From positions 1 through 37,527 of the forward strand of contig JAAYMO010000056.1 of the NCBI GenBank assembly GCA_012521375.1: DNA of 37,527 bases. The letters run 5' to 3'. Below, piece after piece: positions 1-37,527 of this stretch. The notes under the pieces are model-generated. The model saw only the letters and a program-made list of their open reading frames with translations. It ran no database searches and was not told the DNA's origin. Every line of letters begins with the position of its first letter. Positions within the stretch are counted from its first letter, which is position 1. This stretch comes from Clostridiales bacterium. Its GTDB lineage: Bacteria; Bacillota; Clostridia; Lutisporales; Lutisporaceae. The position numbers and the translations under genes were made by a program.

Positions 1-1
1 A

Positions 2-292
2 GGAGCCATAAACGGCGAGTTACATGAGGTAGAACAGATGTATCCAGTTTATCTTAATGCTGCAGAGTATCAAAATGAATCAGGGGCAAAACGATCCTTC
101 CATTTTGCTTTAGAGGCTGAGAAAATTCATGCAGAGTTATTTAAGAAAGCCCAGGATAGTGCAAAGGAAGGCAATGATATGGAGCTAAAGGCTGTTTACA
201 TATGTCCTGTATGCGGTCACACAGTTTTGGATGAAGCTCCTGATAAATGTCCTGTATGTGGTGTAAAAAAGGAAATGTACAAAAAGTTTTAG
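2..292 (+). CDS. Rubrerythrin, C-terminal part (5' end outside window)
   Basis: The frame is open from base 2 and encodes the end of a rubrerythrin, a non-haem diiron peroxide-scavenging protein of the anaerobe cytoplasm. The visible part holds the last helices of the ferritin-like domain, with an E-x2-H iron-ligand pattern (ALEAEKIHAELF). It is followed by a rubredoxin-like iron site formed by two CPVCG knuckles (CPVCGHTVLDEAPDKCPVCG). The first methionine in the window, at 38, is internal because rubrerythrin sequence (GAINGELHEVEQ) continues upstream of it. The gene is therefore partial. It would reduce hydrogen peroxide using electrons from rubredoxin or NADH-rubredoxin reductase. An AT-rich hairpin follows the stop. 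Confidence 0.93.
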   Translation, partial: GAINGELHEVEQMYPVYLNAAEYQNESGAKRSFHFALEAEKIHAELFKKAQDSAKEGNDMELKAVYICPVCGHTVLDEAPDKCPVCGVKKEMYKKF

Positions 293-304
293 AATTATAA
301 GATG

Positions 305-341
305 ATAATATCCCTAGATAACCAATATCTAGGGATATTAT
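305..341 (+). terminator. Hairpin terminator after rubrerythrin
   Basis: A perfect 16-bp inverted repeat (305-320 with 326-341) has a 5-nt loop and begins 12 nt after the rubrerythrin stop. Only a short T-rich stretch follows, so its strength is uncertain. Its last base abuts the -35 box of the next promoter. Confidence 0.6.
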
Positions 342-369
342 TGACATAGGGTAATAGATAGAATATAAT
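341..369 (+). promoter_or_regulatory. Consensus sigma-A promoter of the ABC-F leader
   Basis: TTGACA at 341-346 and TATAAT at 364-369 are separated by exactly 17 bp, which is a perfect vegetative promoter. The expected start of transcription is near 376. This gives a leader of about 240 nt before the ABC-F start codon. Confidence 0.88.
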
Positions 370-409
370 TTAGTTGCAAATATTTTGAAAGGAAGGTTTT
401 TAAGGAGCA

Positions 410-421
410 ATGAGAAACTAA
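410..421 (+). CDS. Three-codon upstream ORF (Met-Arg-Asn) in the ABC-F leader
   Basis: ATG AGA AAC TAA lies in the leader about 34 nt after the predicted transcription start. Its stop codon overlaps the left arm of the anti-antiterminator at 421-428. Upstream are two purine-rich segments, AAGGAG at 402-407 (only 2 nt from the ATG) and AAAGGAAGG at 388-396 (13 nt away). Neither spacing is ideal, so translation is plausible but not certain. Confidence 0.45.
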   Translation: MRN

Positions 422-584
422 TCCATTCTTTGCTTAATTCAATTATATCTAGCAATATCCTGCGATTAAGCTGGAGTGGATAAGTGTGCCCTTTTTTATG
501 CCTTCTTCTTTTATTTGATTCTATTGTTTTTGAATAGATATGTTTATCTATTATATTTAGAAAACATATATAAAATGCTCGCTT

Positions 585-616
585 ATCCTCTCCAGCATAT
601 ATGGAGGGGATTTTTT
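585..616 (+). terminator. Conditional terminator overlapping the ABC-F ribosome binding site
   Basis: A 10-bp stem (585-594 with 602-611, one G-U pair) with a 7-nt loop is followed by six T residues that run straight into the ATG. The right arm contains GGAGGGG, the ribosome binding site of the ABC-F gene. The left arm is shared with the antiterminator pairing. Confidence 0.75.
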
Positions 617-2251
617 ATGATAGTAGCCGAAATGAATGGAATAAAAAAATATTATAATGACAGGCTGATAATAAAAATTGATGACTTTAAAATATATAAA
701 AATGACAAGATTGGCATAGTAGGCATGAATGGTTCTGGAAAGACTACTTTCCTTAATATATTAACCGGAAAAATTCTACCTGATGAAGGGTTATCACGAA
801 TTTATGTAACCTATTCATATATAGAACAGTTGGAATCAGATAAATCGATAGATGTGGAAGGCTATATAGCCAGTAAGTTTAGAGTAAATAGTTTAAATAG
901 TAAAGGTCTAAGCGGTGGAGAGTTTACCCGACTTAAGATAGCTAAAGCTTTAGAGAAGAACAGTGAGTTTATCATAGGAGACGAACCGACCAGTAATTTA
1001 GATAAAGAAGGAATAGAACTGCTTCAAGAAGAGTTGATGGCCTTTGATGGAGCGATTCTGATAGTATCTCATGATAGGGAATTTTTAGATGCTGTTTGCA
1101 ATGGCATACTGGAAATTGAAAATGGAGAAGCAAAGCTTTATAAAGGCAATTATAGTAAATATAGACAAATAAAAGAGAATGAAATAAAGCAGGCTGAAAT
1201 TGAATACCAAAAATATATAGCGGAAAAGAAAAGATTAGAAGAAGCCGCAGTGAAGAAGAAAAATCAAGCAAAAGCCATAAGAAAAACACCTAAGAGGATG
1301 GGAAATTCTGAGGCTAGGCTTCATAAAACAGGAAGCCAGATAGCAAAAGCAAAGTTAGAAAGGCAAGTTAAAGCTATTGAGACTAGAATTAGCAAACTGG
1401 AAGTGAAGGAGAAACCTAGAAAACTGCCTGAAGTTAATGTGGATATACAAAAAATTACCCCACTTTATTGCAAGATAGTACTAAGTTCTGAAGGATTAGA
1501 TAAGAAATATGGGAATAAGATTATATTCAAAGGTGCTCAATTTAAAGTGTTTAATAATAGCAAAACTGCAATTATAGGCCCAAACGGAAGCGGTAAGACT
1601 ACTCTCATCAAACTTATTGTCAATGGTCATCCTTCAATTTATAGAGCCATTGGAGCTAAGATAGGCTATTTTAGCCAGGATATAAGCATTTTGGATGAAA
1701 GCAAAACATTACTGGAAAATATTTTGGAAAGCAGTATATATGATGAAACTTTTGTTAGAACTCTTCTCGCAAGACTTTTGTTTAAAAGAGAAGATGTCGC
1801 AAAAAATATTTTTTATCTAAGTGGGGGAGAAAAGGTAAAAGCTGCATTGGCAAAAATAATAACAAGTGATTTTAATATTCTGGTTCTAGATGAACCTACT
1901 AACTTTTTGGACATATATTCTATGGAAGCTGTAGAAGAAGCACTGATGGAATATAGAGGAACAGTTTTATTTGCTTCCCATGACAGAAGACTTGTTGATA
2001 ACATTGCAGATCATATAATATCTATAGAGAATCAAAAAATTGTATGTTTTCAAGGAACTTATCAGGAGTTCAGAAAAAAGAAGGATATTTCTTTAAAATC
2101 TAATGAGATATCTATGGATGAAATGATTCTTAAACATCGCATGGCAGAAATACTAGGGAAGTTGAGCATGCCATCCCAAAACGATGATATCGTGGCTTTA
2201 GACAAAGAATATAATGAAATTCTAGACAAATTGAGGAGGTTAAGGAATTAG
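617..2251 (+). CDS. ABC-F ribosome-protection ATPase, VmlR/CplR-like (PLS-A type resistance)
   Basis: This is a 544-residue cytosolic protein with two ATPase domains and no membrane segments, as in ABC-F translation factors. Domain 1 has Walker A GMNGSGKTT near residue 35, signature LSGGE near 97 and Walker B GDEPTSNLD near 122. A charged helical linker (about 185-280) contains KTPKRMGNSEARLHK and is the arm that enters the ribosome in resistance ABC-Fs. Domain 2 has GPNGSGKTT near 320, LSGGEKVKAALAKI near 400 and LVLDEPTNFLD near 423. The short first domain and the C-terminal helical tail (EILGKLSMPSQ) resemble Bacillus VmlR and clostridial CplR. These proteins displace lincosamides, streptogramin A and pleuromutilins from the ribosome. 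The ATG at 617 is chosen because GGAGGGG lies at 603-609; an in-frame GTG at 476 would translate the attenuator and is rejected. Confidence 0.87.
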   Translation: MIVAEMNGIKKYYNDRLIIKIDDFKIYKNDKIGIVGMNGSGKTTFLNILTGKILPDEGLSRIYVTYSYIEQLESDKSIDVEGYIASKFRVNSLNSKGLSGGEFTRLKIAKALEKNSEFIIGDEPTSNLDKEGIELLQEELMAFDGAILIVSHDREFLDAVCNGILEIENGEAKLYKGNYSKYRQIKENEIKQAEIEYQKYIAEKKRLEEAAVKKKNQAKAIRKTPKRMGNSEARLHKTGSQIAKAKLERQVKAIETRISKLEVKEKPRKLPEVNVDIQKITPLYCKIVLSSEGLDKKYGNKIIFKGAQFKVFNNSKTAIIGPNGSGKTTLIKLIVNGHPSIYRAIGAKIGYFSQDISILDESKTLLENILESSIYDETFVRTLLARLLFKREDVAKNIFYLSGGEKVKAALAKIITSDFNILVLDEPTNFLDIYSMEAVEEALMEYRGTVLFASHDRRLVDNIADHIISIENQKIVCFQGTYQEFRKKKDISLKSNEISMDEMILKHRMAEILGKLSMPSQNDDIVALDKEYNEILDKLRRLRN

Positions 2252-2366
2252 CTCATTTAATGAATTGAAGCGGTTAATATTGAATTGAATATATTACAAA
2301 AATGCAGCCTTTATTATTGAACAGGTGAAGCTGTTAATATATTGTATTGCTATCCAATTATTACGA

Positions 2367-2966
2367 TTAAAAAGGATTCTTGCTGATGATCGAGCCTATA
2401 TTGTCAAGAAACAATTCCAGAAGCTCTTGATCAAACTGGCCTTTAGAGTCATTCATCATATTTAATGCTTCATCTATAGAAAATGCTTTCCTGTATGGTC
2501 TATCGGTAGTTAATGCATCAAATACATCACATATGCTTATTATTCTAGCTACCAGTGGTATTTCTTGTTTTTTTAGTTTCGTAGGATAGCCCTTTCCATC
2601 CCATCTTTCATGATGATAAAAGGCTGCATGTTGCATTTCTACAGGCATTAGAAATCTTTTCATAATATCATATCCCAATATGGAATGCTTTTTAATAATA
2701 TCAAATTCAACGATGTCCAAGGAGGTTTTTTTGTTAAGAAGGGCCAAGTCAACTTCGATTTTCCCGATATCGTGAAATAATCCAGAATAATACATCATAT
2801 TAGGGTCAATACCCGTATCTACAAGGTTATTAAAATGTTTCGAATATTCAGCCACCTTCAAGGAATGTTTATATGTATTATCATCAAATTTTAATATTTT
2901 TAGTAGTTTATCAATTTTTTTATAAAAGATATTTCCTGATTGTTCAGTTCTGCCTGTCTGATTCAA
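2367..2966 (-). CDS. HD-GYP domain cyclic-di-GMP phosphodiesterase
   Basis: This is a single-domain HD-GYP protein of about 199 residues. HDIGK, the HD metal pair, is followed by KKHSILGYDIM, YHHERWDGKGYP (the GYP motif) and DVFDALTTDRPYR. This family hydrolyses c-di-GMP to GMP, and no sensor domain is attached. The start is set at TTG 2966 because GAGGTGA sits 5 nt upstream of it. The longer ATG reading at 3038 has no ribosome binding site and lies inside the riboswitch terminator. Transcription comes from a consensus promoter at 3204-3232 and passes through a c-di-GMP-I riboswitch, so the enzyme's substrate probably controls its own removal. It is divergent from a GGDEF-EAL gene. Confidence 0.9.
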   Translation of the reverse strand: MNQTGRTEQSGNIFYKKIDKLLKILKFDDNTYKHSLKVAEYSKHFNNLVDTGIDPNMMYYSGLFHDIGKIEVDLALLNKKTSLDIVEFDIIKKHSILGYDIMKRFLMPVEMQHAAFYHHERWDGKGYPTKLKKQEIPLVARIISICDVFDALTTDRPYRKAFSIDEALNMMNDSKGQFDQELLELFLDNIGSIISKNPF

Positions 2967-3023
2967 CGGATTCACCTCAAGACAATTGCTACTTTTATTA
3001 TCATTTATTTTAATATGTTTATT

Positions 3024-3060
3024 AAAATAAAAAGCCATGGCGCTATATAAACCATGGCTT
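3024..3060 (-). terminator. Expression-platform terminator of the c-di-GMP riboswitch
   Basis: On the minus strand a 9-bp perfect stem (AAGCCATGG with CCATGGCTT; plus positions 3052-3060 and 3032-3040) with an 11-nt loop is followed by TTTTTATTTT. It lies just downstream of the aptamer and just upstream of the HD-GYP coding region. A possible extension of aptamer helix P1 (CUUAA with UUAAG) would take the first bases of the terminator stem, which hints that ligand binding turns expression on. That last point is inference. Confidence 0.82.
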
Positions 3061-3072
3061 AAATGCCTTATT

Positions 3073-3152
3073 ATGGCAACCCGACTGTCATAGTTATAAC
3101 ACCTTAGACTCGTGGCTTTGCGTCCTTACCTTTCGATAAGTTTGCCTTTATC
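3073..3152 (-). promoter_or_regulatory. Cyclic-di-GMP-I (GEMM) riboswitch aptamer
   Basis: Read on the minus strand, the segment carries the signature elements of the GEMM-I aptamer in order. These are AAAGGCAAAC, a GAAA tetraloop in ATCGAAAGGT, GGACGCAAAGCCACG with the conserved ACGCAAAGCCAC core, CTAAGG, and GGGTTGCC as the 3' closing strand. This aptamer binds c-di-GMP. It is followed by a terminator and then by a c-di-GMP phosphodiesterase gene, which agrees with the assignment. Confidence 0.95.
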
Positions 3153-3203
3153 ATATAGCTTAAGATTGTTTTAAAAATTCTAAGTTTTCATGCCAACATT
3201 TAC

Positions 3204-3232
3204 ATTATATTTCCATTCAGCTTTTTTGTCAA
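3204..3232 (-). promoter_or_regulatory. Consensus sigma-A promoter for riboswitch and HD-GYP gene
   Basis: On the minus strand TTGACA (3232-3227) and TATAAT (3209-3204) are separated by exactly 17 bp. Transcription would begin near 3197, about 45 nt before the aptamer. Confidence 0.88.
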
Positions 3233-3495
3233 CATATGTTTATTTTTGTAGTTTAGATTATAATATAGAGAAAAATGTTATTTGGATTGAAAAAATGATT
3301 TCTCAACAATATTTCTCAAAATTTCTTATAAAATGCATATACATTATTTTAATAATAAAAAGATTGTGGAAAGTCTTCTAATTTAGTAGAATAAAAATAA
3401 CAATATTCTAAATGGCAAAGATATACAGTGCACCATTATAAAAAATATAGAAAATTGTGTTTGTTCACTGCATAATAATGGGGGATGAAAATTTT

Positions 3496-6063
3496 ATGTA
3501 TAAAGAAGGCTTTTTTAAAGATGTCACTGAAATGCTGCCAGATCCTATTTTTGCTATTGATAAAGATGGTAAGATAATATTATGGAATAGCGCTATGGAA
3601 AAGCTTACTAAAGTAAAAAGACAGGAAATATTAGGGAAAGGCGATTATACTTATTCTGAAATATTTTATGGATATAAAAGACCCACGCTGGCGGATTTTG
3701 TTTTAAAACCAGACGAAGAACTGGAAAGAAAATATTACATAAATTTTAGAAGAAATGCTGATGGCGCTGTTGAGGGAGAGGCCTATAGTTCAAAGTTAGA
3801 TTATTATGACTGGGGAAAGGCAGTGCCTATTTTTAATGATGATGGAGATATAGAAGCGGTAATATCTATATCAAGAGATATAAGTAGAAATATCAAGTAC
3901 CAGAAACAACGGGATATTTTGTTGAAAAGATATGAGACTTTGTTCGTCAATAGCCCTGATGCTATCGCATGCTTTGATAAGGAGCATATTATTTTTGATG
4001 TAAATGAAAGTTTCTTAAGGATATTTGGTTACACCAGAGAAGAGTGTATAGGCAAAAATTTAGATGATTTGGTAGTACCGAAAAGCCAGAGAGAAGAAGC
4101 GGTAAAGAAAACAGATGAATTGTTTGAAAAAGGCATAGTAGATGTTGAAGCTGTAAGATATACAAAAACAGGCATCCCTATTGCAGTTAATATAAGAGCT
4201 ATACTTATGAAAATAGATAATGAGATTTTAGGTGGCTATGGTATATATACAGATGTATCAGAAAAAGTGAAGTATAAAGAGGAGCTGGAATCTGCCAATC
4301 TTGAGCTAGAAGCCACTGTTGAACAGCTTATGTCCAATGAAGAAGAATTAAGAGCTCAATATGATGAGATACAAAAATATTCTGAGATTAATGAAGAATT
4401 GAAACAGAAATATGAGATCGCTATAGAAGCCACAGATAGCTTTATATGGGAGATAGTAATCAATAAAGGGACAATAAATTTTTCTAAGAACTTTGTGGAT
4501 TTGGTGGGTGCTGATGCAATAAAAAAAGAAAATATCTATGAGATAATTAAAGAAATTGTTCATGAGGAAGATAGAGATAAATTGATAAACGAAATAAAAA
4601 AATATCAAAATGAGATGATAGAGGAGATAGATACGCAAATAAGAATTATAGACAAGAACAATAACATTCATTGGTATTTAATAAGGGGAAAAGGTATAAA
4701 AAATAGAGAAGGAAAAATAAATACATTACATGGTGTATTAGTTGAAATAACTAGAATAAAAAAACAAGAACAGTTTATTAAATTTTTAGCAGACCATGAT
4801 CCCTTAACAGGATTATATAATAGAAGAAAATTTAGGGAGATATTGGATAATGAATTGGCAGACAACAAAAAAGGAGCACTTTTCTTATTAGATATTGACG
4901 ATTTTAAAAATATTAATGATATACTAGGTCATGTCTATGGAGATGAATTGTTAAGGCGTTTTGCTAAAGTTATAAATGATATGGCAAATGAAAATATAGT
5001 TGCTTTTCGGTTCGGAGGAGATGAGTTTCTAATTCTAATTAAGGAAGAAGAATTTCAACAGTTAGTTAGTTTCGCTGATAGGCTGGTAAAAGCTCTTAAG
5101 GATAGAATTGTTGTAGACTATTTTGAAAACAATTTAACTGTAAGTATGGGCATAGTTCAGTTTCCTAATGACGGAGACACCATTGATGAATTGTTGATAA
5201 AGGCTGATATTGCAATGTATAATGCAAAGAAAGCTGGCAAGAATAGATATTTCTTATTTGATGAACAAATGAAACTTAATTTTAATTATAAGATTAGCAT
5301 AGAAAACATGTTGAGAAAAGCTCTGAAAAAAGAAGCCTTTTTCATAGTGTATCAGCCAATAGTGGAAACAAGAACGGGTAAAGTTTCTTCCTTGGAAGCA
5401 CTTTTAAGAATTCGTGACAGTCATATAACACCAGATAAATTCATCCCTATAGCAGAAGAGACAGGATTAATATTGCCAATAGGAAAATGGGTGATAAAGG
5501 AAGTTGTAAAACAGATAAGTAGATGGGCTAAGCGAGGTTATGAATCTTTGCCAGTAGCCATTAATTTATCGCCAAGACAGTTTTATGATGCGAGTCTTAT
5601 TGATTATATGAAAAAAGTATTAGAAGAGTATGATGTTGATCCCTCATTGCTGGAAATAGAGATTACTGAAAATGTTTTTGCAGAGAAAAGACATGAAACC
5701 GTAGCCATTCTCAATAGGCTGAAAAATTTGGGAGTAAGAATTTCTCTAGATGATTTCGGGGCAGGATATTCCTCGTTGAACTATCTCACCTTTATGCCTA
5801 TAGATAAAGTAAAGTTGGATAAAACCCTTAAAGATAAATTCGTTGAATTTGAAAACATAAAAATTATGGACTCCTTGATTGCTCTTGTACACGGATTGAA
5901 CTTAAAAGTGGTCACAGAAGGAGTAGAAGAGATAGAAGAGTATGAGATGATGAAGAGAGCCGGAAGCGACTTTCTTCAAGGATATTTATTTAGCAAGCCT
6001 TTGGCAAAGGCGGATGTAGAGAAGATATTTTATAAAAACTACAACGAACTGTTGAAAAAATAG
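3496..6063 (+). CDS. PAS-PAS-PAS-GGDEF-EAL cyclic-di-GMP signalling protein
   Basis: This is a protein of about 855 residues with no membrane segments. A PAS domain (about 5-135, MLPDPIFAIDKDGKIILWN) is followed by a second (about 145-265, FVNSPDAIACFDKEHIIFDVN), a coiled coil (about 265-310) and a third PAS-like segment ending in HGVLVEITRIKKQEQ. Next come GGDEF (DPLTGLYNRRKF, FRFGGDEF) and EAL (EALLR, NLSPRQF, EITEN, DDFGAGYSS, TEGVEE). The catalytic residues of both output domains look intact, so it could make and degrade c-di-GMP. No RxxD inhibitory site is seen just before GGDEF, so product inhibition of the cyclase may be absent. ATG 3496 follows GGGGGATG; in-frame GTG 3457 and ATG 3478 are less likely. 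It is divergent from the HD-GYP gene. Confidence 0.9.
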   Translation: MYKEGFFKDVTEMLPDPIFAIDKDGKIILWNSAMEKLTKVKRQEILGKGDYTYSEIFYGYKRPTLADFVLKPDEELERKYYINFRRNADGAVEGEAYSSKLDYYDWGKAVPIFNDDGDIEAVISISRDISRNIKYQKQRDILLKRYETLFVNSPDAIACFDKEHIIFDVNESFLRIFGYTREECIGKNLDDLVVPKSQREEAVKKTDELFEKGIVDVEAVRYTKTGIPIAVNIRAILMKIDNEILGGYGIYTDVSEKVKYKEELESANLELEATVEQLMSNEEELRAQYDEIQKYSEINEELKQKYEIAIEATDSFIWEIVINKGTINFSKNFVDLVGADAIKKENIYEIIKEIVHEEDRDKLINEIKKYQNEMIEEIDTQIRIIDKNNNIHWYLIRGKGIKNREGKINTLHGVLVEITRIKKQEQFIKFLADHDPLTGLYNRRKFREILDNELADNKKGALFLLDIDDFKNINDILGHVYGDELLRRFAKVINDMANENIVAFRFGGDEFLILIKEEEFQQLVSFADRLVKALKDRIVVDYFENNLTVSMGIVQFPNDGDTIDELLIKADIAMYNAKKAGKNRYFLFDEQMKLNFNYKISIENMLRKALKKEAFFIVYQPIVETRTGKVSSLEALLRIRDSHITPDKFIPIAEETGLILPIGKWVIKEVVKQISRWAKRGYESLPVAINLSPRQFYDASLIDYMKKVLEEYDVDPSLLEIEITENVFAEKRHETVAILNRLKNLGVRISLDDFGAGYSSLNYLTFMPIDKVKLDKTLKDKFVEFENIKIMDSLIALVHGLNLKVVTEGVEEIEEYEMMKRAGSDFLQGYLFSKPLAKADVEKIFYKNYNELLKK

Positions 6064-6083
6064 GGTGGATATGTACAAAAATG

Positions 6084-6111
6084 CACCTGTCAAAAGACAT
6101 GGTGTTTTTTT
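6084..6111 (+). terminator. Intrinsic terminator after the GGDEF-EAL gene
   Basis: An 8-bp stem with one bulged base (CACCTGTC at 6084-6091, GACATGGTG at 6096-6104) and an AAAA loop is followed by seven T residues. It starts about 20 nt after the stop codon. Confidence 0.85.
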
Positions 6112-6262
6112 ATGTCTCTACTTCAGGCATCAGACACTATACAAACAAATAAAACATGATATATGCCAGTCCCTTAAAGCAATAGTACAAACATAACTCA
6201 AGTAAAAAAATGCAATAATACAGAGTGACTGTATATTTTTCAGATATCAAGGCGGTGTAGAA

Positions 6263-7438
6263 ATGAATAGATATTATGTTGATCTGCATGTACATGTGGG
6301 GCGTTCGTCTAAGGGTAAAGAAGTGAAGAAAGCCACTGCAAATAATTTGACATTTGAGAATGTTGCTTATGAAGCCTACAGGAAAGGTATAGATGTTATA
6401 GGTGTCGTTGACTGCATATCTCCATATATACTTGAAAATATAAATGAACTTATAGATAAAGGGGAAATGGTGGAAAAAAGCGGTGGAGGAATAGAATATA
6501 GAGGCAGACAAACTTTGCTATTGGGGGCGGAAATAGAAACCCATGAAAGGAGTGGTTGCAGCTCCCATTCACTATGTTTTTTCCCTAGTCTCAAACATAT
6601 AACAGATTTTTCAAATGAAATGAAAAAGCACATTAAAAACATTTGGGCATTTAGTTTGATGAGCCGCTTAACAGGGCAGGAGCTGTTCGATATTGTTGAA
6701 GCCTTTGGTGGGGTATATATGCCAGCCCATGTCTTTACACCTCACAAAAGCTTCTATGGCAACTGCTGTGAATCCCTCCATGAGATATTCGATGACAGAT
6801 CCTTTGAAAAAATACCTTCAGTTGAGTTGGGCCTGAGTGCGGATTCAATGATGGCAAGTCAACTGAGCGAGCTGGATGGGAAAAGCTTTACAAGCAATTC
6901 GGATGCTCATTCTCTTCCTAAGATTGGGAGAGAGTATAACATATTTGAAATGGTAGATACCAGTTATGAAGAAGTATTGAAAGTCCTTTGGGGTAGGGAA
7001 GGCAGGAGGATTAGTGCCAATTACGGTTTGAATCCTAAATTGGGCAAATATCATAGATCTTATTGTGTAATCTGTGATAAAGTAATAAAAGGAGAACCTC
7101 CTATACTGAAATGCCCTGTGTCTGATAAACATAAAGTGGTGGTAGGAGTTAGGGATAGATTGGAGATTATAAGGGATAGAGATTATCCAGAAATGCAATC
7201 AAGACCCCCTTATAACTACCAGATACCCCTTGAATTTATCCCGAGAGTGGGTCCAAAAACCATTGACAAGCTGATTGATCATTTTGGCAGTGAAATGAAA
7301 GTACTGCATGATGCAAGCTATGAGGAGATTGCAGAAGTGGTCAAGGAAGATATGGCACGAAATATAGTTTTAGCAAGGGAAGGCAAACTAGGCATCGATG
7401 TTGGCGGCGGAGGAGTATACGGCAGGATAGAGGTGTAA
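6263..7438 (+). CDS. EndoQ-type PHP-domain DNA repair endonuclease
   Basis: This 391-residue protein starts with a PHP metal-hydrolase domain (DLHVHVGRSSKGK; later GAEIETHE, PAHVFTPHKSFYG and SNSDAHSLPKIG). A Cys-rich segment follows (CVICDKVIKG...CPVSDKH). The C-terminus has a helix-hairpin-helix (PLEFIPRVGPKTIDKLIDHFG) and a Gly-rich end (DVGGGGVYGRI). This order matches endonuclease Q, known from Thermococcales and some Bacillus. EndoQ nicks DNA 5' of deaminated bases (uracil, hypoxanthine, xanthine) and abasic sites. The start has an AAGGCGGTG ribosome binding site. RNase Z follows after 3 nt, so the two genes are co-transcribed. Older annotations often call this family PHP domain or TIGR00375. 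Confidence 0.85.
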   Translation: MNRYYVDLHVHVGRSSKGKEVKKATANNLTFENVAYEAYRKGIDVIGVVDCISPYILENINELIDKGEMVEKSGGGIEYRGRQTLLLGAEIETHERSGCSSHSLCFFPSLKHITDFSNEMKKHIKNIWAFSLMSRLTGQELFDIVEAFGGVYMPAHVFTPHKSFYGNCCESLHEIFDDRSFEKIPSVELGLSADSMMASQLSELDGKSFTSNSDAHSLPKIGREYNIFEMVDTSYEEVLKVLWGREGRRISANYGLNPKLGKYHRSYCVICDKVIKGEPPILKCPVSDKHKVVVGVRDRLEIIRDRDYPEMQSRPPYNYQIPLEFIPRVGPKTIDKLIDHFGSEMKVLHDASYEEIAEVVKEDMARNIVLAREGKLGIDVGGGGVYGRIEV

Positions 7439-7441
7439 ACT

Positions 7442-8398
7442 ATGATTGATGTAACTTTACTGGGCAGCGGGGGAAGTATGCCTATACCAAATAGATTTTT
7501 ATCATCCCTCCTTATCAGTTATAAGGGAAGAAAGATACTCATAGATTGCGGGGAAGGCACCCAGGTAGCCATGAGGAAGATGAACACAGGATTCAAAAAC
7601 ATTGATATGATTTGCCTTACTCATCTACATGGCGATCATATATTCGGTTTGCCTGGACTCATATCCACCATGAGAAACAGCGAACGAACAGAAAAGATTG
7701 TCATATTAGGACCAAAAGGGACTAATGAGACTTTAAAGGTGCTACTAAGTCCTATTACATATATGCCTTTTGAACTGGAAATTATTGAAAACCTGCAGTT
7801 GCCTTTAGGAATTATTAAATCACCACAAGGGCTGCAGGTTAATGAATACAATCAATCAAAAAGTTATGATATTATCCTTTCTATTTTAGCACTTGAGCAT
7901 TCTTCCCCATGTTTAGGGTATTCTTTTTATTTACCTAGAAAACCTAAGTTTTCGGTAGAGAAGGCGGAATTTTATAAGGTGCCCATGAAATTATGGAGCA
8001 TATTACAAAAAGGAGAGTCTGTTGTACATGAGAATAAAACATATGAACCCTATATGGTTTTTGGGGAAAAGAGGAAAGGTATAAAAGTAAGCTTTATAAC
8101 TGATACAAGACCAATAGAAGCAATAGAAGATTTTATAGAAGAAAGCGATCTATTCATATGTGAAGGAACCTATGGAGATGATAGAGATGCTGAGAAAGCC
8201 GAGAGGAATATGCATATGACCTTTAAAGAAGCTGCAATGCTTGCTAGAAAAGGAGAAGTAAGACAACTATTATTGACACATTTTAGTCCGTCTATGGACA
8301 AACCGGAAAAATATAGACATAATGCAGAGAAAATATTTCCCAATACAATAGTTGGTCATGATGGTTATTCAATTACAATATCCTATCAAGACAATTAA
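7442..8398 (+). CDS. rnz: Ribonuclease Z (tRNA 3'-end processing endonuclease)
   Basis: This is a 318-residue metallo-beta-lactamase-fold nuclease. It has the N-terminal LLGSGGSMPIPNR, the zinc motif THLHGDHIFGLPGL (HxHxDH) near residues 60-73, LEHSSPCLGYSF, the ITDTRP aspartate and the late histidine in LLLTHFSPS. It cuts pre-tRNA after the discriminator base to remove 3' trailers, mainly from tRNAs lacking an encoded CCA. The length is normal for the bacterial short form. It starts 3 nt after the EndoQ-like gene and is followed by a terminator. Confidence 0.95.
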   Translation: MIDVTLLGSGGSMPIPNRFLSSLLISYKGRKILIDCGEGTQVAMRKMNTGFKNIDMICLTHLHGDHIFGLPGLISTMRNSERTEKIVILGPKGTNETLKVLLSPITYMPFELEIIENLQLPLGIIKSPQGLQVNEYNQSKSYDIILSILALEHSSPCLGYSFYLPRKPKFSVEKAEFYKVPMKLWSILQKGESVVHENKTYEPYMVFGEKRKGIKVSFITDTRPIEAIEDFIEESDLFICEGTYGDDRDAEKAERNMHMTFKEAAMLARKGEVRQLLLTHFSPSMDKPEKYRHNAEKIFPNTIVGHDGYSITISYQDN

Positions 8399-8410
8399 TA
8401 AAATGATAAA

Positions 8411-8434
8411 AACCTGAGAAATCTCGGGTTTTTT
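8411..8434 (+). terminator. Intrinsic terminator after rnz
   Basis: AACCTGAG pairs with CTCGGGTT (one G-U pair) around a tight 4-nt loop, followed by a run of T residues, starting 13 nt after the rnz stop. Confidence 0.85.
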
Positions 8435-8541
8435 ATATTTATATAACTTTGTGGTTGTAACCTTTGTACAACTCCTAAATAGATTATTAGTGAGAGAGAC
8501 ATGTTTTCAAATAATAATCAATAAAAGGAGGTTTATGTAAA

Positions 8542-9462
8542 ATGTTATCATGTACGGATTTTATCCGTCAATCGCTGGGGTTACACCTTTTTTTCGCAAG
8601 AATAATGAAGGAGCATTCCTTTTTTCTCGAATTAGGGTTTACACCAAGAGATGCTAATTTTACACAACGGGCAGATGTTTTTAGAATGGAATTCGAAAAA
8701 CTTTTAAAAGAATCCATCATACTATCTGACGGAGTTGTGGATCCACGAATTCTTCAATCCGGAGAGGTTATTACTCCATATACTCTCAATGCCGAATTGG
8801 TTACTGAGTTTTACACCGGAATAAACTTACCAACGGATCTTACACGTGCAGAGGCAGGATTATCTGGAGGGATATGTCCAGAAGTCAGTCCTGTATTGAA
8901 GAAAAAGGTATGTGAGCTTAATGAAAAAGCCATATGCCTGATTGCTGCATTGATAAGATTTAAAGAGGAGATTCTTTCCAATGTTTTGTCATGCAGAATG
9001 TTTACCTTAAATTATCCACTGCTGATTGAGCATATCATGCGAGAGGCAAGGCTTTATCTTTTGTTGGTACAAAAACTTCAAAGAGGGCAAATGATTGATG
9101 TAGATAGAGAAGCCTTTGAACAGGAAGCATTTTGGAACAGAATAATGGCAGAACATGCAAAATTTATACGTGGTTTGCTTGATCCAACAGAGGAACAATT
9201 GATAAACATTGCAGATAATTTTGGAGATGAGTTTGACGAGCTCACATGCAAAGCAAAAAGAGCAATTGACCTGACTCTGCCAATTTGCCATGTTACTTGC
9301 GAAAGCCTTAAAGCTACATCAGCCATCCGTGACTTTAAGGCCCAAGCAACACAGGGGTTGTTGGAATGCAGAATCAGATCAATTATTGTACCTTTATTAG
9401 GAGACCATGTATTAAGAGAAGCTAATCATTTTCTCCGATTGCTGAAAATGGTAGCAAGATAA
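8542..9462 (+). CDS. DUF2935 ferritin-like helical protein
   Basis: This 306-residue all-helical protein has two repeated halves. Each resembles a four-helix metal-binding bundle, with HLFFARIMKEHSFFLELGF in the first and EAFWNRIMAEHAKFIRGLLDP in the second. The repeated (M)xEHxxF with spaced Glu/His residues matches the DUF2935 family of Firmicutes, whose fold is ferritin-like. The biochemical function is not established. There is no signal peptide. The start follows AAAGGAGG, spaced for initiation at ATG 8542. It appears to be a single-gene unit: a terminator lies upstream and a hairpin downstream. An oxidative-stress or metal role is possible from the fold but is not shown here. Confidence 0.82.
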   Translation: MLSCTDFIRQSLGLHLFFARIMKEHSFFLELGFTPRDANFTQRADVFRMEFEKLLKESIILSDGVVDPRILQSGEVITPYTLNAELVTEFYTGINLPTDLTRAEAGLSGGICPEVSPVLKKKVCELNEKAICLIAALIRFKEEILSNVLSCRMFTLNYPLLIEHIMREARLYLLLVQKLQRGQMIDVDREAFEQEAFWNRIMAEHAKFIRGLLDPTEEQLINIADNFGDEFDELTCKAKRAIDLTLPICHVTCESLKATSAIRDFKAQATQGLLECRIRSIIVPLLGDHVLREANHFLRLLKMVAR

Positions 9463-9481
9463 TTTTTATCATTTTATATTA

Positions 9482-9529
9482 AGTCACTACTGTATCATAT
9501 AATATGTATTTAATGAGACGGTAGTGACT
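9482..9529 (+). terminator. Long-loop hairpin after the DUF2935 gene
   Basis: AGTCACTAC (9482-9490) is perfectly complementary to GTAGTGACT (9521-9529), and the stem extends inward by about three more pairs. The loop of about 24 nt is AT-rich. No strong T run follows, so it may be a weak terminator or a 3'-end stabiliser. Confidence 0.45.
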
Positions 9530-9609
9530 ATTTATGTTCATTATTTTTGTTAGAGTTGTTTTTTCACCAATACACATCTATATATATTTGTGGAAATCCA
9601 CTAACGGCT

Positions 9610-9696
9610 ATGGGAATAACTATAGCCGTAGCGGCGGTTTTAATTTCCGCAGTTGGTTTTATAATAGGCTATTTAGTGAGAAACAGAAGGAAATAG
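9610..9696 (+). CDS. Possible 28-residue single-pass membrane micro-ORF
   Basis: ATG 9610 to TAG 9694-9696 encodes 28 residues: one hydrophobic helix (MGITIAVAAVLISAVGFIIG) followed by the basic tail YLVRNRRK. The helix and its G-x3-GYLVR end resemble the N-terminal anchor of RNase Y. It could be a decayed rny-like fragment or a genuine small membrane protein. No convincing ribosome binding site is seen, and the rest of the 9463-9813 gap (351 bp) shows only the hairpin at 9482-9529. Confidence is low. Confidence 0.3.
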   Translation: MGITIAVAAVLISAVGFIIGYLVRNRRK

Positions 9697-9813
9697 AAAA
9701 ACTGGGGTCAGACTTGAGTTATTCTTTTACCGAGGGTATAATATTGTCAAAATAGTTGGGAACGGTTGATGGCAGACAAATCAAAGTTTGGAATAAAAAA
9801 GGAGGCGGGGAAA

Positions 9814-10098
9814 ATGATTAAAGTAGTTTCCAAGCATTATGTTAAAGAGGATAAGGTTGATGAATTCATAGAGTATGCGAAAAGAATGGTTGAGGCTACA
9901 GTAAAAGAAGAAGGTTGTATAAGCTATGGTTTGTTTCAGGATGTGAAGGATCAGAAGATATTGACATTTATTGAAGAATGGGAAGATATGGAATCCCTGG
10001 AAAAGCACAAGACTACAGAACATGTTACAAGAATAGTACCTATATTGCGAAGTCTAGATGAAAAACCTGGCGATTTAAATATTTATAAACAACTGTAA
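9814..10098 (+). CDS. Antibiotic biosynthesis monooxygenase (ABM) domain protein, YgiN-like
   Basis: This is a 94-residue single-domain protein with the dimeric alpha-beta-barrel pattern of the ABM family. It opens with IKVVSKHYVKEDKVDEFIEYAKRMVEATVKEEGCISYGLF, then has LTFIEEWEDMESLEKH and a late TEHV segment. Members include quinol monooxygenases (YgiN) and haem or polyketide oxygenases; many are uncharacterised, so the substrate is unknown. ATG 9814 is preferred because GGAGGCGGGG lies 3-13 nt upstream; an in-frame ATG at 9766 has no comparable site. The next gene follows after 50 nt and is probably co-transcribed. Confidence 0.82.
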   Translation: MIKVVSKHYVKEDKVDEFIEYAKRMVEATVKEEGCISYGLFQDVKDQKILTFIEEWEDMESLEKHKTTEHVTRIVPILRSLDEKPGDLNIYKQL

Positions 10099-10148
10099 TA
10101 AAAGGATATTGCTTGGAGAAAAATATATTGATAGAAAGAAGGCCTATT

Positions 10149-10571
10149 ATGGAATATAAAAAATTTGGTAATCAATATGTGCTAAGAATGGATAAAGGTG
10201 AAGAAATAGTTGAAACTTTAAAGAAATTTTGTCAAGAACAAAATATTACATTAGGGTGGGTAAAAGGGATAGGTGCTGTAAACAAAGCAAAAATCGGACT
10301 GCTTAAAATAGAAGAGAAAAAATATTATTCTATAGAATTAAACGGATCTTATGAGATTACAAGTCTTCTAGGTAATATTTCTACCATGAATGGAGAAGTT
10401 TATTTGCATTTACATATAAACCTATCTGATGAGCATTATAAGACTTATGGAGGTCACTTGAATTACGCCATCATAAGTGCTACAGGGGAGATATTTATTG
10501 AAGCCATAGATGGTATGGTTGATAGACAATTCAGTGATGAAATAGGTATCAATTTGTTCAAGTTTGATTAA
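10149..10571 (+). CDS. PPC/DUF296 domain protein
   Basis: This 140-residue protein matches the PPC (plant and prokaryote conserved, DUF296) domain. It shows MDKGEEIVETLKKFCQEQNITLGWVKGIGAV at the start and the His-rich core YLHLHINLSDEHYKTYGGHL, whose three or more histidines fit the metal site seen in bacterial PPC structures. The trimeric bacterial homologues have no settled function. There is no AT-hook, so DNA binding as in plant AHL proteins is not implied. ATG 10149 is chosen because AGAAAGAAGG lies 6 nt upstream; the in-frame TTG at 10113 is weaker. A very strong terminator follows immediately. Confidence 0.85.
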   Translation: MEYKKFGNQYVLRMDKGEEIVETLKKFCQEQNITLGWVKGIGAVNKAKIGLLKIEEKKYYSIELNGSYEITSLLGNISTMNGEVYLHLHINLSDEHYKTYGGHLNYAIISATGEIFIEAIDGMVDRQFSDEIGINLFKFD

Positions 10572-10576
10572 GGAGG

Positions 10577-10625
10577 ATAAGGAACAGGCTTGAATTAGAA
10601 TAATTCAAGCCTGTTCCTTATTTTG
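10577..10625 (+). terminator. Very strong terminator after the PPC gene
   Basis: A 21-bp perfect inverted repeat (10577-10597 with 10601-10621) has a GAA loop and starts a few bases after the stop codon. TTTTG follows. It could act in both directions. Confidence 0.85.
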
Positions 10626-10701
10626 TAAACTATAGGAAGGTATAATTCTTCCATACATTAACTATCCTTAAAGGATTTCAAGAAAGGCTACCTCGTTATT
10701 A

Positions 10702-10726
10702 AAAAGCTTCCAATAGAAGCTTTTCT
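10702..10726 (+). terminator. Second hairpin between the PPC gene and marR
   Basis: AAAAGCTTC (10702-10710) pairs perfectly with GAAGCTTTT (10716-10724) around CAATA, followed by CTTAT. It may be a back-up terminator insulating the efflux operon. Confidence 0.5.
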
Positions 10727-10760
10727 TATATACATATATTGAACAATCCAACATTATATA

Positions 10761-10780
10761 TTAAACTATAAATGGTTTAA
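10761..10780 (+). promoter_or_regulatory. Candidate MarR operator
   Basis: TTAAAC (10761-10766) and GTTTAA (10775-10780) form an inverted repeat separated by 8 bp, 28 nt before the marR start. The size and place fit an autoregulatory MarR box. No second copy was seen, so binding is inferred. Confidence 0.45.
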
Positions 10781-10807
10781 CGATTAAAATATTTAGAGGG
10801 TGAACAA

Positions 10808-11239
10808 ATGGAAAAAAACTGTGATATGAGAGAACTAGATAAGATATCCTATGAATTACATAAGAAGCTTTTCGCTCAAATAACAGAAGGTATTGATATT
10901 CCTGTTACAAATACTCAAATATATATGCTGTTTTATATAAGGGCTCACGGCGAATGTATGGTAAGTGAAATAGCCAACTATTTAGGAGTTACTCTTGGGG
11001 CAGTAACAAGTCTGGTTGACAGACTTCATGATTTTGGTCTGGTGAACAGAGTCAGAAGTGAAATAGACAGACGTCTGGTGATAATTAAACTTAGCGAAAA
11101 AGGAGAAGAGTTGCTGAGGAAAATAGATATAAAACGGAAAGAGATATTCGATTATTATACAAAAGACATAGATAAAAAGGAAATTATATATCTTAGCAGT
11201 ATTATGGAAAAAATAGTCATGAAAATTCTCAATTCATAG
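10808..11239 (+). CDS. MarR-family transcriptional regulator of the RND efflux operon
   Basis: This 143-residue winged-helix protein has the recognition region MVSEIANYLGVTLGAVTSLVDRL (about 55-77) and the wing DFGLVNRVRSEIDRRLVIIKLSEKG (about 78-102). These are flanked by dimerisation helices. MarR proteins usually repress their own operon and release DNA on binding a phenolic or lipophilic ligand. The gene starts after AGAGGGTGA. The efflux adaptor starts 52 nt downstream, so it almost certainly controls that pump. A palindromic candidate operator lies just upstream. Confidence 0.92.
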   Translation: MEKNCDMRELDKISYELHKKLFAQITEGIDIPVTNTQIYMLFYIRAHGECMVSEIANYLGVTLGAVTSLVDRLHDFGLVNRVRSEIDRRLVIIKLSEKGEELLRKIDIKRKEIFDYYTKDIDKKEIIYLSSIMEKIVMKILNS

Positions 11240-11291
11240 AGGCATGGAAGGATACAAGTATAAATGCAGATGGGTTAGGAGGATACGTATA

Positions 11292-12536
11292 ATGAAAAGA
11301 AGACTGTTGCTTATTATACTAATTATACTTAGCATAAGCATTAACATAGGATGCAATAAAGAGGAAACAAAGGATACTACAGCACAAGTTTTAGACCAGC
11401 CTATAGCAGTGGAAGTGGTGGAAGCCACTGTAGGCTCAATTGAATCGGTGATAAGCTATAGTTCCAGAGTAAAGCCAGCTCAGGAGATAATGGTGATGCC
11501 TAAACAGCCAGGGAAGGTTGTCAAGGTGAATTTTGAAATAGGCCAAAGAGTGAATAAGGGACAAATATTATTTGAAATGGATAAAGTAGATGCGCAGCTT
11601 CAGTTGAATCAGGCAGCTGCAGCTGTTGAAATGGCAGAAATAAATCTAAAGAGGTTATCAGGTAGCACTTATGAACAGCAGATGCTGCAGTTAAAGTCTG
11701 CTGTGGATTCTGCCAAAATAAATTATGATGATGCAAAAACAAATTTCGAGACTATAAAGACTTTATATGAGGCTGGGGCAGAGACCAAATTTAATTTGGA
11801 CAGAGTTCAATCCCAGCTAGAGCTTGCAAAACAACAATATGAGACTGCTAAAGCAAACTTGGATTTAACTGAGCAAAAAAGCTACAAAGAAAACATTGAG
11901 GCAGCACAAGCCCAGCTATCTCAAGCTAAGGCTTCATATGAAATTGCAAAAAGTGTAGTGGACAATATGAGTGTTAAAGCACCTATAAGCGGAGTTGTAT
12001 CGGCTATAAATGTAAAGGAAGGAGAGTTTGCCAGTGTTTCTAGCCCTTCCTTTATAATCATTGATGACTCAAACTACATTATTGAAGTTAATGTAAATGA
12101 GGATGTTATTGGTAAGGTTCAATTAGGAGATAAAGTAAAGATTTATATAAGGGCAATATCTGAAGAACCTTTATGGGGAACTATAACAGCAGCTGCACCT
12201 TCAGCAGATGCCATGACACAAACATATCTGATTAAAATCGCTTTGGAAAATCCACCTGATACTGTAAAAGGAGGCATGTTTGCCGAGGTATACATAACTT
12301 TGAATAGAGCAGAAAATTGTATCTTGATACCTATGTCTTCAGTTATGGAGGAAGAAGGCAACAAATATATATTTGTTGTCAAAAGTGGCAAAGCTGTTAA
12401 AAAACAGATTACCACTGGCATATTTAATGATAAGGAGATACAGGTCATAGACGGTATTGATGAGGGTGAAATTGTAGTAGTTAAGGGGCAGGATTTCTTA
12501 AAAGATGAATCAACAGTAGTGATTTCGGATAAATAA
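11292..12536 (+). CDS. RND efflux adaptor (membrane fusion) lipoprotein
   Basis: This 414-residue HlyD/AcrA-family adaptor begins with a lipoprotein signal (MKRRLLLIILIILSISINIG then Cys21). A lipoyl half-motif (KPAQEIMVMPKQPGKVVKVNFEIGQRVNKGQILFEMD) is followed by a long coiled-coil hairpin rich in Gln and Ala (about 100-215). The second lipoyl half (VKAPISGVVSAINVKEGEFA) and the beta-barrel and membrane-proximal domains follow. In a Gram-positive cell it would sit on the outer face of the membrane next to the RND pump. ATG 11292 is chosen because AGGAGG lies 9 nt upstream; the in-frame ATG at 11244 would bury the signal sequence. Confidence 0.92.
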   Translation: MKRRLLLIILIILSISINIGCNKEETKDTTAQVLDQPIAVEVVEATVGSIESVISYSSRVKPAQEIMVMPKQPGKVVKVNFEIGQRVNKGQILFEMDKVDAQLQLNQAAAAVEMAEINLKRLSGSTYEQQMLQLKSAVDSAKINYDDAKTNFETIKTLYEAGAETKFNLDRVQSQLELAKQQYETAKANLDLTEQKSYKENIEAAQAQLSQAKASYEIAKSVVDNMSVKAPISGVVSAINVKEGEFASVSSPSFIIIDDSNYIIEVNVNEDVIGKVQLGDKVKIYIRAISEEPLWGTITAAAPSADAMTQTYLIKIALENPPDTVKGGMFAEVYITLNRAENCILIPMSSVMEEEGNKYIFVVKSGKAVKKQITTGIFNDKEIQVIDGIDEGEIVVVKGQDFLKDESTVVISDK

Positions 12537-12547
12537 GAGGTGTGAAA

Positions 12548-15500
12548 ATGAGAATACATGAAATATCTGTAAAAAGACCTATAAGCATATTGATGTGTGT
12601 TTTGATAGTTCTATTGCTCGGTGTTGTATCTTTTTCCAAGATACAAGTTGATTTAATGCCAGATATCAGTTTTCCTATAGCAGTAGTATCAACAAGCTAC
12701 TCAGGTGTTGCGCCTCAAGAAATTGAAACCATTGTGACAAAAAATATTGAAAACGCCATAGCTACGGTAAATAATATAAAATCTATTCAATCTATTTCCA
12801 GTGAAGGGCACTCTATAGTCATTGCCGAGTTTAATTCAGGCACTGATATGGATTTTGCGACTTTGGATATGAGAGAAAAGATCGATATGATAAAAGGTTA
12901 TCTTCCAGATGAGGTAGAGGATCCCTTAGTAATAAAAATAAATCCTAATATGCTTCCCATAGTGACTATAAGTGTAACTGGTGATTTGGACGACATAACA
13001 CTTAAACGTTTTACAGAGGAGAACATAAAGCCTAGACTAGAGAGATTGTCAGGGGTAGCTTCAGTAAGCGTTTCAGGGGGGAGAACCAGGGAAATACAAG
13101 TTAATGTAGATCCTAATAAGGCTGCAGGATATGGTGTATCATTAAACCAGGTAATGACTGTTTTGCAGACTGAGAATCTTAACCTGCCAGGCGGCACAGT
13201 AGAATATGGGGATAAAAAACTATTGGTGAGGAGTACTGGTGAATTTGAAAATATTGAACAGATAAAAAATATACCCATAGTTATGCCTAATGGAACAATA
13301 TTATATATCCGTGATATAGCAGAAGTGGTTGATACTAATAAGTCTATTGATTCCTACAGCAGGACAAACGGAAAAAACAGCGTAAGTTTAAGCGTCCAGA
13401 AACAAACAAACGCAAATACTGTTAATGTTACAAGGGCTGTAAAGAATGAAATAGAAAAGATATCAAAGGAACATCCAGATTTAAATGTTGATATAGTTTT
13501 TGACCAGGGTGAATATATAGAAATGTCTATAAGCAATGTGGCAGACAATGCAATAACCGGCGGCATACTTGCTGTGCTGATACTGTTCATTTTTCTAAAA
13601 AATATAAGGAGCACATTGATTATTGCTACAGCTATACCTATTTCCATTATTTCTACTTTCGTATTAGTATATTTTGCTGGTATAACAATAAATATAGTAT
13701 CCTTAGGTGGCCTTGCCCTTGGTGTAGGGATGTTGGTGGATAACTCTATAGTAGTCTTAGAAAATATATATAGACACAGAAATGAAGGATATAACAGAGT
13801 TGAAGCTTCATTATTGGGAACACAGGAAGTAGGCAATGCCATCCTAGCTTCTACATTTACTACTATAGTTGTATTTTTACCTATAGTTTTTACAGAAGGA
13901 ATGGCCGGCGAGATATTTAAGGAACTGGCTTTGACAATAGCTTTTTCATTGTTGGCTTCATTGATAGTAGCTTTGTCATTTATACCTATGTTAAGTTCAA
14001 AATTTCTCAAGGTTGCCACACCTCATGAAAGCTTAAGAAATAAATGGCTGGATAAAATATTTTATAAATGGGATCAGGTCATTAACGGTATAGATCAGAT
14101 TTATCGAAAAGTATTGATTTGGGTTTTGAAACATAAGGGGAAGACACTAGCTATAGTTTTTTCAATATTCGTATTAAGCTTGTTGTTTTTACCTTTTATT
14201 GGTTCAGAATTTTTTCCTTCAATGGACCAGGGCATGTTTAGTGTAGATATTGAGATGCCAAAGGGAAGCCTGATAGAAAACACCAATGAAGTAGCAAAAG
14301 AACTAGAGAAGTTACTTTTTCAGATTCCTGAACTAGAATCTATGCATGTAAGTGTAGGTGGATCTGATGTTTTATCTGGGATAGGAGGTTCCAGCGGAGA
14401 CTCAGCCACTATAAGCGTAACTTTGAAATCTATAGAGAAAAGGGAAAGAAGCACATCAGAAATTGTGGAAGAAGTGCGTAAATCGGTAAAAAATATTGCT
14501 GGAGCGGATATAAAGGTAACGGATTTATCTACAGGCTTTGGAAGCATGACCAGTTTTGACCTGGTGTCTATACAGATTAGTGGACCTGATTTAGAAACTT
14601 TAGAGAATATATCAATAGATATAGAGAAAATTGTTGCAGAGACAGATGGTACCAGACAAATTGCATCTAGTATTTCTGAAGGAAGACCGGAAGCCCAAAT
14701 TTATGTTAATCGTGATAAGGCATCAGCCTATGGATTATCAACCACACAGGTAGCATCAGTTATAAGGACTGCTGTAGAAGGTCGGGTAGCTACTACTTAT
14801 AAAGTCAATGGAAATGAGGTAGATATTAAGGTACAATACCCGGAAGATAAAATTAATACATTGGAAAAACTAAGATCAGTTTCTATATTATCGCCATTGG
14901 GTATACAGGTGCCTTTAATAGATATAGCTGAAATAAAGGTTGAGAGAGGTCCAACAAGCATAACCCGAGCAGATCAGGAGAGATATGTAACGGTAACCGC
15001 TGATGTGTTTGGCAGAAGCTCCGGGGATGTAAACGAAGAATTGAGAAGGAAACTAGAAGAATATAGATTGCCTGATGGCTACTCCATAAAGTTTACTGGA
15101 GAAAATGAAATGATGATAGAGGCTTTTGAGGATCTTACATTAGCATTAATATTGGCAATAATTCTAGTGTACATGGTCATGGCAATACAATTTGAATCCT
15201 TACTTCATCCCTTCACAATAATGTTTTCGGTTCCTGTTGCATATTCTGGTTCTATATTTGGATTGGCTATCACTAACAAGCCCCTTAGCGTTCCGGCATT
15301 TATAGGAGTGATCATGTTGGCTGGGATAGTTGTAAACAATGCTATTGTGTTGGTAGATTATATAAATATTTTAAAAGGAAGAGGTATGGATACAGAATCC
15401 GCAATCATTAAGGCAGGTCCTACTAGGCTTAGACCTATTCTAATGACAACATTGACTACTATACTAGCTTTGATACCATTAGCTCTGGGATTTGGGGAAG

Positions 15501-15670
15501 GTGCAGAAGCAATGGCACCAATGGCTATAGCGGTTATGTTTGGTCTGGTAACTTCTACTTTGCTAACATTGCTGATAGTACCAGTAATATACTATAGTTT
15601 TGATAATCTCTCAATGAAGATTAAAGGTAAGATAAAAAGAGATAAGTTACAATCAAATGTAAATTCATAA
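12548..15670 (+). CDS. RND-family efflux transporter, SwrC/AcrB-like
   Basis: This protein of about 1040 residues has the two-repeat RND layout. There is one N-terminal membrane helix, a large extracytoplasmic loop, a helix bundle, and then the same again (12 membrane segments expected). Motifs are GVAPQEIETIVTKNIENAI, GMLVDNSIVVLENIYRHR in TM4, where a single Asp serves proton relay as in Gram-positive SwrC/YerP, and AGIVVNNAIVLVDYIN in TM10. Proton-driven export of lipophilic compounds, drugs or self-made lipopeptides is the family role. ATG 12548 follows AGAGGTG. Eleven nucleotides separate it from the adaptor gene. No outer-membrane channel gene is present, as expected for a monoderm. Confidence 0.93.
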   Translation: MRIHEISVKRPISILMCVLIVLLLGVVSFSKIQVDLMPDISFPIAVVSTSYSGVAPQEIETIVTKNIENAIATVNNIKSIQSISSEGHSIVIAEFNSGTDMDFATLDMREKIDMIKGYLPDEVEDPLVIKINPNMLPIVTISVTGDLDDITLKRFTEENIKPRLERLSGVASVSVSGGRTREIQVNVDPNKAAGYGVSLNQVMTVLQTENLNLPGGTVEYGDKKLLVRSTGEFENIEQIKNIPIVMPNGTILYIRDIAEVVDTNKSIDSYSRTNGKNSVSLSVQKQTNANTVNVTRAVKNEIEKISKEHPDLNVDIVFDQGEYIEMSISNVADNAITGGILAVLILFIFLKNIRSTLIIATAIPISIISTFVLVYFAGITINIVSLGGLALGVGMLVDNSIVVLENIYRHRNEGYNRVEASLLGTQEVGNAILASTFTTIVVFLPIVFTEGMAGEIFKELALTIAFSLLASLIVALSFIPMLSSKFLKVATPHESLRNKWLDKIFYKWDQVINGIDQIYRKVLIWVLKHKGKTLAIVFSIFVLSLLFLPFIGSEFFPSMDQGMFSVDIEMPKGSLIENTNEVAKELEKLLFQIPELESMHVSVGGSDVLSGIGGSSGDSATISVTLKSIEKRERSTSEIVEEVRKSVKNIAGADIKVTDLSTGFGSMTSFDLVSIQISGPDLETLENISIDIEKIVAETDGTRQIASSISEGRPEAQIYVNRDKASAYGLSTTQVASVIRTAVEGRVATTYKVNGNEVDIKVQYPEDKINTLEKLRSVSILSPLGIQVPLIDIAEIKVERGPTSITRADQERYVTVTADVFGRSSGDVNEELRRKLEEYRLPDGYSIKFTGENEMMIEAFEDLTLALILAIILVYMVMAIQFESLLHPFTIMFSVPVAYSGSIFGLAITNKPLSVPAFIGVIMLAGIVVNNAIVLVDYINILKGRGMDTESAIIKAGPTRLRPILMTTLTTILALIPLALGFGEGAEAMAPMAIAVMFGLVTSTLLTLLIVPVIYYSFDNLSMKIKGKIKRDKLQSNVNS

Positions 15671-15673
15671 TGA

Positions 15674-15720
15674 AATAAGCAATATGGTCAGGTTTCAATT
15701 GCTGAACCATATTGCTTATT
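15674..15720. terminator. Bidirectional terminator between the RND gene and azoreductase
   Basis: A 15-bp perfect inverted repeat (15674-15688 with 15706-15720) lies between two convergent genes. It begins 3 nt after the RND stop codon. Confidence 0.85.
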
Positions 15721-15796
15721 GTATTTATTGAATTCCATATAAGACAAATCTAGCTGAAGCCAAGATTTAAGACAGCAGATTTTATATACAATAAAT

Positions 15797-16444
15797 CTAC
15801 GAAAGCTTTTCTATGATATTTTCAATATCTAGGCAGGCTTTTGTGATGGCTTTTTCTCTACCGATATCTGGAGTATCAACTCCTTCTACCAGTATTTTTT
15901 CAAATTTTTTGATTCCTAAAAATTTAAATATATCTTCGAAATACTCTACACCGTGATTGAATTTTCCAGAAAGTAGTTTTGGATACTTTCCCCCTGAAGA
16001 CTGAATGTATATCATGCTTCTTTCTTTATCGTTCAAAAGGCCAGTTACTTCTTCCGGAGTTATTCTAATTACCCTATTGTTAATTATGATGCAATCTATG
16101 TATTTTTTCAGTATAGAAGGATAGCTTACACTCCACATGGGTGCAGCAATTACATAAGTGTCAGCGCTTAGAAACTGGCCGCATAATTCATTGATCCTAT
16201 CTATTGATTTTTTGTCATTTTCAGATAATTTTTCATACTCAGCACCTGATACCAGTTCTGCTCTTTTCTTAAAAATGATATGATTTATTTCGGGTATATA
16301 TTCAGTGTAAAGATCTAGTTCTTCCACCACATAATCAGGATTTTTAGAGACAAAACGATTTATAAATTGTCTACCTATTGTTTTACTTGTTGACAGTTTT
16401 TCCGGCTTTGAGTTTGCGGTAATATATAAAAGTTTTTTCAACAT
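15797..16444 (-). CDS. FMN-dependent NADH-azoreductase / quinone reductase family
   Basis: This 215-residue flavodoxin-fold protein of the AzoR/AcpD family starts KKLLYITANSKPEKLSTSKTIGRQFI, the FMN phosphate-binding loop region. It carries YVIAAPMWSVSYPSILKKYIDCII, the family's P-x-W/Y-x-x-x-x-P-x-x-LK pattern, and an IYIQSSGG flavin loop near residue 140. Such enzymes reduce quinones and azo compounds with NAD(P)H in two-electron steps, limiting oxidative stress. ATG 16444 follows a strong AGGAGG. It appears to be a single gene, convergent with the RND operon. The physiological substrate is unknown. Confidence 0.87.
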   Translation of the reverse strand: MLKKLLYITANSKPEKLSTSKTIGRQFINRFVSKNPDYVVEELDLYTEYIPEINHIIFKKRAELVSGAEYEKLSENDKKSIDRINELCGQFLSADTYVIAAPMWSVSYPSILKKYIDCIIINNRVIRITPEEVTGLLNDKERSMIYIQSSGGKYPKLLSGKFNHGVEYFEDIFKFLGIKKFEKILVEGVDTPDIGREKAITKACLDIENIIEKLS

Positions 16445-16659
16445 ATCGCCTCCTAACTGTAGTTATTATTTGTTTACGGACTTTATTTATGCGAAAAAAC
16501 ATGTTATATCATATTTGTATAAATTAATGACAAAAATTCCTTTAATATTATAGTTTATTTTTTAAAATCATAATAAAAATATTAATACAGATTGATTATA
16601 CTATCCAAGTTTATTCTTGTTTTCTTTGCAATGAAGGGAGGAATGAAAAAATAGTAGAC

Positions 16660-17088
16660 ATGTTTCCTTTTGGTAAAAAACATTTTATGTTGCCTAGTGA
16701 TACTTTATCATCTTTCCCAATGTACTTCTTTGATGACAATTTTCCCACTATGAATTTTATGAGGGGAAACTTTAAAGTTGATTTGAAAGAAACACCTGAC
16801 AATTATCTTGTGGAAGCAGATCTACCTGGAGTAAAAAAGGAAAACATTAATATTGAATTTGATAATGGCAATTTGACCATAAGTGCCAAGAGAGATGAAA
16901 CTTTGGAAGATAAGAAAGAAAACTATGTAAGGCGTGAAAGGCACTATGGTGAGTTTAGAAGGAATTTATATATCGAAAATGTGGATGAGAATAGAATAGA
17001 TGCCTCTTTTAACGATGGTGTGTTAAAAATAGTCCTGCCTAAATTGAATAAAGGAAACAATAATAGACGAAGAATCAATATCCAGTGA
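16660..17088 (+). CDS. Hsp20/alpha-crystallin small heat-shock protein
   Basis: This 142-residue holdase chaperone starts with a short Phe-rich N-terminus (MFPFGKKHFMLPSD). The alpha-crystallin domain (about 43-132) includes FKVDLKETPDNYLVEADLPG and the GVLKIVLPK motif. The tail RRRINIQ supplies an I-x-I motif for oligomer assembly. It would bind unfolding proteins during stress. The start is odd: the strong AAGGGAGG at 16634-16641 lies 18 nt from ATG 16660. An ATG right next to it (16643) reads only Met-Lys-Lys-stop. An ATA at 16651 has ideal spacing and cannot be excluded as a non-standard start. No CIRCE element was found upstream. Confidence 0.92.
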   Translation: MFPFGKKHFMLPSDTLSSFPMYFFDDNFPTMNFMRGNFKVDLKETPDNYLVEADLPGVKKENINIEFDNGNLTISAKRDETLEDKKENYVRRERHYGEFRRNLYIENVDENRIDASFNDGVLKIVLPKLNKGNNNRRRINIQ

Positions 17089-17106
17089 TATATATGTCTT
17101 TTTCCG

Positions 17107-17138
17107 ACCTCTGGTTAATATACCAGGGGTTTTTATTT
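17107..17138 (+). terminator. Intrinsic terminator after hsp20
   Basis: ACCTCTGGT (17107-17115) pairs with ACCAGGGGT (17122-17130) with one wobble pair and a 6-nt loop, followed by TTTTATTTATT. Confidence 0.88.
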
Positions 17139-17246
17139 ATTAAATGCTATTATAAACAAAAATTATGTTGTAAAATATAGTAAATATATATTTATTGTAT
17201 AATATGATTGACAAGGTATGGAAGAATCATATCGAGGAGTGATGAA

Positions 17247-18314
17247 ATGTTTAATAACTTATATGGAGAACTATTAGTAAAGGTCAATGGCGGGGAAAAA
17301 TGTATAATGGTGACACACTTGAAACTACATAATGACAGAAATGGTTCAATTGAGGGAAAAGTCCTACTGTCAGAAGAAGATGTTAAAAATAAATCCTATA
17401 GTTTAGAAGATAGTATTTATGAGCGAATGCATTTTTCTTTGGATACTGGGAAGCCAGAAATAATAGAAACAGGGGAAGACAAGGCTATTTTGATAGAAGC
17501 TTTTATTCCAAAGCCTCGGCTGTTTATTTTCGGTGGTGGACATGTAGCAAAGCCAGTTTCTGAATTTGCTTCAAGGGTCGGTTTTTCTGTTGTGATAATC
17601 GATGACAGACCTACTTTTGCAAATACAAGCCGTTTTCCTGAAGCAGAGCAGGTTATTTGCGAAGATTTTGATAAATCCTTTGATTTGATAGATTTTAGGG
17701 AAACAGATTTTGTAGTAATTGTCACTAGAGGACATAGATATGATGGTATTGTGCTCCGTGAAGCCTTGAAGCATAAGCTTAACTACATAGGAATGATGGG
17801 CTCCAAGAGAAGGGTAAAGGCAATGATGCAGGAACTAGCAAAAGAGGGATTTGACAAAGAGATCCTTGAGTCGGTGAAATCTCCCATAGGCCTTGATATA
17901 GGTGGAGTTACGCCTGATGAAATTGCAATATCTATAGTGGGACAACTGATAAGCTATAAAAATAAAGGGTTAATAAGCAAACTGGGAAAAGAGCATGTAT
18001 TTCCCGAATTTGATTTAGATGTGTTCAAAAGTATTTGTGAAGAATCATCAATACCTAGAGCCCTTATTACAATACTTTCCTCCAAAGGTTCTACCCCAAG
18101 AAAAGCTGGGACAAAAATGATTGCTTATTTGGATGGCAGGACTGTCGGAAGTATAGGTGGAGGCTGCAGTGAAGCTGCAATTGTATCAAAAGCCAGAACA
18201 GTGATGGATGAAAAGGGTTTTTCTATAGAACATGTAGATATGACAGGGGAAATTGCTGAATCTGAGGGCATGGTTTGCGGTGGTATTATGGAAGTTTTAA
18301 TTGAATCATTTTAG
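17247..18314 (+). CDS. XdhC/CoxI-family molybdenum hydroxylase maturation protein
   Basis: This 355-residue protein has an XdhC-type Rossmann domain in the middle (LFIFGGGHVAKPV near residue 94, IDDRPTFANTSRFPEA, VIVTRGHRYDG, IGMMGSKRR). A complete XdhC_CoxI motif sits at the C-terminus (LSSKGSTPRKAGTKMIAYLDGRTVGSIGGGCSE near 275-306). In canonical XdhC the CoxI part comes first, so the order is inverted. The first 90 residues look like a degenerate CoxI half. XdhC proteins bind and deliver sulfurated molybdenum cofactor to xanthine dehydrogenase-like or aldehyde oxidoreductases. No such enzyme is adjacent. ATG 17247 follows GAGGAG with 7-nt spacing; the in-frame ATG at 17208 is rejected. Confidence 0.87.
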   Translation: MFNNLYGELLVKVNGGEKCIMVTHLKLHNDRNGSIEGKVLLSEEDVKNKSYSLEDSIYERMHFSLDTGKPEIIETGEDKAILIEAFIPKPRLFIFGGGHVAKPVSEFASRVGFSVVIIDDRPTFANTSRFPEAEQVICEDFDKSFDLIDFRETDFVVIVTRGHRYDGIVLREALKHKLNYIGMMGSKRRVKAMMQELAKEGFDKEILESVKSPIGLDIGGVTPDEIAISIVGQLISYKNKGLISKLGKEHVFPEFDLDVFKSICEESSIPRALITILSSKGSTPRKAGTKMIAYLDGRTVGSIGGGCSEAAIVSKARTVMDEKGFSIEHVDMTGEIAESEGMVCGGIMEVLIESF

Positions 18315-18336
18315 GTATGAAATATCATGAATATAT

Positions 18337-18382
18337 TATCCTGAATACAGCAATTAAACAACTCTTTGCTGTATTCAGGATA
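18337..18382. terminator. Bidirectional terminator between xdhC-type gene and thrC
   Basis: A 17-bp perfect inverted repeat (18337-18353 with 18366-18382) with a 12-nt loop lies between two convergent genes. Confidence 0.88.
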
Positions 18383-18398
18383 TAAACTTTCCATGCCA

Positions 18399-19607
18399 TC
18401 AATAATTTTCTTTAATATAGTCACTGAGCTCATTAAGTTCGCATTCTGCAGAATATAGTTGGTGCATTGCAAAAGAAGCAGTATATTTTAAGCCACTTCC
18501 TGTAACAATACATACTACCTTTTCATTTCCTTTTAAAAAACCTTCTTCTTTCAACTTAATAATTGCAGCTAAAGGCACCGATGAAGCAGGCTGTCCCAAG
18601 ATGCCTTCTTTTGCCATAAGTGCTTGAGCTTTTAATATCTCTTCGTCTGTTACTGCTGTAGCAATTCCTCCATTGTTCTTAAGCAGTCTTAATACCTGAT
18701 TGCCACTTGGAGGATAAGGATTTTCTATTGCATGAGCTATAGTATGCGGTTTCTCTACCCTTGTTATAGCATCACTATTATTATAATAAGCGTTATAGAT
18801 GGGAGAGCATCCAAGAGATTGAGCGCATATTATCTTTGGCACATTATCTATCAATCCACAAGACTTGAACTCTCTAAATCCCTTTTCGATACCTCTTATA
18901 TTCCCTCCAGCACTCGTAGGTACAATAACATAATCTGGCATTTGAAAATTGAGTTGCTCGCAGATCTCATAAGCGATGGTTTTGGAACCTTCGACTCTCA
19001 TGGGAACATCTGAATTGATAAAGTAAATATTATTTTCTTTGCCTATTTTTAAGCTCTCAAAATATAGTTCTCCATAGTTACCTTCAACCTTTATAAGATG
19101 AGGGTTATACATGGCAATAGGGTTTATTTTTTCTTCAGATATATCTTTGCTTACAAACACAAATGTTTCCATTCCTGCTGCAGCACCATAAGCTGCTACA
19201 GAGGTTGCCATATTTCCTGTAGATACAGTTCCAATTCTTTTATATCCCAGTCTTTTTGCATCCATTATACCGACTGCAGTTCCTCTGTCTTTGAAGGACC
19301 AGGTAGGATTTTGAGTTTCATTTTTCATATATAAGCCACTTATGCCAATGGAATATGCCAGGTCTTTCATTTCAATCAAAGGTGTAAAGCCTTCTCCTAA
19401 TGTAAATCTATTATTTTTGTCTAGAAATGGGTAAAAATCTTCATACCTTTCCCAAATTGTCTGAGTTAGAATATTCCCTTTGTTTATTCTTCCGTTACTA
19501 ATTTCTTCTATTTCCAAAGGCTCATTACACAAGTCACATCGAAAAATGGCTTCATCTAATTTATGGGCTTTACCACAAGAGGTACAGTGTATCGATACAC
19601 TTCTCAA
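18399..19607 (-). CDS. thrC: Threonine synthase (PLP-dependent)
   Basis: This protein of about 402 residues begins with a small zinc-ribbon (CTSCGKAHKLDEAIFRCDLC), as in the class of threonine synthases found in many Firmicutes. The fold-type II PLP core follows: NPTWSFKDRG with the PLP lysine near 106, STGNMATSVAAYGAAAG, PTSAGGNIRG for phosphate binding and VTGSGLKY near the end. It converts O-phosphohomoserine to threonine and phosphate. No hom or thrB gene is adjacent. The start is placed at TTG 19607, preceded by AAAGGAGAGGG. The longer ATG at 19655 has no ribosome binding site and sits in a 9-bp hairpin (19637-19668). Cysteate synthase and other paralogues share this architecture, so the substrate is likely but not proven. 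Confidence 0.85.
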   Translation of the reverse strand: MRSVSIHCTSCGKAHKLDEAIFRCDLCNEPLEIEEISNGRINKGNILTQTIWERYEDFYPFLDKNNRFTLGEGFTPLIEMKDLAYSIGISGLYMKNETQNPTWSFKDRGTAVGIMDAKRLGYKRIGTVSTGNMATSVAAYGAAAGMETFVFVSKDISEEKINPIAMYNPHLIKVEGNYGELYFESLKIGKENNIYFINSDVPMRVEGSKTIAYEICEQLNFQMPDYVIVPTSAGGNIRGIEKGFREFKSCGLIDNVPKIICAQSLGCSPIYNAYYNNSDAITRVEKPHTIAHAIENPYPPSGNQVLRLLKNNGGIATAVTDEEILKAQALMAKEGILGQPASSVPLAAIIKLKEEGFLKGNEKVVCIVTGSGLKYTASFAMHQLYSAECELNELSDYIKENY

Positions 19608-19716
19608 AATTTCCCTCTCCTTTCTATCATTGATCGTATTATTCCTTTTATGCATAAATGGAATAATATATAATTCATATATGAAACACTAACAATGCTG
19701 CATTTCCTTATGTGTA

Positions 19717-19745
19717 ATTATCATATAATCAGATTATGTTGTCAA
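19717..19745 (-). promoter_or_regulatory. Sigma-A promoter of thrC
   Basis: On the minus strand TTGACA (19745-19740) and GATAAT (19722-19717) are separated by 17 bp. This gives a leader of about 100 nt. No riboswitch or T-box signature is seen in it. Confidence 0.7.
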
Positions 19746-19792
19746 CGAAGCGAAAAACAAAAAAGTAGACGTGAAAGGGGTTGGAGAATATT

Positions 19793-20272
19793 ATGGATGT
19801 AAGAATAAAAAAAATAGCTTTTTTAGGGTTATTTATGGCGTTGCTTATTATCGCTACAACAATTTTGCGTTTTCCGGTACCTACATTTAACCTTTATTTC
19901 AATCTAGGAGAAGGAGTAATATATTTAGTAGCACTTATCTTTGGTGGTCCTGCTGGTGCTATTGTAGGAGGAGTAGGTTCTGGTTTATCAGATATTATTG
20001 GTGGTTATCCCGTATGGGCTCCTATAACACTGTTTATAAAGGGTATTGAAGGATTTATTGTAGGGACTTTATCAAGAAAGACTAAACCCTATATGGCAGT
20101 TGCTGCTGGAGCCTTATTTATGATGATTGGTTATGCTTCAGCAGCCGGATTATTATATGGCATAGGTGCTGTACCTATAGAGATTGCAGGAGATTTTGTT
20201 CAGGTATCTATAGGTGGGGTAATTGGATTAACATTACACAAAAGATTAGAAAAATACATCTATAGGAGATGA
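19793..20272 (+). CDS. ECF transporter S component (substrate unknown)
   Basis: This 159-residue, very hydrophobic protein has five to six membrane helices and the small size of ECF S-components. Helix 1 contains KIAFLGLFMALLIIATTI, with the A-x3-A-like face that contacts EcfT. The middle has FNLGEGVIYLVALIFGGPAGAIVGGVGSGLSD, a pattern of the DUF1393/riboflavin-vitamin type. S-components bind a vitamin or metal and use a shared EcfA-A'-T module encoded elsewhere. ATG 19793 is preceded by GGAG at 19783-19786. The PurM-fold gene follows after 4 nt, so the two are translationally coupled and the transported compound is probably its substrate or product. Confidence 0.83.
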   Translation: MDVRIKKIAFLGLFMALLIIATTILRFPVPTFNLYFNLGEGVIYLVALIFGGPAGAIVGGVGSGLSDIIGGYPVWAPITLFIKGIEGFIVGTLSRKTKPYMAVAAGALFMMIGYASAAGLLYGIGAVPIEIAGDFVQVSIGGVIGLTLHKRLEKYIYRR

Positions 20273-20276
20273 AGAA

Positions 20277-21296
20277 ATGGATACAATTAATACTTTAAAA
20301 ATAGGTAAAGTGCCACCTCATATTTTAAAGAGATCTGTGTTTCCTTTTTTAGGGGCAATTAGAGAAGAAGTTTTAGTTCATTCAGGATTTGGAGAGGATT
20401 GCAGTATTATAGACTTTGGAGAGTACGTAGCTGTCACTTCTACTGACCCTATAACCGGCGCTAATAAAAATAGCGGCTATTTATCAGTATTTATATCTAC
20501 TAACGATATAGCTGCTTGCGGAGCCAAACCCATAGGTATAATGGTGACACTACTTTTACCTGTAGGCTCTGATGAACAGTTGTTAAGAGATATAATGGAG
20601 GGTGTTAATAAAGGAGCCAATATTATAGGAATAGAAGTTTTGGGAGGACATAGTGAAATCACTGATGCGGTCATTAAACCCGTATTATCGGTAACAGCAT
20701 TAGGAATTGCAAAAAAAGATGAATATGTTACCTCCTCCGGTGCCAAACCAGGGGATGATGTGATAGTTACAAAAGCCCTTGGCCTTGAAGGAACAGCTAT
20801 TCTGGCAACAGATTATGAGGAAACTTTGAATGGCGTATTGGGAAATGAAATGGTATCGAGAGCCAAAGGCTTTATAGAAAATATAGGAGTGGTGGAAGAA
20901 GGAATTGCTGCAGCTAAAGTGGGAGTCACTGCCATGCATGATATAACTGAAGGGGGAATTTTAGGAGCGGCTTATGAAGTTGCAGAAGCTTCTGGAGTAG
21001 GCATAGAGATCAATAAACAAAAACTTCCAATATTAGCTGAAACAAAGGCCATATGTGATTATTTCAAGATAGATCCTCTTGGACTTATATCCAGCGGTTC
21101 CATGTTAATCTGTGCTCCAAAAGGCAAGGCGGTTATAGAAGCTTTAGAATCAATTGGTATAAATGCCAGCATTGTTGGAAAGGTGACGAAGGAAGAAAAA
21201 ATACTTATATGTGACCATGGCCATACAAAAATAATTCCTCCTGAGAGGGACGAACTTTATGTAGCTATAGAGAGGGCAAACAAAACTGTCAAATAG
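20277..21296 (+). CDS. HypE/ThiL-like PurM-fold ATP-binding protein
   Basis: This 339-residue member of the AIR-synthase (PurM/ThiL/SelD/HypE) superfamily has FGEDCSIIDFGEYVAVTSTDPI at the dimer and ATP site and STNDIAACGAKPIGIMVTLLLP. It also has VLGGHSEIT, AKPGDDVIVTKALGLEGTAIL and HDITEGGILGAAYEVAEASG. It looks most like HypE but lacks the C-terminal Pro-Arg-x-Cys that HypE uses to carry the thiocarboxamide in hydrogenase assembly; it ends ERANKTVK. A hydrogenase role is therefore unlikely. ThiL-like kinase or another ATP-dependent phosphoryl or amide chemistry on a compound imported by the coupled ECF S-component is a reasonable inference. No hyp or thi genes are adjacent. Confidence 0.8.
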   Translation: MDTINTLKIGKVPPHILKRSVFPFLGAIREEVLVHSGFGEDCSIIDFGEYVAVTSTDPITGANKNSGYLSVFISTNDIAACGAKPIGIMVTLLLPVGSDEQLLRDIMEGVNKGANIIGIEVLGGHSEITDAVIKPVLSVTALGIAKKDEYVTSSGAKPGDDVIVTKALGLEGTAILATDYEETLNGVLGNEMVSRAKGFIENIGVVEEGIAAAKVGVTAMHDITEGGILGAAYEVAEASGVGIEINKQKLPILAETKAICDYFKIDPLGLISSGSMLICAPKGKAVIEALESIGINASIVGKVTKEEKILICDHGHTKIIPPERDELYVAIERANKTVK

Positions 21297-21375
21297 TTTG
21301 TTATAATGATTAAAGGAAAAACCTACTAAAAAATAATTATATCTGGATTCCGGATAAAATATGGAGGTAACGAAT

Positions 21376-22305
21376 ATGGCAAAGGTAGCTAAGAGTCTTA
21401 CCGATTTGATTGGAAATACTCCTCTATTAGAGCTTTCCAATTATAACAGAACAAATGATCTAGGTGCCACGATAATTGCCAAACTTGAGTATTTTAACCC
21501 AGGAGGAAGCGTAAAAGACAGGATAGGATATGCTATGATAAAGGATGCTGAAGAGAAAGGTCTTATTGATTCCAATACCACCATAATCGAACCAACCAGT
21601 GGCAATACGGGTGTAGGTTTAGCTTTAGTTGCTGCAGCAAGAGGCTATAGGCTTATAATCACTATGCCGGAGACATTCAGCATAGAAAGAAGAAAACTCA
21701 TGACAGCTCTTGGGGCAGAGATTGTATTGACTCCCGGAGCAGAGGGTATGCCGGGAGCAATAAAGAAAGCACAAGAATTGGCTTCAGAAATTGAAAATTC
21801 ATTTGTCCCACAGCAGTTTGAAAATCCCGCCAATCCTGAGTATCATAAAAATACAACAGCAGAAGAGATATGGAGAGATACCGATGGAAAAGTTGATATT
21901 TTCGTGGCGGGAGTAGGAACTGGAGGTACTATCACAGGAGTAGGAGAGGTATTGAAACAAAAGAATCCTGATATAAAGATAGTTGCCGTAGAACCTGCTG
22001 ATTCTCCTGTATTATCCGGAGGTCAGAAGGGTGCCCACAAAATACAGGGCATAGGTGCAGGTTTTATACCAAAGATATTAAATATGGAAATAATAGACGA
22101 GATTTTCAAGGTTGAAGATGAAAGAGCCTTTGAAGCATCAAGAAAGCTTGCAAGAAGTGAAGGACTGTTGGTAGGAATATCATCCGGTGCCGCTCTTTAT
22201 GCAGCTTCTGAAATAGCAAAAAGACCGGAAAATAAGGGAAAGACTATAGTGGTGGTTTTGCCTGATACAGGTGAAAGATATTTGTCTACTGAATTATTTG
22301 TATAA
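21376..22305 (+). CDS. cysK: Cysteine synthase A (O-acetylserine sulfhydrylase)
   Basis: This 309-residue fold-type II PLP enzyme starts [14 protein letters not shown]. It has [14 protein letters not shown] with the PLP lysine near residue 44, the substrate loop [35 protein letters not shown] for phosphate binding, and [13 protein letters not shown]. It makes cysteine from O-acetylserine and sulfide. The length and motifs are typical of CysK and show no extra CBS domain. ATG 21376 follows GGAGGTAA. It stands alone, 79 nt after the PurM-fold gene, and ends in a strong terminator. No S-box or T-box leader is seen in front of it. Confidence 0.94.
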
Positions 22306-22315
22306 AAATTTAATC

Positions 22316-22358
22316 AAAAAAGCTGTTAATCTTTTCAAGACTTAACAGCTTTTTTTTT
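22316..22358 (+). terminator. Strong terminator after cysK
   Basis: AAAAAGCTGTTAA (ending at 22329) pairs with TTAACAGCTTTTT (from 22342), with a 12-nt loop and a T run to 22358. Confidence 0.92.
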
Positions 22359-22375
22359 CTTCATAATATCTTCAT

Positions 22376-22518
22376 AATCATTGCTAAAAAAACGATACAA
22401 TAGCTTAGGCGTCGGGGATGCAAGAGATAAGTCCCCTGTCGTTCAAGGATGGTAATCAGGACGCGAAGCAATCTTTTTTCTTACAGTGATAGGAATACTA
22501 TTAATGTAAGAATTTTTT
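22376..22518 (+). ncRNA. Unassigned structured RNA (riboswitch-like or small RNA) upstream of copA
   Basis: The segment lacks a convincing ORF but is highly structured. ATTGCT (22380-22385) pairs with AGCAAT (22467-22472). Nested inside are GCGTC (22409-22413) with GACGC (22460-22464) and GGGGA (22414-22418) with TCCCC (22432-22436). Two single-stranded stretches rich in purines remain. A strong intrinsic terminator follows at 22478-22518. A weak promoter is possible (TTAACA 22342-22347 and TAATAT 22364-22369, 16 bp apart), which would start the RNA near 22376. I do not recognise a known riboswitch family. The region is GC-rich compared with its surroundings, as functional RNAs often are in AT-rich genomes. 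The copA gene downstream has its own promoter, so a stand-alone RNA is as likely as a leader. Confidence 0.6.
22478..22518 (+). terminator. Intrinsic terminator of the unassigned RNA
   Basis: TTCTTACA pairs with TGTAAGAA (22478-22485 with 22505-22512). A one-by-one mismatch and six more pairs follow inside, with loop GAATA and then six T residues. Confidence 0.88.
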
Positions 22519-22576
22519 GATTCATCTTCGACTTAAATGCCCTATTATAAGCTATGAATAAATTATTTTATTTGTA

Positions 22577-22605
22577 TTGACACTAAAAAGAAAATGATAT
22601 ATTAT
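22577..22605 (+). promoter_or_regulatory. Sigma-A promoter of the copper operon
   Basis: TTGACA at 22577-22582 and TATTAT at 22600-22605 are separated by 17 bp. The predicted transcription start falls inside the CsoR-type palindrome at 22612-22630. Confidence 0.85.
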
Positions 22606-22611
22606 ATATAG

Positions 22612-22630
22612 TATAGGGGGGTACCCTATA
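22612..22630 (+). promoter_or_regulatory. CsoR operator
   Basis: TATAGGG and CCCTATA form a perfect inverted repeat with a 5-bp centre (GGGTA), giving the G/C-tract palindrome typical of CsoR sites. It covers the predicted transcription start, so apo-CsoR would block initiation and Cu(I) would release it. The csoR gene is the third gene of the same operon. Confidence 0.82.
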
Positions 22631-22659
22631 TGAAATGTAACGAGAAGGGATGAAAAAGC

Positions 22660-25125
22660 ATGAAGACTGAATCCTTAAATATAATAGGTATGACCTGCGC
22701 AGCATGTGCAAAAGCATCGGAAAGAGCAGTGAAAAAGCTTGACGGTGTTATAGAGGCAAATGTTAATTTTGCTACGGAGAAGATGGTGGTTCAATACGAT
22801 GAAAGCAAGATTGATATAGATAAAATAAAGGAAGCCATAAGAAAGGCAGGGTACGAAGCTTTTTTAGAGATTCAAACTAAGGAAATATCAATACCCATAT
22901 CCGGAATGACCTGTGCAGCTTGTGCAAAAGCTGTTGAAAGGGCAGTAGGAAAGCTTGAAGGGGTAGAAAATGTATCTGTGAATTTTGCTACTGAAAAAGC
23001 AAATGTAAAATACAATCCAAAACTGACCAGGATTTCTGAAATAAAACAAGCTATCACAAAAGCGGGTTATAAAGCCTTGGAAATAGAAAGCAAAAACAGA
23101 GTTGATGAGGATAAGGCTAGGAAAGAAAAAGAAATTAAGACATTATGGACAAAATTCATTGTGTCAGCTATCTTTGCTACACCATTGTTAATCCTTGCTA
23201 TGGCTCATATGATACCAGGTATTAATAAAGTGCTGCCAGCTTTTCTGGATCCAATGCATAATCCAATGAGATTTGCTTTAATGCAGATGGTTCTAGTGAT
23301 CCCCATCGTCGTTGCAGGCTATAGATTCTATACAGTAGGTTTTAAAGCCATAATAAGGAGAAGTCCTAATATGGATTCTTTAATAGCAATGGGCACATCG
23401 GCAGCTATTATTTACAGCTTGTACTCAACATACAGAATTTATATGGGAGATCACCATAGTGTTATGAATCTATATTATGAGTCCGCAGGTGTTATTATAA
23501 CATTGATACTTCTTGGAAAATCACTTGAAGCGGTATCAAAAGGCAAGACCTCTGAAGCAATAAAGAAGCTTATGGGCTTGGCGCCAAAAACTGCAACAGT
23601 GATTCAGAATGGAAAGGAAATACAAATACCCATAGAAGAGGTTGAAGTGGGAGATATAATATTAGTTAAGCCTGGTGAGAAGATACCTGTAGATGGTGAG
23701 GTTATAGAAGGATATACCTCTGTTGATGAATCTATGCTGACAGGAGAGAGTATTCCTGTGGAAAAGCATATAGGGGACAAGGTTGTAGGTGCCAGCATAA
23801 ATAAGAATGGCTCCATCAAATTTAAAGCAACAAAAGTAGGAAGCGACACCGCTTTGGCTCAAATAATAAAGCTTGTTGAAGATGCCCAGGGTTCTAAAGC
23901 CCCTATTGCACAGATGGCGGATATAGTTTCCGGATATTTTGTTCCTATAGTGTTTGCAATAGCCGTAGTGGCTTCTATAGCCTGGTACCTAAGTGGAGAA
24001 TCAGTAGTTTTCGCATTGACCATATTTATATCCGTACTAGTAATCGCATGTCCTTGTGCCTTAGGCCTAGCAACTCCCACAGCCATAATGGTAGGTACAG
24101 GCAAAGGGGCTGAATACGGTATATTGATAAAAGGTGGAGAAGCATTGGAGACTACTCATAAAATTAATACAATAGTATTTGATAAAACAGGTACAGTAAC
24201 AGAAGGCAAGCCTGAAGTAACAGATATAGTAACTACTAATTTATTTGAAAAAAATAGACTTCTCCAGATTGCCGCATCGGCAGAGAGAGGTTCAGAACAC
24301 CCCTTAGGTGAGGCAATAGTACGAGAAGCAGAAAATGAAAATATAGATTTGCTAAAGGTTGAAAAATTTTCTGCAATACCCGGTCATGGTATAGAGGTTA
24401 ATATTGAAGGAGCAAACGTTCTACTCGGAAACAGGAAGCTTATGATAGATAGAAATGTAGAGCTAAAAGAATTGGAAGAGGAGTCTGACAGACTTGCTTC
24501 AGAAGGCAAGACTCCCATGTATATAGCTATTGATAGTAAACTGGCAGGGATAATCGCAGTGGCAGATGTGGTGAAGGGAAGCAGCGCCAAAGCTATCCAA
24601 AAGCTTCATGATATGGGGATAGAGGTTGTTATGATAACTGGCGATAATAAGAGGACTGCCGAGGCTATAGCAAGACAAGTTGGGATTGACAGAGTGCTAG
24701 CAGAGGTATTACCTCAGGACAAGGCTAATGAAGTTAAAAAACTACAGGATGAGGGTAAAAAGGTTGCTATGGTGGGAGACGGCATAAATGATGCACCGGC
24801 ATTGGCTCAGGCAGATATAGGAATAGCTATTGGTTCCGGTACTGATGTAGCCATGGAATCTGCAGATATAGTGCTGATGAGGAGTGACCTTATGGATGTG
24901 CCTGCAGCAATTGAATTGAGCAAGAGCACCATAAGAAACATTAAGCAAAATCTCTTTTGGGCCTTTGGATATAATACTGCAGGAATACCGCTGGCAGCAG
25001 GTGTGCTTCACTTATTTGGCGGACCTTTGCTGAATCCGGTATTTGCTGCAGCGGCTATGTCTTTAAGTTCTGTATCAGTTCTTACTAATGCTCTCAGACT
25101 GAGAGGGTTCAAACCCACAAGGTAA
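22660..25125 (+). CDS. copA: Cu(I)-exporting P1B-type ATPase CopA
   Basis: This 821-residue protein has two N-terminal heavy-metal-associated domains, each with GMTCAACAK (near residues 10-18 and 82-90). Eight membrane helices follow. Diagnostic motifs are the TGES actuator loop, [12 protein letters not shown] in the transport helix near 463, the phosphorylation site DKTGT near 507, SEHPLG near 547 and [11 protein letters not shown] near 706. Late-helix residues YN (FGYNTAGIP) and MSLSS indicate Cu(I) specificity. It pumps copper out of the cytoplasm. ATG 22660 follows AAGGGATG. A consensus promoter and a CsoR box lie directly upstream; copZ and csoR follow. Confidence 0.95.
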
Positions 25126-25169
25126 TAGACAAAATATAATATAAGAGCTAGCTTGAAGAATTGACAAAA

Positions 25170-25200
25170 GTCATTCTGAGGGTGAAGCCCGAAGATCTTA
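25170..25200 (+). repeat. Fragment resembling a widespread GTCATTCTGAG-type intergenic repeat
   Basis: The stretch begins GTCATTCTGAGGG, continues GTGAAGCCC and ends GAAGATCTTA. It resembles the GTCATTCTGAGC-GAAGC-GAAGAATCT repeats found between genes in many bacterial genomes. It sits between copA and copZ. Only one copy is seen in this window, so this is pattern recognition from memory. Confidence 0.35.
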
Positions 25201-25232
25201 AGACCATTTTTAATATGAATGGAGGAAATGAA

Positions 25233-25448
25233 ATGAAAAAACAAATCAATATCGAAGGAATGAGCTGCGGACATTGTGTAAAACATGTAGAGGAAGCTCT
25301 AAAGGAAATCAATGGAGTTGTAAATGTGGAAGTAAGCCTGGAAGGCAAATATGCAATTGTGGAATTGAATGCCGATGTTGAAGATTCAAATCTAAAGGAA
25401 GCCGTCGAAGACGCAGGCTACGATGTGACAGATATAAAGAACTTGTAG
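25233..25448 (+). CDS. copZ: Copper chaperone CopZ (HMA domain)
   Basis: This 71-residue single heavy-metal-associated domain has GMSCGHCVKHVEEAL, whose CxxC binds Cu(I), and the beta-alpha-beta-beta-alpha-beta pattern ending DAGYDVTDI. It shuttles Cu(I) in the cytoplasm to the CopA N-terminal domains and to CsoR. ATG 25233 follows GGAGG with good spacing; an in-frame upstream ATG-less extension to 25161 would translate the intergenic repeat and is rejected. It lies between copA and csoR in one operon. Confidence 0.94.
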   Translation: MKKQINIEGMSCGHCVKHVEEALKEINGVVNVEVSLEGKYAIVELNADVEDSNLKEAVEDAGYDVTDIKNL

Positions 25449-25473
25449 AATATCTAAACCTGGAGGTTATAAA

Positions 25474-25806
25474 ATGAATGATGACACTAAAACAGATGGT
25501 TGCGGAAGCTGCTGCGACGGAAACAATGAAAGAAAGACATACAGGCCAGATAAGATGAAATCATCTCTCATAAAAAGGCTTAATAGGATTGAAGGCCAGG
25601 TTAGAGGCATAAAAGGAATGATAGAAAAGGATGCTTACTGTGATGATGTTCTTAATCAAATTGCCTCAGTCCAAGCAGCTATGAATTCTGTTAGTAAGCT
25701 GTTGCTGGAAAGTCATATGAAAAGTTGTCTTATCAGCAGGATACAGGCAGGAGAAATGGAAGTAGTGGATGAAATTCTCAAAACCATAGAAAAGATGATG
25801 AAGTAA
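25474..25806 (+). CDS. csoR: Copper-sensing transcriptional repressor CsoR
   Basis: This 110-residue all-helical DUF156 protein has RLNRIEGQVRGIKGMI as the DNA-contacting helix. The Cu(I) ligand set Cys-His-Cys is complete: YCDDVLNQI, then ESHMKSC. That pattern separates CsoR from the formaldehyde sensor FrmR and nickel sensor RcnR. The N-terminus carries an extra Cys-rich patch (GCGSCC) not part of the core fold; it might bind metal. It would repress the copA-copZ-csoR operon at the palindrome 22612-22630. The gene starts 25 nt after copZ. Confidence 0.93.
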   Translation: MNDDTKTDGCGSCCDGNNERKTYRPDKMKSSLIKRLNRIEGQVRGIKGMIEKDAYCDDVLNQIASVQAAMNSVSKLLLESHMKSCLISRIQAGEMEVVDEILKTIEKMMK

Positions 25807-25941
25807 TATATGATGTGCTGTTTTTATGGAGACGAAAAGTTTTAAAAGGTTTTCTTCATAAATTCTCCACATACTTGTAGTATTATCGAAGATAAAAACA
25901 TAGCAAATAATAAATTTCAATTTAGCAGGAGGTTAATACTT

Positions 25942-26286
25942 ATGAAGAAAAAAATTTTAGTGTTAATTACTATATTTTTGCTGGCCACGGTGTTGACTTT
26001 TCCAGTAGTTTATGCGGCAGGAGAGAATGGTTCAGAGAGAGCCGATTTTTTCAAGTCCATGTTTAATTCCATGAGGAGCTGGATAAATGAGACTAAGGAA
26101 AACGGTGATGTTACCGAAGAAGAAGCATACGCATGGGAAGAACATTTTAATTATATGGAAAGATTCCATGAAGAAAATGGGTATGGACCTTGCGGAGGCT
26201 TAGGAGGTCGACAATCTGGAAGAGGAATGATGGGTGGCTATTATAACGGCGGTATGATGGGGCGCTTTAACAATAATCGATTCTAG
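25942..26286 (+). CDS. Secreted Gly/Met-rich small protein linked to the copper operon
   Basis: This 114-residue protein has a clear Sec signal peptide (MKKKILVLITIFLLATVLTF, cleavage probably after YAA near residue 26). The middle is acidic and helical (about 30-75, DFFKSMFNSMRSWINET, EEHFNYMERFHEENG). The last 30 residues are rich in Gly, Met, Asn and Arg (GRGMMGGYYNGGMMGRF) with one Cys (GPCGG). It has no lipobox or anchor. Methionine pairs and His/Met-rich helices are common in extracytoplasmic Cu(I)-binding proteins, and the gene follows csoR by 135 nt, so copper binding outside the membrane is a sensible inference. No family is recognised with certainty. The start follows AGGAGG and a terminator ends the unit. 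Confidence 0.75.
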   Translation: MKKKILVLITIFLLATVLTFPVVYAAGENGSERADFFKSMFNSMRSWINETKENGDVTEEEAYAWEEHFNYMERFHEENGYGPCGGLGGRQSGRGMMGGYYNGGMMGRFNNNRF

Positions 26287-26289
26287 ATA

Positions 26290-26316
26290 TTTTGTTATCC
26301 ATAACAAAAATTTTTT
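26290..26316 (+). terminator. Intrinsic terminator of the copper locus
   Basis: TTTTGTTA pairs with TAACAAAA (26290-26297 with 26302-26309) around a 4-nt loop, followed by six T residues ending at 26316. It begins 4 nt after the stop codon. Confidence 0.88.
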
Positions 26317-26334
26317 GTAACACTCCTTGTAAAC

Positions 26335-26430
26335 AAAGAGAGCTACCTCGATCATATCCTTGAAGCCTATCATCTTTAGAGCAGTTCTAAGCTGGCCCAT
26401 TGTGATTTCATCACCAAATTGACCTATGTA
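26335..26430 (-). pseudogene. Remnant of an iron-sulfur/hydrogenase-like coding sequence
   Basis: Read on the minus strand, an open stretch of about 32 codons gives YIGQFGDEITMGQLRTALK followed by MIGFKDMIEVALF. From memory this resembles the internal segment FG-E-T-GQLR-ALK-GF-DMVEVALFAD of clostridial [Fe-Fe] hydrogenase-like iron-sulfur proteins. It has no neighbouring domain on either side. The left end runs into the terminator of the copper locus and the right end into AT-rich non-coding DNA. It is best read as a leftover of a deleted gene. Confidence 0.42.
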
Positions 26431-26503
26431 AAATTAATATAATGATAATATATTATGGCGCTTGGTGCAGGAGAGCATGGAATGCATCATTGATAAACTA
26501 TAT

Positions 26504-26537
26504 AAAATTCCGGCATTTGCTATGATGCCGGAATTTT
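26504..26537 (-). terminator. Terminator of the AraC-family gene
   Basis: A 13-bp perfect inverted repeat (26504-26516 with 26525-26537) with an 8-nt loop lies directly after the stop codon of the minus-strand gene. A- and T-rich flanks on both sides make it potentially bidirectional. Confidence 0.85.
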
Positions 26538-26542
26538 GTGCT

Positions 26543-27406
26543 TTATTTCTTTTGTACAGGAATCCAAACTTCGCTATAAGCGTGATCTTTCTTGTGTGGA
26601 TTCATTATAGTAAAAGAAAAGCTAGGAGCATTGATTACTTCGTAATCGGAAGCAGGAAGCCATTCAGAATATATTCTGGCCATTGTCTGCTGCAATGTTG
26701 ATGGAAATGGGCCTTCATTAGGGAATACTGCCCAAGTGCAAGCTTCAACAGGCACTTTGTCTAACTTATCGCTGATATTGTTTTCAGTGGTCAATACCCC
26801 AATTAAATGAGTCAAATATCCTTCTTCTTTCATGAAATTCGTGTCTGAATCATAAGAAACATTTACAATTTCATAAGGTTCTATATCTTGCAGAGCGTGC
26901 ATTTCTTTTCTTTGTTCTTCTGTTATGCTTTGGGCAAGCTTCACAATTTCATTATTTATACCCTCAAATTGCAAGGGAACACGCTTGCTTACACCTGCAA
27001 AATTAAAAGCTGGTTTGTCTACAATTCTACATTCCATGCTTATTCCTCCTTTAACGGTTATTATAAATGAAAGTTTAGGAAACGACTTGCTTATGCCTTT
27101 CTTCACTACATCCGAAGGCAAAAATCCGCTCCATTTTTTGAAGGCTCTGGTAAACCCGTCAATTGACTGATAGCCATATTTAAATGCCACATCCGTTACT
27201 TTTTCTCCATTAAGTAAATCCTTATTTGCTTCTGATAATCTTCTGTTTTTGATATATTCACTAAGGCTTAAGCCAGCGAGGTAGAAAAATATCTTTCTGA
27301 AATGATAGTCAGAAACCCCGGCATATTCAGATATTACTTCAGGGGATATATCATCGGTTAAATGATCTTCAATATAATCCATCACGTGATTTAATTCCTT
27401 AAGCAT
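26543..27406 (-). CDS. AraC-family regulator with GyrI-like effector-binding domain
   Basis: This 287-residue protein begins with two AraC helix-turn-helix units (about 5-105: ISPEVISEYAGVSDYHFRKIF and VTDVAFKYGYQSIDGFTRAFKKWSGFLPSD). A GyrI-like/AraC effector-binding domain (about 125-287) follows, with YLTHLIGVLTTE, CTWAVFPNEGPFPST and SEVWIPVQKK. This is the architecture of Rob/SoxS-like multidrug sensors and BltR-type regulators that bind lipophilic cations. Its target is unknown and no transport gene is adjacent on the same strand. ATG 27406 is chosen because AGGTGGGAGA lies just upstream; the ATG at 27448 lacks a site. Confidence 0.87.
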   Translation of the reverse strand: MLKELNHVMDYIEDHLTDDISPEVISEYAGVSDYHFRKIFFYLAGLSLSEYIKNRRLSEANKDLLNGEKVTDVAFKYGYQSIDGFTRAFKKWSGFLPSDVVKKGISKSFPKLSFIITVKGGISMECRIVDKPAFNFAGVSKRVPLQFEGINNEIVKLAQSITEEQRKEMHALQDIEPYEIVNVSYDSDTNFMKEEGYLTHLIGVLTTENNISDKLDKVPVEACTWAVFPNEGPFPSTLQQTMARIYSEWLPASDYEVINAPSFSFTIMNPHKKDHAYSEVWIPVQKK

Positions 27407-27502
27407 TGTCTCCCACCTTTCATATCTACATGATACCAAAGTGGTCATAATGGTGCTCGACTTTTCTATATAAAAAATATCGTATAGTCATAATAAATCA
27501 TA

Positions 27503-27544
27503 AAAACTCCTTTCCTAGACAACCGATGCCCGGAAAGGAGTTTT
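27503..27544 (-). terminator. Terminator of the BON-domain gene
   Basis: AAAACTCCTTTCC (27503-27515) is perfectly complementary to GGAAAGGAGTTTT (27532-27544), with a 16-nt loop. It sits 3 nt after the stop codon of the minus-strand gene. Confidence 0.85.
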
Positions 27545-27547
27545 AAT

Positions 27548-27991
27548 TCATTCTTCTTTCACTTCAATATCATCCACTATTTTCGCCACACCTCTGGCTG
27601 AAGAAGCCAGCTCTATGGCTTTTTTCTTATCCAGGTCATCTTCTACGCTTCCCATCAATACTGCGGTGCCGCCTTTTACATCAACTCCTATATTGGATAG
27701 TCCTTCTTGTTTTTCACTTTTGTGCAGCTTGTTTTCTATTTCATTTTTTATGTGGCTGTCGGTAATGTTGCTGCTATCCATGCTGATGGTTATGTCATTT
27801 TCTACAGATCGTACGCCATCAATACTTTTTACAATTTCTTCCGCAAACATCTTTTCAGCCAGAACATCTGCAACTCCGTAAAGAATAACATGGCCGTTTC
27901 TGCAGTCAACATTTATATCTATGGCACTGAGTTGCATCTTTTCATCCAGTTTCTTTTTTATTTGTTCAACGATTTCTTTATCTTTGCTCAT
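27548..27991 (-). CDS. Cytoplasmic protein with two BON domains
   Basis: This 147-residue protein consists of two BON repeats, each alpha-beta with a conserved central Gly. Repeat 1 (about 5-70) includes INVDCRNGHVILYGVADV and VRSVENDITI. Repeat 2 (about 78-145) includes IGVDVKGGTAVLMGSVED and AKIVDDIEV. There is no signal peptide, unlike OsmY, so it probably stays in the cytosol. BON domains bind phospholipids or small ligands and often appear in stress proteins. The precise role is unknown. It starts after GGAGG and forms a single-gene unit with its own terminator. Confidence 0.85.
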   Translation of the reverse strand: MSKDKEIVEQIKKKLDEKMQLSAIDINVDCRNGHVILYGVADVLAEKMFAEEIVKSIDGVRSVENDITISMDSSNITDSHIKNEIENKLHKSEKQEGLSNIGVDVKGGTAVLMGSVEDDLDKKKAIELASSARGVAKIVDDIEVKEE

Positions 27992-28218
27992 ATCAATTCC
28001 TCCGATTATCGTTATAGTACCTTTAATATTGTTTCACAAAAATAAATGCTTAATGTATTGATAAGCTATAAACACCCATAAATATAGCAGGCGTCAGGCA
28101 TATATATTAGGAAATACATATAAGGTGCTGATATGCTAACGATTGCTAGACAGAGACTGTATTATAAAATAAGCAAATATAATATAAAAACTGAATAAAC
28201 CGTGTAAAAATCTTTGAA
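27992..28218. other. Gene-free AT-rich stretch between divergent units
   Basis: The 396-bp gap between the BON gene and the opine-dehydrogenase gene begins with the BON ribosome binding site and presumed promoter. The rest, up to the inverted repeat at 28219, is AT-rich. I see no ORF with a credible start, no tRNA and no clear RNA structure in it. Confidence 0.6.
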
Positions 28219-28242
28219 AAAGTGAGGAATATCTGTCACTTT
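28219..28242 (+). promoter_or_regulatory. Inverted repeat upstream of the sigma-54 promoter (activator site or terminator)
   Basis: AAAGTGA (28219-28225) and TCACTTT (28236-28242) are perfect inverted copies with 10 bp between them, 45-70 bp upstream of the sigma-54 promoter. The position would suit an enhancer-binding protein, though somewhat close. The following ATTTTTTT also allows reading it as an intrinsic terminator. The two options cannot be separated from sequence alone. Confidence 0.4.
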
Positions 28243-28284
28243 ATTTTTTTACCTTAATAAAATGTGTATTTACTTGGTATTAAT

Positions 28285-28302
28285 TCGGCATGAATCTTGC
28301 GT
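28285..28302 (+). promoter_or_regulatory. Sigma-54 (-24/-12) promoter of the opine-dehydrogenase gene
   Basis: TTCGGCATGAATCTTGCG contains GG at 28287-28288 and GC at 28299-28300, with the required 10 bp between them. TTGC at the -12 element is consensus and GGCATG is one base from the GGCACG of the -24 element. Transcription would start near 28312, 76 nt before the ATG. Confidence 0.8.
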
Positions 28303-28387
28303 ATATGATGTATGTAGTTTTATTAATGATAAATATGGTTCAAGAATTATTTCTTGACTTATTTATAAATATACTTTAGGGGGTTTT

Positions 28388-29470
28388 ATGATGAAAATTG
28401 CAGTATTAGGCTCAGGAAGTGGAGGATGTGCAGTTGCTTTTGATTGGGCTCAACATGGGCATGATGTTTATATGTTTGACTTTGAGGAGTTTCCAGCTAA
28501 TATAGACGCTATAAATAAAAAAGGCGGAATAACAAGTACCGGAATGCTGGAAGGATTTGCAGACATAAAATATGCAGGACATGATATGAAAACCGTTGCT
28601 GATGTTGCAGACTTGATATTTGCAGTAGGACCGGCCTACAGCACAGAACCTTTTGGAAAAGCAATTAAGCCTTATTTGAAAGAGGGCCAAGTTGTAATAG
28701 TAAGTCCAAGCTCCTGTGGTGGTAGTATTGTTTTCAAGAATGCTATCGGTGTAGATTTGCTAAATGACGATTATATAATTGCAGAAACCAGCACATTGCC
28801 ATATGCAGTAAGAGTTACTGAACCAGGAAGTATCAATGTTTTCTTGAAGTTAAAGGGTGGATTATTCATAGCAGCTGTACCCAGCAAATATACAGAAAAG
28901 GTATATAATCTAGCAAAGAATGTCTATCCATCATTAGTTCCTGTAAAAAATATATTACAAACTACATTACAAAATGGCAATCCGGTTATTCATCCTTCTG
29001 TAACCTTGTTGAATGCAGCATTAATTGAAAGAACAAATGGTAATTTTTACTTCTATGAGGAAGGGGTAACTAAGGCAGTAGGAAGGCTTATGAAAGCTGT
29101 TGACGAAGAGAGACTAGAAATAGGTAAAAAGTTAGGAATAGAAATAATAAATGACCCTGTAATAGGTGTAAAGCAGGGATACATGCAAGATGCTAACTAT
29201 GACAAAGGTTTTTCAGAGGCTAAAGGATTTAAAGGAATAAAAGCTCAATCTAGTTTGGATTATAGATACTTCAATGAAGATGTTGGATATGGGCTAGTAT
29301 TTATGACTGACTTGGCAAAACACATTGGAGTAGAAACTCCTATTATGAATTCTATAATAAATATAGTATCTGTAATAATGGATAGGGATTATAGAAGCAC
29401 AAGCAATAGAACACTGAAAGCTCTCGGATTGGATAGGTACGATTTAGATAAGCTAAAGAAGATATTGTAA
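28388..29470 (+). CDS. Opine dehydrogenase family (octopine/nopaline-type) oxidoreductase
   Basis: This 360-residue NAD(P)-dependent enzyme has an N-terminal Rossmann domain (KIAVLGSGSGGCAVAFDWAQ, acidic residue in FDFEEF) and a C-terminal helical opine-dehydrogenase domain. The latter contains NPVIHPSVTLLNA, with the family's catalytic histidine near residue 202, and EDVGYGLVFMTDLAKHIGVETP. Relatives reductively condense an amino acid with a 2-oxo-acid to give an opine, or run in reverse. The substrate here is unknown. It has its own sigma-54 promoter and is followed by a weak terminator. It is the first gene of a cluster with an activator, a second dehydrogenase and a peptide-type transporter. 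The start follows AGGGGG; ATG 28391 is an alternative. Confidence 0.85.
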   Translation: MMKIAVLGSGSGGCAVAFDWAQHGHDVYMFDFEEFPANIDAINKKGGITSTGMLEGFADIKYAGHDMKTVADVADLIFAVGPAYSTEPFGKAIKPYLKEGQVVIVSPSSCGGSIVFKNAIGVDLLNDDYIIAETSTLPYAVRVTEPGSINVFLKLKGGLFIAAVPSKYTEKVYNLAKNVYPSLVPVKNILQTTLQNGNPVIHPSVTLLNAALIERTNGNFYFYEEGVTKAVGRLMKAVDEERLEIGKKLGIEIINDPVIGVKQGYMQDANYDKGFSEAKGFKGIKAQSSLDYRYFNEDVGYGLVFMTDLAKHIGVETPIMNSIINIVSVIMDRDYRSTSNRTLKALGLDRYDLDKLKKIL

Positions 29471-29479
29471 CACGAGGGA

Positions 29480-29507
29480 AGTCAAGTACAAATATTGACT
29501 CTTTTTT
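29480..29507 (+). terminator. Weak terminator after the opine-dehydrogenase gene
   Basis: AGTCAA (29480-29485) pairs with TTGACT (29495-29500) with a 9-nt loop and is followed by C and six T residues. The stem is only 6 bp, so read-through is likely. Confidence 0.55.
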
Positions 29508-29624
29508 CTGAATAGGCTGGCAGGATTATTGTAAAAATTTATCAAAATCAATGAATGACTTATGATAATATAATACATAGGATCAATATAAGGTGTATAT
29601 AGCACTAGAAAGGATGGTAGTTAT

Positions 29625-30491
29625 ATGAAATATGGAGATGAAAAATTGAGAGAAATGTTATCAAAACTAATAAATCTAGAATTAACTGATTCTAAGATTA
29701 CGAATTATATTATAGAAAACTATTATAAAATGCTAAACATCAGCTTTTCACAATTTATTAATGATCTAAGTATTGAAGAAGAAGAGGCCTATGAATTTCT
29801 AAAAACCAATGGATATTATAATTTTAATGATTTTAAATGTAAATTATCCGATGGTATATTAAACCTTATTAGAGATAAGGACCCTTCACTTTTAAAAAAT
29901 ATCACATCTATAGATAAAGAAGAAATAAGAAATATACTGAGTGCAGTTATTGAAGTGGAAAACAAAAATATGAGAGACATGCTTAATACATTAGAATATG
30001 ACAAATTTGTTAAACTTATAAAGGATATAATGAGCTTTCCAGAATTAATTATTATAGGCACAAGAGTATCAGCCATTCTAGCTCAATATGCATCATATAT
30101 TTTGAATAAGATCGGTATTAATGTGAAGAAGATAACTTCAGCAGACACCACATCTTTCGATAATATACAAAATTTTGATAGATCATCTTTAGTAATTGCC
30201 TTTGGTTTTAAGCGCTATCCCAAAGAGACTATCAAGCTATTAAATTATTTTAGTAGAAAGAATTTTAAAATAGTTTCAATTACTGATGAACCTGAATCAC
30301 CATTATGTGACCTTTCTAGTTATTCCATATTTGTACAAGCACATTCTTTAGCATATACTGACTCTCTTGTTAATAGTTTAGCTTTAATAAATGCAATTGC
30401 AATAGCTATAGGGAAAGCAGATAATAAAAAAGTGGTAAAAAGGCTGAGAGAGTTTGAAGAAACAGCGAAAACATTGGATTATTTTTGGTAA
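29625..30491 (+). CDS. RpiR-family regulator with SIS domain
   Basis: This 288-residue protein has an N-terminal helical HTH region (about 1-75; LTDSKITNYIIENYYKMLNI, SIEEEEAYEFLKTNGY) that is more divergent than in typical RpiR proteins. A C-terminal SIS domain follows (about 125-265; LIIIGTRVSAILAQYASYIL, SLVIAFGFKRYPKETIKLL, VSITDEPESPLCDLSSYSI). SIS domains bind phosphosugars or similar ligands. In this family the ligand tunes DNA binding. It sits between the opine-dehydrogenase gene and the sigma-54 activator and probably co-regulates them. The start follows AAAGGATGG. The degenerate HTH means DNA binding is likely but not certain. Confidence 0.8.
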   Translation: MKYGDEKLREMLSKLINLELTDSKITNYIIENYYKMLNISFSQFINDLSIEEEEAYEFLKTNGYYNFNDFKCKLSDGILNLIRDKDPSLLKNITSIDKEEIRNILSAVIEVENKNMRDMLNTLEYDKFVKLIKDIMSFPELIIIGTRVSAILAQYASYILNKIGINVKKITSADTTSFDNIQNFDRSSLVIAFGFKRYPKETIKLLNYFSRKNFKIVSITDEPESPLCDLSSYSIFVQAHSLAYTDSLVNSLALINAIAIAIGKADNKKVVKRLREFEETAKTLDYFW

Positions 30492-30535
30492 ATCATATAT
30501 CCTTGAAATGTCTATTAATTAATAAGGGTGATAAT

Positions 30536-31603
30536 ATGGATGTAATTAATAAACTATGCAATATAGACAAGGGCTGTCTCTCACTAAAATATCCTACAGA
30601 TAAATCTAATTTTTCTGGAATAATTACATGTAATGGTTTTATGATTAAACAAATAGAGCATATAAACAGGATTTCTGATTTAGATGTGAATATATTGATA
30701 TATGGAGAGACTGGGACAGGTAAAGAGGTCTATGCAGAGTACATACATAAAATGAGTAATAGAAAGAATAATAGATTTGTTAAGCTTAATTGCGCAACTA
30801 TACCTGATCAATTGTTTGAATCTGAAATGTTCGGTTACACAGACGGAGCATTCACTGGAGCATCTAAATATGGTAAAAAGGGCTTGCTTGAATTAGCTAA
30901 TAAAGGAACTATTTTTCTTGATGAAATAGGTGAGATGCCTTTAGAAACACAATCTAAACTTTTGCGCGTTATTCAGGACAAAGCCTTCATAAAGTTGGGC
31001 AGTCAAAATGAAACATATACAGACGTAAAGATTATTTCGGCAACCAATAGAAATTTAAGAGAGATGATAGCTGAGAAGAAATTTAGAGAAGATTTGTATT
31101 ATAGATTGAATGCTTTCCCCATATATTTAATACCTCTAAGAGAGAGAAAAGAAGATATAGTTCTGTTATCATTATATTTTCTTAATAATTTTAATTTGAA
31201 ACATGGATATACTAAAAAACTCGACTATGATACTATGGTCAATTTTTTGAATTATAATTGGCCAGGAAATGTAAGGGAATTAAAAAACTCTATTGAAAGA
31301 TTGGTATTACTAGCTAGAAATGATGTTATTGCTAATGCTGTACCAGTAGTAGAACAATATGAATACGAATTTAATCTAGATAATTTAGACAATATACAAA
31401 AAAATATTACCGACGAAAAAGACGAAATGTATGAATTAGATGAAAGCAAGAGTCTTAAAGAAATGGTAGATGATTTTGAAATTAAAATTATTGAATCTGC
31501 TATCAAAAAGTATGGTTCTCTTAGAAAAGCAGCAAAAAAATTAAAGGCTTCACCATCTACATTATCACGAAAACTGGCCATATATGAAAATAGAAACAAA
31601 TAA
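30536..31603 (+). CDS. Sigma-54-dependent enhancer-binding transcriptional activator
   Basis: This 355-residue AAA+ activator has Walker A GETGTGKE near residue 57 and the sigma-54 contact loop GAFTGA ([12 protein letters not shown] near 104). Walker B is FLDEIGEMP near 127, with sensor and arginine-finger segments [10 protein letters not shown] and [10 protein letters not shown]. The C-terminal Fis-type HTH is [20 protein letters not shown] (about 328-347). There is almost no N-terminal sensor, only about 30 residues before the AAA+ domain, so its activity may be set by its level or by the neighbouring SIS-domain regulator. It should act on the two GG-N10-GC promoters that flank it. ATG 30536 follows AAGGGTGATA; a longer in-frame GTG at 30485 is less likely. 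Confidence 0.93.
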
Positions 31604-31606
31604 AAA

Positions 31607-31646
31607 TGTTTGAATATTAAAACACCTGTGTTCGAATATTAAAACA
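31607..31646 (+). promoter_or_regulatory. Tandem 18-bp repeats, probable activator binding sites
   Basis: TGTTTGAATATTAAAACA (31607-31624) recurs as TGTTCGAATATTAAAACA (31629-31646) with one mismatch. Each copy is itself an inverted repeat (TGTTT and AAACA around 8 bp). Their starts are 22 bp apart, about two helical turns, so bound dimers would lie on one face of the DNA. They stand 112-152 bp upstream of the sigma-54 promoter at 31758-31771, the usual distance for enhancer sites. Confidence 0.72.
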
Positions 31647-31755
31647 GTGTTTCATATCTTTTTTGCTAAATATGTATATGATCATATTTTTATAATCCTA
31701 TAGCCCTTGATTTTTAGCTTTTTTAAGTAATACAATTTAAAGGTTATGAAATATA

Positions 31756-31773
31756 TTGGTATAAATATTGCAA
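31756..31773 (+). promoter_or_regulatory. Sigma-54 promoter of the dehydrogenase-transporter operon
   Basis: TTGGTATAAATATTGCAA has GG at 31758-31759 and GC at 31770-31771, exactly 10 bp apart, with YTGG and TTGCA matching the -24 and -12 elements. Transcription would start near 31783, 30 nt before the ATG at 31813. Confidence 0.8.
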
Positions 31774-31812
31774 TATATAAAATATGACATGCTAAAACAA
31801 GGGAGTGAGACT

Positions 31813-32922
31813 ATGATTATCAAATCTGTTGGATTTCCAAGAATAAAAAATTTTGGAGGTGATATAAGAGATTTTTTACCATCTCTATTTCAATATCTTA
31901 AAAAGTTTGAAAATTTAGAAATATTTGCAGAAAAAGGATATGGGTCTGGTTTTGGTTTAACTGGAGAGGATTACTTAGAAGCTAATCCTAGAGTGAAATT
32001 TGTTACATCTGATGAGATATATCAAAAAGATCTGATTGTCATACTTAAAATGCCTGAACTAGAGGAATTAGAAAAGCTAAGAGATGGATGCGCATTATTT
32101 ACAATGTGCCATTACTCTACAAGAGAATTGAATGTTGAGCTATTTGTGAGAAAGAGGATAAAAACATTTTCAATGGATTCAATTGTAGATGATGACAATA
32201 TGAGGATATTTGTAGATTATTTTAGAACAGCCTTTAATGCATCTCGTATTGCGTTTAAAGAATTAAAAAAGACAATGGCAGATTTTTATTCTCCAACTAG
32301 GAGACCTATTAACGTTACAGTAATAGGAGTAGGTTCAGTAGCACAGAATTGTGCAAAATCCTTTGAAATTTTAGGGGACGAAGAATTTTTGGATAAGAAT
32401 ATTCCTGGAGTAGTAATAAGACTGCTGCCAAGAACAGTTACATATAGCGATAAGTTAATGATTTCCATTTTAAAAGAAACCGATATACTCGTTGATGCTA
32501 GCAAAAGACAGGATCTATCTAAATGTATAATAAAAAATGAATTACTGGGGTATTTACCAAATCATTCAATCATACTTGATATAACAGCAGATAGGTATGA
32601 TATAGGCCAAGTTAAACCTATAGAAGGCACTGTTGTTGGTTCTCTATCAAAACTTATCATATATCCTGATGATGAATTGTATGATACCCTTCCTAGAAAT
32701 ATAGAAAGCAAAAATAGAAGGATAACTGTAAGCTGTGATGCTTGGCCGGGAGTTACACCTAAAGAATCTATAATCCACTATGAACGATTAATAAAGAACT
32801 TTTTGGAGGTATTGCTTAATAAGGATACTGATGAAATTGATAAGAATAGCGATAATTATTTTGAAAGAGCTTTATACAGAGGGACCTTAGAGCATTTTTT
32901 TAGTAACAGTGTAACAAGTTGA
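31813..32922 (+). CDS. Alanine-dehydrogenase/saccharopine-dehydrogenase-like oxidoreductase
   Basis: This 369-residue protein has the two-part layout of the AlaDH/PNT/Lys1 superfamily. The N-terminal substrate domain carries GYGSGFGLTGEDYLEANP, a lysine in VILKMPELEE and a histidine in FTMCHYSTREL, matching the catalytic Lys and His of alanine and saccharopine dehydrogenases. The NAD(P) Rossmann domain (VTVIGVGSVAQNCAKS near residue 170) follows, with DITADRYDIGQVKP near the active site. It likely interconverts an amino acid or opine and an oxo-acid plus ammonia or amine; the substrate is unknown. It is not close enough by eye to call Ald. ATG 31813 follows GGGAGTGA. It leads the operon that continues into the peptide transporter. 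Confidence 0.75.
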   Translation: MIIKSVGFPRIKNFGGDIRDFLPSLFQYLKKFENLEIFAEKGYGSGFGLTGEDYLEANPRVKFVTSDEIYQKDLIVILKMPELEELEKLRDGCALFTMCHYSTRELNVELFVRKRIKTFSMDSIVDDDNMRIFVDYFRTAFNASRIAFKELKKTMADFYSPTRRPINVTVIGVGSVAQNCAKSFEILGDEEFLDKNIPGVVIRLLPRTVTYSDKLMISILKETDILVDASKRQDLSKCIIKNELLGYLPNHSIILDITADRYDIGQVKPIEGTVVGSLSKLIIYPDDELYDTLPRNIESKNRRITVSCDAWPGVTPKESIIHYERLIKNFLEVLLNKDTDEIDKNSDNYFERALYRGTLEHFFSNSVTS

Positions 32923-32984
32923 ACAAAAAAGTTTTTTGCGTTTTCTAACGCTAAAATAAAAAATATTTGGGGAGGTTACAAAAA

Positions 32985-34634
32985 ATGAAGAAGCGTAAGA
33001 GCGTAATATTCATGGCGGTTTTATTGATATTTGTAATGACTTTTTCAGCTTGTGCACAGCAAAAAGATCAGCCTGCATCTACAAATGATCTTGAATCGGA
33101 AGAAAAAGAAGTAGCCGCTACAAGGGATGATGACAGATATGGAGGCGATATAGTAATTGCCATAACATCCGTTTCAAACACATTAGACCCACATTATTCT
33201 GCAGGTGCCGCTGCAAATTATCAGTGGATGCAATACGTATATGAAAATGCAATTTGTTTGGGGTCAGATGGACAATTTTACCCACAAATTTGCGACTTCG
33301 AATACTCAGAAGATGGATTGAGCCTTAAGCTTATAGTCCGAGATGATTATTATTTTTCAGATAGAAGTAAGGTTACTATTGATGACATTGTAGCATCCTT
33401 TGAACGTGCGGGTAGCGTTGGTGGCTCTTTTCATACAAAAGTTATGAGTAAAGTTATAGATACCAAGGTTGAAGGCAATAGCGTAACTTATACATTTAGC
33501 GAAATTGCAGTAACAGCATTACAGGAAATTGCTGATGTTCGTGGACCAGGATATATAATGCCCAAAAAAATTATTGATAAGCTTGGTGAAGGTGAACAAA
33601 TTACTGATATTGCAGATGTTATAGGTACTGGTTGTTATGTTTTAAAAACCTATAATCCAGATGTAGAAATTGTATTGGCAAGGAATGAAAACTATGTTCC
33701 TAGGGATTATGGCGGACCAGGAGTAGCTTCTCCTCATTATGCCTATGCAGATACTATTACATTTTCTTTAAATACGGACGCCAATTCAAGAACTGCGGGA
33801 ATGATAGCAGGAGATTATTCTATTGGTAGCATAACTTCTGACATGGCTCCATATGCAGAGAAAATAGGCCTAAAAAGGCACTTGTTAGAGAATCAATGGA
33901 CGCATGCTATATTCTTCAATTTGTCAGAAGCTAACAAAGACAGTATAGTTCATAATAAAAATTTCCGTAAGGCTTGTAGAGCTGCTTTTGATATGGATGC
34001 AATTATGTTAGCTGCAATGGGAGGAGATAAGGAGCGATATATATTGGAACCGAGTCCCATTGTACCCAGCAACAAAACCTACTACAATGAGATATTAAAG
34101 AATACTGAATATAACATAAAAGATAAGGAATTGGCTAAAAAGTATCTTGAAGCCTCTGGATATAACGGGGAAGAGATTACATGGTTGGTATCTGAAGGAA
34201 GTGCATTCTATCGTATTGCTGTTGTAGGAGCACAAATGCTCGAAGATATAGGGATAAATGTTAAGCTATGGGTAGTTGATAGTGGTTCTCACGGAAGTCT
34301 CCGAAGTGATCCTACTTCTGGTCATGATATAGGCGCATGGGAAACTCAAAAAGCAATAACAAATCCTGCTGAACAATCCAGTTTTGTGACTGGTACTGCA
34401 GCAGGATGGTGGGAACATGAAAAGAAGACAGAATTGGTCTCAGTTATGCAGAGTACTCCAACTGGCTCACCTGATAGTGTAAAAGCTTATGAAGAGTTTT
34501 GCGAATTGGTTGCTGAAGAAGTTCCATATATTATTTTTGGAACAGGAAAGTCATTAGTTTATTCCCAGCCTAATGTTGTATTAAACTATGAAGGAACTGT
34601 AGCATATTACTGGAATACTTATTTTACCAAATAA
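32985..34634 (+). CDS. Peptide/nickel/opine-type ABC transporter substrate-binding lipoprotein
   Basis: This 549-residue family-5 solute-binding protein begins with a lipoprotein signal (MKKRKSVIFMAVLLIFVMTF, lipobox FSAC, Cys23). It continues with a Ser/Glu-rich linker and then the DppA/OppA fold. Visible family features are GGDIVIAITSVSNTLDPHYS, FEYSEDGLSLKLIVRDDYYFSD, ILEPSPIVPSN and DIGINVKLWVVDSGS. It is tethered to the outer membrane face and captures a peptide or related ligand. Ligand identity cannot be told from sequence. ATG 32985 follows GGGGAGG. A perfect 30-bp palindrome between it and the permease genes may set differential expression. Confidence 0.9.
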   Translation: MKKRKSVIFMAVLLIFVMTFSACAQQKDQPASTNDLESEEKEVAATRDDDRYGGDIVIAITSVSNTLDPHYSAGAAANYQWMQYVYENAICLGSDGQFYPQICDFEYSEDGLSLKLIVRDDYYFSDRSKVTIDDIVASFERAGSVGGSFHTKVMSKVIDTKVEGNSVTYTFSEIAVTALQEIADVRGPGYIMPKKIIDKLGEGEQITDIADVIGTGCYVLKTYNPDVEIVLARNENYVPRDYGGPGVASPHYAYADTITFSLNTDANSRTAGMIAGDYSIGSITSDMAPYAEKIGLKRHLLENQWTHAIFFNLSEANKDSIVHNKNFRKACRAAFDMDAIMLAAMGGDKERYILEPSPIVPSNKTYYNEILKNTEYNIKDKELAKKYLEASGYNGEEITWLVSEGSAFYRIAVVGAQMLEDIGINVKLWVVDSGSHGSLRSDPTSGHDIGAWETQKAITNPAEQSSFVTGTAAGWWEHEKKTELVSVMQSTPTGSPDSVKAYEEFCELVAEEVPYIIFGTGKSLVYSQPNVVLNYEGTVAYYWNTYFTK

Positions 34635-34652
34635 ATATATAAGTACTAAAAG

Positions 34653-34682
34653 AAGTGAAGGGATTGTACAATCCCTTCACTT
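34653..34682 (+). repeat. Perfect 30-bp palindrome between binding-protein and permease genes
   Basis: AAGTGAAGGGATTGT (34653-34667) is immediately followed by its exact reverse complement (34668-34682). In RNA this folds into a long hairpin with a small loop and only a weak T run after it. Such hairpins protect the upstream message from 3' decay or partly terminate, which raises binding-protein output over the permeases. Confidence 0.75.
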
Positions 34683-34714
34683 TGCAAAACCTTACTTAGA
34701 GAGGAGAAAAATTC

Positions 34715-35665
34715 TTGTTAAAGTTTATAATAAAGCGCTTATTATCTGCAATTCCAGTGTTATTTATTGTTGTCACCCTTGTATTTCTATTAATGAGAGT
34801 TATACCAGGAGATCCAGCAACTATGATGTTAGGTGAGGATGCTGATCCAGCAGATATTGAAGCATTTAAAGAGATGATGGGTCTTAATGCTCCTATAGCA
34901 AAGCAATATATAGATTATTTAAAGAATATATTAACTGGTAATTGGGGTAATTCTCTCTATTATAAAACACCTGTATTTCAAAACATATTAGATCGAATGG
35001 AACCCACAATTCTTATTACTTTATATAGTACTGTTTTATCAGTAATTATTGGAATACCTTTTGGCGTTATTGCAGCAAGACGTCGTGCTACAGTTACTGA
35101 TTATTCTATTACAACATTGGCCATATTTGGTAATTCAATGCCTTCATTTTGGTTAGGTATTATGATGGTTTATCTGTTTGGGGTCCAATTAGGTTGGTTT
35201 CCTGTACAAGGATATGTTTCAATTGCAGAAGGTGGCTTGTTGAAGTCCCTATATAGCATTACCATGCCATCAATTTCAATAGGAATTCAGAATGTATCCA
35301 GTATTGCTAGATATACTCGCTCAACAATGTTAGATGTTCTGAATGAAGATTATGTTAGAACCGCAAGGGCAAAAGGATTGTCTGAGAAAAAAGTATATTA
35401 TAAACATTCATTGAAAAACTCACTTGCACCTGTAGTTACATTAGTTGGTTTTTCAATAGCTGGAATGCTTGGTGGTTCTGTTGTTTCAGAAACAGTTTTC
35501 AATATACCAGGCATGGGTAAATTAGCATATGATTCTCTTATGCGTCGTGATTATCCACAAGAACAAGCGATTATATTATTTATTGCAATTATACTTGTGA
35601 TAACAAATATTATATTAGATATAGTGTATAAATACCTAGATCCGCGCATTGAGCTTGATCAATAG
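34715..35665 (+). CDS. Peptide-type ABC transporter permease, DppB/OppB-like
   Basis: This 316-residue membrane protein has six predicted helices. The first is LLSAIPVLFIVVTLVFLLMRVIPGDPA, which is typical of DppB. It also has the cytoplasmic EAA loop YVRTARAKGLSEKKVYYKHSLKNSL that couples to the ATPases. Family motifs MPSFWLGIMMVYLF and YLDPRIEL are present. The start is TTG 34715 after GAGAGGAG. It follows the binding-protein gene by 80 nt containing a palindromic hairpin, and precedes the second permease by 13 nt. Confidence 0.93.
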   Translation: MLKFIIKRLLSAIPVLFIVVTLVFLLMRVIPGDPATMMLGEDADPADIEAFKEMMGLNAPIAKQYIDYLKNILTGNWGNSLYYKTPVFQNILDRMEPTILITLYSTVLSVIIGIPFGVIAARRRATVTDYSITTLAIFGNSMPSFWLGIMMVYLFGVQLGWFPVQGYVSIAEGGLLKSLYSITMPSISIGIQNVSSIARYTRSTMLDVLNEDYVRTARAKGLSEKKVYYKHSLKNSLAPVVTLVGFSIAGMLGGSVVSETVFNIPGMGKLAYDSLMRRDYPQEQAIILFIAIILVITNIILDIVYKYLDPRIELDQ

Positions 35666-35678
35666 AGGTGATAATTTA

Positions 35679-36521
35679 ATGGAAACTATAAAAAGCAGAG
35701 CTAAATTTATCTTTTTTATGAAACGCTATGGAAGAATAATAATAGCAGGTACAGTGTTAATCATTATTATGCTAATAGCCATATTAGCCCCTTTAATTGC
35801 AACCCATGATCCTTATAAAGTAAATATATACGAAGCAAAAATTACTCCAAATGATGAGTATATAATGGGGACAGATGCATATGGAAGAGATATTTTTTCC
35901 CGTATTATCTACGGAACTAGAACATCATTAATAATTAGTGTATCAGTTAATGCACTTGCAATAATTATTGGTACAATTATTGGATTAATGTGTGGTTATT
36001 TCCTTTATGTTGATAGAATAGTTATGCGAATAATGGAAGCACTAAATGCATTGCCTATGTTATTGCTTGCTATTGTTTTTGCATCGGTACTGGGACAAGG
36101 TGTTGACAAACTGATCATTTGCTTAACTATGGTTAATCTTCCTGGTATAGCCAGACTTGTTCGTAGTCAAGTGCTTTCTTTAAAAGAAAAGGAATTTATT
36201 GAAAGCGCAAAGGCATCAGGAGCTTCTAATTTCAGGATAATATTCAAATACATATTGCCGCTTTGCTATTCCCCGTTAATAATACGATTTACTAATGGTC
36301 TATCTGCTACAATATTGACCCAATCCACCTTGAGCTTTCTTGGTGTCGGACTTGATTCTCGAATTCCCACTTGGGGTGGAATCATTGGTGAAGGTAGGGC
36401 ATATATGGTAGTTTATCCACATATGTGTACTTATGCAGGACTTGCTATTATAATTACAGTACTTGCATTTTCAATCTTTGGCGATGGGGTGCGAGATGTA
36501 CTGGATCCAAAGCTGAGATGA
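35679..36521 (+). CDS. Peptide-type ABC transporter permease, DppC/OppC-like
   Basis: This 280-residue permease has an N-terminal helix (IIIAGTVLIIIMLIAILAPLIA) and the DppC signature HDPYKVN then MGTDAYGRDIFSRIIYGTRTSL. The EAA loop is EFIESAKASGASNFRIIFKYILPLC, and FLGVGLDSRIPTWGGIIGEGR is at the end. It pairs with the DppB-like protein to form the channel. ATG 35679 follows AGAGGTGATAA; the upstream in-frame ATG-like start at 35649 overlaps the previous gene and is rejected. The ATPase gene begins 11 nt downstream. Confidence 0.93.
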   Translation: METIKSRAKFIFFMKRYGRIIIAGTVLIIIMLIAILAPLIATHDPYKVNIYEAKITPNDEYIMGTDAYGRDIFSRIIYGTRTSLIISVSVNALAIIIGTIIGLMCGYFLYVDRIVMRIMEALNALPMLLLAIVFASVLGQGVDKLIICLTMVNLPGIARLVRSQVLSLKEKEFIESAKASGASNFRIIFKYILPLCYSPLIIRFTNGLSATILTQSTLSFLGVGLDSRIPTWGGIIGEGRAYMVVYPHMCTYAGLAIIITVLAFSIFGDGVRDVLDPKLR

Positions 36522-36532
36522 GGTGATTTAAA

Positions 36533-37527
36533 GTGTTGAGTCAAGAAAATAAATCCGATATAAAAACTGATACAATTATAAAAGTTCGTGATTTAAATGT
36601 TTATTTTGAAGGATACTATGGTACTACACAAGTACTTAATGATGTATCTATAGATATTAAAAAAGGTGAAGCCTTAGGAATTGTCGGTGAATCCGGTTGT
36701 GGGAAAAGCACTTTTGCACTTAGTATTATGAGGCTATTACAGTCACCTCCTGCTCGCATTGAGGGAAGCATTGACTTTTGTGGTACTGATCTTCTTAAAT
36801 TAACTGCAAGAGAAATGCAGTCAATTCGTGGGAATAGAATTTCAATGATATTTCAAGAACCTATGTCGTCTCTCAACCCCGTATTTACCATAGGGAATCA
36901 ATTAAGTGAGGTTTTTATGCTCCACCAAAATATGACTAAGAGTGAGGCTCGTGAAGCATCAATAGAAGCACTACGTATGGTCAATGTGGCAATGCCTGAA
37001 AAGAGAATTAAAGAATATCCCTACCAGCTGTCAGGAGGTATGAGACAGAGGGTGATGATCGCAATGGCATTGGCATGTAAACCTGAATTGCTTATTGCAG
37101 ACGAACCGACAACAGCCTTAGATGTGACAATACAAGCACAAGTATTGGACTTAATGCGCAATCTCCGGGATTCAATGGATACTGCAATCGCTTTTATAAC
37201 CCATGATCTAGGTGTTATTTCTGAAATGTGTGAAAGAGTTGCAGTATTTTATTGTGGAGAGATAGTTGAAATAGCAATGGTTGATGAATTATTTACTAAT
37301 CCAATGCACCCCTATACTAAGGGTTTATTAGCCGCTTTACCACGTAAAGGCAGTAGAGGGGAAAAACTATATGTTATTCCTGGTACAGTTCCGGAGGCAG
37401 GAGATTTTCCAAAAGGATGCGTTTTTGCACCTAGATGCACGCAGGTGGAAGATAGATGTTATAAGGAGAAACCAAATTTTAGCTTATTTGATAATGAGCA
37501 TAAAGTTAAATGTTTTTTGTATGAGGG
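36533..37527 (+). CDS. Peptide-type ABC transporter ATPase, DppD/OppD-like (3' end outside window)
   Basis: The frame runs open to the right edge, giving about 331 residues of a DppD/OppD ATPase. Motifs are Walker A GESGCGKST near residue 52, Q-loop IFQEPMSSLNPVF near 107, signature LSGGMRQRVMIAMALACKPE near 165, Walker B LLIADEPTTALDVTIQAQ near 190 and H-loop FITHDLGVISE near 222. The C-terminal oligopeptide-binding cluster has HPYTKGLL and a Cys-rich FAPRCTQVEDRCY, the usual site of an iron-sulfur cluster or metal. The start is GTG 36533 or TTG 36536, six to nine nucleotides after AGGTGA. The second ATPase (DppF) is expected just beyond the window. Confidence 0.93.
   Translation, partial: MLSQENKSDIKTDTIIKVRDLNVYFEGYYGTTQVLNDVSIDIKKGEALGIVGESGCGKSTFALSIMRLLQSPPARIEGSIDFCGTDLLKLTAREMQSIRGNRISMIFQEPMSSLNPVFTIGNQLSEVFMLHQNMTKSEAREASIEALRMVNVAMPEKRIKEYPYQLSGGMRQRVMIAMALACKPELLIADEPTTALDVTIQAQVLDLMRNLRDSMDTAIAFITHDLGVISEMCERVAVFYCGEIVEIAMVDELFTNPMHPYTKGLLAALPRKGSRGEKLYVIPGTVPEAGDFPKGCVFAPRCTQVEDRCYKEKPNFSLFDNEHKVKCFLYE

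Follow-up and report, generated by a model that had tools for sequence, protein, structure and literature searches.

A CplR/Rli53-type attenuator with a three-codon upstream ORF probably controls an ABC-F resistance gene in a Lutisporaceae bacterium

Introduction

Ribosome-mediated attenuation has been described for several ABC-F resistance genes. In C. difficile cplR, PLSA drugs induce expression through ribosome stalling on an upstream open reading frame (uORF); mutation of the uORF start abolishes induction in reporters, a broken terminator stem leads to constitutive expression and removal of the poly-U tract alone leaves regulation by translation (PMC10201436). The Rli53 leader of Listeria monocytogenes lmo0919 (VgaL) contains a three-amino-acid uORF and an anti-antiterminator/antiterminator pair, and displays lincomycin-dependent read-through (PMC8079631, a review), while the B. 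subtilis vmlR leader combines a uORF encoding MIN, an anti-antiterminator, an antiterminator and a terminator with a translational layer (PMC9226507). A previous sequence-only reading of the DNA analysed here had offered vmlR and lmo0919 as precedents, and both do work alike (PMC9226507, PMC8079631); the closest precedent, which it did not name, is the cplR leader CDIF630nc_084 (PMC10201436).

The DNA, termed the window, is contig JAAYMO010000056.1 (37,527 nt; assembly GCA_012521375.1) from a Clostridiales bacterium of the family Lutisporaceae. Its parts, their energetics, conservation and covariation make it very probable that an ARE1-like ABC-F resistance gene is controlled by a CplR/Rli53-type ribosome-mediated attenuator, in which the stalled ribosome, the drug that stalls it and the 3' end produced in vivo are the presumed elements.

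Results

The ABC-F protein

The gene at 617..2251 (+) encodes a 544-residue ARE-ABCF (CplR/Vga-like) ribosome protection protein. It scores 500.7 bits against the NCBIfam equivalog ribo_prot_ABC_F (cut-off of 380), and the NCBIfam families that it matches best are CplR (587 bits, cut-off of 780) and Vga (568 bits, cut-off of 725). The score of 587 remains below the 780 bits of CplR proper (NF043038), as do the scores of all six genus members, and the window protein is classed by sequence as a relative of CplR, not a called CplR. The nearest solved structure is 7nhl, a lincosamide-streptogramin A resistance protein, with Lmo0919 (7nhn) also matched, and the likely resistance spectrum comprises pleuromutilins, lincosamides and streptogramin A.

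Protein relatives (about 40-70% identical) come from many families within the window's class and phylum. The order-level search added no genomes to the 22 of the family search, and a single-protein scan of named genomes returned distant ABC-F proteins only. In the tree, the window protein groups with L014, L015 and L086; L023 and L024 are its next neighbours. L086, which is 68% identical and preceded by an identical MRN uORF, belongs to a genome of another family (G782) and is nested in the window's clade; horizontal transfer is possible.

Promoter, uORF and helices of the leader

A sigma-70-type promoter at 341..369 (+) comprises TTGACA (341-346) and TATAAT (364-369) separated by a 17-nt spacer. 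With 12/12 matches it is as perfect as previously claimed, it is the sole perfect site within 1-2700, and transcription is expected to start at ~376. Promoter-like sequences are also present in relatives L015, L019 and L022. The uORF, ATG AGA AAC TAA at 410..421 (+), encodes Met-Arg-Asn-stop as had been read earlier, and its Shine-Dalgarno (SD) region extends over 393..407 (+). The best SD-like word, AGGAG (403-407), is unusually close to the uORF ATG, just 2 nt away, and the word kept in relatives is AAGG(T), located slightly upstream (393-397 in the window).

The three pairings of the sequence-only reading are all present, although that reading missed the second stem of the first hairpin and gave too short an antiterminator. 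The anti-antiterminator is formed by 5' arms within 421..438 (+) and 3' arms within 465..481 (+): the lower stem pairs 421-428 (ATCCATTC) with 474-481 (GAGTGGAT) through 8 pairs, including one G-T, and the second stem pairs GCTTAAT (432-438) with ATTAAGC (465-471). The uORF stop ends at 421, so that, as had been noted, the first arm starts on its final base. The antiterminator comprises a 5' arm at 470..489 (+) and a 3' arm at 577..596 (+), the latter overlapping the terminator 5' arm. Its core, 470-484 (GCTGGAGTGGATAAG) with 582-596 (CTTATCCTCTCCAGC), has 14/15 pairs and one T-T mismatch, and the full helix has 18 pairs and 2 mismatches. The intrinsic terminator at 585..616 (+) consists of the stem 585-594/602-611 and a T run to 616. 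The ABC-F gene SD, GGAGGGG at 602..608 (+), is located 8 nt before ATG 617 and inside the 3' arm 602-611, which confirms that the terminator covers the ribosome binding site. The T run abuts ATG 617, leaving no space for another hairpin ahead of the start codon. Rfam contained no family for the leader at gathering thresholds.

These elements suggest a switch of three states. Without drug, ribosomes would clear the three-codon uORF, 421-438 would pair with 465-481 and block the antiterminator, and the terminator (585-611) would both end transcription at ~612-616 and hide GGAGGGG. With a pleuromutilin, lincosamide or streptogramin A as the presumed stalling drug, a ribosome stalled on the uORF, the start being the likeliest site, would cover 421-425 or beyond; 470-489 would then pair with 577-596, the terminator would not form, transcription would continue and the ribosome binding site would be free.

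Equilibrium folding of unmasked 376-616 gave probabilities of 0.99 for the anti-antiterminator and 0.97 for the terminator, while masking the uORF to 425, 428, 431 or 434 gave 1.00 for the antiterminator and 0.00 for the terminator. The shortest mask kept bases 394-425 single-stranded, roughly the footprint of a ribosome at the uORF start. When the RNA stops at 600, too early for the terminator, the antiterminator is favoured (0.89) with no mask at all, and the outcome in the cell therefore depends on timing. Equilibrium folding takes no account of co-transcriptional kinetics or of pausing by RNA polymerase, factors of importance in vmlR (PMC9226507); pausing as documented there may matter for this leader too.

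Homologous leaders

Most relatives' leaders display the same order of parts, AAGGT, a mini-ORF of two to five codons, a TCCACT-like arm, a GAGTGGATAGT-like arm, TATCCTCTCC, GGAGGGG with a T run, and the start codon directly after. The mini-ORF stop adjoins arm 1 in 29 of the 35 leaders with a recognisable antiterminator, against 4.6 expected by random placement.

The position of the terminator bears on whether attenuation acts on transcription only, the uORF-controlled terminator doing the work and SD hiding contributing little. L017 and L018 carry the same terminator ~60 nt ahead of the start codon, away from the SD, and seemingly dispense with the translational layer. Against this, GGAGGGG lies wholly within the terminator 3' arm in the window and likewise in most relatives, and the C. 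difficile poly-U mutant revealed that translational attenuation alone is enough for repression (PMC10201436), which makes a transcription-only switch unlikely in the window. L101 has the same leader as L017 and L018, its terminator at the same distance and clear of the gene's SD, and the three are apparently a transcription-only variant.

The mini-ORF peptide, in turn, bears on amino-acid sensing, in which the uORF would report charged Arg or Asn tRNA in the manner of classical leader-peptide attenuators. The Arg and Asn codons do directly precede the uORF stop, but the uORF has no codon runs, the regulated gene encodes a ribosome protection factor and not a biosynthetic enzyme, and the peptide varies freely among relatives that share these RNA arms (MFN, MKK, MRN, MRI, MKN, MYN, MKH and others; MRN itself recurs in L067, L083 and L086). 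Since the peptide is not conserved, this very improbable reading was rejected.

The MAFFT whole-leader alignment misplaced the window's arm 2, as loop lengths differ, and arm 3 therefore served as the anchor of the registers in which helices were compared. The covariance check in homologous leaders, which the earlier reading had proposed, was passed by both the antiterminator and the first hairpin, own partners pairing better than swapped ones. In a fixed 14-pair register with 31 distinct arm pairs, own antiterminator partners scored 22.2 and swapped partners 14.9 +/- 0.76 (maximum 18.4 in 5000), where arms chosen by complementarity bias the result toward own partners; pairs 10-12 of this register exchange between G-C, A-T, C-G and T-A. 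An unanchored test of 73 leaders, in which each swapped partner was given the same search space, yielded z 11.7 (0/2000). For the first hairpin, own partners scored 18.7 and swapped partners 16.55 +/- 0.37 (0/5000). The central T-T mismatch of the antiterminator is retained in 22/31, presumably because the arm 2 base must also pair with arm 1 and the arm 3 base with arm 4. A simple ungapped search revealed no convincing antiterminator in more distant relatives (e.g. L039-L050), and the claim is therefore restricted to the closer group.

A scan of 391 genomes for the anti-SD terminator pattern identified 8 sites, 6 before ABC-F genes (one of these broken), one without a matching gene and one before an EF-G-like gene, so that no second type of regulated gene is claimed. 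In L105 (G098) the pattern lies ~150 nt ahead of an EF-G-like gene, with no uORF visible. The leader of L099 (G376) looks intact, with uORF MRI, and the ABC-F gene behind it breaks off after ~60 codons. In the tandem ABC-F genes L046 and L057 (G260), a separate terminator-like stem covers the SD at the start codon of each gene.

Chance expectation

The antiterminator complementarity score (582-596 against the upstream leader) is 34.0, compared with 15.8 +/- 2.5 in dinucleotide shuffles, and the folding energy of the whole leader is -65.8 kcal/mol, compared with -47.0 +/- 4.1 when shuffled in the same manner (z -4.6, 0/200 as low). That an ordinary terminator and chance complementarity explain the leader, with no regulation at all, is hardly credible: taken alone, the lower anti-antiterminator stem of 8 bp is equalled in 170/2000 shuffles, and promoter-like sites overall show no excess over shuffles, but the antiterminator score was reached in 0/2000, part order is conserved, and the covariation, with compensatory changes in distant relatives, already contradicts this reading. 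With the lower stem of the first hairpin unexceptional and the antiterminator beyond shuffles, the case rests on the antiterminator and the comparison of leaders. Sequence, folding, conserved layout and compensatory changes thus support the original proposal, a three-state attenuator that depends on the uORF and acts on the ARE-ABCF gene at the levels of both transcription and translation.

Apparent AUU starts in a sister clade

While the window itself has AUG, 14 relatives carry ATT at the very position of the others' ATG, immediately behind the terminator T run. They make up the greater part of a 16-member subclade (support 92/91) and come from several families. Eleven cases are clear (L030, L064, L065, L067, L070, L072, L073, L074, L089, L090 and L092, with unread bases upstream of L089) and three are ambiguous (L087, L088 and L093), as initiation is possible at TTG, the second codon in L087 and L088, or at GTG, the fourth in L093. 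In 4 of the 8 ATT relatives examined, an in-frame stop lies 15 nt upstream with no usual start between. On the downstream side, the nearest ATG, GTG or TTG comes 48-102 nt away, at or close to the first ATP-binding motif, which leaves AUU as the likeliest start codon of these genes. The distribution of ATT on the tree requires about three changes, and a single origin with losses is possible. Retention of AUU across several families might, tentatively, reflect a third control layer, weak IF3-discriminated initiation, in addition to transcription and translation attenuation. A literature search, which is weak evidence given partial journal coverage, found no report of an AUU start in such genes. 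Gene callers limited to ATG, GTG and TTG would misplace the start of these relatives, which point to a possible extra layer of control.

Other loci in the window

A c-di-GMP-I riboswitch (87 bits) at 3072-3156 (-) precedes an HD-domain (PF13487) gene at 2367-3038 (-), and beside them lies a divergent PAS-GGDEF-EAL gene at 3457-6063 (+). Together, these are read as a c-di-GMP turnover locus. The region 10808-15670 (+) encodes, consecutively, a MarR regulator, an HlyD-type adaptor and an AcrB-type RND pump, within an apparently clostridial genome.

Comparison with known systems

Through the homologous leaders, the cplR switch, already proven by experiment, extends to a broader range of families, and two helices of a switch of this type now have quantitative covariation. 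The catalogue of uORF peptides (MFN, MKK, MRN, MRI, MKN, others) renders the question of uORF sequence versus inducing drug (PMC10201436) directly testable.

The window contains the hallmarks of a CplR-type dual attenuator, a very short uORF at the first arm, mutually exclusive helices and an SD-sequestering terminator at the start codon. In common with C. difficile cplR (CDIF630nc_084, PMC10201436), it has a three-codon uORF starting Met-Arg, a 5' hairpin at the uORF, a predicted antiterminator, and an SD inside a terminator that ends at the start codon, and CplR is the best-matching NCBIfam family of its gene. The two leaders differ in the uORF, MRN in the window and MRI in C. difficile (consensus MR[I/M]), and in length (~240 and 212 nt, respectively). 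By its published description, Rli53/lmo0919 shares the three-amino-acid uORF and the anti-antiterminator/antiterminator arrangement, but it belongs to another class of bacteria and its gene is a more distant relative (324 bits). The vmlR leader shares the uORF, anti-antiterminator, antiterminator, terminator and translational layer, and its MIN uORF is also found in L015 of the window's genus. In vmlR, however, the SD is hidden by SL-4, a hairpin of its own that follows the terminator; the window has no room for one before the start codon, and there the terminator itself hides the SD. Rather than a new principle, what the window contributes to these known systems is an MRN uORF together with a new lineage.
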